DNA of 64,000 nt, taken from NCBI RefSeq assembly GCF_018614415.1, contig NZ_JAGGOO010000006.1, positions 1-64,000 on the forward strand. The letters run 5' to 3'. This DNA comes from Streptomyces sp. ISL-12 (GTDB lineage: Bacteria > Actinomycetota > Actinomycetes > Streptomycetales > Streptomycetaceae). Position 1 is the stretch's first letter. Every line of letters begins with the position of its first letter. Below the pieces are notes generated by a model. It did no database searches. It was not told the origin of the DNA and saw only the letters and a list, made by a program, of their open reading frames with translations. Positions 1 through 64,000 of the stretch are shown piece by piece. A program made the translations under genes and the position numbers.

Positions 1-28
1 CCCGCACCCGCACCCGCACCCACCCCTG
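1..28. repeat. Hexanucleotide tandem repeat (CCCGCA-like)
   Basis: About three to four CCCGCA/CCCACC units at the edge. They lie inside the open frame of the trypsin-like/P-loop gene and encode alternating Gly-Ala on the minus strand. Confidence 0.5.
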
Positions 29-1247
29 GAGAACCGACCCGCACCCCACCGAACCCGTTCAACCCACCCGGTCCGCCGGAAGCGGCCACGACCCGCGCCG
101 CCCGTCCCAGGGCCCGCCCCGCCGCGTCCGCCACGGAGGCGTCGTCGTCCCGGAGGTCCGCTCCCCGCAGCCACAGGGTCGGGGCGGGCCGCGGGCCCCG
201 GCCGCGGCGGTCGGCGAGGGCCGCCAGCTCCGTCGTACGGCCGCTGCCGGGGGCGCCGACGAGGGCGAGGACGTACGCCGGGCTGTCGAGGAAGTCGGCG
301 AACTCCCGTACAGCCACCGCCCGTTCGACCGGCGGCGGCGCGAGGACGGTGCCGGTCCGGCCCGCCGGGACACCGGCCGGGCGGTCCTGGCCGACCGAGG
401 TCGCCGTCAGCTCCAGCACGCCGGCCAGATTGAGGTCGGTGCCGTACGCCGGGACCGTCGCCGCGTTCTCGGCGAGCAGTTCGGCGAGCGGGCCGGGGAC
501 GTGGCCGGGACGCAGCGGCACGGCGAAGCCGAGGTCGCTGTGGCCGGAGCGCAGCGCGGTGCCGAGGACACCGACCACGGCCCCGGTCGTGGCGTCGAGC
601 ACCGGCCCGCCGGCCGCCCCGCCGCCCAGCCGCAGCGCGTCCCTGCCCAGGGTGCCGACGGCCAGTTCCAGCGCGTCGCCGATGAAGTGGAAGCCTTCGG
701 TGGACGTGTACGTCACGTCGGCGGTGCCGAGCACGCGTGCCTCGCGCCAGCCGTCGGCGGCGATCCGCACATAGCTCCCGGCGGTGGGGCCGTCCCCCGC
801 GGTGAGGGGCAGCGGGGCGAGACCGAGGCCCTCGGTGCGGACGAGGGCGAGGTCCAGGCCGGGGAGCGGGATGACCGCGTCGGCGGTCACGGTGCAGCGC
901 CGGTCGCGGGCGCCGTGGAGGACCAGCCGGGGCAGGCCGTCGACGGCCTCGTGGCTGGTGACGACCGTGCCGTGGTGGTCGGCGACGAAACCCGTGCCGC
1001 GGGGGCGGCCGGCCAGGTCGTGGATCCGGACCAGGGCGGGCCCGGCCGGGGCCGGGGGCGGGCCGCCGGCACCCGGCGGTGTCTGCCGCACCGCGACCTC
1101 GCCGGGCGACGCCGCGCCACCCACGTACCGGTCCCTGTCCGGGTCCGGGTCCCCGTTCCGGTCCGAATCCCCGTTCCGGTCCCGGTCCCGCGACGTCACC
1201 GTCGTCAGGTCCCGCGCCGACCTCGTCTTCCGGTGCCGCGACGTCAT
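1..1247 (-). CDS. Trypsin-like (inactive?) domain fused to P-loop NTPase, partial at left edge
   Basis: The frame is open from an ATG at 1247, preceded by GGGGGAGG, to the window edge, so only about 415 N-terminal residues are visible. After a charged Arg/Asp-rich stretch (about 1-60) comes a chymotrypsin/HtrA-like fold. A His sits in VVTSHEAV (residue 99) and an Asp in GLDLALV (132). The segment that should carry the nucleophile reads GGGAAGGP, with Ala212 where Ser is expected, so protease activity is doubtful. A Walker A motif GAPGSGRT follows at about 331-338 and starts an NTPase domain. This resembles the large actinobacterial trypsin-like/STAND-type ATPases; the C-terminus is not visible. 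Downstream of the truB operon but separated from it by a terminator. Confidence 0.8.
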   Translation of the reverse strand, partial: MTSRHRKTRSARDLTTVTSRDRDRNGDSDRNGDPDPDRDRYVGGAASPGEVAVRQTPPGAGGPPPAPAGPALVRIHDLAGRPRGTGFVADHHGTVVTSHEAVDGLPRLVLHGARDRRCTVTADAVIPLPGLDLALVRTEGLGLAPLPLTAGDGPTAGSYVRIAADGWREARVLGTADVTYTSTEGFHFIGDALELAVGTLGRDALRLGGGAAGGPVLDATTGAVVGVLGTALRSGHSDLGFAVPLRPGHVPGPLAELLAENAATVPAYGTDLNLAGVLELTATSVGQDRPAGVPAGRTGTVLAPPPVERAVAVREFADFLDSPAYVLALVGAPGSGRTTELAALADRRGRGPRPAPTLWLRGADLRDDDASVADAAGRALGRAARVVAASGGPGGLNGFGGVRVGSPGVGAGAGA

Positions 1248-1434
1248 CGTCGAACCTCCCCCGCCGTACGCCGTGCTCTGCGTCCGACGGTAGGCGGGTG
1301 ATGATCAGCGGGACAGATCGTGCGGGGAACGCGCCCCCTTGTGCTCCCCCGGTTCACTCCGAGCGCCTGCCCGGACGGGTGAACAGAGGGGCCCTCTTGG
1401 ATACACCCTAGGGGGTGGGGGAACCGAGGGGGGA

Positions 1435-1479
1435 CCGTGGAGCGGCGGCAAGGACGACCCCGTGTCCGCCGCTCCACGG
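1435..1479 (-). terminator. Terminator of the rimP-truB operon
   Basis: Perfect 14-bp inverted repeat (CCGTGGAGCGGCGG / CCGCCGCTCCACGG) with a 17-nt loop, 24 nt past the truB stop. There is no U-tract, as is usual in Streptomyces. The rest of 1248-1502 presumably holds the promoter of the leftward gene, but I see no convincing hexamers. Confidence 0.75.
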
Positions 1480-1502
1480 GCAGCCGCCCTCAGCCCCCCT
1501 CC

Positions 1503-2408
1503 TCAGCCGAAGACGGCCAGGCTCTTCGCCTTGCCCCGCTGCTCCTCGACCAGCGCGAGCAGCCCGCCTCCGGGGCCGAAGACGGCCACCGCGCCGGCGC
1601 CGGCGTAGACCTCGGGCATCTCCAGCCGCACCCCGTTGGCGAGCAGGCGGGCGCGCCGCTCGTCGACGTCCCAGCGCGGGAACGCGGCCCCGGCCGCCTC
1701 GGCGACCGGCATGACCTCCAGCTCCTGCTGGAGCTGGTCCAGCGTCCGTGCGGCGTCCAGCTTGTACGGCCCGACCCGGGTGCGGCGCAGCGCGGTCAGG
1801 TGGCCGCCGACGCCGAGACCGGCGCCCAGGTCGCGGGCGAGCGCGCGGATGTACGTACCGGAGGAGCAGACCACCGACACCACCAGGTCAAGGACCGGGG
1901 TGCCGTCCTCGGCGACCGCGTCCCGGACGTCGTACACCTGGAAGGAGGAGACGGTGACCGGACGGGCCGGGATGTCGAACTCCTCGCCCTCGCGCGCCCG
2001 CTTGTAGGAGCGCACGCCGTTGATCTTGATGGCGCTGACCTTCGACGGCACCTGCATGATGGCGCCGGTCAGCTCGGCGATCCCCGCGTCGATGGCGTCG
2101 CGGGTGACCTTCGAGGCGTCGGCGCACCCCGTGATCTCGCCCTCGGCGTCGTCGGTCAGGGTGGTCTGGCCGAGCCGGACGGTCCCCACGTACTCCTTCT
2201 CGGTGAGGGCGAGGTGCCCCAGGAGCTTGGTGGCCCGCTCCACGCCGAGGACCAGGACGCCCGTCGCCATCGGGTCGAGCGTGCCGGCGTGCCCGACGCG
2301 CCGCGTGCGGGCGATGCCGCGCATCTTGGCGACGACGTCGTGCGAAGTGAAGCCCGACGGCTTGTCGACGATGACAAGGCCGTCGGGCGTGGTGTGCTTC
2401 TCGGTCAT
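1503..2408 (-). CDS. truB: tRNA pseudouridine(55) synthase TruB
   Basis: 301 aa. Isomerises U55 in the T-loop of tRNAs. The N-terminus LVIVDKPSGFTSHDVV and the motif GHAGTLDPMATGVL, with catalytic Asp45, are diagnostic of TruB. The C-terminal quarter (about 230-301) is the PUA-like domain typical of bacterial and actinobacterial TruB. The ATG overlaps the rbfA stop in an ATGA arrangement, so translation is probably coupled. It is the last gene of the rimP-nusA-ylxR-infB-DUF503-rbfA-truB cluster and is followed by a strong hairpin. Length is normal for the family. Confidence 0.97.
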   Translation of the reverse strand: MTEKHTTPDGLVIVDKPSGFTSHDVVAKMRGIARTRRVGHAGTLDPMATGVLVLGVERATKLLGHLALTEKEYVGTVRLGQTTLTDDAEGEITGCADASKVTRDAIDAGIAELTGAIMQVPSKVSAIKINGVRSYKRAREGEEFDIPARPVTVSSFQVYDVRDAVAEDGTPVLDLVVSVVCSSGTYIRALARDLGAGLGVGGHLTALRRTRVGPYKLDAARTLDQLQQELEVMPVAEAAGAAFPRWDVDERRARLLANGVRLEMPEVYAGAGAVAVFGPGGGLLALVEEQRGKAKSLAVFG

Positions 2409-2878
2409 TTAGCGGTGTCGTCCGTCCCGTCGGCCTCGTCGGCCGCGTCGTCGTCCTCGCCCGGCTTGCGGTACGGGTCCGCCTCACCGGCGTAGCGGGC
2501 GCCCGCGGACGCCTCGCGCACCTTGGCGTCGGACTGCCGCGCCTTGTCGAGGAGGTCCTCGATGTTCTTGGCGGTGTCCGGGAGGGCGTCCATGACGAAG
2601 GCGAGGGTCGGGGTGAACTTCACCCCGGCCGCCTTGCCGACCTCGGAGCGCAGGATGCCCTTGGCGCTCTCCAGGCCCGCCGCGGCGGCCTGCCGCTCCT
2701 CGTCGTCGCCGTAGACCGTGTAGAAGACGGTCGCCTCCCGGAGGTCACCCGTGACCCGGGTGTCCGTGATGGTGACGTGGGTGCCGAGCCGCGGGTCCTT
2801 GATCCCGCGCTGCAGCTTCTGGGCCACCACTTCCCGGATGAGGTCCGCCAGCCTCTTGGCCCGCGCGTTGTCGGCCAC
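2405..2878 (-). CDS. rbfA: Ribosome-binding factor A
   Basis: 157 aa. RbfA binds the 30S subunit during late 16S rRNA maturation and cold adaptation. The N-terminus ADNARAKRLADLIREVV and the KH-like core with IKDPRLGTHVTITDTRVTGD are characteristic. The GTG start at 2878 was chosen because it has GGGAGA about 9 nt upstream and begins at the family's conserved N-terminus; a longer frame upstream to 3016 looks non-coding. The acidic Asp/Glu-rich tail (last about 25 residues) is typical of actinobacterial RbfA. Its stop overlaps the truB start; DUF503 lies 43 bp upstream. Confidence 0.95.
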   Translation of the reverse strand: MADNARAKRLADLIREVVAQKLQRGIKDPRLGTHVTITDTRVTGDLREATVFYTVYGDDEERQAAAAGLESAKGILRSEVGKAAGVKFTPTLAFVMDALPDTAKNIEDLLDKARQSDAKVREASAGARYAGEADPYRKPGEDDDAADEADGTDDTAK

Positions 2879-2921
2879 TGGTCCGTCTCCCGTTCTTTCC
2901 TGGTCGATCTCGTTCTTGGGG

Positions 2922-3215
2922 TCAGTCGTCGTCGCCGTGGAAGCGCCGTCGGACGGACAGCAGCTCCACCTCGGGGCGGCCGGCGACCAGCCGTTCGCAC
3001 CGGTCGAGCACGTCACTGAGGTGCCCGGCGTCGCCGGACACCATGGCCAGGCCGACGACCGCCCGCCGGTGCAGGTCCATGTGGTCCACCTCGGCCGCGC
3101 TCACCGCGTACTTCCGCTGGAGTTCGGCGACGATCGGGCGGACGACGGACCGCTTCTCCTTCAGCGAATGTACGTCGCCGAGGAGGAGGTCGAAGGACAG
3201 CGTCCCCACATACAT
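2922..3215 (-). CDS. DUF503 / YlxP-like ribosome-associated protein
   Basis: 97 aa from the ATG at 3215, which begins MYVGTLSFDLLLGDVHSLKEK, the conserved start of DUF503 (YlxP/YlxQ-neighbour) proteins. Family members sit between infB and rbfA in many Gram-positives and YlxP is thought to help 30S maturation; function here is inferred from that context. An in-frame GTG at 3230 is an alternative start. Two hairpins separate it from infB, suggesting partial termination or RNA processing before this gene. Confidence 0.88.
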   Translation of the reverse strand: MYVGTLSFDLLLGDVHSLKEKRSVVRPIVAELQRKYAVSAAEVDHMDLHRRAVVGLAMVSGDAGHLSDVLDRCERLVAGRPEVELLSVRRRFHGDDD

Positions 3216-3246
3216 GTGCAACCGGTTCACCCGCCGGTCCGGGATC

Positions 3247-3278
3247 GATGGCCCCGCCATCCGTGTGGCGGGGACATC
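3247..3278 (-). terminator. Hairpin between infB and DUF503 (possible attenuator)
   Basis: Arms CCCCGCCA (3252-3259) and TGGCGGGG (3266-3273) with a 6-nt loop; four more base pairs after one mismatch extend the stem to 3247/3278. It lies 32 nt upstream of the DUF503 start. It may be a partial terminator, mRNA stabiliser or processing site within the operon. Confidence 0.55.
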
Positions 3279-3297
3279 AGAACCGTACAACGAACGG

Positions 3298-3340
3298 CCG
3301 GGGCCGATCGACGGATATTGCTTCCGCCGACCGGCCCCGG
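3298..3340 (-). terminator. Second hairpin just after infB
   Basis: Nine-bp inverted repeat CCGGGGCCG (3298-3306) / CGGCCCCGG (3332-3340) with a 25-nt loop, 28 nt beyond the infB stop. Weaker than the neighbouring hairpin; together they would uncouple infB expression from the distal genes. Confidence 0.4.
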
Positions 3341-3368
3341 ACCGCGCCGTCTGGAGAAGACGGGGCTG

Positions 3369-6500
<3,132 letters not shown>

Positions 6501-6538
6501 TTCGCTCCTTTGAGGTCCGGGTTGCGTCCGGACCGTCG

Positions 6539-6583
6539 CTAGTTCATGGGCGTACTCATCGCGTACTCATCGAGTGCTCATCG
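6539..6583 (-). repeat. Tandem 11-nt repeats with overlapping mini-ORFs in the infB leader
   Basis: Reading leftward, GATGAGYACKC is repeated three times with exact 11-nt spacing (ATGs at 6581, 6570 and 6559). Each ATG overlaps the previous TGA (ATGA), giving mini-ORFs M-S-T-R-stop twice, then M-S-T-P-M-N-stop. No clear ribosome binding site precedes them. They sit between ylxR and infB; a regulatory role is speculation. Confidence 0.4.
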
Positions 6584-6679
6584 CAATCTCGACCTGCTTT
6601 CGACTCGCGAGGTACCAAGCCGTACGGGGTTCCGTACGGCACGTCTTACTTGCCGTGGTTGCCCGACCAGCAATCCTGG

Positions 6680-6961
6680 TCAGCAACCCTCTGTCTGCTC
6701 GACGTACTGGCGCAACGCCTTTACGTCGAGCGGTCCCGGGACGCGCAGTGCCCTCGGGAACGCCCGGCGGCGTACCGCCTGGTCGAGACAGACCTGGGTG
6801 GGGTGAACGTACGCACCCCGGCCGGGCAGCGTACCGCGAGGATCGGGGGCGCATTCGCCCTCGACCGCCACGATGCGCAGCAGTCCGGTCTTGGCCGCTC
6901 GCTCCCGGCACCCCACACAGGTGCGTTCAGGGCATGCACGAGCACGCGTCCGGCCAGACAC
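6680..6961 (-). CDS. ylxR: YlxR / RnpM family (DUF448) RNA-binding protein
   Basis: 93 aa with a GTG start. CVGCRERAAKTGLLRIV and GRGAYVHP are the signature blocks of the DUF448/YlxR fold. B. subtilis YlxR (RnpM) binds RNase P RNA and modulates its activity; that role is transferred from the family. The position between nusA and infB is the standard one. The start is supported by GGGGAGG upstream and by the conserved N-terminal RTCVGCR block. The 3' neighbour infB is 179 bp away; nusA ends 112 bp upstream. Confidence 0.93.
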   Translation of the reverse strand: MSGRTRARACPERTCVGCRERAAKTGLLRIVAVEGECAPDPRGTLPGRGAYVHPTQVCLDQAVRRRAFPRALRVPGPLDVKALRQYVEQTEGC

Positions 6962-7073
6962 TCCTAAGTCTACCTCCCCGCGGCGACCTCACCCCTTCGG
7001 GGCAAGAATCGAACACATACCGCCTCGGAAGCTGTCGATGATCTCAGCGTTCCGGCGGCTTAGATCTATTCCC

Positions 7074-8063
7074 TCACTCGGACGGCTGCTGCTCGGTGTC
7101 CGGGCGGATGTCGATGCGCCAGCCGGTGAGCCGGGCCGCGAGGCGGGCGTTCTGCCCCTCCTTGCCGATGGCCAGCGACAGCTGGTAGTCGGGCACGGTC
7201 ACCCGGGCGGAGCGGGCCGCCAGGTCGACGACCTCCACCTTGGTGACACGGGCCGGCGAGAGCGCGTTGGCCACCATGTCGGCCGGGTCGTCCGACCAGT
7301 CGACGATGTCGATCTTCTCGCCGTTCAGCTCGCCCATCACATTGCGGACCCGGCCGCCCATGGGGCCGATGCAGGCGCCCTTGGCGTTGAGCCCGGAGCG
7401 GGTGGAGCGGACGGCGATCTTGCTGCGGTGGCCGGCCTCGCGGGCGATCGCGGCGATCTCGACGCTGCCGTCGGCGATCTCCGGGACCTCCAGGGCGAAC
7501 AGCTTCTTCACCAGGTTCGGGTGGGTACGGGAGAGGGTCACGGACGGGCCGCGGACGCCCTTGGCGACCCGGACGACGTACGACCGCAGGCGGGTGCCGT
7601 GCGGGTAGGTCTCGCCGGGCACCTGCTCCTGCACCGGCAGGATGGCCTCCAGCTTGCCGATGTCGACCAGCACGTTCTTCGGGTCGCGGCCCTGCTGGAC
7701 CACGCCGGTGACGATGTCGCCCTCGCGGCCGGCGTACTCGCCGAGCGTGGCGTCGTCCTCGGCGTCCCGCAGCCGCTGCAGGATGACCTGCTTGGCGGTG
7801 GTGGCGGCGATCCGGCCGAAGTCCGACGGAGTGTCGTCGAACTCGCGCGCCTCCTGCCCCTCCTCCAGGTCGTCCGGGTCCTCCTTCGCCCACACGGTCA
7901 CATGGCCGGTCTCCCGGTCGAGCTTGACGCGCGCGTGGCGGCGGCTTCCCTCGGTGCGGTGGTAGGCGATGAGGAGGGCCGACTCGATCGCCTCGACCAG
8001 CAGGTCGAAGGAGATCTCCTTCTCCCGCACCAAGCCCCGCAGGGCACTCATGTCGATGTCCAC
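7074..8063 (-). CDS. nusA: Transcription termination/antitermination factor NusA
   Basis: 329 aa. Binds RNA polymerase and nascent RNA and governs pausing, termination and antitermination. Domains in order: N-terminal RNAP-binding domain (1-105, [18 protein letters not shown]), S1 domain (about 110-180, [11 protein letters not shown]), KH1 ([22 protein letters not shown]) and KH2 ([20 protein letters not shown]). It lacks the C-terminal acidic repeats of E. coli NusA, as usual in actinobacteria. The GTG at 8063 lies 2 bp after the rimP stop, with the purine-rich 3' end of rimP as ribosome binding site. Confidence 0.97.
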
Positions 8064-8065
8064 GG

Positions 8066-8596
8066 CTACGCCTCCTCCTCTTCTTCCTTCATGTCGTTCT
8101 CGTCATGCTGGTGTTGCTTGTCCTTGCGGTTGAACTCGACCTGGACCCTCGCCTTGGCGATCTCGTCGAAAGCGAGGCTGCGGGCGGTGGCCTTGCGACC
8201 CTTCACGCCGGGTACTTCGAGGTCGAGTCCGTCGTCGTCCACGCCGAGGATCCGGGCGACCAGCTCGCCGCCCTCGGTGAGCTGGAACCTCACCAGGCGG
8301 TCGACGGCCCGTACGTAGTGCCGGTGTTCCGTCAGTTCGCGCTCCGCGCCCGGGGTGCCGACCTCCAGGGTGTACTCCCCCGCGCCCATCGCGTCCGTCT
8401 CGTCGAGCTTCGCCGAGAGCGCGCGGCTCACATCGGCGATCGCGTCCAGGTCCGCACCGGTGTCGGAGTCGACGACGACGCGCAGCACCCGCTTGCGTCC
8501 GACCGAGTCCACCGCGATCTCTTCCAGATCCAGACCCTGGGAGGCGACCAGCGGTTCCAGCAGTTCTCGCAGCCTCTCGCTCTGGGTGGTGCTCAT
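8066..8596 (-). CDS. rimP: Ribosome maturation factor RimP
   Basis: 176 aa. Required for early 30S maturation. It has an N-terminal alpha/beta domain ([19 protein letters not shown]...RVVVDSD), the central [20 protein letters not shown] segment (consensus YxLEVSSPGxxRPL) and an SH3-like C-terminal domain, followed by a His/Glu-rich acidic tail ending EEEEEA. The ATG at 8596 has GAGGAG eight nt upstream. An open frame to 9292 upstream is antisense to the lipoprotein gene and was discarded. First gene of the leftward ribosome-biogenesis operon. Confidence 0.96.
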
Positions 8597-8623
8597 CCGG
8601 GTGACTCCTCGGCCGCGTGTGCT

Positions 8624-8652
8624 GTTGTGGGACGGTGCGCGTGTCAGGTCAA
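8624..8652 (-). promoter_or_regulatory. Putative promoter of the rimP operon
   Basis: On the minus strand TTGACC (8647-8652), a 17-bp spacer and CACAAC (8624-8629). The -35 is good, the -10 poor. It is placed about 28 nt upstream of the rimP start in the 248-bp divergent region 8597-8844; the opposite promoter for the lipoprotein gene was not resolved. Confidence 0.35.
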
Positions 8653-8844
8653 AGGGTATCCGGTCGCGGGGGGTGTTGCCGTCCACCCGGGCTCGACGGT
8701 GCCGCTGAGTGGCGCCGGGCGGCCTCCCGGGTACGGTGATCAAGGCGCGCGCCGCCTCCGGCGCCCGCCTCCCCGTTCCCTCCCGTCTCCCTCCCGCTTC
8801 CCCCTTCCCGCCCCTTCCGTACGAGCCTGCCGAGGACGTCTGCC

Positions 8845-9387
8845 GTGTCGTCGTTGCCCTCATCGCCGCGCCCGCCCTCACGACCGCGCAGAAGGAGTCT
8901 GTTCGCCGCGGCCGCCGGGGCCGTGCTGCTGGCCGGCTGTACCGGTTCCTCCGGTTCCGGCGAGCCGGACGCCGCCTCCCGGGCCGCCGACCGGGCACGC
9001 GCGCGTGCCGCGCGGGACAGCGCGGAACTGGCCGGGCGGTACGCCGCGGTGATCGCCGCGCACCCCGCGCTGGCGGAGCGGCTGGATCCGCTGCGCGCGG
9101 AAGTACTCCGGCACGCGGCGGCGTTCGGCGGGGCGCGCGCCGTCTCCCCGTCGGTCTCCCCCTCCGGTTCGGCACGGGCCGCGGGGCCGGACGACGGTTC
9201 CACCGCCGACGCCGTACCGGCCGCCGAGAAGGACGCGCTCGCCCTGCTGGCCGCCGCCGAGCGGAAGCTGGCCGACCGGCGGACGGCGGCACTGGCGGAC
9301 GTGCCGGGCGAGCTGGCCCGGCTGCTGGCCTCGGTGGCGGCGGCCGGGGCGGGACACGTGTATCTGCTGACGGAGGGCGACCGGTGA
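8845..9387 (+). CDS. Putative Tat-type lipoprotein of unknown function
   Basis: 180 aa from a GTG with GAGGAC upstream. The N-terminus has an Arg-rich n-region (PRPPSRPRRRSLFAAAAG), a hydrophobic stretch and a lipobox LLAGC, so the mature protein is probably lipid-anchored on the outer face of the membrane, possibly via Tat. The mature part is Ala/Arg-rich and helical (about 45-105 and 125-175), with a Ser/Pro/Gly linker. I recognise no family. Its stop overlaps the GTG of the ferritin-like DUF4439 gene (GTGA), so the two are translationally coupled and probably act together. Confidence 0.8.
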   Translation: MSSLPSSPRPPSRPRRRSLFAAAAGAVLLAGCTGSSGSGEPDAASRAADRARARAARDSAELAGRYAAVIAAHPALAERLDPLRAEVLRHAAAFGGARAVSPSVSPSGSARAAGPDDGSTADAVPAAEKDALALLAAAERKLADRRTAALADVPGELARLLASVAAAGAGHVYLLTEGDR

Positions 9388-9872
9388 GCGACGAGTCCGG
9401 GAAGAGCGAGAAGGACGAGAAGAAGCGGGAGCTGAAGGCGCTGCAGGCGGTCCTGGCGGCCGAGCACGCGGCGGTCTACGGCTACGGGGTCGTCGGCGCC
9501 CGGGTGGGTGAGGACCGGCGCACGGAAGCGCGGATGGCGTACGACGCGCACCGGGCCCGGAGGGACGCGCTGGGGCGCGAGGTGCGCGACCTCGGGGCGA
9601 CGCCGGTCGCCGCCCGGGCCGGGTACGCGCTGCCCTTCCCGGTGCCCGACGCGGCCTCGGCGGCGCGGCTGGCGGCGGAGCTGGAGGAACGGGTGGCCGG
9701 GGTCTACTCGGACCTGGTGCGGGCGGCCGGCGGCGAGCGCCGGAAGGCGGCGGCCGAGGCGCTGCGGGAGGCGGCGGTCCGCGCGGTGCGCTGGCGCGGC
9801 GGGAGCGTAGCCTTCCCAGGGCTCGCCGAGCGGGCCGGTACGGCGCCGGCCTCGGCGGCACCGACCGCGTGA
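9384..9872 (+). CDS. DUF4439 ferritin-like domain protein
   Basis: 162 aa, four-helix ferritin-like protein. The N-terminal helix LKALQAVLAAEHAAVYGYGVVGARVG carries the Glu-His pair (AEHAAVY) typical of DUF4439, and AARLAAELEERVAGVYSDLV forms the later helix. Metal binding is possible but not shown. The GTG start overlaps the upstream stop by GTGA. It pairs with the preceding lipoprotein and is followed after 42 bp by the phosphotransferase-like gene. The hydrophilic Lys/Glu-rich N-terminus argues against a signal peptide. Confidence 0.85.
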   Translation: MSDESGKSEKDEKKRELKALQAVLAAEHAAVYGYGVVGARVGEDRRTEARMAYDAHRARRDALGREVRDLGATPVAARAGYALPFPVPDAASAARLAAELEERVAGVYSDLVRAAGGERRKAAAEALREAAVRAVRWRGGSVAFPGLAERAGTAPASAAPTA

Positions 9873-9914
9873 CACGTACGGGGAGCGCCCCTACGGGAAG
9901 GGAACGGCTCGCGC

Positions 9915-10814
9915 ATGGCTTTCGAACCGCCGCGGCGTCTGGTCAGGGCGCTCGGTGAGACGGCACCGGACGGTGACGACTGGTTGGCGAGTCTGCCCGA
10001 GGCGGCTCGCCAAGCCGTCGGTCTACGCGGGTTGACCGTCGAGCGGACGGTGGTGCCCGGCGGGCGCGGCAGCCTGGTGGTGCTGGTGCACACCGCCGAC
10101 GGGACGCCCGCGGTGCTGAAGCTGGCCCCGCCCCGGGCGCGGCCGGAGAGCGAGCGGGCGGCGCTGGCGCACTGGGACGGCCGGGGTGCCGTGCGGTTGC
10201 TGGAGCCTTTCGTGACCGAGGGCGTCCTGCTGCTGGAGCGGCTGCATCCGGAGGTGTCGGTGCGGTCGCTGCCGGAGGCGCGGGCGCTGCTGGAGGCGGC
10301 GGGGTCGCTGCGGCGGCTGTGGGTGGCGCCGCCCGCGGAGCATCCCTTCGAGACGGTGGCCGAGCGGACCGGGCGGCAGGCGGCGGCGATGCGCGCGGGG
10401 GCCGAGGCCGACCCGGCGGTGGCGCCGCTGGTGGACGCGGCCCTGGCGGTGCGCGCGGAGCTGCTGGCCGGGCCTGCTCAGGAGCGGTTGCTGCACGGTA
10501 CGTTCCGGCAGAGCAAGGTGCTCGCCGGGGACCGGATGCCGTGGCTGGCCGTGGGGCCCGACCCGGTGGTGGGCGAGCCGGCCTTCGACCTGGCCCGGCT
10601 GGTGCGGGACCGGGTGGAGGACCTGATCGCCCAGCCGTCCGGCGCCTCCACGGTCCGGCGCCGGATCAAGCGGCTCGCGGAGTCCCTGGAGGTCGACCGG
10701 GAGCGGCTGCGCGGCTGGACCCTGTTCCGGGCCGTGGAGTCGGGCGTACGGGCGTCGCGGGTCGGCCGCCCCCAGGACGCGGAACTGCTGCTGGAGTTCG
10801 CGGGCTGGCTGTGA
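9915..10814 (+). CDS. Aminoglycoside/hydroxyurea phosphotransferase-family protein with degenerate catalytic loop
   Basis: 299 aa. Overall layout matches the APH/hydroxyurea phosphotransferase family: an N-lobe with VLKLAPP (ATP-binding Lys region, about residue 74), a hinge LLLERL, and a C-lobe ending in PDPVVGEPAFDLARLVRDR, the family's metal-binding segment. The catalytic loop, normally HGDxHxxN, reads LLHGTFRQSKVLA: the catalytic Asp is Thr and the Asn is Lys. It may therefore be a pseudokinase or use another mechanism, and annotation as antibiotic resistance would be unsafe. Last gene of the rightward trio; followed by the composite repeat. Confidence 0.8.
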   Translation: MAFEPPRRLVRALGETAPDGDDWLASLPEAARQAVGLRGLTVERTVVPGGRGSLVVLVHTADGTPAVLKLAPPRARPESERAALAHWDGRGAVRLLEPFVTEGVLLLERLHPEVSVRSLPEARALLEAAGSLRRLWVAPPAEHPFETVAERTGRQAAAMRAGAEADPAVAPLVDAALAVRAELLAGPAQERLLHGTFRQSKVLAGDRMPWLAVGPDPVVGEPAFDLARLVRDRVEDLIAQPSGASTVRRRIKRLAESLEVDRERLRGWTLFRAVESGVRASRVGRPQDAELLLEFAGWL

Positions 10815-10844
10815 GGGTCGCCTCCGGCGGTGCCGAGGGTGGCC

Positions 10845-10975
10845 GCCTGCGGGGGCCCGTGGCCGGGGGATGAGGGTGCGCGGAGGGCGTCCCGTCGCGG
10901 GGCGGCTCTGGCGGGTGCCTGCGGCGGCCCGTGGCCGGCCGGTGGGGGTGCGCGGAGCGCGTCCGGTGGTCTTGT
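10845..10975. repeat. Composite repeat, part C (two degenerate tandem units)
   Basis: Two related units (10845-10904 and 10917-10975) share CCTGCGG-GG-CCCGTGGCCGG and then GGGTGCGCGGAG-GCGTCC. A similar unit stands at 50589-50640 in front of the second copy of parts A and B. No coding potential is evident. Confidence 0.55.
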
Positions 10976-10991
10976 GGGGCGGGGCCGGGCC

Positions 10992-11082
10992 GGGGGGTGT
11001 CCGTCCTCGGAACGGCGCGGAATCGGTCGGCCACGGGGGTGGACGGCGCGGACGCGCCGACCGCTGCGGGCGGACACCCCCC
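10992..11082. repeat. Composite repeat, part A copy 1 (91 bp, 12-bp terminal inverted repeats)
   Basis: Ends are GGGGGGTGTCCG and CGGACACCCCCC, a perfect 12-bp inverted repeat. By my count it is about 87% identical, without gaps, to 50664-50754; the first 37 bases are identical. An internal GGTCGGC/GCCGACC pair adds structure. It lies between convergent genes. Confidence 0.8.
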
Positions 11083-11150
11083 GGCCCGGCCCCTTCTCGC
11101 CGTTCGCGGCTGTCCGAGTCCCGCGGGGCAGCCGCCATCCAGCCGTGGCT

Positions 11151-11261
11151 ACGGGCATTCGTGCCCCTGGGGCGGCGCGGGTGGGCGATGGGGGTCCCCG
11201 TTCGCGAAGCCGGGAGTGGCGGAGGCACCCCGTCGCGCTGGGCCGCGCACCCACCCCCGCG
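11151..11261. repeat. Composite repeat, part B copy 1 (divergent)
   Basis: Shares CGGGCA-TCGTGCC, GGGGCGGC-CGGGTGGGCG and GGCACCCCG...GGGCCGCGC-ACCCACCCCCGCG with the two copies at 50831 and 51028, but has an insertion of about 35 bp in the middle. Together with parts C and A it fills the 481-bp gap 10815-11295, which has no gene I can support. Confidence 0.6.
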
Positions 11262-11285
11262 CCGGGGGCTGTGGAGCCCCCGGCG
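11260..11285 (-). terminator. Terminator downstream of proS
   Basis: Perfect 11-bp stem CGCCGGGGGCT / AGCCCCCGGCG with a GTGG tetraloop, 10 nt past the proS stop. It abuts the end of the composite repeat and could serve both strands. Confidence 0.75.
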
Positions 11286-11295
11286 GCCGTGGCGG

Positions 11296-12999
11296 TCAGG
11301 CCGTGATGCGGGTGATGGCCTCGTCCACCGTCACTTCCTCGCGCTCGCCGGTGCGGCGGTCCTTGAGTTCGACGACGCCCTCGGCGGAGCGACGGCCGGC
11401 GACCAGGATCTGCGGTACGCCGATCAGCTCCGCGTCGGTGAACTTCACGCCCGGGGAGACCCCGGCCCGGTCGTCGACCAGGACGCGGACGCCGGCGGCG
11501 GCGAGCTTCTCCGAGATGTCCAGGGCCAGCTCGGTCTGGAGGGCCTTGCCGGCGGCGACCACGTGCACGTCGGCCGGTGCGACCTCCTTGGACCAGATCA
11601 GGCCCTTGTCGTCGGCGTGCTGCTCGGCGAGGGCGGCCACCGCGCGGGAGACGCCGATGCCGTAGGAGCCCATGGTGACGCGGACCGGCTTGCCGTTCTG
11701 GCCGAGGACGTCGAGCTTGAGGGCGTCGGCGTACTTGCGGCCCAGCTGGAAGATGTGGCCGATCTCGATGGCGCGGTCCAGCTTGAGGCCGGTGCCGCAC
11801 TTCGGGCAGGGGTCACCATCCTGCACGACGACGACGTCGACGTACGCGTCGACCTCGAAGTCGCGGCCGGCGACGACGTTCTTGGCGTGGGTGTGCTCCT
11901 TGTTGGCGCCCGTGATCCACGCGGTGCCCGGCGCCACGCGGGGGTCGGCGATGTACGTCACCTTCTCGCCCAGGCCCTGCGGACCGACGTAGCCGCGGAC
12001 CAGGTCGGGGCGGCCCACGAAGTCCTCGGCGGTGACCAGCTCGACGGCGGCGGGCGCGAAGTGCGCCTCGACCTTGTCCAGGTCGACCTCGCGGTCACCG
12101 GGCACGCCCACGGCGACGATCTCGCCGTCCACCTTGACCAGCAGGTTCTTCAGGGTGGCGGAGGCGGGGACGCCGAGGGAGGCGGCGAGGGTCTCGATGG
12201 TGGGGGTGTCGGGGGTGGGGATCTCCTCCAGAGCGGGCACGTCCGCGGCGTCGACCGGCTTCAGCTCGAAGGTGATCGCCTCGGTGTTGGCGGCGTAGTC
12301 GCAGTTCGGGCAGTCGGCGAAGGTGTCCTCGCCGGCCTCGGCGGGGGCGAGGAACTCCTCCGACTTGGAGCCGCCCATCGCGCCGGCGGTCGCGGCGCAG
12401 ATGCGGTAGTCCAGGCCGAGGCGCTCGAAGATGCGCTGGTAGGCGGCGCGGTGCAGGGCGTAGGACTCGGCGAGGCCCTCGTCGGCGGTGTCGAAGGAGT
12501 AGGAGTCCTTCATCAGGAATTCGCGGCCCCGCAGGATGCCGGCCCGGGGCCGGGCCTCGTCGCGGTACTTGTTGGCGATCTGGTAGAGGATGACGGGGAG
12601 GTCCTTGTAGGAGGACGCCTGGTCCTTCACCAGCAGGGTGAAGATCTCCTCGTGGGTGGGGCCGAGCAGGTAGTCGCCGCCCTTGCGGTCCTGGAGGCGG
12701 AAGAGTTCGGGGCCGTACTCCTCCCAGCGGCCGGTGGCCTCGTAGGGCTCGCGGGGCAGCAGGGAGGGGAGGGTCACCTCCTGGGCGCCGATGGCGTCCA
12801 TCTCCTCGCGGACGATGCGCTCCACGTTGGCCAGGACCTTCTTGCCGAGCGGCAGCCAGCTCCACAGGCCGGCGGCGGTGCGGCGGACGTAGCCGGCGCG
12901 GACCAGCAGCTTGTGGCTGAGGACCTCGGCGTCCGCCGGGTCGTCGCGCAGCGTCTTCGCCAATACCTTCGACATGCGCTGGACCGGTGCGTTCGCCAT
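11296..12999 (-). CDS. proS: Prolyl-tRNA synthetase (bacterial type, with editing insertion)
   Basis: 567 aa class II synthetase charging tRNA-Pro. Motif 1 region [18 protein letters not shown], motif 2 ([21 protein letters not shown]), motif 3 ([17 protein letters not shown]) and the C-terminal anticodon-binding domain are all visible. Between motifs 2 and 3 (about 225-390) lies the YbaK/INS editing domain of bacterial-type ProRS. The ATG at 12999 is followed by the expected N-terminus ([19 protein letters not shown]). Monocistronic in appearance, with a strong hairpin downstream and a GNAT gene 75 bp upstream. Confidence 0.97.
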
Positions 13000-13074
13000 G
13001 GTTCTCGTGTCTCCTGCGAAGTAAGGGTGATGACGAACGAGGTTAGCCGGGCGGTCCGGGGTGGTGGAAATCGG

Positions 13075-13608
13075 TTATCGACGCAGCAGCGGGAGGGGAG
13101 CGCCCATCACGGCGTACGGCTTGGGGGCGCTGGGGAAGAGGACCTGGCGGGCGAGGTCCCGGTAGCCGAGGGAGCGGTACAGACCGCGGGCGGGGCTGTC
13201 GGTGTCGATCGCGGAGAGGATCGAGCGGGGTTCGGCGGCGCCGTCGGTGATGGTGGTGATCAGGGCGCGGCCCACGCCGAGGTTCTGGTGGGCGGGGTGG
13301 ACGTGCAGCTCGGTGATGACGAAGGAGTCGTCGAGCCAGGCGTCGTTGCCCTGGGCGCGCAGGTAGGGCTCGACGATCGTGGACCACCAGTGGGCGCGGT
13401 CGTTGGGCATGCCGTAGACGAAGCCCGCGAGGTGCCCCCCGGGAGTGGTCGCGCCGAAGGCGCGCGCGCCGGGGTGGGTCATGTGGCGCAGGACGATCTG
13501 GCGGCGGACGGCCACCTCGTCGGGGCCCAGGCCGAAGGCGGCGGCTTGGACCGCGAGGGCTTCGTCGACGTGGGCGGCGAGGTCCAGGGGGCCGATCACT
13601 GCGTCCAT
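13075..13608 (-). CDS. GNAT-family N-acetyltransferase
   Basis: 177 aa single-domain GNAT. The acetyl-CoA loop (motif A) is LHVHPAHQNLGVGRALITTI, and the later ARGLYRSLGYRDLARQV matches motif B. It resembles RimI-like enzymes that modify small molecules or protein N-termini; the substrate is unknown. The N-terminus begins directly at the ATG at 13608. It lies 34 bp downstream of a second GNAT gene on the same strand, so the two could be cotranscribed. A Trp pair (AHWWSTIVEP) near residue 75 is probably substrate-binding. Confidence 0.87.
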   Translation of the reverse strand: MDAVIGPLDLAAHVDEALAVQAAAFGLGPDEVAVRRQIVLRHMTHPGARAFGATTPGGHLAGFVYGMPNDRAHWWSTIVEPYLRAQGNDAWLDDSFVITELHVHPAHQNLGVGRALITTITDGAAEPRSILSAIDTDSPARGLYRSLGYRDLARQVLFPSAPKPYAVMGAPLPLLRR

Positions 13609-13642
13609 GGGCCGGAGCCTACAGGGGGCCGCGGGACGCGTT

Positions 13643-14491
13643 TCAGAACAGGACGCTCATGAAGGCGCCGACCTCTTCGAAGCCGACGCGGCGGTACGTC
13701 CTCCTGGCCGCCGTGTTGAAGTCGTTGACGTAGAGGCTGGCGACCGGGGCGATGTCCGCCAGGGCGTAGCGCAGGACCGCCGCCATGCCGGGGGCGGCGA
13801 GGCCCCGGCCGCGGTGTTCGGGGGCCACCCAGACGCCCTGGATCTGGCAGGCGCGGTCGGTGGCGGCGCCGATCTCGGCCTTGAAGACGACCTTGCCGTC
13901 GGTGTCGAAGCGGGCGAAGGAGCGGCCGGCGCCGACGAGTTCGGCGACTCTGGCCTGGTAGAGCAGGCCGCCGTCGCCGGCCAGCGGGGAGATGCCGACC
14001 TCCTCGGTGAACATCGCCACGCAGGCCGGCATGAGGGCGTCCATCTCGTCCTTGCGGACGCGGCGGACGTGCGGGTCGGGGGTGATGCGGGCGGGCATCC
14101 GGTCGGTGACCATGAGGGGCTGGCGGCGCCGGACCTCGCGGGCCGGACCCCAGGTGGGTTCGAGCAGCCGCCACAGCTGGGTGGTGGGGTCGGCGGGGCC
14201 GACGATGGAGGAGCAGCGGCGGCCGGCCCGGCGGGCGCGGTCGGCGAAGGCGCGGACGGCGCGCGGGGTGGCGCAGATGGGGACGAGGTTGGCGCCCGCG
14301 TAGCACAGGGACGTCAGCATGCCGTCCTCGTACCAGCCCCACATCTCACCGCCGAGCCGCCACGGGTCGAGGCCGGCGACCCGTACCCGGGACGTCACGA
14401 AGGCGTTCGCGACCGGCTCGCGGTCGAGGACGGCGAGCGCGGCGTTCAGGTCGCTCGGTTCGAGGACCCGGGAGGTGGTCTGCGTCAACAC
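13643..14491 (-). CDS. GNAT acetyltransferase with N-terminal DUF4081-like domain
   Basis: 282 aa. The N-terminal half (about 10-120: ALAVLDREPVANAFVTSRV...LGGEMWGWYEDG) matches the DUF4081 module found ahead of actinobacterial GNAT domains. The C-terminal half carries motif A VWVAPEHRGRGLAAPGMAAV and motif B NTAARRTYRRVGFEEVG. The GTG at 14491 was chosen because GGTGAGG lies upstream; an in-frame GTG at 14530 has no ribosome binding site. Two-domain GNATs of this type often act on amino-acid-like or mycothiol-related substrates; the substrate here is unknown. In S. coelicolor a similar gene neighbours ispG (memory, unverified). Confidence 0.85.
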   Translation of the reverse strand: MLTQTTSRVLEPSDLNAALAVLDREPVANAFVTSRVRVAGLDPWRLGGEMWGWYEDGMLTSLCYAGANLVPICATPRAVRAFADRARRAGRRCSSIVGPADPTTQLWRLLEPTWGPAREVRRRQPLMVTDRMPARITPDPHVRRVRKDEMDALMPACVAMFTEEVGISPLAGDGGLLYQARVAELVGAGRSFARFDTDGKVVFKAEIGAATDRACQIQGVWVAPEHRGRGLAAPGMAAVLRYALADIAPVASLYVNDFNTAARRTYRRVGFEEVGAFMSVLF

Positions 14492-14599
14492 GTGCGGGGC
14501 CCTCACCCTGGGGTCTGCTGATCTCCGCACTGTACCCGCGGAAGCTTTGCGGCGTCGCCCCGTGTTCTCGTCGCCGTTGCCCTGCCGGTGGCTGTCGGC

Positions 14600-14695
14600 T
14601 GCCGTGCCGTCCGGGGGCTGCCGCCCCGGTCCCCCGCTGCGGCCCCGGCCTCAGGCGCCGGACGGGCGGGGAGCCCGGCCGGCGCCGACGGACAC
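14600..14695. repeat. Dispersed Streptomyces-type intergenic repeat
   Basis: Leftward reading gives CCCGTCCGGCGCCTGAGGCC followed by GGGGGACCGGGGCGGCAGCCCCC. The first part resembles the widespread Streptomyces GTCCGGCGTTTGAGGAC repeat (recalled from family knowledge). It sits between ispG and the upstream end of the GNAT gene and probably serves as terminator or neutral repeat. Confidence 0.45.
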
Positions 14696-14702
14696 CGCCG
14701 GC

Positions 14703-15860
14703 TCAGCCGGCCACCGCCACCGAGGGCTCGCCCGAGGCGACACCGTCCGCCTCCATCTGTTCGGCGATCTTCATGGCCTCTTCGATGAGGGTCTCGACGA
14801 TCTTCGACTCGGGGACGGTCTTGATGACCTCGCCCTTGACGAAGATCTGCCCCTTGCCGTTGCCGGAGGCGACGCCGAGGTCGGCCTCGCGGGCCTCGCC
14901 GGGGCCGTTGACGACACAGCCCATGACGGCGACACGCAGCGGGACCTCCATGCCCTCCAGGCCGGCGGTGACCTCTTCGGCCAGCTTGTAGACGTCGACC
15001 TGGGCGCGTCCGCAGGACGGGCAGGAGACGATCTCCAGGCCGCGCTGGCGGAGGTTGAGCGACTCCAGGATCTGGATGCCGACCTTGATCTCCTCGACCG
15101 GCGGGGCGGACAGGGAGACCCGGATGGTGTCGCCGATGCCCTGGGAGAGCAGGGCGCCGAAGGCGACGGCCGACTTGATGGTGCCCTGGAAGGCGGGGCC
15201 GGCCTCGGTGACGCCGAGGTGCAGGGGGTAGTCGCACTGGGCGGCGAGCTGGCGGTAGGCCTCGACCATGATGACCGGGTCGTTGTGCTTGACGGAGATC
15301 TTGATGTCCCGGAAGCCGTGCTCCTCGAAGAGGGACGCCTCCCACAGGGCGGACTCGGCGAGCGCCTCGGGGGTCGCCTTGCCGTACTTCTGGAGCAGGC
15401 GGCGGTCGAGGGAACCCGCGTTCACGCCGATGCGGATCGGGGTGCCGTGGTCCTTGGCGGCCTGGGCGATCTCCTTGACCTTGTCGTCGAACTGCTTGAT
15501 GTTGCCGGGGTTGACGCGGACCGCGGCGCAGCCGGCCTCGATGGCGGCGAAGACGTACTTGGGCTGGAAGTGGATGTCGGCGATGACCGGGATCTGCGAC
15601 TTGCGCGCGATGACGGGCAGCGCGTCGGCGTCGTCCTGGGTGGGGCAGGCCACGCGGACGATCTGGCAGCCGGAGGCGGTCAGCTCGGCGATCTGCTGGA
15701 GGGTGGCGCCGATGTCCGAGGTGCGCGTCGTGGTCATCGACTGCACCGACACGGGAGCGTCGCCGCCCACGGCCACCGAGCCGACCTGGATCTGCCGGCT
15801 CTTCCGGCGCTCGGCGAGCCTGGTCGGAACGGACGGCATGCCGAGAGAAATCGCAGTCAT
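14703..15860 (-). CDS. ispG: 4-hydroxy-3-methylbut-2-enyl diphosphate synthase (flavodoxin type)
   Basis: 385 aa. Converts MEcPP to HMBPP, the penultimate step of the MEP isoprenoid pathway, using a [4Fe-4S] cluster. TIM-barrel N-terminal part ([45 protein letters not shown]) and the C-terminal cluster domain with [10 protein letters not shown] and [12 protein letters not shown] (cluster Cys) are intact. The ATG at 15860 ([12 protein letters not shown]) is the natural start; longer frames upstream run over the terminator and into antisense of the protease gene. Separated from rseP by a 170-bp gap with a terminator, so it should have its own promoter. Confidence 0.97.
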
Positions 15861-15983
15861 CTGCTGTGCAACCCCAAGTCGTGGATCAAGGTCCGGTCCC
15901 GTCAGCGGCGGGCTCCGATCCCCGAGATTACGGCACCGGACTGGGGCCGGGCACATCCTGCCGTCGTAAACGCACTCGAAGGA

Positions 15984-16015
15984 AGGCGGCCCGGCACACG
16001 CGTGCCGGGCCGCCT
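15984..16015 (-). terminator. Terminator after rseP
   Basis: Fourteen-bp perfect stem (AGGCGGCCCGGCAC / GTGCCGGGCCGCCT) with a 4-nt loop, 16 nt past the rseP stop. One of the strongest hairpins in the window. Confidence 0.85.
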
Positions 16016-16030
16016 CCGAAGCGGGAGTGC

Positions 16031-17335
16031 CTAGGAGATTCTCACGGGGTTGACGACGTCCGCGATGAGTACGAGGAGCGTGAAGCAGACGAAGACACCT
16101 GCCACCACATAGGCGACCGGCATGAGCTTCGCCACGTCGAACGGGCCGGGGTCGGGGCGGCGCAGCACCTTGGCGAGGTTGCGGCGCAGGGACTCCCACA
16201 GGGCGCCCGCGATGTGGCCGCCGTCCAGCGGCAGCAGCGGGAGCATGTTGAACAGGAAGAGGGAGAGGTTGAAGCCGGCCACCAGCATCACGGCCATCGC
16301 CAGTTGCTGGGTGGGCGGGATGTCCAGGGTGAAGATCTCGCCGCCGACCCGGGCGGCGCCGACGACGCCCATCGGGGAGTCGGGCTCGCGCGGGCCGTCG
16401 CCGAACGCGGCGTCCCACAGCGCCGGGATCTTGCTGGGCAGGGCGGCGAGGGAGTCGACGGCGTCGCCGATCCGGTCGCCCATCCAGACCACGGAGTCGC
16501 CGAAGTCCTGCTTGACGATGCCGGTGGCGGCGCTGAAGCCGAGGAAGCCGGCGGTGACGTACTCGCCCTGGACGTAGCCGCCGCTGCCGTCCTTCTTGGC
16601 GACCTTGTTGGTGGCGATCTCGGCGCGCAGGGTGACGTCCTTGCCGTCGCGCTCGACGACGATCGGGACGCTCTCGCCGGGGTGGGCGCGGATCAGGTCG
16701 GACAGCTCGTCCCACTTGTCGGTGCGTACGCCGTCGAAGGAGAGGATCTTGTCGCCGGCCTTGAGCCCGGCCGCGGCGGCCGGGGAGGGCGCGTCGGCGT
16801 CGGTGCACTTGTCCCGGTTCTCGGACTGGGAGATCACGCACTGGGAGACCGAGCTGACCGTGGTGGTCTGCTGGGAGATGCCGAAGCCCATCAGGACGAT
16901 GAGGAACAGCGCCACCGCGAGGATCAGGTTCATGAACGGGCCGCCGAACATGACGATGACCCGCTTCCACGGCTTGCGCGTGTAGAAGAGGCGGTTCTCG
17001 TCGCCGGGCTGGAGTTCCTCGAAGGCGGCCGAGCGGGCGTCCTCGATCATGCCGCGCCACGGTGAGGTGGAGCGGGCCTCCAGCTTGCCGTCGGGGCCCG
17101 GCGGGAACATGCCGATCATGCGGATGTAGCCGCCGAACGGGATGGCCTTGATGCCGTACTCGGTCTCGCCCTTCTTGCGGGAGAAGAGCGTGGGGCCGAA
17201 GCCGACCATGTACTGGGGCACGCGGATGCCGAAGAGCTTCGCCCAGGACAGGTGGCCCAGCTCGTGCCAGGCGATGGAGAACAGCAGGCCGACCGCGAAG
17301 ACGACTATGCCGAGGATGAACATCAGGGTCGTCAT
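16031..17335 (-). CDS. rseP: Site-2 intramembrane metalloprotease (M50, RseP/RIP type)
   Basis: 434 aa membrane zinc protease that cleaves anti-sigma factors or signal peptides within the membrane. N-terminal TM helix with HELGH (residues 24-28, in [14 protein letters not shown]), a second TM ([19 protein letters not shown]), a periplasm-type PDZ domain (about 185-250, [16 protein letters not shown]), and a C-terminal core with [13 protein letters not shown], whose Asp completes the metal site, and a last TM. The ATG at 17335 overlaps the dxr stop (ATGA). The dxr-rseP pairing is conserved in actinobacteria. Confidence 0.95.
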
Positions 17336-18588
17336 GCACGGGCCTCCGCCGCTTGTGCCGCCAGTTCCCGGGCCCGGGTGCGCGCCCAGGTCTCCGCTTC
17401 GAGGACGTCCGCGACGGTCAGCGAAGTTCCCGTGGACGGTGTGCCGTGTTCGTCGACCACCCGTGTGACGGTCTCGATGATGCCGAGGTACGACAGCGCC
17501 CCGGAGCGGAACGCCTCGACGCACTCCTCGTTGGCCGCATTGAACACCGCCGGGGCGGTTCCCGCGAGCTCTCCGACGCGGCGGGCCAGGTTCACCGAGG
17601 GGAAGGCCTCGTTGTCGAGGGGGAAGAACTCCCAGGTGGACGCCTTGCTCCAGTCGAACGCGGGGGCGGCGTCGGGCACGCGCTCGGGCCAGCCGAGGCC
17701 GATGGCGATGGGGCCGCGCATGTCGGGGGGCGTGGCCTGGGCGAGCGTGGAGCCGTCGGTGAACTCGACCATCGAGTGCACGTAGGACTGGGGGTGGACG
17801 ACGACCTCGATGCGGTCGAAGGGGATGTCGTAGAGGAGGTGGGCCTCGATGACCTCCAGGCCCTTGTTGACGAGGGTCGCGGAGTTGATGGTGATGACCG
17901 GGCCCATGGCCCAGGTGGGGTGGGCGAGGGCGTCCTCGACGGTGACGGCGGCGAGTTGCTCCCTGGTACGTCCCCGGAAGGGGCCGCCGGAGGCGGTGAC
18001 GACGAGCTTGCGGACGTCGGCGCGGGTGCCGGCGGCGACGGCCTGGAAGAGGGCGGCGTGCTCGGAGTCGACGGGGATGATCTGTCCGGGCTTGGCGAGG
18101 GCCTTGACCAGCGGGCCGCCCACGATGAGCGACTCCTTGTTGGCGAGCGCGAGGGTGCGGCCCGCCTCCAGGGCGGCGAGGGTGGGGGCGAGGCCGATGG
18201 AACCGGTGATGCCGTTGAGGACGGTGTGGCAGGCGGAGGCGGCGAGCTGGGTGGCGGCGTCCGGGCCGGCGAGGATCTCGGGGAGCGGCTCCCCCGTGCC
18301 GTACCGCGCCCGCAGGGCCTCGCGCAGCTCCGGTACGACGTCCTCGCGGGCGACGGCGACGGTGCCAACCCGCAGCCGGTGGGCCTGCTCGGCGAGGAGG
18401 GCGACCCGGCCGCCGTTGGCGGACAGGCCGGTGACCCGGAAGCGGTCCGGGTTGCGCAGGACGAGATCGATGGCCTGGGTCCCGATCGACCCGGTGGAGC
18501 CGAGGATCACCACGTCCTTCGCGCCGTCTCCCGCCACGGGGTCGTAGACGAGGTGCGGGTCGGCGAGGGGGGCAGGGCTGTCGGTCAT
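17332..18588 (-). CDS. dxr: 1-deoxy-D-xylulose 5-phosphate reductoisomerase
   Basis: 418 aa. Makes MEP from DXP with NADPH, the committed step of the MEP pathway. NADPH-binding motif [16 protein letters not shown], the [13 protein letters not shown] and [10 protein letters not shown] blocks, the metal-binding [10 protein letters not shown], and C-terminal [11 protein letters not shown] are all present. The ATG at 18588 overlaps the stop of the upstream XRE gene (ATGA), and its own stop overlaps the rseP start, giving a tightly coupled XRE-dxr-rseP unit. Slightly longer than E. coli Dxr because of terminal extensions (about 20 residues at each end). Confidence 0.96.
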
Positions 18589-18911
18589 TCCCCCATTGTT
18601 GCCTCAACCGCCCTCCGGCAGGACAGCGCGTCCCTCGGGCGGGTGGCGGGGGCGGCCCGCCGCCGCGCTCGACCGTCCGCGACCAGTTCTTCCACCGGGA
18701 CATCGAGGGCGTTCGCGATCAGGAGCAGGTCGTCGACGTCCGTGTCGGACGCGCCGTTCTCGGCCCGCTCGACCCTCGTGCGGCCGATCCCGGACATCTC
18801 GCCGAGTTCGGCCTGCCCGAGGTCGCGGGCCTCTCGGTGGGCCCGGATCCGTTCCCCGATCGCGCGCAGGCGGATGATCACCCAGTCAGGGGGAGGCGGG
18901 TCTGATCGCAT
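18585..18911 (-). CDS. XRE-family helix-turn-helix regulator
   Basis: 108 aa. A Cro/CI-type HTH spans about 15-72 ([36 protein letters not shown]), followed by a short Arg-rich tail. It heads the unit with dxr and rseP: its TGA overlaps the dxr ATG. It may regulate this unit or be a moonlighting leader; no target is visible. The Arg-rich C-terminus ([14 protein letters not shown]) could contact nucleic acid. Confidence 0.8.
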
Positions 18912-18992
18912 GGCGCGATCATGCCTGGTGGCCGCGGATTCCGCGGTCCCCCGGCCGGGCCGGGCCGCCCGAGGGACACGCTGAGGCGCATC

Positions 18993-20933
18993 TCACCTGA
19001 TGGGACGGTGGACGTTCGGTTTCGTACTGGCCCCGGGTGTCGCGTCGGCGATCCACGGGCCGTCGCCCGAGGGGTCGACGACGCCGTGTTCCAGCCATTC
19101 ATAGGTGCCGGACAGGACACCCTTGACGACCTTGCGGTCGAGGTCGTCGGTGTTGGTCCACAGCCGGCCGAAGAGTTCCTCGACACGGATGCGGGCCTGG
19201 CGGCAGAAGACGTCGGCGAGCTGGTACGCCTCGCGGCCGTGGTCGTCACGGGAACGGAGCAGTTCGGCGCGGACGCACGCGGCGGACATGGCGAAGAGTT
19301 CGGCGCCGATGTCCACGATCCGGCCGAGGAAGCCCTGCTTGGTCTCCATCCGGCCCTGCCAGCGGGACATCGCGTAGAAGGTGGAGCGGGCGAGTTTGCG
19401 GGCGGTGCGCTCGACGTAGCGCAGGTGTCCCGAGAGGTCGACCTCGTGCTTGAAGTCGCTGTACGAGGTGGGGAGTTGGCCCGGCCCGGTCATCAGTTTC
19501 GGGAGCCACCCGGCGTAGAAGGCGCCCGCCCGCGCGCCCGCCCGCGCCTTGTCGGACAGCGACTTGTCCGGGTCGATCAGGTCGCCCGCGACGGAGAGGT
19601 GGGCGTCGACCGCCTCGCGCGCGATCAGCAGGTGCATGATCTCGGTGGAGCCCTCGAAGATGCGGTTGATGCGCAGGTCGCGCAGCATCTGTTCGGCGGG
19701 GACCGCGCGTTCGCCGCGGGCGGCGAGGGAGGCGGCGGTCTCGAAGCCGCGTCCGCCGCGGATCTGGACCAGTTCGTCGGCCATCAGGCAGGCCATCTCG
19801 GAGCCGTAGAGCTTGGCGAGGGCGGCTTCGATACGGATGTCGTTGCGGTTCTCGTCGGCCATCTGGGAGGAGAGGTCGACGACGGCCTCCAGGGCGAAGG
19901 TGGTGGCCGCGATGAAGGAGATCTTCGCGCCGACCGCCTCGTGCAGCGCCACCGGCTTGCCCCACTGCTCGCGGACCCCGGACCACTCGCGGGCGATCTT
20001 CAGGCACCACTTGCCGGCGCCGACGCACATCGCGGGCAGGGAGAGGCGGCCGGTGTTGAGGGTGGTCAGGGCGATCTTGAGGCCGGCGCCCTCGGGGCCG
20101 ATGCGGTGGGCGGCGGGGACGCGGACCCGGTGGAAGCGGGTGACGCCGTTCTCCAGGCCGCGCAGGCCCATGAAGGCGTTGCGGTGCTCGACTGTGACGC
20201 CCTCGGAGGCGGTCTCCACGACGAAGGCGGTGATGCCGCCCCGGTGGCCCTCGGACTTCGGGACGCGGGCCATGACGACGAGGAGATCGGCGATGACCCC
20301 GTTGGTGGTCCACAGCTTCACGCCGTCGAGGACGTAGTCGTCACCCTCCGGTACGGCCGTGGTGGCGAGGCGGGCCGGGTCGGAGCCGACGTCCGGCTCG
20401 GTCAGCAGGAAGGCGGAGATGTCGGTGCGGGCGCAGCGCGGCAGGAACTTCGCCTGCTGCTCCTCGGTGCCGAACTGCTTCAGCGGCTGCGGTACGCCGA
20501 TCGACTGGTGGGCGGAGAGCAGGGCGCCGACCGCGGCGTTGGCGGTACCCACCAGGGCGAGGGCCTTGTTGTAGTACACCTGGGTCAGGCCCAGGCCGCC
20601 GTACTTGGTGTCGATCTTCATGCCGAAGGCGCCCAGTTCCTTCAGCCCGGCGATGACCTCGTCGGGGATGCGGGCGTCCCGCTCGATGACGGCGCCGTCG
20701 ATCCGCGTCTCGCAGAAGTCGCGCAGCTCGGCGAGGAACTTCTCGCCGCGGCGGACGGCCTCCCCGTCCGGGAGCGGGTGGGGGTGGACGAGGTCGAGGC
20801 GGAGGCGGCCGAGGAAGAGTTCCTTGGCGAAGCTGGGCTTGCGCCAGTCCTGGTCGCGGGCCGCCTCCGCGACCTGGCGGGCCTCGCGTTCGGTGACGGT
20901 GGGTCGGGAGGAAGGGGTGGTCGGTGCGGACAT
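18993..20933 (-). CDS. Acyl-CoA dehydrogenase (ACAD9/VLCAD-like, long form)
   Basis: 646 aa flavoenzyme oxidising acyl-CoA to enoyl-CoA. N-terminal helical domain, middle beta domain (FLLTEPDVGSDPARL, LDGVKLWTTNGVIADLLVV), the C-terminal helical domain with EQWGKPVALHEAVG, IRGGRGFETAASLAARGERA, and RINRIFEGSTEIMHLLI containing the catalytic Glu region. An additional C-terminal helical segment of about 180 residues makes it resemble VLCAD/ACAD9-type dimers rather than short ACADs. ATG at 20933 with GAGGTG upstream. It is monocistronic and divergent from lacI. Confidence 0.93.
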   Translation of the reverse strand: MSAPTTPSSRPTVTEREARQVAEAARDQDWRKPSFAKELFLGRLRLDLVHPHPLPDGEAVRRGEKFLAELRDFCETRIDGAVIERDARIPDEVIAGLKELGAFGMKIDTKYGGLGLTQVYYNKALALVGTANAAVGALLSAHQSIGVPQPLKQFGTEEQQAKFLPRCARTDISAFLLTEPDVGSDPARLATTAVPEGDDYVLDGVKLWTTNGVIADLLVVMARVPKSEGHRGGITAFVVETASEGVTVEHRNAFMGLRGLENGVTRFHRVRVPAAHRIGPEGAGLKIALTTLNTGRLSLPAMCVGAGKWCLKIAREWSGVREQWGKPVALHEAVGAKISFIAATTFALEAVVDLSSQMADENRNDIRIEAALAKLYGSEMACLMADELVQIRGGRGFETAASLAARGERAVPAEQMLRDLRINRIFEGSTEIMHLLIAREAVDAHLSVAGDLIDPDKSLSDKARAGARAGAFYAGWLPKLMTGPGQLPTSYSDFKHEVDLSGHLRYVERTARKLARSTFYAMSRWQGRMETKQGFLGRIVDIGAELFAMSAACVRAELLRSRDDHGREAYQLADVFCRQARIRVEELFGRLWTNTDDLDRKVVKGVLSGTYEWLEHGVVDPSGDGPWIADATPGASTKPNVHRPIR

Positions 20934-21111
20934 GAGGCACCTCGCCGCGTCTCGGCACGTAGGGGGGGATGTACGTTACTGATCGGTGCTACCCGTTCGT
21001 ATGTACCCGATTACGGACGTCCCGGCCACCCGCGTGCGGCCGTTCGGCCGATCAACGGACGGGAGCGCGCCCCGCGACGCGCCTGAGCCGACCCGCCACC
21101 GACGAGGGCTT

Positions 21112-21127
21112 GTCGAAGCGCTTCGAC
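21112..21127. promoter_or_regulatory. LacI operator O1 upstream of lacI
   Basis: Perfect 16-bp palindrome GTCGAAGCGCTTCGAC, 15 bp upstream of the lacI -35. Same core as three other sites in the island. Confidence 0.85.
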
Positions 21128-21142
21128 GCGTGCGACGACGTG

Positions 21143-21172
21143 TGGACACCCCACCGTTACTGGGACTAATGT
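21143..21172 (+). promoter_or_regulatory. Putative lacI promoter
   Basis: TGGACA (21143-21148), 18-bp spacer, TAATGT (21167-21172). Flanked by the two operators, so autoregulation is likely. Confidence 0.6.
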
Positions 21173-21212
21173 CGGATCACCCTCGCCCCGCCCTGATCCG
21201 TTAAGCGCGCTT

Positions 21213-21228
21213 GTCGAAGCGCTTCACA
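21213..21228. promoter_or_regulatory. LacI operator O2 in the lacI leader
   Basis: GTCGAAGCGCTTCACA: core GAAGCGCTTC (21216-21225) intact, right half-site weaker. Centre is 101 bp from O1, compatible with a repression loop; it ends 6 bp before the GGAG ribosome binding site. Confidence 0.8.
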
Positions 21229-21244
21229 TCGCTTGGAGAGCCGG

Positions 21245-22264
21245 ATGGTCACCCTCGCCGAGGTCGCCCAGCACGCCGGAGTTTCGGCGAGCACGGTGAG
21301 TTATGTCCTCAGCGGCAAGCGGTCCATCTCCAGCACCACCCGGCAGCGGGTCGAGGAGAGCATCCGGGAGCTGGGCTACCACCCGAACGCCGGCGCCCGC
21401 GCCCTGGCCAGCAGCCGGTCGAACATCATCGCGCTGATGATCCCGCTGCGCACCGACATGTACGTACCGGTGATGATGGAGATCGCCATCGCGGTGGCGA
21501 CCGCCGCGCGCGCCCACGGGTACGACGTGCTGCTGCTCACCGGCGAGGAGGGCCCCGACGCGGTGCGCCGCGTCACCGGCAGCGGGCTGGCCGAGGCGAT
21601 GATCGTCATGGACGTCGAACTCGACGACGAGCGGCTGCCGTTGCTGCGCGCCACTCACCAGCCGTCGGTGCTGATCGGGCTGCCCGCCGACGCCTCCGGG
21701 CTGACCTGCGTCGACCTGGACTTCCGGGCGACCGGCGCGCTGTGCGTCGAGCACCTGGCGTCGCTGGGCCACCGGGACGTCGCCGTCATCGGTGAGGCGC
21801 CGGGGGTCTACGAGCGGCACACCGGGTTCGCCGAACGGACCCTGGAGGGGCTGCGCGCGCGGGCCCGGGAGCTGGGGCTGCGGCTGCTGCACCGGCCGTT
21901 CGAGGGCGGGTACGACGCGATGGCCCTGACCCTCTCCCGGATCTTCGACGAGCGGCCCGGCACCACGGGGTTCGTCGTGCAGAACGAGGCGGCGGTGGAG
22001 CCGCTGCTCGCGCTGCTGCGGCAGCAGGGGCGGGCGGTGCCGGAGGACGTGTCGGTGGTGGCGGTCTGCCCCGAGCAGGTCGCCGCGCAGGCGTCGGTGC
22101 GGCTGACGTCGGTCGCCGTGCCCGCGCAGGAGATGGGCCGGCACGCCGTGGAGCAGCTGGTGGCCAAGCTCGGCGGGCGCGGCAGCGACGAGGTGGTGCT
22201 GCTGCCGCCGGAGCTGACGGTGCGGGCGAGTTCGGGGCCGGCCCCCGGGTGGACCGGCCCCTGA
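21245..22264 (+). CDS. LacI-family transcriptional repressor of the glycan island
   Basis: 339 aa. N-terminal HTH (VTLAEVAQHAGVSASTVSYV), hinge helix (PNAGARALASS) and a periplasmic-binding-protein-like effector domain (SNIIALMIPLRTDMY...DLDFRATGALCVEHLASLGHRDVAVIG). The ATG at 21245 is chosen because GGAG lies at 21235-21238; a TTG at 21233 would add four residues. Two operators with core GAAGCGCTTC flank its promoter and the same site precedes the transporter/hydrolase operon and the GH3 gene, so it most likely represses itself and the whole island until a sugar binds. The effector is unknown, probably an oligosaccharide or its breakdown product. Convergent with the GH12 gene, 16 bp away. 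Confidence 0.93.
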   Translation: MVTLAEVAQHAGVSASTVSYVLSGKRSISSTTRQRVEESIRELGYHPNAGARALASSRSNIIALMIPLRTDMYVPVMMEIAIAVATAARAHGYDVLLLTGEEGPDAVRRVTGSGLAEAMIVMDVELDDERLPLLRATHQPSVLIGLPADASGLTCVDLDFRATGALCVEHLASLGHRDVAVIGEAPGVYERHTGFAERTLEGLRARARELGLRLLHRPFEGGYDAMALTLSRIFDERPGTTGFVVQNEAAVEPLLALLRQQGRAVPEDVSVVAVCPEQVAAQASVRLTSVAVPAQEMGRHAVEQLVAKLGGRGSDEVVLLPPELTVRASSGPAPGWTGP

Positions 22265-22271
22265 CCCGGGG
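22243..22271. terminator. Bidirectional hairpin between lacI and GH12
   Basis: Eight-bp stem CCCCGGGT / ACCCGGGG with a 13-nt loop, overlapping the lacI stop; the only inverted repeat in the 16-bp convergent gap. Confidence 0.45.
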
Positions 22272-22280
22272 TCGGACGGG

Positions 22281-22994
22281 TCAACCGCCGCTGACCGTCA
22301 GGTTGTTGGTGACGAAGTCCAGGCCGCCGGCCGACGAGGTGATCTCGTAGCCGAACTGCACGTCCCCGATGGTCTCGTCGCCTATCCAGCCCTTGGTGTC
22401 CTTGATCCACTTCAGCACCGGGAGGATGTTGACCGTCCCGGCGGTGGAGTCGGAGGTGCGCAGGAACGAGTACACCGCGTTGGCGCCGTTGTCGCCCTTG
22501 TAGACGTTCCAGGTGTGGCCGCCGAGGGTCACCGTGCCCTGGGAGGTGCCGAGCGGGCCGACGGCGCCGTTGTGGTTGACCCAGAGCATGATCTCGTGGT
22601 CGTAGTCGGTGTCCCAGATGTCGTACGAGGTGTTGTACGCGCCGGAGGACGGGACCGTGACGTTGTAGCTGCTGGTGAGGGAGGTCAGGGAGGTGATCGG
22701 CTTGTTGATCACCTTCTTGCTGTTCGGGTACGACTTGATGCCGCCCGTGTTGGGGTGGTCGGCCCAGACACCCCAGTTGGTGCCGGAGTTGGCCCACACG
22801 CACTGGCTGCCGGCGCCGGAGCCCCAGATGTTGTTGTAGAGGGTGTAGCCGTTCAGCGTGGTGTTGCCCCACTGGTCGCAGGAGTTCCAGACGGCGGCCT
22901 CGGCGGGGGCGGCGGCGAGGCCGACGGTGGCGCCGAGGGCGAGGGCCGGGGCCAGCAGCGCCTTGGGGAGTGCGAGCGGTGTACGTCGTGCCAT
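22281..22994 (-). CDS. Secreted GH12 endo-beta-1,4-glucanase / xyloglucanase
   Basis: 237 aa. Signal peptide (about 1-33, ARRTPLALPKALLAPALAL...APAEA), then a single GH12 jelly-roll domain (AVWNSCDQWGNTTLNGYTLYNN). Nucleophile Glu134 in DHEIMLWVNH and acid/base Glu217 in VQFGYEITSS are present. GH12 enzymes cleave internal beta-1,4 bonds in cellulose, mixed-linkage glucan or xyloglucan with retention. There is no carbohydrate-binding module. It is the last gene of the leftward operon and the only clearly secreted enzyme in it, so it should release oligosaccharides outside for the ABC importer. GGAAGGGA precedes the ATG. Confidence 0.93.
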   Translation of the reverse strand: MARRTPLALPKALLAPALALGATVGLAAAPAEAAVWNSCDQWGNTTLNGYTLYNNIWGSGAGSQCVWANSGTNWGVWADHPNTGGIKSYPNSKKVINKPITSLTSLTSSYNVTVPSSGAYNTSYDIWDTDYDHEIMLWVNHNGAVGPLGTSQGTVTLGGHTWNVYKGDNGANAVYSFLRTSDSTAGTVNILPVLKWIKDTKGWIGDETIGDVQFGYEITSSAGGLDFVTNNLTVSGG

Positions 22995-23029
22995 GGTCGT
23001 TCCCTTCCATGGGTGGGGGGACGGTGCGG

Positions 23030-25219
23030 TCACCGCGCCTTCAGGTGGAGGACGCGGTCTTCTCCGGCGGTGAGGTCGAGCGGCTCGGTGCCGGAGGAAG
23101 TCCTCAGTTCGACGCGTACGGTGCGGCCGGGCCGGATGACGGCGGTGGTGGTTCCGGGGGTCCAGGTGAGGTCGAGCGTGGCGCCGAACCGGGTGCGCAC
23201 CCCGCGCAGTTCGCCCGCCGGGAGGGCGGCGGGCAGGGCGGGCAGCAGGACCAGGCGGGTGGGGGTGGACTGCACCAGCATCTCGATGAGCACGGCGGGC
23301 AGGGTGTGCGCCGCGTCGGCGTTGTAGACGTCCCGGCGCGGGTAGTGCGCGCTCATCAGGGAGGTGTGGAAGTAGTCGCCCGCCAGCACCGCGCCCAGGG
23401 CGTGCGCGACCCGCTCGCCGTCGCGCAGGCGGGCCGCGACCAGGGCGTGGTGGAGGTGTCCGTGGGCCGAGTCGTTCTCGGCACCGCGCAGGTCCAGGGC
23501 GCGGTGGGCCGCCGTCGCCAGTTCCGGGGTGTCGTACGGGGTGATCTCCTCCAGCGGCCAGACGCCGTAGAGGTGGCTGAGGTGGCGGTGGTCGTAGGTG
23601 TCGTCGAGGCCCTCCCGGGCCCATTCGGCGAGGGCGCCGTCGGCGTTGATCCGGTGCGGCGGCAGCCGGTCGGCCAGCGCGCGCCAGCGGGCGGCGTGCT
23701 CGGGGTGGTAGTCGGCGGCGGTCAGCAGGGCGTGCCGGGCCGCCGAGAGGTCCATCGCCGCGTCGACGGTCCCCCAACTGGCGTTGGCGGGGCGGTTCTC
23801 CGGCGAGTAGGACGGGACGACCGTCAGGCGGCCGTCCTCGGTCTCCGTGAGGAAGTCCTCGTAGAACAGGGCGACTTCGGCGAGGGCCTCGGCGGTGCGG
23901 GGGTCGCGAATGCCGTGGGTCTCGTCGTGGTCCACGAGGGGTTTGAGCAGCCAGTCGGCGCCGGCCGTCCACAGGTGCAGGGGGTACTCGCGGCTGAAGT
24001 GGTACGAGTGCCCGTTCTCGCCGTCGGTGTGGGAGGGGGCGACGATGCCCCGGGCGCCGAAGACGGCGCGGGCGTTCTCCCGCCAGTGGTCCCGTTGCCG
24101 GTGGACCAGGGCGGCGTGCGCCTCGGTGACCTCGGGGAGGGCGGCAGCGGCGGCGGAGGCGGTCTGGAGGTTGAGGTTGGCGTTGGTGGTGAACGCGCCG
24201 GACCAAGCGGTGTCCCAGTCGCCGGTCCACAGGCCGGTGAGGCGGGGCGGGAGCAGGCCGGAGGCGGAGAGCTGGTGGTAGCGGCCGGCGGCGAAGAGGC
24301 GCTCCAGGAGGGCCGGGCTGCCGGGGCGGCCGAGAAGTGCGGAGCCGGGCAGCGCGCGGTCGGCGGGGGCGGCGGCGAGGTCCAGGGTGACTCGGTCGTA
24401 GGCGGTGCGGTGGTGCAGCAGGTGGCGGTCGAGGAGGTCCTCGTAGGTGCGGCCGGTCATCAGGTCGCCGAGGGCGCGGGACTCGGCGTGCACGTCGAGT
24501 TCCCCGGTGTGCCGGCGGACCCGGGTCAGGAGCAGCAGCGACTCGGCCCGCTCGACGAGCAGGCCCGGCGGGACCAGCGCGGCGGTGCCGCCGGTGACGG
24601 CGGCCACGGTGACGCCGGTGTACGCCCGGTCGCTGTCCGGGTAGCGGGCGCGCAGGCTCAGCACGGCGCCCTCGGGGGTGCGGACGGCGCCGTGGCCGAC
24701 GCCGAGTGCGGCGGGCGCCCCGGGCAGGCGGTGGTCCAGGGCGAGGTCGAGGGTGAGGTGCGGGGCGGTGACCTGCTGGACGATGACGTCGTCGGCGCGG
24801 GAGACGAAGACGCGGCTGGTCCAGCCGCCGGCGGTGGCCGTCGTCTCGCCGGTGGCGAAGTCGACGGTGCGGCGGTAGGCGTGGTCGGCGCCGGGCGGGC
24901 GGCGCAGCCGGAGCTGGAAGGCCGGGTGGAAGGGCTGCACCCATTGCAGGGGGCGGCCGTCGGTGAACTCCTCGGCGGCGGTGACGTCACCGGCCAGCAG
25001 CCGCTCCCGCAGCGCGGGCAGGGCGGCGGCCAGCTCCGGGGGGCGGGCGTGCTCCCCGCCGTTGGGACGGACGAGGGTGTGGTGGGTGACGATCACCCGG
25101 TCGTCGTGCGGATCGCCGAGGACCAGGGCGCCGTGGTGGCCGTTGCCGGTGAGGAAGGCGTCCTCCCAGCGGGCGGCGGGGGCGGGCTCCCAGGTGCCGT
25201 GGACGGGGGCGGCGGTCAT
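23030..25219 (-). CDS. GH95-like glycoside hydrolase (alpha-L-fucosidase or alpha-L-galactosidase type)
   Basis: 729 aa, no signal peptide. N-terminal beta domain (WEDAFLTGNGHHGALVLGDP), then an (alpha/alpha)6 barrel with TTNANLNLQTAS in the position of the GH95 NxN motif, PSYSPENRPANASWGTVDAAMD, and a C-terminal LDLRGAENDSAHGHLHHALV block. GH95 enzymes remove alpha-1,2-fucose or alpha-L-galactose by inversion, e.g. from xyloglucan side chains. The motif differs from the common NINTxMNYW form, so the exact specificity is uncertain. The ATG at 25219 overlaps the GH42 stop (ATGA). Cytoplasmic location implies it acts on imported oligosaccharides. Confidence 0.8.
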   Translation of the reverse strand: MTAAPVHGTWEPAPAARWEDAFLTGNGHHGALVLGDPHDDRVIVTHHTLVRPNGGEHARPPELAAALPALRERLLAGDVTAAEEFTDGRPLQWVQPFHPAFQLRLRRPPGADHAYRRTVDFATGETTATAGGWTSRVFVSRADDVIVQQVTAPHLTLDLALDHRLPGAPAALGVGHGAVRTPEGAVLSLRARYPDSDRAYTGVTVAAVTGGTAALVPPGLLVERAESLLLLTRVRRHTGELDVHAESRALGDLMTGRTYEDLLDRHLLHHRTAYDRVTLDLAAAPADRALPGSALLGRPGSPALLERLFAAGRYHQLSASGLLPPRLTGLWTGDWDTAWSGAFTTNANLNLQTASAAAAALPEVTEAHAALVHRQRDHWRENARAVFGARGIVAPSHTDGENGHSYHFSREYPLHLWTAGADWLLKPLVDHDETHGIRDPRTAEALAEVALFYEDFLTETEDGRLTVVPSYSPENRPANASWGTVDAAMDLSAARHALLTAADYHPEHAARWRALADRLPPHRINADGALAEWAREGLDDTYDHRHLSHLYGVWPLEEITPYDTPELATAAHRALDLRGAENDSAHGHLHHALVAARLRDGERVAHALGAVLAGDYFHTSLMSAHYPRRDVYNADAAHTLPAVLIEMLVQSTPTRLVLLPALPAALPAGELRGVRTRFGATLDLTWTPGTTTAVIRPGRTVRVELRTSSGTEPLDLTAGEDRVLHLKAR

Positions 25220-27189
25220 GGGGCCAGCACCCGGACGCCGTACCGGCCCAGCTCGGTACGGTCGGTGACCGTCTCCCCCGTCAGCAGGTCGCGGTGGGTG
25301 CCGGGAACGTCGACGGTCACCGGGTCGCGGCCGTGGTGGAGCAGGAACAGCAGGTCGCCGCGGCGGACCGCCTCCACACCGGCCGGGACGCGGTCCAGGG
25401 CCGGGCGGACCCCGGCGTCGGCGGCGATGCCCGCGAGCAGGCCGCGCAGCGCCTCGGGTTCCGGGAGGGTGGAGACGTACCAGGCGCGGCCCTTGTTCAG
25501 GACGGCGGGCAGTCCGTCGAGTTCGCCGCCCTGGTAGGGGACGGTCTCGTCGGCGGTGCCGTCGGGCTCCAGTTCCTCCGACCACAGGCTGCCGCGGAAG
25601 CCGTCGCAGCCGATGCTCTCGCCCTCGGCCAGGGGCCACCACTCGTGCAGGGTGCGGATGCCGAAGAGGTCGCGCAGGCGGGCGTCCATCGCGCCGGGGC
25701 GTACCCGGTCGTCCTGGTCGGCGACGCCGGTGAGGAAGCCGCAGACCAGGGTGCCGCCGCCGTGGACGTACGCGAGGAGGTTGTCGATCGCGGTGTCGGT
25801 GAGGAGGTAGAGCTGCGGGACGACGACCAGGCGGTAGCGGCTCAGGTCGTGCTCGGGGTGGGCGAGGTCGGTGGTGAGGTGGGCCTCCCACAGGGCGCGG
25901 TGCCAGGCGCGCAGGACGACGGGCAGGTCGGCCCGCTCGAAGGGGCGGGCCTGCTGGGTGCCGGCCCACCAGGAGTGCCAGTCGTGCAGGACGGCGGCGT
26001 CGGCGGTGACGCGGGTGCCGGTGACGTGGGGGGCGAGCCGGGCCAGGTCGGCGCCGAGCCGGCGGACCTCCTGGAAGGCCCGGCCCCGCGGGCCCGCGTG
26101 GCCGACCATCGCGGAGTGGAACTTCTCGGCGCCCTGCCGGGACTGCCGCCACTGGAAGTAGCAGACGGCGTCCGCGCCCCGGGCGACCGCCTGGAGCGAC
26201 CACAGGCGGTTCAGGCCGCGCGGCTTGGGCTGGTCGACGTCGCGCCAGCCGACCGCGCCCGTCGCCTGTTCCATGACCATCCAGGGGCCGCCCCGGGCCT
26301 GGGACCGGGTGAGGTCCTGGATCAGGGCGCCCTCCTGCGCGCCGAGCGGGTCGCGCGGGTCGGGGTAGAGGTCGACGGAGACGACGTCCTCCTCCTCGGC
26401 CCAGCGCCAGCCGTCCTGGCCGAAGAAGAGCGGCATGAAGTTGGTGGTGACCGGGAGGTGCGGGGTGTGCCGGCGGACGATGTCGCGCTCGGCGCTGTAG
26501 CACTCCAGCAGCATGTCGGAGGTGAAGCGCCGGAAGTCCAGCACCTGGGTGGGGTTCTTGAGGTAGTGGGTGCGGCGCGGGGGCAGGACCTCCTGCCAGT
26601 CGCCGTAGCCCTGGCTCCAGAACGCCGTGCCCCAGGCGGTGTTGAGGGCGTCGAGGGTGCCGTACCGGCGCCGGAGCCAGGTGCGGAAGCGGGCGGCGGC
26701 CTCGTCGCCGTGGTCGTAGGTGCAGTACTCGTTGTTGATGTGCCACATGGTGAGGGCGGGGTGGCCGGCGTAGCGGGCGGCCAGGGCCTCGGTGACGGCG
26801 GCGGCGTGGCGGCGGTAGACGGCGCTGGAGTGCGAGAAGTGCTGGCGTCCGCCCCAGTGCTCGGTGCGGCCGTCCTCGTCGACGGGCAGGGTGTCCGGGT
26901 GCAGATGCCCCAGCCACGGCGGGGGTGAGGCGGTGGGGGTGGCGAGGACGACGCCGATGCCGTGCGCGTGCAGCAGGTCCATGACGCGGTCCAGCCACCC
27001 GAACGCGTAGGCGCCGGGGCGGGGTTCGAGGCGGGCCCAGGAGAAGACGCCGACGGTGACGGAGTTGACGCCGGCCTCCCGCATGAGGCGTACGTCCTCC
27101 TGCCAGGTCTCCTCGGGCCACTGCTCGGGGTTGTAGTCGCCGCCGAACAGGAGGCGCCCGCGGGTCACCGCGGCGAGGTCCGGGCTCAC
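25216..27189 (-). CDS. GH42 beta-galactosidase
   Basis: 657 aa. TIM barrel with GGDYNPEQWPEETWQEDVRL at the N-terminus, acid/base Glu154 in MWHINNEY and nucleophile Glu307 in MVMEQAT; a trimerisation-type domain (about 395-590) and a small C-terminal beta domain follow. GH42 enzymes release beta-galactose (some beta-L-arabinose) from non-reducing ends. No signal peptide. The GTG at 27189 overlaps the upstream permease stop (GTGA); the longer upstream frame is antisense-like and rejected. The operon position suggests trimming of galactosylated side chains after import. Confidence 0.94.
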   Translation of the reverse strand: MSPDLAAVTRGRLLFGGDYNPEQWPEETWQEDVRLMREAGVNSVTVGVFSWARLEPRPGAYAFGWLDRVMDLLHAHGIGVVLATPTASPPPWLGHLHPDTLPVDEDGRTEHWGGRQHFSHSSAVYRRHAAAVTEALAARYAGHPALTMWHINNEYCTYDHGDEAAARFRTWLRRRYGTLDALNTAWGTAFWSQGYGDWQEVLPPRRTHYLKNPTQVLDFRRFTSDMLLECYSAERDIVRRHTPHLPVTTNFMPLFFGQDGWRWAEEEDVVSVDLYPDPRDPLGAQEGALIQDLTRSQARGGPWMVMEQATGAVGWRDVDQPKPRGLNRLWSLQAVARGADAVCYFQWRQSRQGAEKFHSAMVGHAGPRGRAFQEVRRLGADLARLAPHVTGTRVTADAAVLHDWHSWWAGTQQARPFERADLPVVLRAWHRALWEAHLTTDLAHPEHDLSRYRLVVVPQLYLLTDTAIDNLLAYVHGGGTLVCGFLTGVADQDDRVRPGAMDARLRDLFGIRTLHEWWPLAEGESIGCDGFRGSLWSEELEPDGTADETVPYQGGELDGLPAVLNKGRAWYVSTLPEPEALRGLLAGIAADAGVRPALDRVPAGVEAVRRGDLLFLLHHGRDPVTVDVPGTHRDLLTGETVTDRTELGRYGVRVLAP

Positions 27190-28139
27190 CCCTTCACCGC
27201 CCCGGTCAGCATGCCCTTCTTGAAGTGCCGCTGGACGAACGGGGAGAGGACCGCGACCGGCAGCAGCGCCATGACCATCACGGCCATCTGCACGGCCAGG
27301 CCCGACAGCTCGCCCGTCTTGATCGCCTGGCCGAGGCCGACCGGCGCCTCCTGCTTCTGCACGAGCTGGATCATGACGTTCTGCAGCGGCATCATGTCCT
27401 GGTCGTTCAGGTACAGCGAGGCGTTGAACCAGGCGCTCCAGTAGCCGACGGCGTAGAACAGGGTGATCACGGCGAGGACCGCGCGGGAGAGCGGCATGAC
27501 GATCTTCCACAGGATGCGGAAGTCACCGGCGCCGTCGATGCGGGCGCTGTCGATCAGCTCCTGGGAGATGCCCATGAAGAAGCCGCGCAGCACCAGGATG
27601 TTGAAGACGCTGATCGCGCTCGGCAGGATCAGCGCGAGGTAGGTGTCGGTCAGGCCGAGGGACTGCACCAGCAGGTACGTCGGGATGAGGCCGGCGCTGA
27701 AGAACATCGTGGCCAGCAGGACCATCAGGATCCAGCGGTGGCCGAGCGAGCCGGTGCGGGACAGGCCGTAGGCGCACAGCACGGAGACCGTCATGGAGAA
27801 CACCGTGCCGACCAGGGTGATCAGGATGCTGATGACGGCGGCGCGGGTGACCTGGCCGCCGCTGAGCAGCTCCTGGTAGGCGACGAAGGTGATCTCCTTG
27901 GGGACCATGACCAGACCGCCGGCCTCGTCGATGGTCTTCCTCGACGACAGGCTGGTGACGATCACGATCCACAGCGGGAAGAGGATGGCCAGGCAGGCCA
28001 GCGTCAGGGCGAGGCCCTTGCCCGCCACCCCGGCCGGACTGGGCTTCTCCTCCCAGGCCGGCCGGGGCGGGGCGCCCCAGCGGGACGGCTTGTCGGACAC
28101 GGGCTGGTCGGAGACGGGCTGGTCGATGACGGCGGTCAC
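27186..28139 (-). CDS. Carbohydrate ABC transporter permease (LplC/YtcP type)
   Basis: 317 aa with about six TM helices (ALTLACLAILFPLWIVIVTSL, ISILITLVGTVFSMTVSVL, and others). The cytoplasmic EAA-like loop SQELIDSARIDGAGDFRILW contacts the ATPase. It belongs to the CUT1 subgroup with LplC/YtcP. The GTG at 28139 overlaps the stop of the first permease (GTGA), and its stop overlaps the GH42 start. No ATPase gene is in the island, so a shared MsiK-type ATPase elsewhere is expected, as for other Streptomyces sugar importers. Confidence 0.92.
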   Translation of the reverse strand: MTAVIDQPVSDQPVSDKPSRWGAPPRPAWEEKPSPAGVAGKGLALTLACLAILFPLWIVIVTSLSSRKTIDEAGGLVMVPKEITFVAYQELLSGGQVTRAAVISILITLVGTVFSMTVSVLCAYGLSRTGSLGHRWILMVLLATMFFSAGLIPTYLLVQSLGLTDTYLALILPSAISVFNILVLRGFFMGISQELIDSARIDGAGDFRILWKIVMPLSRAVLAVITLFYAVGYWSAWFNASLYLNDQDMMPLQNVMIQLVQKQEAPVGLGQAIKTGELSGLAVQMAVMVMALLPVAVLSPFVQRHFKKGMLTGAVKG

Positions 28140-29161
28140 TTCTTGTACACCCCCTGCTCGCCCATGAGATGGGCCACCTTGTTCGCGGCGAGGACCAGGC
28201 CGAGGCTGACCACGCCCTTGACGAGTCCGGCGGCCGCCGCGTAACCGAAGTCCTGGTTGCGTACGCCGTTCCACCACACGAAGGTGTCCAGCACCTCGGC
28301 CGCGCCCGGCCCGACCATGTCGCGTTGGAGCAGGATCTGTTCGAAGCCGACGGTGAGCGCGTCGCCGACGCGGAGCACCAGCAGCAGCGCGATCACCGGG
28401 CGCAGCGCGGGCAGGGTGACGTGCCACATGCGGCGCCAGCGGCCCGCGCCGTCCATCGCGGCGGCCTCGTACAGGTCGGGGCTGACCGAGGCGAGCGCGG
28501 CGAGGAAGACGATGATCCCCCAGCCGGCGTCCTTCCAGACGCTCTGCGCGGTGATCAGCACCGCGAAGGTGTCCGGGTCGGTCATGAAGTCCAGGCCGTC
28601 GTAGCCGTGCTCGCGCAGCAGCTGGGAGAAGATGCCGGCGCCGCCGAAGAGCTGCTGGAAGACGGCGACGACCAGCACCCAGGAGAAGAAGTGCGGCAGG
28701 TAGAGGACGGCCTGGGAGACCGCCCGGACCCGGGGCCGGACCACGCTGTTGATGAGCAGCGCGAGCAGGATCGGGATCGGGAAGAAGAGGACGAGCTGGA
28801 AGAAGAAGAGGATCAGCGTGTTCTGTACGGCGTTCCAGAAGTCGGAGTCCGCGAAGATCCGCTCGAAGTTCTCCAGGCCCACCCAGGGGCTGTGCAGGAT
28901 GGAGACGATCCCGTTGTCGCTGATGTAGGGGTCGTACTCCTGGAAGGCGACGACGTTGCCGAGGATCGGCAGGTAGTTGAAGACCAGGAGCAGCAGGACG
29001 GCCGGCAGCACCATCAGCAGCAGGACGCGGTCGCGTCTGAAGCGCAGGCGCAGGCTCACTTTCCCGGAGGGGGTCTTCTCGGGGCCGGTGGTGCCGTCGG
29101 GCGCCGCCGGGGACTTCTTCTGGGCCTCGGTCCCGCTCCGAGGCACCGTGCTGTTCGACAC
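28136..29161 (-). CDS. Carbohydrate ABC transporter permease (LplB type)
   Basis: 341 aa. A hydrophilic N-terminus (about 1-45, Ser/Pro/Lys-rich) precedes six TM helices starting VLLLMVLPAVLLLLVFNYLP. The EAA loop reads SPDLYEAAAMDGAGRWRRMW. LplB/YteP-like CUT1 permease forming the channel with the next gene's product. The GTG at 29161 has GAGGAGA eight nt upstream. It lies 29 bp after the solute-binding protein gene. Confidence 0.93.
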   Translation of the reverse strand: MSNSTVPRSGTEAQKKSPAAPDGTTGPEKTPSGKVSLRLRFRRDRVLLLMVLPAVLLLLVFNYLPILGNVVAFQEYDPYISDNGIVSILHSPWVGLENFERIFADSDFWNAVQNTLILFFFQLVLFFPIPILLALLINSVVRPRVRAVSQAVLYLPHFFSWVLVVAVFQQLFGGAGIFSQLLREHGYDGLDFMTDPDTFAVLITAQSVWKDAGWGIIVFLAALASVSPDLYEAAAMDGAGRWRRMWHVTLPALRPVIALLLVLRVGDALTVGFEQILLQRDMVGPGAAEVLDTFVWWNGVRNQDFGYAAAAGLVKGVVSLGLVLAANKVAHLMGEQGVYKK

Positions 29162-29190
29162 GGCCGTTCTCCTCGCCTCGCCCGCGCCGG

Positions 29191-30885
29191 TCAGCTCGCC
29201 GCCGAGCCGTTCTCGTCCAGCAGCTTCTTGTACCAGTCGCGGAGCTTGTCGCCGCCCTTGCTGCGCCACTCCGAGACGGCCTGCTGGACCTCGCTCATCT
29301 TCTTGCGGCCCCGGACGAAGTCGTCCTCCATCTGCTCGAAGTCGCTGGAGAGGTTGGTGTACCGGGAGGGCTCGGTGACCTGCATGCCGTAGAAGGAGGA
29401 CTTCTTGGTGAAGGCGCCCATCCGCTGCTGCCACTCGACCTGGCCCTTGGCGACCTCGGGGAAGTCGGGGTGGGCGACGGTCGGGGCGGGGCTGGCCAGC
29501 ATGACGTAGGCGTTCATCACGTCGATGTTGCCCTGGTCGGTCTTGGTGGGGACGCCGTCCTTGACGGTGTAGTGGGTGCCCTCGACGCCGTAGTTGGTGG
29601 CCATGTACTCCTTGGTGCCGTACGGCGCCGCCGTGACGTTGGCCGCGGCCAGCACGTCCTTGATCACCGACTCCGACGCCTTCTTGTTCACGAAGGCCCA
29701 GATGCCGGCGGGCTGTTCGGCCCAGAGCACCGGGTCGCCGCCGTCGTGGCCCCAGATGTCCATGCCCCAGATCTTGAACTCCGGGTTCTGGGTGGCCTGT
29801 TCGGCGGTGCGGCTCCACCACTGGCTCATGTTCTGGACGTAGACGAGGAACTCGCCCTTGGCGAACTTCGGCCCGGGGTCGGTGGCCTGGCTCTTGCCGA
29901 GTTCGGCGTCGGGGTGGACGACGCCGGCGGCGAAGAGCTTGCGGGTCCACTCCAGCGCTTCGAGGTACTCGTCCGTCTCGAAGCGGCAGATCATCTTGCC
30001 GTCGACCAGGTTCCAGCCGAGCGGCTTCTCGTTGGCGGAGAGCACGCCGAACGCCTGGAAGGCGGTCCACTTCATGTCCAGACAGGCCCAGCGCTTGGCC
30101 TTGGCGTTGGTGGCGTCCTTGGCCCAGGCCATGAACTCGGCGCAGGAGGTGGGGACTTCGTATCCCTCTTTCTCGAAGATGTCCTGCCGGTAGAGGGGGA
30201 CGAGCCCGGTGACGTACGGCTGGGGCTGGGGCAGGCCGCGCAGCTTGCCGCCGAAGATCGAGCGCTGCCAGGCGTCGGTGGGGATGGCGGCGAGGTTCGG
30301 GTAGTCCTTGACGGCGTCGCCGGACAGGTAGGGGCCGAGGTCGGCGAACTTGGAGATGATGGCGCTGGGGATCTTGCCGTTGAGGTTCCAGCTGGGGACG
30401 ACCACCACGTCCGGTACGTCGCTGGAGGCGAGGACCGCGCCGAGCTTCTGCTCGTAGGTGTTGCCGTCCTGGTTCTGCCACTTGATGTCGACGCCGATCA
30501 TGTCGTTCATCGCCTTGTAGTAGGCGTTGTCCGACTTCGGCGGGGAGCCCCAGAACGGGGACATGATGGTGACCTGGCCGCCCTTGCCGAGCTTCTTCGG
30601 CACCGAGGTCTTCAGGTCGGCGACGGCGAGCTTGCTGGTGAAGCCGACCGCCGAGCCGTTCTTGGACGGGATGTCGGGGCTCACCACGTTGCTGGCCACA
30701 TAGGCCGGCAGCAGCTTCTTGGCGTCCTTGCCCGCGGTCGTGCCCTCGCGCGAGCCGCTGTCCGTGCCGCCACAGGCGCTCAGCAGGGGCATCCCGCCCG
30801 CCACCGCGGCGGCGGCGACCGCCGAGGAGGCGAGGAAACTTCTCCGGCTCGGCGCGGAGGTGGCGGAGGCGGCGTTCGGCGTCAT
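29191..30885 (-). CDS. Extracellular sugar-binding lipoprotein (LplA type)
   Basis: 564 aa. Twin-arginine signal SRRSFLASS, hydrophobic stretch and lipobox LLSAC, so it is exported (probably Tat) and lipid-anchored. The mature part is a large type-1 solute-binding protein of the LplA/YtcQ class (about 540 residues, longer than MalE), rich in Trp around WSRTAEQATQNPEFKIWGMDIWGH, fitting an oligosaccharide ligand. First gene of the six-gene operon; its promoter carries the LacI operator. ATG with GAAGGG upstream. Confidence 0.93.
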   Translation of the reverse strand: MTPNAASATSAPSRRSFLASSAVAAAAVAGGMPLLSACGGTDSGSREGTTAGKDAKKLLPAYVASNVVSPDIPSKNGSAVGFTSKLAVADLKTSVPKKLGKGGQVTIMSPFWGSPPKSDNAYYKAMNDMIGVDIKWQNQDGNTYEQKLGAVLASSDVPDVVVVPSWNLNGKIPSAIISKFADLGPYLSGDAVKDYPNLAAIPTDAWQRSIFGGKLRGLPQPQPYVTGLVPLYRQDIFEKEGYEVPTSCAEFMAWAKDATNAKAKRWACLDMKWTAFQAFGVLSANEKPLGWNLVDGKMICRFETDEYLEALEWTRKLFAAGVVHPDAELGKSQATDPGPKFAKGEFLVYVQNMSQWWSRTAEQATQNPEFKIWGMDIWGHDGGDPVLWAEQPAGIWAFVNKKASESVIKDVLAAANVTAAPYGTKEYMATNYGVEGTHYTVKDGVPTKTDQGNIDVMNAYVMLASPAPTVAHPDFPEVAKGQVEWQQRMGAFTKKSSFYGMQVTEPSRYTNLSSDFEQMEDDFVRGRKKMSEVQQAVSEWRSKGGDKLRDWYKKLLDENGSAAS

Positions 30886-31008
30886 TGCGTCAACCCTTCA
30901 TGGCGCACCAGGACACCCGGCGGTGGCCGTCGGCTGCGGTGTCTTGAGTGGAACTCGCTGAGCTGGGAGTGGAGCGGGCGGGGCGGGAGGTGCCCACAGG
31001 CCCTCACC

Positions 31009-31024
31009 GTCGAAGCGCTTCGAT
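31009..31024. promoter_or_regulatory. LacI operator O3 at the importer operon promoter
   Basis: GTCGAAGCGCTTCGAT with a 14-bp perfect palindrome (31010-31023). It lies immediately downstream of the minus-strand -10, overlapping the expected transcription start. Confidence 0.87.
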
Positions 31025-31033
31025 GTTGCAGCG

Positions 31034-31062
31034 AGGTTAAGTGAACACGAGGGTGGGCACAA
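31034..31062 (-). promoter_or_regulatory. Promoter of the importer/hydrolase operon
   Basis: Minus strand TTGTGC (31057-31062), 17-bp spacer, TAACCT (31034-31039). The downstream operator explains repression. Confidence 0.65.
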
Positions 31063-31162
31063 GAGTCGTTTCCAAGATTCCTCGGAGGTGTGCGGGGCCG
31101 CTCGGGCCAGCGCAGCGCCCCCTGTGCTGGCTGTGAAGGTGGACGGAACGGCCCGCCGCGTC

Positions 31163-31191
31163 TTGACACCCGGCCTTCGCCGACTGAGCAT
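31163..31191 (+). promoter_or_regulatory. Promoter of the GH3 gene
   Basis: TTGACA (31163-31168), 17-bp spacer, GAGCAT (31186-31191). Perfect -35, weak -10; the operator O4 begins within the -10. Confidence 0.5.
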
Positions 31192-31204
31192 CGAAGCGCT
31201 TCGA
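31191..31204. promoter_or_regulatory. LacI operator O4 at the GH3 promoter
   Basis: Perfect 14-bp palindrome TCGAAGCGCTTCGA, identical in core to O1 and O3. Confidence 0.87.
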
Positions 31205-31251
31205 AAGCCGCTTCGGAAGCGCATCGCCGCACATCGCAAGGGGAATCCCAC

Positions 31252-34077
31252 GTGACCGCACCCACGCCGCCCACACCGCCTTTCCGCGATCCGCGCACGC
31301 CGGTCGCGGAGCGCGTCGACGACCTGCTGTCGCGGCTCACGCTCGACGAGAAGATCGGATTTCTGCACCAGTTCACGCCGGGCGTGGACCGCCTGGGCGT
31401 CGCCGCCTTCCGCACCGGCCAGGAGGCACTGCACGGCGTGGCCTGGATGGGCCCGGCGACGGTGTTCCCGCAGGCCGTCGGTCTCGGCGCCACCTGGAAC
31501 GAGGAGCTGGTCCGCCGGGTCGGCGAGGCCGTCTCCGCCGAGGTCCGCGCGATGCGCGCCCGCGACGAGCGGGTCGGCCTCAACGTCTGGGCCCCGGTCG
31601 TCAACCTGCTGCGCCACCCCCTGTGGGGCCGCAACGAGGAGGGCTACTCCGAGGACCCGAGGCTGACCTCGGCGATCGCCACCGCCTACACCCGCGGTCT
31701 GCGCGGCAGTCATCCGACCTACTGGCGCACCGCCCCCGTGCTGAAGCACTGGCTCGCCCACAACAACGAGACCGACCGCGACACCGCGTCCTCCTCGGTC
31801 CGCCCCCGCGTCCTGCACGAGTACGACCTGCGCGCCTTCCGGGAGACGGTCGAGGCGGGCGCGGTGGCCGGGGTGATGCCGGCCTACAACCTGGTCAACG
31901 GCCGCCCCAACCACGTCTCCCCCTACCTGGCCCAGCACCTGCGCGCCTGGACCGACGAGGAGCTGCTGGTCTGCTCGGACGCGGGCGCCCCCTCCAACCT
32001 GGTCGACTCCGAGCACTACTTCGACACCCACGAGGAGGCGACGGCCGCCGCGCTGAAGGCCGGGGTCGACAGCTTCACCGACCACGGCACCGACTCGACA
32101 CTGATCACCGCACGGGTGCGCGGCGCGCTGGAGCGGGGCCTGCTGACCGAGGCCGACATCGACACGGCGGTGCGCCGGCAGCTCTCGGTCCGCTTCCGCC
32201 TCGGCGAGTTCGACGGCCACGAGGAGGCGGGCGCCTTCGACACCCCGGAACACCGGGCGCTGGCCCAGGAGGCGGCCGAGCAGGCGATCGTCCTGCTGAA
32301 GAACGAGGGCGGCCTGCTGCCGCTGGCCCCCGGCAGCCGCCTCGCGGTCGTCGGACTCCTCGCCGACGAGTGCAAGCTCGACTGGTACAGCGGCACCCTG
32401 CTCCACCGCTCCACCCCGCTGGAGGGCCTGTACGAGCGGTTCGGCGCCGGACAGACCGAGTTCGCGGAGGGCGTGGACCGGGTCCGGCTGCGCACCTCGG
32501 CCGGTACGTTCCTGTACGTCCCGCCGGCCGGCGACGACGCCCCCGCGCCGGCGGACGAGGGCGCCCTCGACCCCGCGCTGCTGGCCGGCCGCACCGATCT
32601 GCCGCCGCTCACCACCGACGCCACCGGCACCGAACTCGCCCTGGTCGACTGGGGCGAGGGCGTGCTGACCCTGCGCGCGCCGGACGGGCGGTACCTGTCG
32701 GTGGCCGAGGACGGGTACCTGCGCGCCTCGGCCGACCAGCCGGGCGGCTGGGTGGTGCAGGAGACGTTCCGGCTGGAACCGCACGGCGACGGCCACCTCC
32801 TCAGGCACACGGGAACGGGGCACCATGTAGCGGTGACCGCCGACGGCGTGAAGGTTGCCGCGTCCGGCGGGGAGGTTTTCGCGCTGGAGACCGTCGAGCG
32901 CGGCGAGGAGGCGGTGGCGCGGGCCGCCGCCCGGGCCGACGTGGTGCTGGTGGTGGCGGGCAACGACCCGCACATCAACGGCCGCGAGACCGAGGACCGC
33001 ACCACGCTGCGGCTCCCCGCCCACCAGGAACGGCTGCTGCGCGCCGCCCGGGACGCCAACCCGCGCACGGTGCTGGCGCTGGTCTCCGCCTACCCGTACG
33101 CGGTCGACGCCGAGCCGCTCCCGGCGGTGCTGTGGACCGCGCACGGCGGCCAGGCGGCCGGCACCGCCCTGGCCCGCGTACTGGCCGGTGACGTCTCCCC
33201 CGCCGGACGCCTGCCGCAGACCTGGTACGCCGACGACCGGGACCTGCCCGACCTGCTCGACTACGACGTCGTCGGCTCCCGGCAGACGTACCTGTACTTC
33301 GAGGGGACGCCGCTGTTCCCGTTCGGGCACGGGCTGTCGTACGCGTCGTTCGGCTACGGCGACCTGCGCGCGGAGGCCGGTGACGGCTCGGTGCGGGTCT
33401 CGTTCACGGTGACCAACACCGGCGACGTCACCGCCGACGAGGTGGCCCAGCTGTACACCCGGGCCGAGCAGCCGTCGGTGCCGCGTCCGCGCCGCGAGCT
33501 GCTCGCCCACCGCCGCGTCACCCTCGCGCCGGGGGCCTGTGCCGAGGTCTCCTTCACCGTCCCGCTGTCCGCCTTCGCGTACTGGGACGTGGCGCACGGC
33601 CGGTGGCGGCTGGAGCCCGGCCCGTACGCGCTGCTGGTGGGCGCCTCCAGCGAGGACGTCCGGCTGCGGACGACGCTCACCCTGGACGGGGAGCCGGCCG
33701 CGCCGCGCCCGGTGCGCGAACGGGGCCTGCCGGCCGCCGACTTCGACGAGCAGAGCGGCACGGAGATCGTGGACCGGACCAGGGAGTCGGGCGACGCGGT
33801 GACGCCGACGGCCGACAAGTCAGGCGAACTCCTCTACCGCGCCTGCGACTTCGGCCCCGGTGTGGCCTCGGTGACGGTCGAGGTGGCGGGCGAGGGCGTG
33901 GTGGAACTGTCCCTGGACGGCGGTCCGGTGCGGGCCGTGCTGTCGACGGACACGCCGACCCCGGGACCGTACGACTACGTCTCCCTGACCACCGGCCTGG
34001 CCGCCGAGGGCGTGCACGACCTGCGGGTGGGGCTGCGGGGGCCGGTGCGGCTGGCGGGGGTCGGGTTCTCGGCCTGA
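31252..34077 (+). CDS. GH3 glycoside hydrolase (beta-glucosidase/beta-xylosidase) with inserted beta-trefoil-like domain
   Basis: 941 aa from a GTG with AAGGGGA upstream; no signal peptide. N-terminal TIM barrel with nucleophile Asp243 in ELLVCSDAGAP, the (alpha/beta)6 sandwich split in two, and a fibronectin-III-like domain (about 690-800: SFTVTNTGDVTADEVAQLY). Residues about 413-545 form an insert containing LTLRAPDGRYLSVAEDGYLR and HHVAVTADGVKVAAS, which look like beta-trefoil/fascin-type repeats. A further C-terminal domain (about 840-941, VTVEVAGEGVVELSLDGGPV) resembles a CBM6-like beta sandwich. It probably hydrolyses imported beta-linked oligosaccharides to monosaccharides. Divergent from the importer operon and shares its repressor. 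Confidence 0.92.
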   Translation: MTAPTPPTPPFRDPRTPVAERVDDLLSRLTLDEKIGFLHQFTPGVDRLGVAAFRTGQEALHGVAWMGPATVFPQAVGLGATWNEELVRRVGEAVSAEVRAMRARDERVGLNVWAPVVNLLRHPLWGRNEEGYSEDPRLTSAIATAYTRGLRGSHPTYWRTAPVLKHWLAHNNETDRDTASSSVRPRVLHEYDLRAFRETVEAGAVAGVMPAYNLVNGRPNHVSPYLAQHLRAWTDEELLVCSDAGAPSNLVDSEHYFDTHEEATAAALKAGVDSFTDHGTDSTLITARVRGALERGLLTEADIDTAVRRQLSVRFRLGEFDGHEEAGAFDTPEHRALAQEAAEQAIVLLKNEGGLLPLAPGSRLAVVGLLADECKLDWYSGTLLHRSTPLEGLYERFGAGQTEFAEGVDRVRLRTSAGTFLYVPPAGDDAPAPADEGALDPALLAGRTDLPPLTTDATGTELALVDWGEGVLTLRAPDGRYLSVAEDGYLRASADQPGGWVVQETFRLEPHGDGHLLRHTGTGHHVAVTADGVKVAASGGEVFALETVERGEEAVARAAARADVVLVVAGNDPHINGRETEDRTTLRLPAHQERLLRAARDANPRTVLALVSAYPYAVDAEPLPAVLWTAHGGQAAGTALARVLAGDVSPAGRLPQTWYADDRDLPDLLDYDVVGSRQTYLYFEGTPLFPFGHGLSYASFGYGDLRAEAGDGSVRVSFTVTNTGDVTADEVAQLYTRAEQPSVPRPRRELLAHRRVTLAPGACAEVSFTVPLSAFAYWDVAHGRWRLEPGPYALLVGASSEDVRLRTTLTLDGEPAAPRPVRERGLPAADFDEQSGTEIVDRTRESGDAVTPTADKSGELLYRACDFGPGVASVTVEVAGEGVVELSLDGGPVRAVLSTDTPTPGPYDYVSLTTGLAAEGVHDLRVGLRGPVRLAGVGFSA

Positions 34078-34115
34078 TCAGGGTCTTCGCCCGATGACCG
34101 ACGGCGATGACCGAC

Positions 34116-34157
34116 GGCGACGGCGGGGCGTGCCGGTCCGCACGTCCCGCCGTCGCC
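34116..34157. terminator. Bidirectional terminator between GH3 and aldehyde dehydrogenase 1
   Basis: Eighteen-bp stem (one G-T wobble) with loop CGGTCC. It lies 38 nt after the GH3 stop and 7 nt after the convergent aldehyde dehydrogenase stop; a 13-bp tandem GATGACCGACGGC precedes it. Confidence 0.85.
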
Positions 34158-34164
34158 GGTGCCG

Positions 34165-35610
34165 TCAGAGCGCGAGCCCGGTGAGCACCATGACCCGCTC
34201 ATAGGTGTAGTCCTCCATCGCGAACCGCACGCCCTCGCGGCCCACCCCGGACTGCTTGACGCCGCCGTACGGCATCTGGTCGGCGCGGTACGAGGGGACG
34301 TCGCCGATGACGACGCCGCCGACCTCCAGGGCGCGGTGGGCGCGGAAGGCGGCCTGGAGGTCGTGGGTGAAGACGCCCGCCTGGAGGCCGTACTTGGAGT
34401 CGTTGACGGCGGCGAACGCCTCCGCCTCGCCGTTCACCTTCTGCACGCTGAGGACCGGGCCGAAGACCTCCTCGCGGGCGAGGGTGGTGCCGGCCGGCAG
34501 GTCGGTGAGGACGGTCGGCGCGTAGGAGGCGCCGTCGCGCTGCCCGCCGGTGGCGAGCGTGGCGCCGTCCGCCACGGCCTCCCGCACCCACGCCTCGACC
34601 CGCTGCGCCGCGGCCTCGCTGACCAGCGGGCCGACGTCGGTCTTGTCGTCGGACGGGTCGCCGGTGACCTGGGCCTCCACGGCGGCGACGATGCGCGGCA
34701 GCAGCCGGTCGTACACGGCGGCGTCGGCGATGACGCGCTGCACGGAGATGCAGGACTGGCCGCCCTGGTAGTTGGAGAAGGCGGCGATGCGCTGCGCGGC
34801 CTTGTCCAGGTCCTCGTCGCCGGCCCAGTCGGCCAGCACGACGGCCGCGCCGTTGCCGCCCAGCTCCAGGGTGCAGTGCTTGCGCGGCACCGAGTCCATG
34901 ATCGCGTATCCGACCTGCTCGGAGCCGGTGAAGGAGATCACCGGCAGCCGCTCGTCCTGGACCAGGGCGGGCATCCGGTCGTTGGGGACCGGCAGGACGC
35001 TCCAGGAGCCGGCCGGCAGCTCGGTCTCGGCGAGCAGTTCGCCCAGGAGCAGGGCGGAGAGGGGGGTGGCCGGGGCCGGCTTGAGGATGATGGGGGCGCC
35101 GGCGGCGATCGCGGGGGCGACCTTGTGGGCGCACAGGTTCAGCGGGAAGTTGAACGGCGCGATGCCGAGCACGGCGCCCTTGGGGAAGCGGCGGGTGAGG
35201 GCGAGCCGGCCCTGGCCGCCCGCGTCGGTGTCCAGGCGCTGGGCCTCGCCGCCGTTGAACCGGCGGGCCTCCTCGGTGGCGAACCGGAAGACGGAGACCG
35301 CCCGCCCGACCTCGCCGCGGGCCCACTTGACGGGCTTGCCGTTCTCGGCGGAGATGAGCTGGGCGATCTCCTCGGTGCGCTCCGCGAGACGCCGGGCGAC
35401 GTGGTCGAGGGCGGCGGCCCGGACGTGGGCCGGGGTGGCGGCGAACTCGTCCCGTACGGCGTGGGCGGCGGCCACCGCCTCCTCGACCTGCGCCCGGCTC
35501 GGGACGCTCACGGCGCCGACGAGGCGGCCGTCCCACGGGGAGGTGACGTCGAAGCTGTCCTCGCCGGTGGCCTGGCGGCCGGCGAGCCAGAAGGCGTGGG
35601 TGGAGGTCAT
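34165..35610 (-). CDS. NAD(P)+-dependent aldehyde dehydrogenase 1
   Basis: 481 aa of the ALDH superfamily. Cofactor-binding region (GIAPFNFPLNLCAHKVAPAI), FTGSEQVGYAI, catalytic Glu in LELGGNG and catalytic Cys287 in GGQSCISVQRV are present; the C-terminal MPYGGVKQSGVGREG is typical. This subgroup is close to succinate-semialdehyde or glyceraldehyde-3-phosphate-type ALDHs, and the neighbourhood (PucR regulator, gabT, polyamine genes) favours a semialdehyde substrate. The ATG at 35610 (MTSTHAFWLAG) was chosen; the upstream extension is not conserved-looking. Convergent with GH3. Confidence 0.9.
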   Translation of the reverse strand: MTSTHAFWLAGRQATGEDSFDVTSPWDGRLVGAVSVPSRAQVEEAVAAAHAVRDEFAATPAHVRAAALDHVARRLAERTEEIAQLISAENGKPVKWARGEVGRAVSVFRFATEEARRFNGGEAQRLDTDAGGQGRLALTRRFPKGAVLGIAPFNFPLNLCAHKVAPAIAAGAPIILKPAPATPLSALLLGELLAETELPAGSWSVLPVPNDRMPALVQDERLPVISFTGSEQVGYAIMDSVPRKHCTLELGGNGAAVVLADWAGDEDLDKAAQRIAAFSNYQGGQSCISVQRVIADAAVYDRLLPRIVAAVEAQVTGDPSDDKTDVGPLVSEAAAQRVEAWVREAVADGATLATGGQRDGASYAPTVLTDLPAGTTLAREEVFGPVLSVQKVNGEAEAFAAVNDSKYGLQAGVFTHDLQAAFRAHRALEVGGVVIGDVPSYRADQMPYGGVKQSGVGREGVRFAMEDYTYERVMVLTGLAL

Positions 35611-35749
35611 GTCGGGTTCCGGCCCTTCCCGTCGGGGGTGTGTACGTGGGGTGCTGGGTCCACGGTAGGGGCGGGGCGGCAGGGGGGCGTTTGTCCTGTC
35701 TGTAGTGAGTGGGGTGGGTCGATGCGCCGGAATGGCCACACCCGGCGTC

Positions 35750-35769
35750 CCGGAGCGGCCACGCTCCGG
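35750..35769 (-). terminator. Hairpin downstream of the PucR-type regulator
   Basis: CCGGAGC / GCTCCGG, 7 bp, with a 6-nt loop, flanked by direct repeats CCGGCGTCCCGG and CCGGCGTACCGG. It is 26 nt past the regulator stop. Confidence 0.45.
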
Positions 35770-35794
35770 CGTACCGGAACGCCGCGCCCCGGCG

Positions 35795-37381
35795 TCAGTG
35801 GGCCGCCGTCGCCTTCAGCGCCAGCCACAGTTCCATCCGTACGTCCGGGTCGTCGAGGGAGCGGCCGAGGATCTCCTCGACGCGGCGCATCCGGTAGCGC
35901 AGGGTGTGCCGGTGGACGCCGAGGTCGGCGGCGGCCGCGTCCCACTGGCCGTGCCGCGACAGCCAGGCCCGCAGCGAGGCGACCAGGTCGCCGCGGCCGG
36001 TGGCGTCGTGGTCGCGCAGGGCGCGCAGCAGCCCGTCGGCGAAGGCGCGCACGGCGTCGTCCGCGAGCAGCGGCAGCACCGAGCCGGCCGCGAGCCGCTC
36101 GTGCTCGACGCAGATCCGGCCGCGCCGCCGCGCCACCGACAGCGCCTGTTCGGCCTGCTTGTACGCGGCCGAGGCGCCGATCGGCCCGGACGGCGCCGAC
36201 AGTCCGGCGACCCACGCCTCCTCGTCGCCGCCGGCCGGGGCGTCCGGCACCGTCCGCCCCGCCTCCAGCGCCGCCGCGTACTCCGTGCAGGCGGCGACCG
36301 CCGCTCCCCCGTCGGCGGCCAGCACCACCAGCCGCTCGCCCTGCGGCACCACCAGCACCGCTTCGCCGGCCCGGGCCGCGGCGGCCTCGACGACCTCGGC
36401 GAGGGCGCCGGGCGGCTCGCCGCCGGCCGGCACCGGTTCGGCGACGACCAGCCGGAAGGGCGCGTCGAGCAGTGCGCCGTAGAGGTCGCCTGCGACGGTC
36501 CGGGCATGGTCGGGTTCGCCGGCCAGCAGCATGCCGAGGACGGCCGTGCCGATGCGCTGCTCGGCGGCGTGCAGGGAGCGGGAGCGTTCCGTGGTCAGGG
36601 TCAGCAGCGCGACGGCCGAGTGCAGGGCGTAGCGCTCGGCGGTGCCGAGGGGGGCGGCGGTGCCGACGGCGAGGGCGGCGCGGGGGCGGCGGGAGGTGCC
36701 GATGGAGTGCAGCTCGACCCGGTCGGTGTCGCCGCCCGGTTCCGTGCCGCCGACGACCGCGGAGGCGGGGGCGGGCCGCTCCCGCAGCCGCCGTACGTCC
36801 GCGGTGAGCCGGGCGGCGCGGCGGCCGGCCCACTCGGGTGCCGCGGCCACCACCTCGCCGGAGGCGTCGTACAGCGCCGCCCAGCCGTCGACCTGGGCGG
36901 CCAGCGCGGCCAGCAGCCCTTCCGGGCCGTCGGCGAGGGCCCGCCTGGTCAGCTCCCGCTGGGCGGCGAAGCCGTCGGTCACCGCCCGGTACTGGTCGGC
37001 GGCGATCGCGGCGGAGACGGCCTTGCTGATGGCGAGGAACGGGGTGCGGCGCGGCACCTCCAGCAGGGGCAGCCCCTCCTGCTCGGCGGCGTCGACGAGG
37101 GCGGCCGGAACATCCTCGTAATGCACCCCGACGGCGAACCCGAGCCCGACCACCCCCGCGCCGGCCAGCCGCTTCACATAACGCCGCATCGCCTCCGGGT
37201 CCTCGGCGTCCAGCTTCAGCGCGGTGATCAGCAGCAGTTCCCCGCCCTCCATGTAGGGCACGGGGTCGGCCAGCTCGCTGGCGTGGGCCCAGCGCACGGG
37301 CACGTCCAGGCGGTCCCGGCCCGCCCGCACGGTCAGCTTCAGCGCGGAGTGGTGGACCAGCGAGGCGAGGGTCGGGGGCAT
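35795..37381 (-). CDS. PucR-family transcriptional regulator
   Basis: 528 aa. N-terminal PucR domain (about 1-125: PPTLASLVHHSALKLTVRAG, VRWAHASELADPVPYMEGGE), a GGDEF-like/central region, and a C-terminal PucR-type HTH (about 470-525: SRHGQWDAAAADLGVHRHTLRYRMRRVEEILG). Such regulators control purine, GABA or proline catabolism; the location next to ALDH1 and near gabT suggests a nitrogen-source or semialdehyde pathway. The ATG at 37381 has GGAGCGG upstream; the longer frame to 37462 lacks a ribosome binding site. Possible cotranscription with ALDH1, 184 bp downstream. Confidence 0.9.
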   Translation of the reverse strand: MPPTLASLVHHSALKLTVRAGRDRLDVPVRWAHASELADPVPYMEGGELLLITALKLDAEDPEAMRRYVKRLAGAGVVGLGFAVGVHYEDVPAALVDAAEQEGLPLLEVPRRTPFLAISKAVSAAIAADQYRAVTDGFAAQRELTRRALADGPEGLLAALAAQVDGWAALYDASGEVVAAAPEWAGRRAARLTADVRRLRERPAPASAVVGGTEPGGDTDRVELHSIGTSRRPRAALAVGTAAPLGTAERYALHSAVALLTLTTERSRSLHAAEQRIGTAVLGMLLAGEPDHARTVAGDLYGALLDAPFRLVVAEPVPAGGEPPGALAEVVEAAAARAGEAVLVVPQGERLVVLAADGGAAVAACTEYAAALEAGRTVPDAPAGGDEEAWVAGLSAPSGPIGASAAYKQAEQALSVARRRGRICVEHERLAAGSVLPLLADDAVRAFADGLLRALRDHDATGRGDLVASLRAWLSRHGQWDAAAADLGVHRHTLRYRMRRVEEILGRSLDDPDVRMELWLALKATAAH

Positions 37382-37492
37382 GGGTCCGCTCCGCGTCGGT
37401 GGTGTGCGACCAGTGAAGTCTTGGCCGCGGCGTATGAACGGCCTGTGTCGATTCTGCCTCACTGTACGATCCCGGCGCGGCGGCCGGGACGG

Positions 37493-40018
37493 TCAGCCCC
37501 GCAGATCCACCAGCAGGGGCGGCGCGTGCTCCCCCTTGACGGTCGTCAACGACAGCACGGCATGCCCGGGCGGCACGGCGTGCGCCAGCTCGGAGGCGGA
37601 CCAGCGTTCGCGTTCGACCTGCTTCACGGTGACCGCGTCCGTCGTGACCGCCTTGCCCGTCACCAGCTTGCGCAGGGCGTGGAAGGCCCGGGTCATCGGC
37701 TGGTCGGCGAAGACGGTGTGCTGGGCGACCTCGGTGGTCTCCACCCACTCGGTGCCCCAGGCCTGCGCGAACCGGCTGCCGTCCCAGGTGGTGACGCCGC
37801 AGAAGGCCATCCGGCAGCCGACCGCGCCGTAGAGCGGGCCGTGCAGGGCCTCGGGGACGTCGGCGATGGTGCGCAGCGCGAGCAGCACGCCCGCGTTCTG
37901 TCCGCGCAGCCGCTGGATGCGGCGCACCGACTCGGCGGTGACGGTGCCCGTCGCGTCGTCCAGTACCAGGCCGGCGAAGTGGGCGCGCCCGCTCTCCCGG
38001 ACGACGGCGAGGAACTGGGCGAGGACCAGCCGGGTGATCAGCCGGCCGGCCTCCTCGTGGCCGCGTTCGGGCAGGTCGATCCGTACCCGCAGCGGGTGGT
38101 GGGCGACGGCGCGCAGGGAGAAGGGCCGGCCCGGGCCGCCCCCGCCGAAGAAGTCCGCGAACACCGGCCGGTTCAGCAGCCCCAGCCGGTCGGCCAGGAC
38201 CCGGCCGGCGTCACCCGGCGTGCCGGTCTGCCGCAGCCGCGCGTCGAGTTCGCGGACCATGACGTCGTTCCCGGCGGCGACGAGCGCCTCGCGCAGCGGG
38301 GTCAGCGCGCCGTCGCCGCCTTCCAGCAGTTCCCGCAGTTCCGGCAGGGCGGGGAAGCGGCCGTGCACCGCCCGGAAGGGGCCGAGGAGCTGGGCCAGTA
38401 CGGTGGCTGCGCCCTGGGAGCCCGCCGGTTCGAGGTCGCCGGCCAGGGCCTCGGCGAGGAGGGAGGCCGCCTCGTCCGGGTCGTCGGACTCGGCGTAGGG
38501 GTCGAGGTCGTGGACGGAGGACGGGTCACCGATCCGCACGATCACGTCGAAGGCGTCGTCCGCGCCGAGCGGGCTGCCCGCGGCGGAGACCGCGACGACG
38601 GCGCAGCGTCCGGTGAGCGCCTGGAGGGCGAGGGCCTCGGTCACCGGTTCGACCAGGGTGCGGGTCTTGCCGGAGCCGGAGGGGCCGATGGCCAGCAGGG
38701 AGGTGCCGAGCACCTCGGGGCCGAGGGCGGCGCCTGCCTCGTGGTAGGGGCGCGGGGTGCGTTCGGCCGGCGCCCAGCGGCCGATGCGGACCTGACCGGC
38801 GAGCAGGTCGTGGCGGGCGGCCCGGCGGGGCAGGTCGCGGGCGCCGGACGGGTGGGTCCAGGCGGCGCCGCCCTGGCGCAGCACGGTGTCGCGGAAGGCG
38901 TCGAGGCCGGCGCCGCGCCGGGCGAGGTGGAAGGCGTGCTCGACACGGGTGCAGTCGACGTCGTTCATCCGGCCCCCGGCGACCTCGGCGGTGAGCAGCT
39001 CGGCGGCCTCGTGCTGGCCGATGTCGCGCAGGGCGGGCCACTGGGACCGGGGCCGCTCGGCCGTGGGAGCGGCGCTGGGGGCGCCGGTGGCCCGGCGGGC
39101 GGCGAGCAGGTTCCGGGCGTACGGCCACCAGCCGCCGAGGCGGGCGAACGGCCACACCACGAGCGCGGTGACGACCGCGTACAGCGTGTCCGTGTAGAGG
39201 ACGGAGGCCATCAGCTCGTAGCTGCCGGTGACCAGCACGGTCAGGGACAGCAGCGGTCCCACGACCGGCACCGGGTCCCATCCGGCGCCCGGGAACGCCT
39301 CGGGGAAGACGAGGCTGAGGGCGATCAGGGCGAGGCCGGCGGCGATCAGGGCGCGGACCGGCTGGGGCCGGTGGCCCGTGTAGTGGCGGGCGATGGCGGG
39401 CCAGCTGCCCAGCGCGGCCACCGCGAGGACGAGGACGACGAAGAAGAGGCCGTCGTAGACGAGCGCGGCGTGCGCCCCCGGCAGCGTCACCGCCTCGCCC
39501 TCGACCGGCTTGGGCGTGGCCTTGGTGCCGCCCCACCACCAGTCGTTCGGCGTGAACATCCGCAGCAGGACGAACTGGTACGGCACGACACCGCGCCGCC
39601 AGAACGACCACACCCCGATCGCCAGCACCAGCGGAACGAGCATGCCGACGACCGTCACCGGGGCGAGCTTCTCCGTGGCCTCCTTGAGCGGGCGGTAGCC
39701 CTGCCGCCAGATCCCGGGCCGGGCCTCCGGCCGGTCCGCGTCGAGCCAGGCGGCGACGGTGGAGGCGGACCGGGGCAGTTGCTGGGGCACGGGTGGTGTG
39801 CCCGGTGCCGGGGGCCTGCCCGGCGCCTGGGCCGTGCCCGGTGGTGCCTGGCCCGTGCCCGGTGGTGCCTGGCCCGTGCCCGGTGGCATACCCGGTGCCG
39901 GTGGCATACCCGGCGCCCGGGCCGGCCGGGGCGGCACCGCGGGCCGCGTCGGCGGCATCGGAGGCGGCACGGGATTCACCCGCGCCCCCCGCACGTCCCG
40001 CTTCCCGTCGCTGTCCAT
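37493..40018 (-). CDS. Membrane-anchored VirD4/TraD-like P-loop ATPase, function unknown
   Basis: 841 aa. A Pro/Gly-rich N-terminus with PPGTGQA repeats (about 20-85) is followed by four to five TM helices (about 115-305: VTVVGMLVPLVLAIGVWSF, GLFFVVLVLAVAALGSW, ALIAAGLALIALSLV) and a cytoplasmic FtsK/VirD4-type ATPase with Walker A GPSGSGKT (445-452) and a Walker B-like FAGLVLDDAT. No relaxase or pilus gene is nearby, so it is not obviously conjugative. The ATG at 40018 has AGGGGG eight nt upstream; an ATG at 40054 could be a leaderless alternative because a TAGATT -10 ends 8 nt before it. Divergent from gabT. Confidence 0.82.
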   Translation of the reverse strand: MDSDGKRDVRGARVNPVPPPMPPTRPAVPPRPARAPGMPPAPGMPPGTGQAPPGTGQAPPGTAQAPGRPPAPGTPPVPQQLPRSASTVAAWLDADRPEARPGIWRQGYRPLKEATEKLAPVTVVGMLVPLVLAIGVWSFWRRGVVPYQFVLLRMFTPNDWWWGGTKATPKPVEGEAVTLPGAHAALVYDGLFFVVLVLAVAALGSWPAIARHYTGHRPQPVRALIAAGLALIALSLVFPEAFPGAGWDPVPVVGPLLSLTVLVTGSYELMASVLYTDTLYAVVTALVVWPFARLGGWWPYARNLLAARRATGAPSAAPTAERPRSQWPALRDIGQHEAAELLTAEVAGGRMNDVDCTRVEHAFHLARRGAGLDAFRDTVLRQGGAAWTHPSGARDLPRRAARHDLLAGQVRIGRWAPAERTPRPYHEAGAALGPEVLGTSLLAIGPSGSGKTRTLVEPVTEALALQALTGRCAVVAVSAAGSPLGADDAFDVIVRIGDPSSVHDLDPYAESDDPDEAASLLAEALAGDLEPAGSQGAATVLAQLLGPFRAVHGRFPALPELRELLEGGDGALTPLREALVAAGNDVMVRELDARLRQTGTPGDAGRVLADRLGLLNRPVFADFFGGGGPGRPFSLRAVAHHPLRVRIDLPERGHEEAGRLITRLVLAQFLAVVRESGRAHFAGLVLDDATGTVTAESVRRIQRLRGQNAGVLLALRTIADVPEALHGPLYGAVGCRMAFCGVTTWDGSRFAQAWGTEWVETTEVAQHTVFADQPMTRAFHALRKLVTGKAVTTDAVTVKQVERERWSASELAHAVPPGHAVLSLTTVKGEHAPPLLVDLRG
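39825..39920. repeat. Tandem repeats encoding Pro/Gly-rich linker
   Basis: Three 21-bp units (starting 39825, 39846, 39867), encoding P-P-G-T-G-Q-A variants on the minus strand, then two 18-bp units (from 39885 and 39903). Inside the VirD4-like gene; copy number is likely to vary between strains. Confidence 0.75.
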
Positions 40019-40067
40019 CGCCCCTGCCCCCTGAGCAGCCGTTCCGTCCACCATCGCCAGTCAATCT

Positions 40068-40087
40068 AACGCCCTTGCACGGGCGTT
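40068..40087. promoter_or_regulatory. Palindromic operator between the VirD4-like gene and gabT
   Basis: AACGCCC-N6-GGGCGTT, perfect 7-bp arms. It overlaps the spacer of a minus-strand promoter whose -10 is TAGATT (40063-40068). The regulator is unknown; it could affect either divergent gene. Confidence 0.55.
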
Positions 40088-40255
40088 CACCGCTTACGCG
40101 GCCGGGTGGGAGTCGCCGGGCCCGGGGACGTCCCTGTCCACCGCGGACAATCCGGCCGGCCGACACCGCCCACATGGAGCATGCCCACCCCTGTCCGCCG
40201 CGCCTAGCCTGCGGGAAAAGAACGTAAGTGTCCGTAGAACCACCAGGAGCCCCGC

Positions 40256-41590
40256 ATGACCGCACTTCCGCAGGAGCGCCGCCTCGTCACCGCCATCCCG
40301 GGTCCGAAGTCGCAGGAACTGCAGGCCCGCCGCACGGCCGCGGTCGCGCAGGGCGTGGGTTCCGTGCTGCCGGTGTTCACCGCGCGGGCGGGCGGCGGCA
40401 TCGTCGAGGACGTCGACGGCAACCGGCTGATCGACTTCGGCTCCGGCATCGCCGTGACCTCGGTCGGCGCCTCCGCCGAGGCCGTCGTCCGCCGGGCCGC
40501 CGCGCAGCTCGCCGACTTCACCCACACCTGTTTCATGGTCACGCCGTACGAGGGGTACGTCGCCGTCGCCGAGGCGCTGGCCGAGCTGACCCCGGGCGAC
40601 CACGCCAAGAAGTCCGCGCTGTTCAACAGCGGCGCCGAGGCCGTCGAGAACGCCGTCAAGATCGCCCGCGCGTACACCAAGCGGCAGGCGGTGGTCGTCT
40701 TCGACCACGGGTACCACGGCCGTACCAACCTCACCATGGCGCTGACCGCGAAGAACATGCCGTACAAGCACGGCTTCGGGCCGTTCGCGCCCGAGGTGTA
40801 CCGGGTCCCGGTGGCGTACGGCTACCGCTGGCCGACGGGTGCCGAGAACGCCGGGCCGGAGGCCGCCGCGCAGGCCATCGACCAGATCACCAAGCAGGTC
40901 GGCGCGGAGAACGTGGCCGCGGTCATCATCGAGCCGGTGCTCGGCGAGGGCGGCTTCATCGAGCCCGCCAAGGGGTTCCTGCCGGCGATCCGCCAGTTCG
41001 CCGCCGACCACGGCATCGTCTTCGTCGCCGACGAGATCCAGTCCGGCTTCTGCCGCACCGGGCAGTGGTTCGCCTGCGAGGACGAGGGGATCGTCCCCGA
41101 CCTGATCACCACCGCCAAGGGCATCGCGGGCGGGCTGCCGCTGGCCGCCGTCACCGGCCGCGCCGAGATCATGGACGCCGCGCACTCCGGCGGCCTCGGC
41201 GGCACCTACGGCGGCAACCCGGTGGCCTGCGCGGGCGCGCTCGGCGCCATCGAGACGATGAAGGAGCTGGACCTCAACGCCAAGGCCAAGACCATCGAGG
41301 CGATCATGAAGTCCCGCCTCACCGCCATGGCCGGGAAGTTCGACGTCATCGGCGACGTCCGGGGCCGCGGCGCCATGATCGCCATCGAGCTGGTCAAGGA
41401 CCGCGCCACCAAGGAGCCGGCCCCGGAGGCGACCGCCGCGCTCGCCAAGGCCTGCCACGCCGAGGGGCTGCTGGTCCTGACCTGTGGCACCTACGGCAAC
41501 GTCCTGCGCTTCCTGCCCCCGCTCGTGATCGGCGAGGAGCTGCTGAACGAGGGGCTGGACATCATCGAGCAGGCCCTCGGCCGCATCTGA
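40256..41590 (+). CDS. gabT: 4-aminobutyrate (GABA) aminotransferase
   Basis: 444 aa class-III PLP aminotransferase converting GABA and 2-oxoglutarate to succinate semialdehyde and glutamate. SALFNSGAEAVENAVKIAR and HGYHGRTNLTMALTAK match GabT; the cofactor Lys288 is in TTAKGIAGGLPLAA and the PLP-ring Asp in VFVADEIQSGFCRTG. ATG with AGGAG eight nt upstream. It would be the second-to-last step of polyamine/GABA breakdown, with an aldehyde dehydrogenase oxidising succinate semialdehyde. Transcribed alone, divergent from the VirD4-like gene. Confidence 0.95.
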   Translation: MTALPQERRLVTAIPGPKSQELQARRTAAVAQGVGSVLPVFTARAGGGIVEDVDGNRLIDFGSGIAVTSVGASAEAVVRRAAAQLADFTHTCFMVTPYEGYVAVAEALAELTPGDHAKKSALFNSGAEAVENAVKIARAYTKRQAVVVFDHGYHGRTNLTMALTAKNMPYKHGFGPFAPEVYRVPVAYGYRWPTGAENAGPEAAAQAIDQITKQVGAENVAAVIIEPVLGEGGFIEPAKGFLPAIRQFAADHGIVFVADEIQSGFCRTGQWFACEDEGIVPDLITTAKGIAGGLPLAAVTGRAEIMDAAHSGGLGGTYGGNPVACAGALGAIETMKELDLNAKAKTIEAIMKSRLTAMAGKFDVIGDVRGRGAMIAIELVKDRATKEPAPEATAALAKACHAEGLLVLTCGTYGNVLRFLPPLVIGEELLNEGLDIIEQALGRI

Positions 41591-41733
41591 GCCCCCGCCT
41601 CCCCCTCCCCTCTCACGCGCATCCGAGCAGCCGTCCGCTCGGCCGGTTCCGTGAACGGCAGAGCGTGTGAAGAAGGTGTGCGAGGTGGATGGCAGGTCGC
41701 GGATGCCCCTGTCTTCGGGCCCGTCCCCTGTCG

Positions 41734-41739
41734 TAGGTT
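41734..41739 (+). promoter_or_regulatory. -10 element of the PAP2 gene (leaderless?)
   Basis: TAGGTT ends 8 nt before the ATG at 41748, so transcription would start at or next to the start codon. No good -35 is seen. Confidence 0.45.
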
Positions 41740-41747
41740 CTACGCAG

Positions 41748-42593
41748 ATGAGAGATACACCCCGCCCACAGGGAACTGTGGGTGACCCCAGGCCGGGGCC
41801 TCCCCAGCTGCGGCCTGGTCGTGCCCTCGCGCACACAAACGGAGCCTTTGGCTTCGGATCTCCTCACCGATCGGACGGTCGCTCGCCCCAAACCCCCCGG
41901 GGCGCGCGACGTTCCGGTCCGTTCGGCCGCCTCGGAACCACCCCCCCTGTTCCGGGGCGGCCGACCTCCCCCTCCCGCTCCCCCCTCCTCCTTCTCGGGG
42001 GCATCGGGCTGCCCGCCCTGCTCTTCGCGCTGATCACCTGGCAGGTCGTCGCGGACGGTCCGCTGATCCGGGTGGACGAGCGGCTGAGCAGGGCCCTTGT
42101 CCGTCCGGACCGGTTCTCCGAACTCCTCGCCGACCTCGGCAACACCCAGGTCGCACTGCCCGTGCTCGTGGCCGCGCTGACGTACGCGGCCTGGCGCGGG
42201 CGGTCCACCGGTACAGACCAATGGTGGCTGCCGCCCCTCGCCGGGGCGCTGCTGATGGCACTGGTGCCGGCGCTGGTCGTCCCCCTCAAGGTCTGGACCG
42301 ACCGCCCCGGCACCCCTGCCGTGGAACCGGCCACCGGCTACTACCCCTCCGGCCACACCGCCACCGCGGTCGTCGCCTACGGCGCGGCGGTGCTGGTACT
42401 GCTGCCCCTGCTGCGCTCGGCGGCCGTCCGCCGGTGGCTGTGCCTGGCCGGCGCGGTCCTCGTCCTCGCCGCCTCCTACGGGCTGGTCCGGCGGGGCTAC
42501 CACTGGCCACTGGACGTGGTGGCCAGCTGGTGCCTGTTCGGCACGCTGCTGTTCTGCCTGCGCCTCCTGGTGGGCCGCCGCCGGACCGGGTGA
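41748..42593 (+). CDS. PAP2-family membrane phosphatase
   Basis: 281 aa. A Pro/Arg-rich cytoplasmic N-terminus (about 1-80) is followed by six TM helices. The three phosphatase motifs are KVWTDRP, YYPSGHTATAVVA and VRRGYHWPLDVVA (active-site His residues). Likely substrates are lipid phosphates such as phosphatidate or polyprenyl diphosphate. The ATG at 41748 is preferred on the basis of the -10 placement; a GTG at 41667 would add 27 residues. It ends 8 bp before the convergent flavoenzyme gene, with no terminator between. Confidence 0.88.
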   Translation: MRDTPRPQGTVGDPRPGPPQLRPGRALAHTNGAFGFGSPHRSDGRSPQTPRGARRSGPFGRLGTTPPVPGRPTSPSRSPLLLLGGIGLPALLFALITWQVVADGPLIRVDERLSRALVRPDRFSELLADLGNTQVALPVLVAALTYAAWRGRSTGTDQWWLPPLAGALLMALVPALVVPLKVWTDRPGTPAVEPATGYYPSGHTATAVVAYGAAVLVLLPLLRSAAVRRWLCLAGAVLVLAASYGLVRRGYHWPLDVVASWCLFGTLLFCLRLLVGRRRTG

Positions 42594-42601
42594 CGGCGGA
42601 T

Positions 42602-44020
42602 TCAGCTGTCGAAACCCAGGCCGAGCCGGTCCAGCGTGCGCAGCCACAGGTTGCGGCGGCCGGCGTGCGCGTCCGCGCGGGCCAGCGACCACTTGGTCAG
42701 CGCGATGCCGGTCCAGGCGAAGGGCTCCGGCGGGAACGGCAGCGGCTTCCTGCGGACCATCTCCAGCGCGGTCCGCTCGGTCCGCTCCCCCGCCAGCAGG
42801 TCCAGCATCACCTCGGCGCCGAACCGCGTGGCGCCGACCCCGAGCCCGGTGTACCCGGCGGCGTAGGCGACCCGCCCCTGGTGGGCCGTGCCGAAGAACG
42901 CCGAGAAGCGGGAGCAGGTGTCGATGGCCCCGCCCCAGGCGTGCGTGAAGCGGACGCCCTCCAGCTGCGGGAAGCAGGTGAAGAAGTGCCCGGCCAGCTT
43001 GGCGTGGGTCTCGGGCCGGTCGTCGTACTCGGCGCGGACCCGGCCGCCGTAGTGGTGGACCGCGTCGTAGCCGCCCCACAGGACGCGGTTGTCGGCGGAG
43101 AGCCGGAAGTAGTGGAACTGGTTGCCGCTGTCCGCCAGCCCCTGACGGCCCCGCCAGCCGATCGAGGCGAGCTGCTGGGAGGTGAGCGGCTCGGTCATCA
43201 GGGCGTAGTCGTAGACCGGGACGGTGTAGGAGCGGACCCGGCGCAGCAGGCTGGGGAAGACGTTGGTGCCCAGGGCGACGGCGCGGGCGCGGACCAGGCC
43301 GTAGGGGGTGCGTACGGCCATTCCGGCGCCGTACGGCTTGAGGGTGAGCGCGGGGGTGTGCTCGTGGACGCGGACGCCGAGGGCGAGGCAGGCCCGCTTC
43401 AGGCCCCAGGCGAGCTTGGCGGGGTTGAGCAGGGCGACGCCCCGGCGGTCGTGGAGGCCGGCCCGGAAGGTGGGCGAGTCGACCTGTGCCCGTACGGCAT
43501 CGGCGTCGAGGTACTCGATGTGCTCGGCGAGGCCCGCGCGCCGGATCTGTTCGTACCAGTCCCGCAGTTCCCGGGCCTGGTAGGGCTCGGTGGCGAGGTC
43601 GATCTCGCCGGTGCGCTCGAAGTCGCAGTCCAGGGAGTGCCGGGTGACGGCCTCCTCGATGGCGTCGAGGTTGCGGGCGCCGAGTTCCTCCAGCCGGTGG
43701 ATCTCGTCGGGCCAGCGGGCGAGGCCGTTGGCCAGGCCGTGGGTGAGGGAGGCGGCGCAGAAACCGCCGTTGCGGCCGGAGGCCGCCCAGCCCACCTCGC
43801 GGCCCTCCAGCAGGACGACGTCCCGGCCGGGGTCGCGTTCCTTGGCGAGCAGCGCGGTCCACAGCCCGCTGTAGCCGCCGCCGACGACGAGCAGGTCGCA
43901 GGTCTCGGTGCTGGTGAGGGCGGACTCGGGGCGGGGGCGGCCGGGGTCGTCCAGCCAGTACGGCACCGGCTGGGCGTCGGAAAGAGACCTGGTCCAACGG
44001 GTCATGGCGCTCGGGGCCAT
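42602..44020 (-). CDS. puuB: FAD-dependent oxidoreductase, gamma-glutamylputrescine oxidase-like
   Basis: 472 aa DAO-type flavoenzyme. N-terminal Rossmann motif DLLVVGGGYSGLWTALLAKE and the GREVGWAASGRNGGFC block are typical of PuuB, which oxidises gamma-glutamylputrescine to the aldehyde. C-terminal YAAGYTGLGVGATRFGAEV closes the FAD site. It is the last gene of the ALDH2-potD-potA-potB-potC-puuB operon, placing oxidation, aldehyde removal and uptake under one promoter. TAGGGAG lies 8 nt before the ATG. Symbol assigned by similarity and context; substrate untested. Confidence 0.83.
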   Translation of the reverse strand: MAPSAMTRWTRSLSDAQPVPYWLDDPGRPRPESALTSTETCDLLVVGGGYSGLWTALLAKERDPGRDVVLLEGREVGWAASGRNGGFCAASLTHGLANGLARWPDEIHRLEELGARNLDAIEEAVTRHSLDCDFERTGEIDLATEPYQARELRDWYEQIRRAGLAEHIEYLDADAVRAQVDSPTFRAGLHDRRGVALLNPAKLAWGLKRACLALGVRVHEHTPALTLKPYGAGMAVRTPYGLVRARAVALGTNVFPSLLRRVRSYTVPVYDYALMTEPLTSQQLASIGWRGRQGLADSGNQFHYFRLSADNRVLWGGYDAVHHYGGRVRAEYDDRPETHAKLAGHFFTCFPQLEGVRFTHAWGGAIDTCSRFSAFFGTAHQGRVAYAAGYTGLGVGATRFGAEVMLDLLAGERTERTALEMVRRKPLPFPPEPFAWTGIALTKWSLARADAHAGRRNLWLRTLDRLGLGFDS

Positions 44021-44040
44021 GATGTCAACTCCCTACGGAA

Positions 44041-44847
44041 TCATGCTTTCGGTCGGGTCCGGCGACGGCCGGCGGCCATCGAGACGAGGACGAGCAGGAC
44101 GGCGACGGCGAACATGGCCGTCCCGATGACATTGATCTGCACGGGCGTTCCGCGCTGCGCCGAGCCCCAGACGAACATGGGGAAGGTGACGGTCGAGCCC
44201 GCGTTGAAATTGGTGATGATGAAATCGTCGAAGGAGAGCGCGAAGGCGAGCAGCGCGCCGGCCGCTATTCCGGGGGCGGCGATGGGGAGCGTGACCCGGA
44301 GGAAGGTCTGGAAAGGGCCGGCGTAGAGGTCCTGGGCGGCCTGTTCCAGTTTCGGGTCCATCGACATGACGCGGGCTTTCACGGCGGTCACGACGAAACT
44401 CAGGCAGAACATGATGTGGGCGATGAGAATCGTCCAGAAGCCGAGTTGCGCGCCCATGTTCAGGAAGAGCGTGAGGAGCGAGGCGGCCATCACCACCTCG
44501 GGCATCGCCATCGGCAGGAAGATGAGCGCGTTCACGGCGGAGCGGGCGCGGAAGCGGTAGCGGACGAGCGCGAAGGCGATCGCGGTGCCGAGCGCGGTCG
44601 CGCCGAGCGTGGCCCAGAACGCGATCTGGAGGCTGAGGGTGAGGGAGCCGCACAGATCGGCGACGCCGCACGGGTCCCGCCACGCGTCCGTCGAGAATTC
44701 CTGCCATTCGTAATTGAAACGGCCGACGGGTTCGTTGAAGGAGAAGACCGTGACGACGACGTTCGGCAGCAGGAGATAGGCGAGCGTCAGCAGTCCGGCG
44801 AGCACGACCAGATTGCGTTTGAGCCAGTTGACGAAGGGCGTCATCAC
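44041..44847 (-). CDS. potC: Spermidine/putrescine ABC transporter permease
   Basis: 268 aa, six TM helices (LVVLAGLLTLAYLLLPNVVV, and others). The EAA loop AAQDLYAGPFQTFLRVTLPI and FALSFDDFIITNFN are PotC-like. The GTG at 44847 overlaps the potB stop (GTGA), with ATG as second codon. It forms the channel with PotB. A short loop with a Cys pair (PCGVADLCGSL, about 59-69) in the first extracytoplasmic segment could form a disulphide; not obviously conserved in PotC. Confidence 0.92.
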   Translation of the reverse strand: MMTPFVNWLKRNLVVLAGLLTLAYLLLPNVVVTVFSFNEPVGRFNYEWQEFSTDAWRDPCGVADLCGSLTLSLQIAFWATLGATALGTAIAFALVRYRFRARSAVNALIFLPMAMPEVVMAASLLTLFLNMGAQLGFWTILIAHIMFCLSFVVTAVKARVMSMDPKLEQAAQDLYAGPFQTFLRVTLPIAAPGIAAGALLAFALSFDDFIITNFNAGSTVTFPMFVWGSAQRGTPVQINVIGTAMFAVAVLLVLVSMAAGRRRTRPKA

Positions 44848-45767
44848 ACCAGGTCCTCCGTCCCGGATTTACGGATGTAGAGCGTGACCATGATGAGGAT
44901 CGCGGCCATGAGGATGAAGGAGAGGGCGGCGGCCGTCGGATAGTCCAGGACGCGCAGGAACTGGGTCTGGATGACGTTGCCGACCATGCGGGTGTCGGTG
45001 GAGCCGAGCAGGTCGGCGTTGACGTAGTCGCCGGTGGCGGGGATGAAGGTGAGCAGCGTGCCGGAGACGACGCCCGGCAGGGAGAGCGGGAAGGTGACCT
45101 TGCGGAAGGTGGTGAAGGGGCGGGCGTACAGGTCGCCCGCCGCCTCGTGCAGCCTGCCGTCGATGCGTTCCAGCGAGGTGTAGAGCGGCAGGATCATGAA
45201 GGGGAGGAAGTTGTACGTCAGTCCGCAGACCACCGCGAGCGGGGTGGCGAGCACCCGGTCGCCGGCCGTCCAGCCGAGCCAGCTCGTGACGTCCAGGACG
45301 TGCAGGGTGTTCAGCGCGCCGACGACCGGGCCGCCGTCCGCGAGGATCGTCTTCCAGGCGAGGGTGCGGATGAGGAAGCTGGTGAAGAACGGGGCGATCA
45401 CCAAGACCATGATCAGGTTCCGCCAGCGGCCCGCGCGGAACGCGATCAGGTAGGCCAGCGGGTAGCCGAGCAGCAGGCACAGCACGGTCGCGGCGGCGGC
45501 GTAGGCGACCGAGCGCAGGAACTGCGGCCAGTACGCGGACAGCGCGTCCCAGTAGGTGGCGACGTGCCAGGTGACCTCGTAGCCCTCCTCCAGGGAGCCG
45601 GTCTGCACGGAGGTGGACGCCTGGTAGATCATCGGCAGCGCGAAGAAGACGAGCAGCCAGAGGATGCCGGGGAGCAGGAGCCAGTACGGGGTGAGGCGGC
45701 CACGGCGGCGTGGGGGGTCGCCGTCCGGCGGCGCGGTCGGGGGCGCCTCGGTGAGGGTGGCGGTCAT
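44844..45767 (-). CDS. potB: Spermidine/putrescine ABC transporter permease
   Basis: 307 aa. Six TM helices beginning YWLLLPGILWLLVFFALPMI; EAA loop EAAGDLYARPFTTFRKVTFP and FIPATGDYVNADLLG are PotB hallmarks. Start ATG overlaps the potA stop by one base; its stop overlaps the potC start. Works with potA, potC and potD products in polyamine import. Confidence 0.93.
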   Translation of the reverse strand: MTATLTEAPPTAPPDGDPPRRRGRLTPYWLLLPGILWLLVFFALPMIYQASTSVQTGSLEEGYEVTWHVATYWDALSAYWPQFLRSVAYAAAATVLCLLLGYPLAYLIAFRAGRWRNLIMVLVIAPFFTSFLIRTLAWKTILADGGPVVGALNTLHVLDVTSWLGWTAGDRVLATPLAVVCGLTYNFLPFMILPLYTSLERIDGRLHEAAGDLYARPFTTFRKVTFPLSLPGVVSGTLLTFIPATGDYVNADLLGSTDTRMVGNVIQTQFLRVLDYPTAAALSFILMAAILIMVTLYIRKSGTEDLV

Positions 45768-46930
45768 CAGGCGGCCTCTTCCACGCCCGCGGCCTCTGTA
45801 CCGTCCTGGGCGGACTGGGCGGCGTCCAGGCCGAAGGTGTGGGCCGGGTTCCAGTGCACGACGACCTCGGCGCCGGGGACGAGGCGCGGGTCGCGGTCGA
45901 TGTTCTGGACGTAGACCGCGAAGTCGCGGCAGACGGGGCTGTCGACGACGTACTGGGTGGAGACGCCGAGGAAGCTCGCGTCGGCGATGGTGCCGGTGAT
46001 GCGGTTGCGGCCCTCGGGGACCGTGCCGGCGTCGGCGGCGGGGACGAGGGCGGCCTTCTCCGGGCGGACGCCGACCAGCACCTTACCGCCGGCCGCCGTG
46101 GCCGCGCCGCACCGGTCGGCGGGGAGGGCCAGCGTGCCGCCGCCCGCCTTCACCGCGAGGTCCGCGCCGCTGCGGCCGTCCACCTCGGCCTCGATGAAGT
46201 TGGAGGTGCCGAGGAAGTTGGCGACGAAGGTGGTGCGCGGGTTCTCGTACAGGCCGGTGGGGGTGCCGAGTTGCTCGACGCGGCCGGCGTTCATCACCGC
46301 GACCTGGTCGGCCATGGTCATGGCCTCCTCCTGGTCGTGGGTGACGTGCACGAAGGTGATGCCGACCTCGGTCTGGATGCGTTTCAGCTCCAGCTGCATC
46401 TGGCGGCGGAGTTTCAGGTCGAGGGCGCCGAGGGGCTCGTCGAGGAGGAGGACGCGGGGGTGGTTGATCAGGGCGCGGGCCACGGCGACGCGCTGCTGCT
46501 GGCCACCGGAGAGCTGGTGCGGCTTCTTGCGGGCCTGCTCGCCGAGCTGGACCAGGTCGAGCATCTCGCCGACCTGCTTCTTGACGGACTTGATGCCGCG
46601 CCGGCGCAGGCCGAAGGCGACGTTCTCGAAGACGTCGAGGTGCGGGAAGAGGGCGTAGGACTGGAAGACGGTGTTCACCGGGCGCTTGTACGGCGGCAGG
46701 TGCGTGACGTCCTGGTCGCCGAGGTGGACGGTGCCGCAGGAAGGTTCCTCCAGGCCGGCGATCATGCGCAGGGTGGTGGTCTTGCCGCAGCCGGAGGCGC
46801 CGAGCAGGGCGAAGAACGAGCCCTCGGGGACGGTCAGGTCCAGCGGGTGTACGGCGGTGAAGGAGCCGTAGGTCTTGCCTATGCCGGTGAGGCGGACGTC
46901 GCCGCCCTTTTCGTTCATCATGTGGGTCAC
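45767..46930 (-). CDS. potA: Spermidine/putrescine ABC transporter ATPase
   Basis: 387 aa. Walker A GASGCGKT (44-51), signature [15 protein letters not shown], Walker [14 protein letters not shown]-loop VTHDQEEAM, and a C-terminal TOBE domain (about 290-375). PotA-type import ATPase. The GTG at 46930 overlaps the potD stop (GTGA). All catalytic motifs are intact, unlike the ABC ATPase at 58428. Confidence 0.95.
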
Positions 46931-48174
46931 GCCCCCGTGAGCTTCGCGAACTTGGCCTCGTACTCCGTCTCTTCCTTCGAACTGAGCGAACGGAAGGCAC
47001 GGGACTTGGCCTGCATGGCCTGGTCAGGAAGGATCAGCGGATTCTCCGCCGCGTCCGGGTCGATCTTCGCCAGTTCGTCCTTCACTCCGTCGACGGGGCA
47101 GACGTAGTTGATGTAGGCGGCGAGTTCGGCGGCGGCCTGCGGCTCGTAGTAGTAGTCGATGAGCCGCTCGGCGTTGGTCTTGTGCCGGGCCCTGCCGGGG
47201 ACCAGCAGGTTGTCGCTGGAGGTGAGGTAGCCGCTGTCGGGGATGACGAAGTCGACGTCCGGGTTGTCCGCCTTGAGCTGGACGACGTCGCCGGCCCAGG
47301 CGAGACAGGCGGCGAAGTCGCCCTTGCTGAGGTCGGAGGTGTAGTCGTTGCCGGTGAAGCGGCGGATCTGGCCGGAGTCGACGGCCTTCTGGAGGCGGGC
47401 GACGGCCGCGTCGTAGTCGTCGTCGGTGAAGCGGCCCGGGTCCTTCTCCAGGTCGAGCAGGGCCATGCCCATGGTGTCGCGCATCTCGGTGAGCAGGCCG
47501 ACGCGGCCCTTGAGCTTCGGGTTGTCGAGGAGGTCGGAGAGGGTCTTCACCTCGATGCCGTCGAGCGCCTTCTTGTTGTAGGCGATGACGGTGGAGATGC
47601 CCTGCCAGGGGTAGGAGTAGGCGCGGCCCGGGTCCCAGTCGGGGGTGCGGAACTGGGGCGAGAGGTTGGCGAAGGCGTGCGGCAGGTTGGCCGGGTCGAG
47701 CTTCTGCACCCAGCCGAGGCGGATGAGCCGGGCGGCCAGCCAGTCGGTGAGGACGATCAGGTCCCGGCCGGTGTCCTGACCGGCGGCGAGCTGCGGCTTG
47801 ATCTTGCCGAAGAACTCGTTGTTGTCGTTGATGTCCTCGGTGTACTTGACGGCGATACCGGTGCGCTCGGTGAAGGCGTCGAGGGTGGGGTGCTTCTTGC
47901 CGCTGTCGTCGACGTCCATGTACTCGGTCCAGTTGGAGAAGGCGACCTCCTTCTCCTTCGCCGAGTGGTCCGCCGCGGAGGTGCCGCCCTCGGTCCGGCC
48001 GGCGGCGGGGATGCCGCAGGCGGTCAGCGTCCCGAGTCCGCCGGCCACGAGTGCGCCGCCTGCGGAGGCGCGCAGCAGCGAGCGGCGGGTCAGGGCGGCC
48101 CGGCCGTTGCGCAGGCTGCGCCGCATGGCGGCCAGTTGGGCCGGGGAGAGACGGTCTGGCTCGTACTGCTCCAT
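46927..48174 (-). CDS. potD: Spermidine/putrescine-binding lipoprotein
   Basis: 415 aa. Twin-arginine motif (TRRSLLRAS), hydrophobic segment and lipobox LTAC near residue 53; the N-terminal tail before the Arg pair is unusually long (about 29 residues). The mature part matches PotD/PotF (VAFSNWTEYMDVDD, TGRDLIVLTDWLAARLI, CLAWAGDVVQL). It delivers polyamines to PotBC. It lies 43 bp after ALDH2 and so belongs to that transcript. Confidence 0.93.
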   Translation of the reverse strand: MEQYEPDRLSPAQLAAMRRSLRNGRAALTRRSLLRASAGGALVAGGLGTLTACGIPAAGRTEGGTSAADHSAKEKEVAFSNWTEYMDVDDSGKKHPTLDAFTERTGIAVKYTEDINDNNEFFGKIKPQLAAGQDTGRDLIVLTDWLAARLIRLGWVQKLDPANLPHAFANLSPQFRTPDWDPGRAYSYPWQGISTVIAYNKKALDGIEVKTLSDLLDNPKLKGRVGLLTEMRDTMGMALLDLEKDPGRFTDDDYDAAVARLQKAVDSGQIRRFTGNDYTSDLSKGDFAACLAWAGDVVQLKADNPDVDFVIPDSGYLTSSDNLLVPGRARHKTNAERLIDYYYEPQAAAELAAYINYVCPVDGVKDELAKIDPDAAENPLILPDQAMQAKSRAFRSLSSKEETEYEAKFAKLTGA

Positions 48175-48217
48175 GCGCGTGGTGCCCTTTCGGCTGCGGT
48201 CGGCGGCTTGGGGGGGC

Positions 48218-49771
48218 TCAGCGGGCCCCGAAGACGGTGCGGTGCCAGTCCTTCGCGGCGACCGCGGTGTTGTCGTACATGACGTGTTTGAGCTGGGTGT
48301 ACTCCTCGAAGGAGTACGCGGACATGTCCTTGCCGAAGCCGGACGCCTTGTACCCGCCGTGCGGCATCTCGCTGATGATCGGGATGTGGTCGTTGATCCA
48401 GACGCACCCGGCCTGGATCTCGCGGGTGGCGCGGCCCGCGCGGTACACGTCCCGGGTCCAGGCGGAGGCGGCGAGGCCGTACGGGGTGTCGTTGGCGAGC
48501 CGGATGGCCTCGTCGTCGGTGTCGAACGGCAGGACGACGAGGACCGGGCCGAAGATCTCGGACTGGACGGCCTCGCTGTCCTGGGCGGCGTCGACGATGA
48601 GGGTGGGCCGGTAGTAGGCGCCGTCCTTCAGGTCGTCGTCCTGGGGGGCCTCTCCACCGGTCACCACGCGCGCGTAGCCGCGCGCCCGGTCGACGAAGCC
48701 CGCGACGCGGTCGCGCTGCGCGTGGCTGACCAGGGGGCCGAGGTCGGTGCCGGGGGCGAAGGGGTCTCCCAGGCGGACGGTTTCCATGAGGGCGGCGGTG
48801 CGTTCGACGAACGCGTCGTGGAGGGGGCGTTGGACGTACGCGCGCGTGGCGGCGGTGCAGTCCTGGCCGGTGTTGATGAGGGCGGCGGCCACCGCGCCGT
48901 GCGCCGCCGCCTCCAGGTCGGCGTCGTCGAAGACGAGGAAGGGCGCCTTGCCGCCGAGTTCGAGATGGAGGCGTTTGAGGGTGGGGGTCGCGGTCGCGGC
49001 GGTGGCGAGTTGGGCCACGCGCCGGCCTACGGCGGTGGAGCCGGTGAAGGAGGTCATGGCGACGTCGGGGTGGGCCACGAGGTGTTCGCCGGCCTCGGGG
49101 CCTGTGCCGGTGACGATGTTGAGCACGCCGTCGGGGAGGCCCGCTTCGGTGGCCGCCTGGGCGAACATCAGGGAGGTGAGGGGGGTCGTTTCGGCGGGTT
49201 TGAGGACCATGGTGTTGCCTGCGGCGATCGCCGGGAGGATCTTCCAGGCGGCCATCTGGAGCGGGTAGTTCCAGGGGGCGATGGAGCCGACGACGCCGAT
49301 GGGTTCGCGGCGTACGTAGGAGGTGTGGTCGCCGGAGTACTCGCCGGCCGACTGGCCCTGGAGGTGGCGGGCGGCACCGGCGAAGAAGGCGGCGTTGTCG
49401 ATGGTGCCGGGCACGTCGAACTCGCGGGTGAGCTTGAGCGGTTTGCCACACTGGAGGGACTCGGCGCGGGCGAGGTCCTCGGCCCGGTCGGCGAGGACGG
49501 CGGCGAACCGCTGCAGGGTGTCGGAACGTTCGGCCGGGGTCGCGGACGCCCAGGCGGGGAACGCGGCGCGGGCGGCGGCGACGGCCGCGTCGACGTCGGC
49601 CGAGCCGGCCAGGCGGTAGGTGAGGACCGGGGTGCCGGTGGCCGGGTCGACGACGGTGTGCGTGCGGGCGGAGGTGCCGTGGGTGAGGCGGCCCGCGATG
49701 TACTGGGCGCCGTCCGCGAAGCGGTCCTGGGCGGGGAAGCGGTCCTGGGTGGCGTCGCCCGGGTGGTGCAT
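48218..49771 (-). CDS. Gamma-aminobutyraldehyde-type dehydrogenase (ALDH2)
   Basis: 517 aa. NAD-binding APWNYPLQMAAWKILPAIAAGN, FTGSTAVGRRV, catalytic Glu in LELGGKAP and Cys305 in TGQDCTAATRAYV; C-terminal EMPHGGYKASGFGKDMSAYS matches PuuC/PatD (gamma-aminobutyraldehyde dehydrogenases). First gene of the operon with potDABC and puuB, so it probably oxidises the aldehyde made by PuuB or by a polyamine aminotransferase. The ATG at 49771 has GAGGAGA eight nt upstream; the N-terminal 25 residues (MHHPGDATQDRF) are an extension. Paralogous to ALDH3 at 54740. Confidence 0.91.
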   Translation of the reverse strand: MHHPGDATQDRFPAQDRFADGAQYIAGRLTHGTSARTHTVVDPATGTPVLTYRLAGSADVDAAVAAARAAFPAWASATPAERSDTLQRFAAVLADRAEDLARAESLQCGKPLKLTREFDVPGTIDNAAFFAGAARHLQGQSAGEYSGDHTSYVRREPIGVVGSIAPWNYPLQMAAWKILPAIAAGNTMVLKPAETTPLTSLMFAQAATEAGLPDGVLNIVTGTGPEAGEHLVAHPDVAMTSFTGSTAVGRRVAQLATAATATPTLKRLHLELGGKAPFLVFDDADLEAAAHGAVAAALINTGQDCTAATRAYVQRPLHDAFVERTAALMETVRLGDPFAPGTDLGPLVSHAQRDRVAGFVDRARGYARVVTGGEAPQDDDLKDGAYYRPTLIVDAAQDSEAVQSEIFGPVLVVLPFDTDDEAIRLANDTPYGLAASAWTRDVYRAGRATREIQAGCVWINDHIPIISEMPHGGYKASGFGKDMSAYSFEEYTQLKHVMYDNTAVAAKDWHRTVFGAR

Positions 49772-49857
49772 GTCGGCTCTCCTCGGTGTCCCCGTGGCGG
49801 GGTCCGGTGTGGCTCGGACTCGATGTGAGTGCCGATCCTGACAGAGGGGTGGGCCTC

Positions 49858-49900
49858 CAACAAGTGATTCCGTTGTTGCCATTTGGTTACGCGACGGAAT
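49858..49900. promoter_or_regulatory. Inverted repeats upstream of the ALDH2-pot-puuB operon
   Basis: CAACAA-N9-TTGTTG (49858-49878) overlaps ATTCCGT (49867-49873), which pairs with ACGGAAT (49894-49900). The minus strand reads CAACAACGGAAT, which resembles AACAACGGATTT in the ALDH3/AsnC region, so it is a candidate AsnC/Lrp site. The spacer 49772-49942 holds no gene. Confidence 0.55.
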
Positions 49901-49942
49901 CTGTCGACTGGGTGTCGAGTGGCCGTGGAAAAGGGGGACGGG

Positions 49943-50557
49943 GTGTCAGTGGTGCGTGCGACAGTGGCGTGCATGGGAGAGGTGACGGGGGCGTCGGGTG
50001 GTCGGGAAGCGCTGGTCGGGGCGGTGCGGGCGGGGGCTCGCGTCAAGTACCTGTACTTCTGGGGGCATCGGCCGGGTCCGGGCGGGCGGGTCGGGGCGGG
50101 CTGTCTGAGTCAGTGGTGGCCGTCGCCGTTCACGGTGGACGGGGTGGAGTACGCGACCGCCGAGCACTGGATGATGGCCGGCAAGGCCCGGCTGTTCCGG
50201 GACGCGGAGGCGGAACGCCGGGTGCTGGCGGCGGGGCATCCCGCCGAGGCGAAGAAGGCGGGGCGGCTGGTGCGGGGCTTCGACGAGGCGATATGGGAAC
50301 GGGAGCGGTTCGGGATCGTCGTCGAGGGCAGCGTGCACAAGTTCGCGACGGACACGGCGCTGCGGGAGTTTCTGCTGGGCACGGGGGACCGGGTGCTGGT
50401 GGAGGCGAGTCCCGTGGACCGGGTCTGGGGCATCGGCCTCGCCGCTACGGAGGAGGGGGCGGGGGATCCGGAGCGGTGGCGGGGCGCGAATCTGCTGGGG
50501 TTCGCGTTGATGGAGGCGCGGGGGAGGCTGCGGAGGGGCGGGGGCGGTAGGGCGTAG
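49943..50557 (+). CDS. NADAR (YbiA/DUF1768) family protein
   Basis: 204 aa. The core YFWGHRPGPGGRVGAGCLSQWWPSPFTVDG, YATAEHWMMAGKARLF and VWGIGLA is diagnostic of NADAR. Characterised members hydrolyse N-glycosidic bonds in reactive riboflavin intermediates or remove ADP-ribose from guanine in DNA. Which applies here is unknown. The GTG at 49943 was chosen because AAGGGGGA precedes it; an ATG at 49973 is possible. It stands alone, upstream of the second composite repeat, with no DarT or RibA-like partner in view. Confidence 0.88.
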   Translation: MSVVRATVACMGEVTGASGGREALVGAVRAGARVKYLYFWGHRPGPGGRVGAGCLSQWWPSPFTVDGVEYATAEHWMMAGKARLFRDAEAERRVLAAGHPAEAKKAGRLVRGFDEAIWERERFGIVVEGSVHKFATDTALREFLLGTGDRVLVEASPVDRVWGIGLAATEEGAGDPERWRGANLLGFALMEARGRLRRGGGGRA

Positions 50558-50588
50558 GACGTAGGGCGGGTACGGGTCGTGGGTGGGA

Positions 50589-50640
50589 TGCCTGCGGCGC
50601 CTGTGCGGGTTCGGTGGGGGTGCGCGTAGCGCCCACGGTG
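50589..50640. repeat. Composite repeat, part C copy 2
   Basis: TGCCTGCGGCG...GGTGGGGGTGCGCG-AGCGC matches the units at 10845-10975 and stands, as there, directly before part A. Confidence 0.5.
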
Positions 50641-50663
50641 CGGTGCGTGGTCGGGGCCGGGGT

Positions 50664-50754
50664 GGGGGGTGTCCGTCCTCGGAACGGCGCGGAATCGGTC
50701 ACTGACGGGGGTGCAGCGTGTCGACGCGCCAACCACTGCGGGCGGACACCCCCC
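50664..50754. repeat. Composite repeat, part A copy 2
   Basis: Same 91-bp length, 12-bp perfect terminal inverted repeat and ungapped alignment with 10992-11082 (12 differences by my count, all in the interior right of base 37). Confidence 0.8.
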
Positions 50755-50830
50755 ACCCCGTCCCCTTCCCGCCGTACGCGGGTGCGGGTCCGTACCCCGC
50801 CCGACCGCGGGCGGCGCGAGCAGCGCACAC

Positions 50831-50936
50831 CGCGTCACCGCGGGCAATCGTGCCGCCAGGGGCGGCACGGGTGGGCGCGGCGGCACCCCGCCGGCGCCGG
50901 GCCGCGCCACCCACCCCCGCGTCAACCACAACGCCG
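50831..50936. repeat. Composite repeat, part B copy 2a (106 bp)
   Basis: Identical over 106 bp to 51028-51133. Internal stem GGGTGGGCGCGG / CCGCGCCACCC (one bulge). A third fragment of its right end is at 50938-50970. The 624-bp gap 50558-51181 contains nothing but these repeats. Confidence 0.85.
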
Positions 50937-51027
50937 GGCCGCACCCACCCCCGCATCCACCACAACGCCGGATACCGGATAGGCCCCGGGGGACTCGCGT
51001 ACCCGCGTAACCGCAGGCACCCCAGGC

Positions 51028-51133
51028 CGCGTCACCGCGGGCAATCGTGCCGCCAGGGGCGGCACGGGTGGGCGCGGCGGCACCCCGCCGGCGCCGGGCC
51101 GCGCCACCCACCCCCGCGTCAACCACAACGCCG
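51028..51133. repeat. Composite repeat, part B copy 2b (106 bp)
   Basis: Perfect direct repeat of 50831-50936, 197 bp downstream (start to start). Lies 48 bp before the stop of the convergent DUF4190 gene. Confidence 0.85.
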
Positions 51134-51181
51134 TACACCGAACAGCCCGGCCCAGTTCACCCCCGGCCCCCGCCGGCAGGC

Positions 51182-52069
51182 CTACGCGCTGGTGAAGATG
51201 AGGACCGCGAACCCGGCCCCCAGCGCGATACCGAACGCCCCGCAGATGATGCCGGCCAGCGCCTGGCCGGAGTTGGTCGCCTCGCCCTTGCGCGCCTTCG
51301 CCCGCCCGACCACGCCGAAGATCACGCCCAGGACGCCCAGCAGGATGGCGATCGGCCACATGCAGAAACCCACGGCCGCGATGATCCCGAGGACGAGACC
51401 GGCCGTGCCCATCCCGTTCCTCGGCGGCATCGGCCCCATGCCCTGCCAGCCGTAGTAGCCCTGCGGCTGCGGACCGCCGCCGTAACCGGGGCCGGGGCCG
51501 TGGCCCGGATATCCGTAGGCGCCGGGGTAGCCGTAGGGGGCCTGGCCCGGTCCGTCGGGGGCGATCGGGGGCGGGGGGACGACGGGAGTACGGGCCTGGC
51601 CGTGCGGCGGGGTGGACGTCGGCGCCGCGAAGGGGTTGGCCGCTCCCTGCGACGGAGAAGAAGACGCGGGCGCGGGTGCCGCGGGGGTCGGTGGGGCGAA
51701 CGCGGCGTCGTGGGGCGCCGCGCCCGGGCCGGACGGGGTCGCCCACGGCTGGGGCGGCGGTGTCGGGGCCGCCTCGGCGGGCTGGTCGCCCAGGGTGGGT
51801 ATGGACGTGACCGTCTGGTGGTCCGACTCGGGGGCGGACGGCGCCGGCCACGGCGTCGAGCCGCCCGGCGCGGGGGCGGACAGGCCGGAGCCGCCGGACG
51901 CGTCCGGGGAGTCGTTGACCGGCGGCGGCCAGACCTTGCCACCGTCAGACCGGTCCGCCGGCGCCTGCCCGGTCCCGGCCACCGCGTCGGCCGTGTCTCT
52001 TCGCCCCGCACCGGGCGGCGCCGTCGGTCCGTGCGCGTCGGCTTCCGGCGTCTGCGCGTCGTCGGACAT
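51182..52069 (-). CDS. DUF4190-domain membrane protein with long Pro-rich N-terminus
   Basis: 295 aa. Residues 1-215 are disordered, Pro/Ala/Gly/Ser-rich, ending with Tyr-Gly-Pro repeats (APYGYPGAYGYPGHGPGPGY). The last 75 residues are the DUF4190 unit: two TM helices (GLVLGIIAAVGFCMWPIAILLG and AGIICGAFGIALGAGFAVLI) around a short basic loop (VVGRAKARKGEAT). Such proteins are common and uncharacterised in actinobacteria. ATG with GAGGGG upstream. Convergent with NADAR across the repeat region; divergent from the deaminase gene. Confidence 0.87.
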   Translation of the reverse strand: MSDDAQTPEADAHGPTAPPGAGRRDTADAVAGTGQAPADRSDGGKVWPPPVNDSPDASGGSGLSAPAPGGSTPWPAPSAPESDHQTVTSIPTLGDQPAEAAPTPPPQPWATPSGPGAAPHDAAFAPPTPAAPAPASSSPSQGAANPFAAPTSTPPHGQARTPVVPPPPIAPDGPGQAPYGYPGAYGYPGHGPGPGYGGGPQPQGYYGWQGMGPMPPRNGMGTAGLVLGIIAAVGFCMWPIAILLGVLGVIFGVVGRAKARKGEATNSGQALAGIICGAFGIALGAGFAVLIFTSA

Positions 52070-52227
52070 GCGCGGGTCCCCTCTGTTCGAACGTGCCGTC
52101 ATGCTACGGCGCGTACCCTCCCGCCGGGCCCCCGGCCTACGATGATCCCGAGTCACGATCAGCCGATCACCCGCGTCCCGCCGGGCACCCACCCGCCGCC
52201 GGACGCCCCGTTCCGGGGAGGAACCCC

Positions 52228-53364
52228 TTGACCGAGCACACCGAGCGCACCGGGCACACCGAGCGGACCGAGCAGACGCGGGCTCCCGGGGACGGCCCGC
52301 GCCCCGAGCACCTCGTCACCCCCGATGTCCCGCGCGATCTGCGTGCCTTCATCGCCGGCCTGCCCAAGGCCGAGCTGCACGTCCACCACGTCGGCTCCGC
52401 CTCTCCCCGGATCGTCGCCGAACTCGCCGCCCGGCACCGTGACTCGCAGGTCCCCGCCGACCCCGAGGCGTTGGCCGAGTACTTCACGTTCACCGACTTC
52501 GCCCACTTCATCAAGGTCTACCTGTCGGTGGTCGACCTCATCCGCACCCCTGAGGACGTCCGGCTGCTGACGTACGAGGTGGCCCGCGAACTGGCCCGGC
52601 AGCAGGTCCGGTACGCCGAGCTGACCCTCACCCCCTTCTCCTCCGTCCGGCGCGGTATCGACGCGCGCGGCTTCATGGACGCGATCGAGGACGCCCGCAA
52701 GGCGGCCGAGGCCGAGTTCGGGACCGTACTGCGCTGGTGCTTCGACATTCCGGGCGAGGCCGGTCTGGAGTCCGCCGAGGAGACCACCCGGCTGGCCACC
52801 GACGACCGGCTCCGGCCGGAGGGCCTGGTCTCCTTCGGGCTCGGCGGGCCCGAGATCGGTGTGCCCCGGCCGCAGTTCAAGCCGTACTTCGACCGGGCCA
52901 TCGCCGCCGGACTGCACTCGGTGCCGCACGCGGGCGAGACCACAGGCCCGGAGACGGTCTGGGACGCGCTGACCCACCTGCGCGCCGAGCGGATCGGACA
53001 CGGCACCAGTTCGGCGCAGGACCCGAAGCTGCTCGCGCACCTCGCCGAGCACCGCATCCCGCTGGAGGTGTGCCCCACGTCGAACATCGCCACCCGCGCG
53101 GTGCGCACCCTGGACGAACACCCGATCAAGGAGTTCACGCGCGCCGGGGTGCTGGTGACGGTCAACTCCGACGACCCGCCGATGTTCGGCACCGACCTGA
53201 ACAACGAGTACGCCGTCGCCGCCCGCCTGCTCGACCTGGACGAGCGCGGGCTCGCCGAACTGGCGAAGAACGCGGTGGACGTCTCCTTCCTCGACGCGGC
53301 GGGCAAGGCCCGGCTCGGGGAGGAGATCGACTCCTACACGGCGGCCTGGCTCCGCACGTCCTGA
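52228..53364 (+). CDS. Adenosine deaminase-family amidohydrolase (TTG start)
   Basis: 378 aa. Zn-binding HxH in AELHVHHVGSASP, GGPEIGVP, HAGETTGPETVWDAL (catalytic His/Glu) and SDDPPMFGTDLNNEY (Asp pair) are the metal and catalytic segments of the adenosine/aminodeoxyfutalosine deaminase superfamily. HVHHVGS instead of HxHLDG suggests a subgroup that includes 6-aminodeoxyfutalosine deaminases of the futalosine menaquinone pathway used by Streptomyces, so either role is possible. The TTG at 52228 is chosen because GGGGAGGA lies 7 nt before it; an N-terminal Thr/Glu/Arg repeat (TEHTERTGHTERTEQ) follows. Confidence 0.9.
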   Translation: MTEHTERTGHTERTEQTRAPGDGPRPEHLVTPDVPRDLRAFIAGLPKAELHVHHVGSASPRIVAELAARHRDSQVPADPEALAEYFTFTDFAHFIKVYLSVVDLIRTPEDVRLLTYEVARELARQQVRYAELTLTPFSSVRRGIDARGFMDAIEDARKAAEAEFGTVLRWCFDIPGEAGLESAEETTRLATDDRLRPEGLVSFGLGGPEIGVPRPQFKPYFDRAIAAGLHSVPHAGETTGPETVWDALTHLRAERIGHGTSSAQDPKLLAHLAEHRIPLEVCPTSNIATRAVRTLDEHPIKEFTRAGVLVTVNSDDPPMFGTDLNNEYAVAARLLDLDERGLAELAKNAVDVSFLDAAGKARLGEEIDSYTAAWLRTS

Positions 53365-53395
53365 CCCCGTCACGCCCTACCGGAGATCCGCTGCC

Positions 53396-54112
53396 ATGAC
53401 CGACGTGTCCACCCCGACTGCCGTGGCGCACCGCGGCGATCCCTACCGCTCGCGCGAGAACACGGTCGGATCGCTGCGCTCCGCGCTGCGCCGCGGCGCG
53501 GACGCGGTGGAGATCGACGTACGGCTGACCCGGGACGGTGTGCCCGTGCTGCTGCACGACGAGACGCTGACGCGGTTGTGGCAGCGGGACCGACCGCTGT
53601 CCGCGCTCTCGGCCGGTGAGGTACGGGAGCTGACGGACGGGCGGGTGCCGACGCTGGCCGAGGCCCTCGCGGCGGCCGACGGGCACCGGGTGATGGTGGA
53701 TCTGCCCGGCACGCCCGGGGAACGGGCGGTCCGCCGGATCGTGGACGTGGTGCGCGAGTGCGGCGCGGGCGACCGCGTGTACTACTGCGCGGGGGCCGCC
53801 GCCATGCTCGCCGTGCGCGCGGCCGACCCGGCCGCCGAGATCGCGCTGACCTGGACGAGCCTGGCGCCGCCCCGGCCCGCCCTGCTGGACGCCGTCCGGC
53901 CGCGCTGGCTCAACTACCGCTGGACGCTGGTGGACCGGGCGCTGGCCGAGCGCGTCCACCGTGACGGCTGTCTGCTCTCCGTCTGGACGCCCGACACCCG
54001 CCGTGCCATGCGCCGGCTGATCGGGCTGGGCGTCGACTCGATCACCACCAATCGGGTCGACGTGCTGTGTGCCCTGCGCGAGCAGGTACCCAGCGCGACG
54101 CGCGGTGCGTGA
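53396..54112 (+). CDS. Glycerophosphodiester phosphodiesterase
   Basis: 238 aa GDPD TIM barrel. AHRGDPYRSRENTVGSLRSA (catalytic His and Arg), VEIDVRLTRDGVPVLLHDETL (metal-binding Glu-Asp and second His) and C-terminal GVDSITTNRVDVL are the family signatures. Hydrolyses glycerophosphodiesters to glycerol-3-phosphate and alcohol; no signal peptide, so cytoplasmic. It follows the deaminase by 31 bp and may be cotranscribed. It lacks the usual central Glu (KPE) motif: the segment reads MVDLPGT, where typical GDPDs have NIEIK, which may alter metal binding. Confidence 0.9.
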   Translation: MTDVSTPTAVAHRGDPYRSRENTVGSLRSALRRGADAVEIDVRLTRDGVPVLLHDETLTRLWQRDRPLSALSAGEVRELTDGRVPTLAEALAAADGHRVMVDLPGTPGERAVRRIVDVVRECGAGDRVYYCAGAAAMLAVRAADPAAEIALTWTSLAPPRPALLDAVRPRWLNYRWTLVDRALAERVHRDGCLLSVWTPDTRRAMRRLIGLGVDSITTNRVDVLCALREQVPSATRGA

Positions 54113-54170
54113 GGGCATATCCCATGTCGCCCGACAGGGGCCCGGCTTGTGTGGGTGACACGCCGGAGGT

Positions 54171-54186
54171 TCACTCGCGCGAGTGA
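54171..54186. promoter_or_regulatory. Perfect 16-bp palindrome upstream of the orphan gene
   Basis: TCACTCGCGCGAGTGA, in a locally AT-richer spacer after GDPD. Operator-like; the regulator is unknown. Confidence 0.55.
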
Positions 54187-54198
54187 TTGTTACTGTGT

Positions 54199-54225
54199 GA
54201 ATACGGCTGGACACTCGACGTATTC
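54199..54225. promoter_or_regulatory. Second inverted repeat upstream of the orphan gene
   Basis: GAATACG-N13-CGTATTC, 41 bp before the ATG at 54266. Spacing of the half-sites (20 bp centre to centre) fits a dimeric regulator. Confidence 0.5.
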
Positions 54226-54265
54226 GGGGAGGTCATGGGGCTTCTCCGACGCGAGAGGAGCCGTC

Positions 54266-54631
54266 ATGGCCGCAGCAGAATCTTCCACCTCCCAGGCGCC
54301 GCAGATCGCGAGCAGCTCGCAGGCCGCCGACCAGGACCAGGGCGTCACCACGGCGATCGGCGGCAACGTCGGCGCCATCTGGCGAGCATGGTGGACCTGG
54401 AGTCCGGGGAACGGGACACACAATCTCCAGCTCCCCTGGAACGTCATCGGGACCGACTCGACGGTCGTCGTCACCGCCTCCGAGATCGACGGCAACGGGA
54501 ACCGGTTCGTCGGCGCGGCGCCCTTCCAGGTGTCGAGCATCGCTCCCGGCAACGGAGTGGTGACGTTCAAGATCAGCATCGGCTGGGACAGCCCGCTGGC
54601 GATGCGCACCGACGTCCTGGTCTTCAACTGA
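54266..54631 (+). CDS. Orphan 121-aa protein
   Basis: ATG with GAGAGGAG upstream. No signal peptide, TM segment or family I recognise. A Ser/Gln/Ala-rich N-terminus (1-35) is followed by a probably all-beta region containing WRAWWTWSPGNGTHNLQLPW, VVVTASEIDGNGNRF and VVTFKISIGWDSP, with many Trp and Gly-Asn turns. It resembles a small lectin-like or IgG-like beta sandwich, but that is an impression only. Two palindromes upstream and a 16-bp terminator downstream suggest an independently regulated single-gene unit. Confidence 0.75.
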   Translation: MAAAESSTSQAPQIASSSQAADQDQGVTTAIGGNVGAIWRAWWTWSPGNGTHNLQLPWNVIGTDSTVVVTASEIDGNGNRFVGAAPFQVSSIAPGNGVVTFKISIGWDSPLAMRTDVLVFN

Positions 54632-54668
54632 GCACCGCCCTCCGGCCGCGCGGGCCGGAGGGCGGTGC
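54632..54668. terminator. Terminator of the orphan gene (bidirectional)
   Basis: Perfect 16-bp stem GCACCGCCCTCCGGCC / GGCCGGAGGGCGGTGC, 5-nt loop, starting directly after the stop. ALDH3 ends convergently at 54740. Confidence 0.88.
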
Positions 54669-54739
54669 GGATCCGGTGACGACCGGCACGTCCGCCCCGT
54701 GACGGCTCCGGGTTCGCCCGAGCCGTCAGGAGGCGCCCG

Positions 54740-56179
54740 TCACACCTCCAGCGACGTCATCACGTGCTTGATCCGCGTGTAGTCGTCGAAACCGTAGGCC
54801 GACAGGTCCTTGCCGTACCCGGACTTCTTGAACCCGCCGTGCGGCATCTCCGCCACCAGCGGGATGTGCGTGTTGATCCACACGCACCCGAAGTCCAGCC
54901 GCCGGGACATCCGCATCGCCCGCCCGTGGTCCTTGGTCCACACCGAGGACGCGAGCGCGTACTCCACGCCGTTGGCCCACTCCACGGCCTGTTCCTCGTC
55001 GCGGAACGCCTGCACGGTGATGACCGGCCCGAAGACCTCGTGCTGCACGATCTCGTCGTCCTGCTTCAGCCCGGAGACGACGGTCGGCGCGTAGAAGTAC
55101 CCCTTCTCACCGACCCGGTGTCCGCCGGCCTCGACCCGGGCGTGCGCGGGCAGCCGCTCGATGAACCCGGCGACCTGCTTGAGCTGGTTGGGGTTGTTGA
55201 GCGGCCCGTACAGCACGTCCTCGTCGTCCGGCTGCCCGGTCCTGGTCTCGGCCGCGGCCTTCGCCAGCGCGCTCACGAACTCGTCGTGGATCGACTCGTG
55301 CACCAGCACCCGCGTCGCCGCCGTACAGTCCTGCCCGGCGTTGAAGAAGCCCGCCGTGGAGATGTCCTCGACGGCCTTGGGGATGTCGGTGTCCTCGAAG
55401 ACGACGACCGGTGCCTTGCCGCCCAGTTCCAGGTGGACCCGCTTCAGGTCCCGGGACGCCGACTCGGCGACCGACATGCCGGCCCGTACGGACCCGGTGA
55501 TGGAGGCCATCGCCGGGGTGGGGTGCTCGACCATCAGCCGGCCGGTGTCGCGGTCGCCGCAGATGACGTTGAAGACGCCCTTGGGCAGCACCGAGCCGAT
55601 GATCTCGGCGATCAGCACGGTGGAGGCCGGCGTGGTGTCGGAGGGCTTCAGGACGACCGTGTTGCCCGCGGCCAGCGCCGGGGCGAACTTCCAGACGGCC
55701 ATCATCATCGGGTAGTTCCACGGCGCGACCTGCGCGCAGACCCCGATCGGCTCCCGGCGCACGAAGGAGGTCAGTCCCTCCATGTACTCGCCGGCGCCGC
55801 GCCCCTCCAGCATCCGCGCCGCGCCCGCGAAGAAGCGGATCTGGTCGACCATCGGCGGGATCTCCTCGGTGCGGGTCAGCCCGATGGGCTTGCCCGTGTT
55901 CTCCACCTCCGCCGCGATCAGTTCCTCGGCCCGCTCCTCGAACGCGTCCGCGATCTTGAGGAGGGCCTTCTGCCGCTCGGCCGGGGTGGTGTCCCGCCAC
56001 GCCGGGAAGGCCGCCGCGGCGGCGGCCATGGCCGCGTCCACGTCCGCCTGCCCGGACAGCGGCGCGGTCGCGTACGCCTCGCCCGTGGCGGGGTTGACCA
56101 CCTCGGTGGTCCGTCCGTCGGCGGCGTCCCGGAACTCACCGTCGATGAAATTGCGCAGACGACGCAGCTCGGTGCTCAC
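54740..56179 (-). CDS. Gamma-aminobutyraldehyde-type dehydrogenase (ALDH3)
   Basis: 479 aa. NAD-binding APWNYPMMMAVWKFAPALAAGN, catalytic Glu in LELGGKAP, Cys285 in AGQDCTAATRVLV and C-terminal EMPHGGFKKSGYGKDLSAYG; the same subgroup as ALDH2 and the usual length for gamma-aminobutyraldehyde or betaine-aldehyde enzymes. The GTG at 56179 has GGAGGG upstream. Divergent from the AsnC regulator and aminotransferase genes, so it probably oxidises the aldehyde made by that aminotransferase. Position and sequence argue for coordinated control by the AsnC protein. Confidence 0.92.
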   Translation of the reverse strand: MSTELRRLRNFIDGEFRDAADGRTTEVVNPATGEAYATAPLSGQADVDAAMAAAAAAFPAWRDTTPAERQKALLKIADAFEERAEELIAAEVENTGKPIGLTRTEEIPPMVDQIRFFAGAARMLEGRGAGEYMEGLTSFVRREPIGVCAQVAPWNYPMMMAVWKFAPALAAGNTVVLKPSDTTPASTVLIAEIIGSVLPKGVFNVICGDRDTGRLMVEHPTPAMASITGSVRAGMSVAESASRDLKRVHLELGGKAPVVVFEDTDIPKAVEDISTAGFFNAGQDCTAATRVLVHESIHDEFVSALAKAAAETRTGQPDDEDVLYGPLNNPNQLKQVAGFIERLPAHARVEAGGHRVGEKGYFYAPTVVSGLKQDDEIVQHEVFGPVITVQAFRDEEQAVEWANGVEYALASSVWTKDHGRAMRMSRRLDFGCVWINTHIPLVAEMPHGGFKKSGYGKDLSAYGFDDYTRIKHVMTSLEV

Positions 56180-56274
56180 TGCCGGCCCTCCAAGTCGTGG
56201 ATGTCCAATGGCTGAGACACCCACACTAATCGGAGCGCCGACGTTTTCAACACCCCCACTCCCCCGCGCGTTGC

Positions 56275-56312
56275 GAAATCCGCACTGCGGAAGCATGTGA
56301 ACAACGGATTTC
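56275..56312. promoter_or_regulatory. Inverted repeat in the ALDH3/AsnC divergent region
   Basis: GAAATCCG (56275-56282)-N22-CGGATTTC (56305-56312). The right half continues AACAACGGATTTCATTGG, resembling the minus-strand motif upstream of ALDH2. Candidate Lrp/AsnC binding region. Confidence 0.6.
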
Positions 56313-56345
56313 ATTGGTCCGGCCTTGCGGAACCGACGAGACGTC

Positions 56346-56861
56346 GTGCACAGTGAAGCCGTGGCCAGTCGAAGCGCAGACCAGAGGGGCTCCCGCGAGT
56401 CCCGGCACGGCAGTCCCCAGCTGGACGCCGTCTCCCTCGCGATCATCGAGCAGCTCCAGGAGGACGGCCGCCGGCCGTACGCCGCCATCGGCAAGGCCGT
56501 CGGCCTGTCCGAGGCGGCCGTGCGCCAGCGCGTGCAGAAGCTGCTCGACCAGGGCGTGATGCAGATCGTCGCCGTCACGGACCCGCTCACCGTGGGCTTC
56601 CGCCGCCAGGCGATGGTCGGCGTCAACGTGGAGGGCGACGTGGAGTCGGTCGCCGACGCGCTGGCCGCGATGTCCGAGTGCGAGTACGTCGTGATGACCG
56701 CGGGCTCCTTCGACCTGATGGTGGAGATCGTCTGCGAGGACGACGACCACCTCCTGGAGGTCATCAACCAACGCATCCGCGCCGTCCCCGGCGTGCGCTC
56801 CACCGAGAGCTTCGTCTACCTCAAGCTCAAGAAGCAGACCTACATGTGGGGAACCCGATAA
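56346..56861 (+). CDS. AsnC/Lrp-family transcriptional regulator
   Basis: 171 aa. N-terminal HTH (about 28-80: LDAVSLAIIEQLQEDGRRPY, IGKAVGLSEAAVRQRVQKLL) and C-terminal RAM ligand-binding domain (VGVNVEGDVESVADALAAM, TAGSFDLMVEIVCED). Start uncertain: the GTG at 56346 was taken; a TTG at 56325 or GTG at 56361 are alternatives, none with a strong ribosome binding site. Three bp before the aminotransferase GTG, so they form an operon, divergent from ALDH3. It probably senses a polyamine or amino acid and controls both sides. Confidence 0.92.
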   Translation: MHSEAVASRSADQRGSRESRHGSPQLDAVSLAIIEQLQEDGRRPYAAIGKAVGLSEAAVRQRVQKLLDQGVMQIVAVTDPLTVGFRRQAMVGVNVEGDVESVADALAAMSECEYVVMTAGSFDLMVEIVCEDDDHLLEVINQRIRAVPGVRSTESFVYLKLKKQTYMWGTR

Positions 56862-56863
56862 TC

Positions 56864-58237
56864 GTGAGCACCGACAGCCCCAAGGACCTCAGCAAGGCCG
56901 CGTACGACCACCTGTGGATGCACTTCACCCGCATGTCGTCGTACGAGAACGCGCCCGTCCCCACCATCGTCCGTGGTGAGGGCACCCACATCTACGACGA
57001 CAAGGGCAAGCGCTACCTCGACGGCCTCGCCGGCCTGTTCGTGGTCCAGGCCGGGCACGGCCGTCAGGAGCTGGCGGAGACCGCCATGAAGCAGGCGCGG
57101 GAGCTGGCCTTCTTCCCGGTGTGGTCCTACGCCCACCCCAAGGCCGTCGAACTGGCCGAGCGCCTGGCGCACGAGGCCCCCGGCGACCTGAACAAGGTCT
57201 TCTTCACCACCGGCGGCGGCGAGGCGGTCGAGACCGCCTGGAAGCTCGCCAAGCAGTACTTCAAGCTGACCGGCAAGCCGACCAAGTACAAGGTGATATC
57301 GCGGGCCGTGGCCTACCACGGCACCCCGCAGGGCGCCCTGTCCATCACCGGCCTGCCCGCCCTGAAGGCCCCCTTCGAGCCGCTCGTGCCGGGCGCGCAC
57401 AAGGTGCCGAACACCAACATCTACCGCGCCCCGCTCCACGGCGACGACCCGGAGGCGTTCGGCCGCTGGGCCGCCGACCAGATCGAGCAGCAGATCCTCT
57501 TCGAGGGCCCGGACACGGTCGCCGCCGTCTTCCTGGAGCCGGTGCAGAACGCGGGCGGCTGCTTCCCGCCCCCGCCCGGCTACTTCCAGCGGGTGCGCGA
57601 GATCTGCGACCAGTACGACGTGCTGCTCGTCTCCGACGAGGTCATCTGCGCCTTCGGCCGCCTGGGCACGACGTTCGCCTGCGACAAGTTCGGCTACGTC
57701 CCGGACATGATCACCTGCGCCAAGGGCATGACCTCGGGCTACTCCCCGATCGGCGCGTGCATCGTCTCGGACCGGCTGGCCGAGCCGTTCTACCGGGGCG
57801 ACAACACCTTCCTGCACGGCTACACCTTCGGCGGCCACCCGGTCTCCGCCGCCGTCGGCCTCGCCAACCTCGACCTGTTCGAGCGGGAGGGCCTCAACCA
57901 GCACGTCCTGGACAACGAGGGCGCCTTCCGCGCCACCCTGGAGAAGCTCCTCGACCTGCCGATCGTCGGCGACGTCCGCGGCAACGGCTTCTTCTACGGC
58001 ATCGAGCTGGTGAAGGACAAGAACACCAAGGAGTCGTTCAACGAGGAGGAGACCGAGCGCGTCCTGTACGGCTTCCTCTCCAAGGCGCTCTTCGACAACG
58101 GCCTGTACTGCCGGGCCGACGACCGCGGCGACCCGGTCGTCCAGCTCGCCCCGCCGCTGATCTCGAACCAGGAGACGTTCGACGAGATCGAGCAGATCCT
58201 GCGCGCGACGCTGACGGAGGCGTGGACCAAGCTGTGA
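56864..58237 (+). CDS. Class-III aminotransferase, putrescine/polyamine type
   Basis: 457 aa PLP enzyme. LWMHFTRMSSYENAPVPTIV and GHGRQELAETAMKQARELAF are characteristic of the SpuC/polyamine:pyruvate group, as are FFTTGGGEAVETAWKLAKQY and Lys287 in TCAKGMTSGYSPIGA. It would deaminate putrescine or spermidine to an aminoaldehyde for ALDH2/ALDH3. GTG start with GGGGAA upstream, overlapping nothing but only 2 bp after the AsnC stop. An imperfect GC-rich hairpin follows (58260-58307). Confidence 0.92.
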   Translation: MSTDSPKDLSKAAYDHLWMHFTRMSSYENAPVPTIVRGEGTHIYDDKGKRYLDGLAGLFVVQAGHGRQELAETAMKQARELAFFPVWSYAHPKAVELAERLAHEAPGDLNKVFFTTGGGEAVETAWKLAKQYFKLTGKPTKYKVISRAVAYHGTPQGALSITGLPALKAPFEPLVPGAHKVPNTNIYRAPLHGDDPEAFGRWAADQIEQQILFEGPDTVAAVFLEPVQNAGGCFPPPPGYFQRVREICDQYDVLLVSDEVICAFGRLGTTFACDKFGYVPDMITCAKGMTSGYSPIGACIVSDRLAEPFYRGDNTFLHGYTFGGHPVSAAVGLANLDLFEREGLNQHVLDNEGAFRATLEKLLDLPIVGDVRGNGFFYGIELVKDKNTKESFNEEETERVLYGFLSKALFDNGLYCRADDRGDPVVQLAPPLISNQETFDEIEQILRATLTEAWTKL

Positions 58238-58427
58238 CCATCTGACGTCATGATCATCCGCGGCCCCGGCGCCGACCGTTCGAGTGAGAAACGGCGGCCC
58301 GGGGCTGTGTGCTGTCCGCGGCGGCTCCGGGGAGTCCCTAGCGTGCCACTGACCGATGGCCCCCGCCCTCGTTCGCCCGGAAGGGGGACGGGCGGCGGGG
58401 AAACGGATCAGAACGAGGTGTACGCCG

Positions 58428-59222
58428 ATGGTGGCCCCGCCGGACAAGCCGGACAAGCCGGACAACGACGTGATCCGGGCAAGCGCCCTGCACTTTGAGC
58501 ACCACGACGGCTCCCCCGCGCTCCAGGGCGTCTCCCTCGGCGTCCGCAAGGGCGAGGTCCTCGCCGTGCGCGGCCCGCGCGGCAGCGGCAAGACGTCACT
58601 GCTGCGGTGCCTCGCCGGACTGGACCGGCCGCAGCGCGGCGAGGTGTGGTTCGACGGCGTCGCGGTGCACACCCTGAGCCCGCTCGCCCGTGAGCGGCTG
58701 CGCCGCGACCGGTTCGGCTGGATCGACCCCGCCCCGGTGCTCGTACCCGAGCTGACCGCCTGGGAGAACGCCGCCCTCCCCCTGATGCTGCGCGGCACCG
58801 GCCGGCGCCGGGCCCGGCAGGCCGCCCTGGAGTGGCTGGAACGCCTCGACGTCGACGGGAAGGCACGGCTGCGGCCGCACGAACTGCGGCAGTCCGAACG
58901 GCAGCGGGTCTGCGTGGCCCGCGCGCTCGCCGTCGTCCCCTCGGTGCTGTTCGCCGACGAGCCGACCGCCCCGCTGCACCGCGCCGAGAGCGCCCAGGTG
59001 CTGCGCACCCTGACCACGGCGGCCCGCTCTCACGGCGTCACGGTCGTGCTCGCCGCCCACGGTCCGCAGGGCGCCGCCCTCGCCGACCGCGCGGTGACCC
59101 TGCTGGACGGACGCCGGGTCACGACCCTGCACCTGCCCCCGGTCACCGACGCGGCGGAGAGCGCGGGGGCCTCCGGCGGCACCGGAACGGAAGGCCGGGC
59201 GGCGTGCTCGCTCTCCGCCTGA
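58428..59222 (+). CDS. MacB-type ABC ATPase with degenerate motifs
   Basis: 264 aa. Walker A GPRGSGKT is intact, and Walker B FADEPTAPL keeps its Glu. The signature LSGGQ position reads LRQSE, the Q-loop Gln is Pro (GWIDPAPVLVPELT) and the D-loop Asp is replaced (APLHRAE). The H-loop His remains (LAAHGPQ). ATP may bind but hydrolysis is doubtful, or a partner supplies function. A KPDKPDKPDN repeat (9-bp tandem DNA) lies near the N-terminus. The ATG at 58428 has GAGGTG upstream. It overlaps its permease by 19 bp. Confidence 0.87.
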   Translation: MVAPPDKPDKPDNDVIRASALHFEHHDGSPALQGVSLGVRKGEVLAVRGPRGSGKTSLLRCLAGLDRPQRGEVWFDGVAVHTLSPLARERLRRDRFGWIDPAPVLVPELTAWENAALPLMLRGTGRRRARQAALEWLERLDVDGKARLRPHELRQSERQRVCVARALAVVPSVLFADEPTAPLHRAESAQVLRTLTTAARSHGVTVVLAAHGPQGAALADRAVTLLDGRRVTTLHLPPVTDAAESAGASGGTGTEGRAACSLSA

Positions 59223-60874
59223 CCCGCGCCGCGGGCCTCGCCGTGCGGCTGCGCAGGCTGCTGGTGGCGGTCGCGTCGGCGGGCACCGGCTTCCTGCTGC
59301 TGTGCTCCCTCGGCCACGCGCTGACCCACCCGGACACCGTGGGCGACTCCGCCCTCCGGCTGGCCTGGTGCGCGGCGCCGCTCGCCGCCACGGTGTACCT
59401 CGCGGTCGCGGTGGCCCGTACCGACCCCGGCACCCGGCCCCGTACCGGGCTGTCGGCGGTCGGCCTGGGGCCGGGCCGGCTGATGGCCGCATCGGCGACC
59501 ACCACGGCCGCGGCCTGCGTCCTCGGCTCGGTCGTGGCGCTGCTCGTCCTCCTCCGGCTGCGCGGCGACCTGGCGGGCCGGCCCGTCACCGGCGCCCTCG
59601 CCGACACCTGCGCCGTGGGCCTGACCCTGCCGCTCCCGGCGGTCCTGACCCTGCTGGCGCTGGTGCCGGTGGCGGCGTCGGCGTCGGTGGCCGTGGCCCT
59701 GCGCCCGCGTGAGACACCCCGGTCCGCCCCGGCGGGCGGCGCGGGGCGGCGGTACGGCCGCTTCGGGGCGTACGGCCTGGCGGCGCGGGAGACCTTCGGG
59801 GCGTACGGCCGCTTCGGCGCCCGCCGGGCGACGGCTCCCGCGGCTGCCGTCCCGGCGAGCACGGGTACCGGACGCTCCGCGCTCGCCCCGGCCACGACGG
59901 ACGCCACCGCCGGCGGGGCGGGAGGCACCCCGGCGCCGCCGGGAGGCGTCCTGACCGCATCGGGCCACGCCTCTGCGGGCCACGTACAGACCGCCACGGG
60001 CGACGGCACGGCGGCAGGCCACGCGCAGACCGCCCGGGACAACGGCCCAGCAGGCCCCACCCCCGCCGCCACGGACAGCAGCCCAGCACGCACCGCACAG
60101 CCCGTCACCCTCACCGGCCCGGCAGACCACGCGCAGACCGCCGCAGCCGACGGCACGGCGGCAGGCCACGCGCAGACCGCCCGGGACAACGGCCCAGCAG
60201 GCCCTGCCCCGGCCGCCGCGGACAGCAGCCCGGCGGGCCACGGCGCCCCAGCCGTCCCGGTCACCGGCCCGGCGGGCACCGCGCACGCCCGCCCGGCCAC
60301 CGCCGCCCTCCCCTGGGGCATCTCCGTACTGGCCGCCGGTCTGGCCGTGGAGGCCATGGCGGACCGCACCGGCGGCACCGGCGCCCCCGCCGCCGGTGTG
60401 CTCGTCGGCTGGGCGCTGACCGCCCTCGGCCTGGCGCTCGCCGGCCCCGGCCTCACCCATCTGTGCGGGCGCCTGCTCCAGGCGGTCCGCCCGGGTGCCC
60501 TGCGGCTGCTGGCCGGCCGGGGCCTCATGGAGGAGGCGCACCGTCTCGGCCGCCCCCTGGGCGTGGTCTGCGCGGTCGCCTCGGCGGCGTACGCGGCGGC
60601 GGTGCTGCGCGGCGCGGACGGATCGTCGTTCGGCCCGCTCAGCACCCTCGGCGCCCTCCTCGTGTCGGGCTGCGCGGTGGCCACCTTGCTGACCACCGCC
60701 GTCGAGGCCAAGCACTCCCGCGCCGACGCCACGTCAGCGCTGGTGCGGCTCGGGGCGCCGGCCACGGTGCTGCGCGGTGCCGCCGCGCTGCGCGCGGTCG
60801 CCCTGCTGGCCGCGTTCGGTCCGCTGACGCTGGCGATCGCGGAGCTGGCGGCGCTTCCGCTGGCCCGCCCGTAA
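59204..60874 (+). CDS. FtsX/MacB-like permease with repeat-rich insertion
   Basis: 556 aa, GTG start inside the ATPase gene. N-terminal TM helices (about 15-180: LLVAVASAGTGFLLLCSLG, LAATVYLAVAVA, LGSVVALLVLLRL, LTLPLPAVLTLLALVPVA). A long Ala/Gly/Thr/His hydrophilic stretch (about 185-365) contains a 49-residue direct repeat. Four more TM helices follow (SVLAAGLAVEAMA, LTALGLALAGPGLTHL, VVCAVASAAYAAAVL, LLAAFGPLTLAIAEL). Membrane partner of the preceding ATPase; cargo unknown. The repeated linker looks recently expanded. Confidence 0.82.
   Translation: MLALRLTRAAGLAVRLRRLLVAVASAGTGFLLLCSLGHALTHPDTVGDSALRLAWCAAPLAATVYLAVAVARTDPGTRPRTGLSAVGLGPGRLMAASATTTAAACVLGSVVALLVLLRLRGDLAGRPVTGALADTCAVGLTLPLPAVLTLLALVPVAASASVAVALRPRETPRSAPAGGAGRRYGRFGAYGLAARETFGAYGRFGARRATAPAAAVPASTGTGRSALAPATTDATAGGAGGTPAPPGGVLTASGHASAGHVQTATGDGTAAGHAQTARDNGPAGPTPAATDSSPARTAQPVTLTGPADHAQTAAADGTAAGHAQTARDNGPAGPAPAAADSSPAGHGAPAVPVTGPAGTAHARPATAALPWGISVLAAGLAVEAMADRTGGTGAPAAGVLVGWALTALGLALAGPGLTHLCGRLLQAVRPGALRLLAGRGLMEEAHRLGRPLGVVCAVASAAYAAAVLRGADGSSFGPLSTLGALLVSGCAVATLLTTAVEAKHSRADATSALVRLGAPATVLRGAAALRAVALLAAFGPLTLAIAELAALPLARP
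60001..60204 (+). repeat. 147-bp-period direct repeat inside the permease gene
   Basis: A 57-bp block (60001-60057, starting CGACGGCACGGCGGCAGG) recurs identically at 60148-60204, with related partial copies between. In-frame, encoding the DGTAAGHAQTARDNGPAG motif twice. Confidence 0.8.
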
Positions 60875-60984
60875 GAAGGACCGTTCGCAAAAAAGATCGA
60901 GGGAATCTTCCGATCGGCGATGAGTTCGCGCCCGGTCCCCGGTCTACTCCTGCGAACGACACGACACCGACGGGAGAGGCCCGC

Positions 60985-61392
60985 ATGTACCAGCAGATGA
61001 TCTTCGTGAACCTGGCCACCGACGACCTCGACGCCTCCAAGAGGTTCTTCACCGCGCTCGGGTACACGATCAACGCCCAGTTCAGCGACGACTCGACCGC
61101 CTCGATCCCGCTCAGCGACACCATCGTGGTCATGCTGCACACCCCGCAGAAGTACGGCGTGTTCACGAAGAAGGACATCGTCGACTCCCGCAAGAGCAGC
61201 GAGGTGCTGCTCGCGCTGAGCGCCGAGAGCCGCGAGAAGGTCGACGAGCTGGTCGAGAAGGCGGTCGCGGCCGGCGGCTCGGTCACCGGCGAGCCCCAGG
61301 ACCACGGTTTCATGTACGGCCGCGCCTTCGACGACCTCGACGGCCACACCTGGGAGGTCGTGTGGATGGACCCGGCCGCGGTGGAGGGCTGA
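60985..61392 (+). CDS. VOC/glyoxalase-fold protein
   Basis: 135 aa. Two beta-alpha-beta-beta-beta units (MIFVNLATDDLDASKRFFTAL, and EVLLALSAESREKVDELVEKA) ending HGFMYGRAFDDLDGHTWEVVW. Belongs to the PhnB/YraH-like branch of the vicinal-oxygen-chelate superfamily; enzymatic or resistance function not predictable. GGGAGAGG precedes the ATG. Stands alone between the permease and the LOG gene. Confidence 0.9.
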   Translation: MYQQMIFVNLATDDLDASKRFFTALGYTINAQFSDDSTASIPLSDTIVVMLHTPQKYGVFTKKDIVDSRKSSEVLLALSAESREKVDELVEKAVAAGGSVTGEPQDHGFMYGRAFDDLDGHTWEVVWMDPAAVEG

Positions 61393-61406
61393 CAGCCGCC
61401 CGCGCC

Positions 61407-61412
61407 TAGCAT
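61407..61412 (+). promoter_or_regulatory. -10 element of the LOG-family gene (leaderless?)
   Basis: TAGCAT ends 6 nt before the GTG at 61419 and no ribosome binding site is present, suggesting a leaderless transcript. Confidence 0.4.
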
Positions 61413-61418
61413 GGGCGG

Positions 61419-62546
61419 GTGGATGACCTGACACCCGCCCAGCCGTACCATGCCGCCCACGACCGTGAGATAGAGAGCCTCGCCGAGTTCGACGAGGTCC
61501 TCGCCCGCGGCGCGGGCCTCGCGCACTACCGCGTCCAGGCCGTCGACCTGACGGACCGTACGGACGCACTCCTGACCGTGGGGGCCACCGGCGCCGTCTT
61601 CCTCGGCTGCCCGATGGACGACAAGGCCGCCACCGCCGTACGCGCCGCCGGGGCCCTGGTGTTCCCGCCCGTGCCCGGCCTGCCCTTCGATCCCTACCGC
61701 GCGTCCGTCTACTCCCCCGACGACCTGTACGCCGGTCTGTCCGACGGCTACGGGACGACACCGGACGCGCTGGCCTACGCCTGGTTCCAGCGGACCAAGG
61801 CGGACGGCGACATCTTCGCCTCCATGCTGCGCGCCGTCCACGACGACGCCGTCTCCGACGCGGTCGACGAACTCCTCGCCGGCGCCCGGGTGGTGGGCGT
61901 CATGGGCGGCCACGCGATGGCGCGCGGCACCGAGGCGTACGCCGGAGCGGCCCGCCTCGGCCGCGAGCTGGCCCGCGCCGGCTTCACCGTGGCCACCGGC
62001 GGCGGCCCCGGTGCCATGGAGGCGGCCAACCTGGGTGCCTACGCCGCCCCGTTCGCCGACGCCATGCTGGAGGAGGCGCTGCTGCTGCTCGCCAAGGCCC
62101 CCTCCTTCACGCCGTCGATCGAGGAGTGGGCGCGGGCCGCCTTCGAGGTGCGCGAGCGCTGGCCGGACGGCGGCGCCTCGGTCGGCATCCCGACCTGGTT
62201 CTACGGCCACGAGCCGCCGAACGCCTTCGCCGCGCACATCGCCAAGTACTTCGCCAACGCCACCCGCGAGGACGGCCTGCTGGCCCGCTCCAACGCGGGG
62301 GTCGTCTTCCTGCCGGGCGCCGCCGGGACCGTACAGGAGGTCTTCGACAACGCCACGCCGAACTACTACGAGTCGCGCGGCGAGCCCACGCCCATGGTGC
62401 TGGTGAATGAGGCGCACTGGACCGAGAAGCTGCCGGCGTGGCCGCTGCTGCGGGCGCTGGCCCGGGGGCGGTCGATGGAGTCGCGGATCACTCTGGTCGA
62501 CCGGATCGAGGACGCACCGGCGGCACTGAAACTTATTCGAGGTTAA
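61419..62546 (+). CDS. LOG-family (Rossmann) protein
   Basis: 375 aa. The central Rossmann domain has VVGVMGGHAMARGTEAYAGA, ATGGGPGAMEAANLGAY and VVFLPGAAGTVQEVFDNAT, matching the nucleotide-binding and PGGxGTxxE motifs of LOG/'lysine decarboxylase' proteins, here PGAAGTVQE. LOG enzymes cleave nucleoside monophosphates; this longer version (extra N-terminal about 130 residues and C-terminal tail) is an uncharacterised actinobacterial subgroup. GTG start chosen by the upstream -10. Followed by a strong promoter for the next gene. Confidence 0.88.
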   Translation: MDDLTPAQPYHAAHDREIESLAEFDEVLARGAGLAHYRVQAVDLTDRTDALLTVGATGAVFLGCPMDDKAATAVRAAGALVFPPVPGLPFDPYRASVYSPDDLYAGLSDGYGTTPDALAYAWFQRTKADGDIFASMLRAVHDDAVSDAVDELLAGARVVGVMGGHAMARGTEAYAGAARLGRELARAGFTVATGGGPGAMEAANLGAYAAPFADAMLEEALLLLAKAPSFTPSIEEWARAAFEVRERWPDGGASVGIPTWFYGHEPPNAFAAHIAKYFANATREDGLLARSNAGVVFLPGAAGTVQEVFDNATPNYYESRGEPTPMVLVNEAHWTEKLPAWPLLRALARGRSMESRITLVDRIEDAPAALKLIRG

Positions 62547-62584
62547 TAAGAGGGCAAAGCCAATGTCCGTATGGCCTCTACGCG

Positions 62585-62614
62585 TTGACACTGCCGGTGT
62601 ACTGCCAATAGACC
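62585..62614 (+). promoter_or_regulatory. Promoter of the LAETG protein gene
   Basis: TTGACA (62585-62590), 18-bp spacer, TAGACC (62609-62614). The expected leader is about 80 nt. Confidence 0.75.
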
Positions 62615-62702
62615 TGTGAGTCTCCTGGGACCGCGGTGTCGCGGAAGTGTGACCACCGGCCCCGGGCAACCCCCCGCACCCAGCATCCGGTAAAGGACCA
62701 AC

Positions 62703-63422
62703 GTGCCCCTGCCCATACTCAGAAGTGCGGCGTCCCGCCGTAGCGTTCGTGCCCTCGGTGTGGCGACCGCCGCGGTCGCCCTGGCCGTCGGCGCCGCCGG
62801 CAACGCACTCGCCTGCAACATCGGCGAGTTCAGCGCCGACGCCACGTGCGACGGCGCCAAGGGTGTCATCACCGTGACCGACGTGGACGCCGGTGGCGTC
62901 AACGCCGTCGTCACCGTCTTCCGTCAGAGCGACGGCGGCGAGGAGAAGGTCGGCGAGCAGGAGGTGAAGGGGTCCCGCGAGGGCACCACCATCACCTTCA
63001 CCGAGGACTGGAAGCCGAGCACCGAGTACCGCATCCACGTCAAGGCCGCGCCGTACGTGGACGAGGACATCAAGCCGAACCTCGTCACGCCGGCCACCGC
63101 CTGTGGCGGCGGCGAGGAGGAGGAGTCCCCGACTCCGACCCCGACGCCGTCCGAGTCCTCCTCGACCCCGGCCGAGGAGGAGTCCGAGACCCCGGTTCCG
63201 TCTCCGTCGACCCCGGCGGCCTCGGAGAGCGAGTCCACCGTTCCGGCGGAGGACACCGCGAGCAACGCTCCGTCGCCCGCGGCCGGTGACTCCAACCTCG
63301 CCGAGACCGGCGCCAACTCCAACACCGGCGTGATCGCCGGGGTCGCGGCCGCCCTGGTCGTGGTCGGCGGTGGCGCGGTGTTCTTCGGCATGCGCCGCCG
63401 TGGCGCGAAGAGCGAGAGCTGA
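62703..63422 (+). CDS. Sortase-anchored cell-surface protein (LAETG)
   Basis: 239 aa. Signal peptide (about 1-37, [22 protein letters not shown]), a beta domain of about 100 residues with two Cys ([15 protein letters not shown]), and a Ser/Thr/Pro/Glu-rich spacer (about 140-195, tandem [14 protein letters not shown]). It ends with sorting signal LAETG, TM helix ([20 protein letters not shown]) and basic tail [10 protein letters not shown]. LAxTG is recognised by Streptomyces class E sortases, so it should be attached to peptidoglycan. GTG start with AAAGGA eight nt upstream. Confidence 0.93.
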
Positions 63423-63440
63423 CGTCACGTCAGTACGGGT

Positions 63441-63486
63441 GGTGGCCCGTCCCCCTTTGTCGCGGTTCTCCGGGGGGCGGGCCACC
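63441..63486. terminator. Bidirectional terminator after the LAETG gene
   Basis: Fifteen-bp stem GGTGGCCCGTCCCCC / GGGGGGCGGGCCACC (one T-G wobble) with a 16-nt loop between convergent genes. Confidence 0.82.
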
Positions 63487-63539
63487 GTCACGCCGGCTCC
63501 GGGCCGACTGCCGAGTCGGCTGCCGAGCCGGCCCTCAGG

Positions 63540-64000
63540 TCAGCCGAAGCTCGCCTTCGCAAGCCAGAACTCCAGCAGCTCCCGGTCGCCCACCACCTCC
63601 AGGTCCGGCGCGTCCAGCGGCAGCCGCCGGTAGAAGAGGTACAGCACGGAGGCCAGCGGCCCGCGCACCGCGGCCGTCGCCTCCTCGTGGCCGCGCCGCC
63701 AGGTGACGCCGTCGGGCGTGAGGCCGACCAGCCAGTCGGCGCCGAGCGCGGGGGCGGTGTCGGTGGCGTGCAGCTGGATGGTGCGGCCGGGGGCGCGCAG
63801 GTCCTTCGCCGGTCCGTCGGGCAGGGCCCGCTGCACGAACTCCACGATCTCCAGCCACTCGTCCAGCGCGTCGGCGGCCACCTCGGGCGCCACCGTCCCG
63901 GGCGCGCGGCCCGCCGCGAGCGCCCCGTCCGCGCCGTGCACGATCAGCTCGTGGCACATCCGGCGGGCCCAGAACGCGGCGTCGTGCTTCCCCATCCACG
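63540..64000 (-). CDS. Mycothiol-dependent maleylpyruvate isomerase-family protein, partial
   Basis: The frame continues past the right edge (a Trp codon precedes the internal Met at 63995), so the N-terminus is missing. Visible: FWARRMCHELIVHGADG, the His-containing end of the MDMPI/DinB four-helix domain, and the C-terminal domain (TIQLHATDTAPALGADWLVG...LEFWLAKASFG). Members use mycothiol as cofactor for isomerase or S-transfer reactions, fitting an actinobacterium; the substrate is unknown. Confidence 0.82.
   Translation of the reverse strand, partial: WMGKHDAAFWARRMCHELIVHGADGALAAGRAPGTVAPEVAADALDEWLEIVEFVQRALPDGPAKDLRAPGRTIQLHATDTAPALGADWLVGLTPDGVTWRRGHEEATAAVRGPLASVLYLFYRRLPLDAPDLEVVGDRELLEFWLAKASFG

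Follow-up and report, generated by a model that had tools for sequence, protein, structure and literature searches.

A dispersed family of structured intergenic repeats in Streptomycetaceae, apparently without earlier description

What is the composite sequence that recurs between genes in this stretch of Streptomyces DNA (64,000 nucleotides, here called the window), and what keeps its copies alike? A first-pass annotation of the sequence had reported the same three parts, C, A and B, in the same order and orientation in two gaps that both sit between convergent genes, and our gene calls and the Pfam matches of the flanking genes bear this out. In each of the gaps 10815-11295 and 50558-51181 the + strand reads C unit first, then a long hairpin (A), then a B unit. 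Between the two gaps identity is 85% for A, 79% for C and 89% for B, the last over a short stretch only (11219-11261 vs 50877-50921). The first gap has a doubled C (from about 10845 and about 10913) and a single B (about 11148-11261, bounds drawn by eye around a blastn match spanning 11219-11261). The second gap has a single C (about 50586) and a doubled B (50828-50935 and 51027-51132), probably a recent local duplication. The 91-bp inverted repeat reported at 10992-11082 is exact, running from a G-run to a C-run, and the base of the full hairpin lies at 10978-11093. The features are as follows.

9915-10814, + strand: gene of the APH_6_hur kinase family, flanking the first gap (Pfam)
10845-10895, + strand: extra first C unit, diverged (by eye; GGGTGCGCGGAGGGCG at 10874; GCCTGCGG 153 bases ahead of the core)
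10913-10968, + strand: C unit adjoining hairpin A (79% match to C of the second copy)
10978-11093, – strand (from wobble pairs): A, long hairpin; internal-loop motif conserved, apical loop variable
11094-11128, + strand: A tail (CGCCGTTCGCGG), conserved right edge of the element (conservation profile; R1 match 10978-11128)
11148-11261, + strand: B unit (by eye; 11219-11261 vs 50877-50921, 89%)
11296-12999, – strand: gene for a class II tRNA synthetase with editing and anticodon domains, flanking the first gap (Pfam), which we take to be prolyl-tRNA synthetase, proS
49883-50557, + strand: gene with a NADAR domain, flanking the second gap (Pfam)
50586-50645, + strand: C unit of the second gap (match to first-gap C)
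50650-50765, – strand: A, long hairpin, second window copy (blastn, covariance-model search, alignment)
50766-50800, + strand: A tail (CGCCGTACGCGGGTGCGGGT) of the second copy (model match, conservation profile)
50828-50935, + strand: B unit, copy one of the second gap (blastn)
51027-51132, + strand: B unit, copy two of the second gap (100% identical to copy one over the matched 106 bp)
51182-52192, – strand: gene with DUF4190, flanking the second gap (Pfam)

The fold energy of the hairpin on the + strand is far below that of 200 shuffled sequences (z –8.6). Within the window, CACCCACCCCCGCG has 6 matches against 0.34 expected, which is significant, and GGGTGCGCGGAG(N)GCG alone has 6 against 3.1 expected, which is not. 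Rfam 15 gave no match at the element, either in the window at the gathering score or for the first copy at E up to 5. The sole gathering-threshold Rfam match in the window is Scr5676 (Streptomyces RNA 5676) at 41746-41875 on the + strand, at 125 bits.

Structure of the hairpin and its folding strand

Hairpin A is a long stem with covarying helices, in which the internal-loop motif (CCTCGG...CTGCGG on the + strand) is almost constant and the apical loop is free; it measures about 116 bp, or about 215 bp together with C. When 118 distinct copies are read on the minus strand, 97.5% of the cells at 31 proposed pairs are paired, and pairing falls to 43-53% in controls with slid partners. Double-sided changes occur at 9 pairs and in 60 cells, compared to 3.4 and 10.5 in shuffles, and none of 500 shuffles reaches 60 cells, in a test that takes no account of shared ancestry. 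The inner helix, P2, is rebuilt with compensatory changes between subtypes and in a second genus (+ strand variants GGCGCG/CGCGCC, CCGGCG/CGCCGG, CGGGCG/CGCCCG and TGCGCAC/GTGCGCA). Because the 118-copy alignment and the table of P2 variants were gathered with motifs of both arms, motif constancy there is partly built in; in 37 copies gathered by blastn without the motif, CCTCGG and CTGCGG are nearly invariant. The covariation supports the view of the first-pass annotation that this is a structured family.

To which strand the fold belongs can be read from the imperfect pairs. In the basal stem of 119 copies, C.A on the + strand (G.U on the minus strand) occurs 165 times and G.T on the + strand 11 times, and standard pairing at two basal positions is seen in 116 and 114 of the 119 copies on the minus strand as compared to 41 and 37 on the plus strand. 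Across 206 records of P2 the + strand has 328 C.A and 3 G.T, or 27 and 3 when each distinct P2 is counted once. Apart from C.A on the + strand, the other common states at variable pairs are Watson-Crick. This excess of C.A at variable pairs favours the minus strand over the + orientation first given to the hairpin, and we consider it quite probable, judging from the sequences, that the minus strand is the one that folds, as RNA or as single-stranded DNA; DNA also tolerates G.T pairs. Against the minus strand, the + strand is slightly more stable (–103.9 vs –91.3 for copy one, –93.8 vs –90.1 for copy two), and two invariant pairs are wobbles on the + strand.

Two proposals for the apical loop were rejected. 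As a hidden hairpin it had a mean z of –0.13 on the + strand and –0.27 on the minus strand (110 loops, unfiltered set), which gives no support. As a guide to its own flanks it had no clear excess over shuffled pairings (146 copies, unfiltered set): the longest match averaged 7.74 vs 7.56 bases in the sense and 7.30 vs 7.39 in the antisense direction, compared with shuffled pairings and without a significance test.

Copies, modules and position relative to genes

A genome-wide search, named in the first-pass annotation as the check on whether the window holds the only two copies, found 10 good copies of A in the source genome (blastn, 105-255 bits, among the best 40 of 176 candidates scored), after which matches drop to self-complement and chance. 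One of the 10 is cut by a contig end, and another ends 8 bases short of one. All nine good matches of C in this genome lie directly ahead of an A, and B is found both beside A and elsewhere (e.g., on contigs C197, C87 and C162). C and A are thus one element here and B is an associated repeat. The proposed composite unit is corrected to this extent: in this genome C is always found with A, and B can occur alone. Among copies from all genomes, B lies 80-600 bp downstream on the same strand in 65 of 145 right-arm copies and never upstream or inverted, and 84 of 149 have the C motif no more than 220 bp upstream. In other surrounding DNA (unfiltered set), B turned up once in 577 kb and there were 8 C motifs in 414 kb. 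Module content is specific to the genome: C accompanies 3/28 copies and B 25/28 in G026, C 20/20 and B 2/20 in G007, and C 8/8 and B 4/8 in the source genome. Two truncated elements from other genomes (L120 and L138) run from the left arm of A into B-like sequence, with the right arm missing. Hairpin A is the core of the element, and C and B are accessories in fixed order and strand where they are present.

Two further observations concern the modules. At the proS locus of G136 (L213), a tail unit around GCCGTACGCGGCTGCCGCCGCCAACGCTCCG stands in tandem repeat to the right of the hairpin. In L002, L007, L214 and L215 a GC-rich sequence of the CCTGAACGGCCTGGGAGGTACCCCCAGG or GCTCGAGCGAAGCCG type is inserted in the B units, and this insert is apparently another intergenic repeat.

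In a search of 295 Streptomyces genomes (E 1e-12), 85 had a match to A and 210 had none; since two candidates were scored per genome, copy numbers from this search are floors. With the covariance model, 13/61 relatives were positive, as were 31/200 genomes (2/17 genera) in a family-wide sample and 3/296 genomes (1/198 genera) in a phylum-wide sample. Positive genomes have from 1 to about 31 matches, the maximum being in G026 (49 matches including those on the opposite strand, 31 distinct places by hand count). Loci with the exact core bear Streptomyces and Kitasatospora names among the 80 listed of at least 118 stretches, and the second genus (group g215) has diverged structural relatives with a different P2 sequence. 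In G633, from this second genus, some hairpins of two subtypes stand close together in inverted pairs (L347/L372, L355/L364 and L358/L368), with spacings of about 60-130 bp, and recall the organisation of BIMEs.

To place the copies relative to genes, we tallied the orientation of neighbours, with genes called by our own codon-usage script and not by a standard annotator. Of 153 copies found (135 with a full right arm), the 121 with both neighbours called entered the tally and 32 were left out; the 121 lie between convergent genes in 40 cases, codirectional genes in 67 and divergent genes in 14. The 529 background gaps of 20 bp or more in this DNA are 61 convergent, 349 codirectional and 119 divergent. 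When each locus is counted once, the 62 loci are 21 convergent, 32 codirectional and 9 divergent, so that there is an excess of convergent sites (21/62 vs 61/529; odds ratio 3.9, p 2e-5), while the divergent deficit is not significant (p 0.19). The idea that the element settles between convergent genes therefore holds as an enrichment (21/62 vs 61/529), although most copies lie elsewhere (40/121 convergent). Among codirectional genes, orientation is nearly random (41 to 26, p 0.09), as suits a repeat more than an RNA that acts in cis. We rejected a cis-regulatory RNA or riboswitch, as there is no constant orientation upstream of a gene class.

Enrichment between convergent genes is what one would expect if A were a cis-acting module of RNA 3' ends, that is, a bidirectional terminator or stabiliser common to the two genes. 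The spacing at the proS locus agrees with this, because in 7 of the 8 genomes that are filled C starts 8-19 bp past the stop codon of the left gene (counted by eye; 30 bp in the source genome), and so does one orthologous site where an ordinary GC hairpin is found when A is absent (L117 vs L267, by eye). However, two thirds of the loci are not convergent, the proS gap of the source genome retains an ordinary-looking hairpin beside proS as well (by eye), and the sequence conservation of the internal loop goes beyond the needs of a terminator. There is also no U-tract after the hairpin in the two window copies, the only ones inspected for it, and on this ground we rejected a Rho-independent terminator, which resembles A as a GC-rich hairpin at gene ends and differs from it in lacking the long conserved sequence and in having the U-tract. 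In S. lividans, passages of one study describe 1,640 transcript ends with a U-rich motif (PMC6742748), a motif that is absent beside hairpin A in the two window copies. We regard a cis-acting 3'-end module as improbable.

The near-random orientation to genes, together with the strict sequence conservation, would also suit a site acting at the DNA level, such as a cruciform or a site for a nucleoid or chromosome-organising protein. Speaking against such a site, we saw no orientation bias between chromosome halves in G007, the one genome tallied (7 + and 5 – left; 4 + and 4 – right), 210/295 Streptomyces genomes have no match, and the strand-asymmetric wobbles favour a single folded strand. Of the readings considered here, we find a DNA-level site the least probable.

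Orthologous sites, homogenisation and the search for a mover

The same gene neighbourhoods bear A in several species, and the copies occupy orthologous sites. Of 30 genomes compared at the proS locus, 8 are filled (7 found by script, plus L212, a one-base variant found by eye) and 22 are empty, two of them with the left gene uncalled; some empty sites have ordinary short hairpins. In one site without the element (L208, G133), the convergent stop codons are just 13 bp apart, with no recognisable terminator. Across the 8 filled copies the arms diverge by only 1.3% (58 columns, without a motif requirement). In 7 of the 8, the neighbouring gene differs by 12.8% at its third codon positions, and the apical loop differs by 33.6% (the 10 of 21 pairs that are of equal length).

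A copy is generally closer to the others in its own genome than to its orthologues. Two subtypes, 1 and 2, defined by the inner region, are never mixed in 24 genomes with at least 2 named copies and are mixed between genomes at 8 of 20 loci with at least 3 copies. This count takes in copies of known source (L141-L178 excluded), with one unclassified copy in each of three of the 24 genomes; 23 of the 24 have at least 2 classified copies and S. flaveolus has one. Because a common neighbour protein defined the loci, strict orthology may not hold within some of them. Among 153 right-arm copies (of 169; the 16 dropped were 14 real or truncated elements and two chance gene matches), median identity is 0.935 for the 673 pairs within a genome, 0.886 for the 179 orthologous pairs and 0.846 for the other 10,776; these comparisons are not independent, as they have genomes and ancestry in common. 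The copy from the same genome was closer in 96/123 comparisons and the orthologue in 27/123. When both neighbours are required, the orthologue median is 0.886 (146 pairs) and the own-genome copy is closer in 67/91; leaving out the two genomes richest in copies lowers the within-genome median to 0.911 (96 pairs). Homogenisation is incomplete, since G007 has two P2 subtypes side by side. We read these sequence patterns as concerted evolution of the copies within genomes, for which gene conversion, repeated replacement at the same sites and co-evolution with a common partner are candidate routes.

One account of such a pattern is a selfish, non-autonomous mobile element (MITE-like or REP-like), whose hairpin would be the substrate of a transposase encoded elsewhere and whose insertions would be tolerated at 3' intergenic sites. 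The variable copy number (1 to about 31), the patchy occupancy of an orthologous locus (8/30 filled), the near-random orientation, the truncated copies in other genomes and two source-genome copies that are 96% alike at unrelated loci (L004 and L007) all agree with mobility. We therefore looked for a mover and for traces of movement. There are no terminal inverted repeats: the inverse of the 9-base word at the left end occurs downstream once in 107 loci, and by the same count we rejected CCGCAGGC near 51010 as a mirrored end. The flanking non-coding DNA of filled and empty sites cannot be aligned, so a target-site duplication is not demonstrable, and four filled/empty pairs showed no clean insertion footprint (one pair, L111/L093, came from a chance hit of the motif within a gene). 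No transposase was seen by eye in the 25 largest of 142 clusters of neighbour proteins; Pfam was run on 10 neighbour proteins, and six neighbours in the source genome are ordinary genes. These results agree with the first-pass view that the unit is not an insertion sequence and has no transposase of its own, as none was seen in the elements or the neighbour clusters inspected. As a miniature element in the classical transposon sense, the other first-pass suggestion, it fails on the lack of terminal inverted repeats and on the copies at orthologous sites across species.

Movers acting from elsewhere fared no better. A REP is a short palindrome of some 20-40 bp, and hairpin A, at about 116 bp, is far longer. 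REP with a RAYT (Y1) transposase was rejected because Y1 is absent from 14 of 18 genomes with at least 10 matches; Y1 has no association with the element in the genus (34/85 vs 62/210, p 0.10), and none of the 30 Y1 loci inspected has an element. Retrotransposition by a resident reverse transcriptase was rejected as well, since RVT_1 is absent from 13 of the 18 copy-rich genomes, which may nevertheless have had one in the past. Collections of plasmids and phages gave no A match, and we saw no clearly decayed copy in the source genome (among the best 40 of 176 blastn candidates and the best 50 of 18,540 scored in the model search). A selfish mobile element is possible, and we think it rather unlikely.

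We favour, with confidence slightly better than even, the explanation that A represents a family of non-coding, structured repeats dispersed in Streptomycetaceae, broadly of the REP/BIME, ERIC and NEMIS kind, that favours gene 3' ends and whose minus-strand hairpin would be read in trans. A putative trans-acting factor, a protein or an enzyme, would recognise the minus-strand hairpin in the cell, as RNA or single-stranded DNA, and the likeness of the copies in one genome may stem from this recognition or from gene conversion between them. With no link to a transposase, Y1 or reverse transcriptase, no loop match and no U-tract, recognition by a trans-acting factor is the mechanism that we infer from the conservation and covariation. 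A narrower form of this explanation, in which selection keeps functional hairpins at their sites and all copies switch subtype jointly as they co-evolve with one putative trans-partner reading the minus-strand internal loop, we rate as low as the selfish element. A weaker proposal is that the transcribed hairpin may serve as a bidirectional transcript-end or mRNA-processing element, its long double-stranded RNA being a possible substrate of RNase III; this would explain the location between convergent genes, and a transcript-end role could be a by-product of hairpin recognition.

Relation to known repeats and significance

The family is apparently without earlier description, as the first-pass annotation had supposed: there is no Rfam family, and open-licence full text in PubMed Central, searched by repeat and hairpin terms and by six words of the element (12-14 bases; three unrelated papers were the sole hits), yielded no description or named repeat of it from Streptomyces. 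Nor did this search yield any account of interspersed hairpin repeats from the genus. The closest likeness is to ERIC/NEMIS and REP/BIME, which are also multicopy, non-coding and intergenic and fold as hairpins. In passages of one paper, these repeats are described as co-transcribed, REPs as clustering at gene 3' ends, and the stems of such RNAs as possible targets of ribonuclease recognition; interspersed hairpin repeats are reported there from several other bacteria (PMC1590033). The same passages describe the Ype and Efa elements (from Yersinia pestis and Enterococcus faecalis), which are larger than REPs and prefer the 3' ends of coding sequences (PMC1590033), and which we liken to the A family by description only. 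In contrast to ERIC/NEMIS and REP/BIME, the A family occurs in a different taxon, has up to three modules and strand-specific covariation, is uniform in subtype per genome across orthologous sites and has no association with a REP-type transposase; it is set apart from them by description and not by sequence comparison.

Three other groups invite comparison. Mobile/repeat sequence candidates (MRSC) have inconsistent gene orientation as a class criterion, and MRSC-65-2 is like A in having a single long stem backed by covariation and many copies per genome, and unlike it in having more than 20,000 members in diverse phyla, according to passages of the source (PMC11109978). That study counts 250 MRSC candidates and covers S. 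avermitilis (PMC11109978), and the A family may be one of them. In Streptomyces, passages of two further papers describe cutoRNAs, overlapping 3' transcripts at convergent genes (PMC3765725), and palindromes that give abundant short RNAs, many in 3' UTRs (PMC4681348). These cutoRNAs and palindromic 3'-UTR fragments are defined by transcription, whereas the A family is defined by common sequence.

Two of the ten source-genome copies lie at contig ends, and such repeats may thus help to break Streptomyces assemblies. Taken together, the family is an unusually clean case, in which sites are common to species, the arms are frozen, the loop drifts and subtypes differ between genomes while most single genomes are uniform, and this makes two questions testable, namely what maintains such repeats and what reads them. 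If the narrower reading is true, in which selection keeps the hairpins in place and one partner reads them, the array would be a new class of genome-wide hairpin read in trans, neither junk nor terminator.
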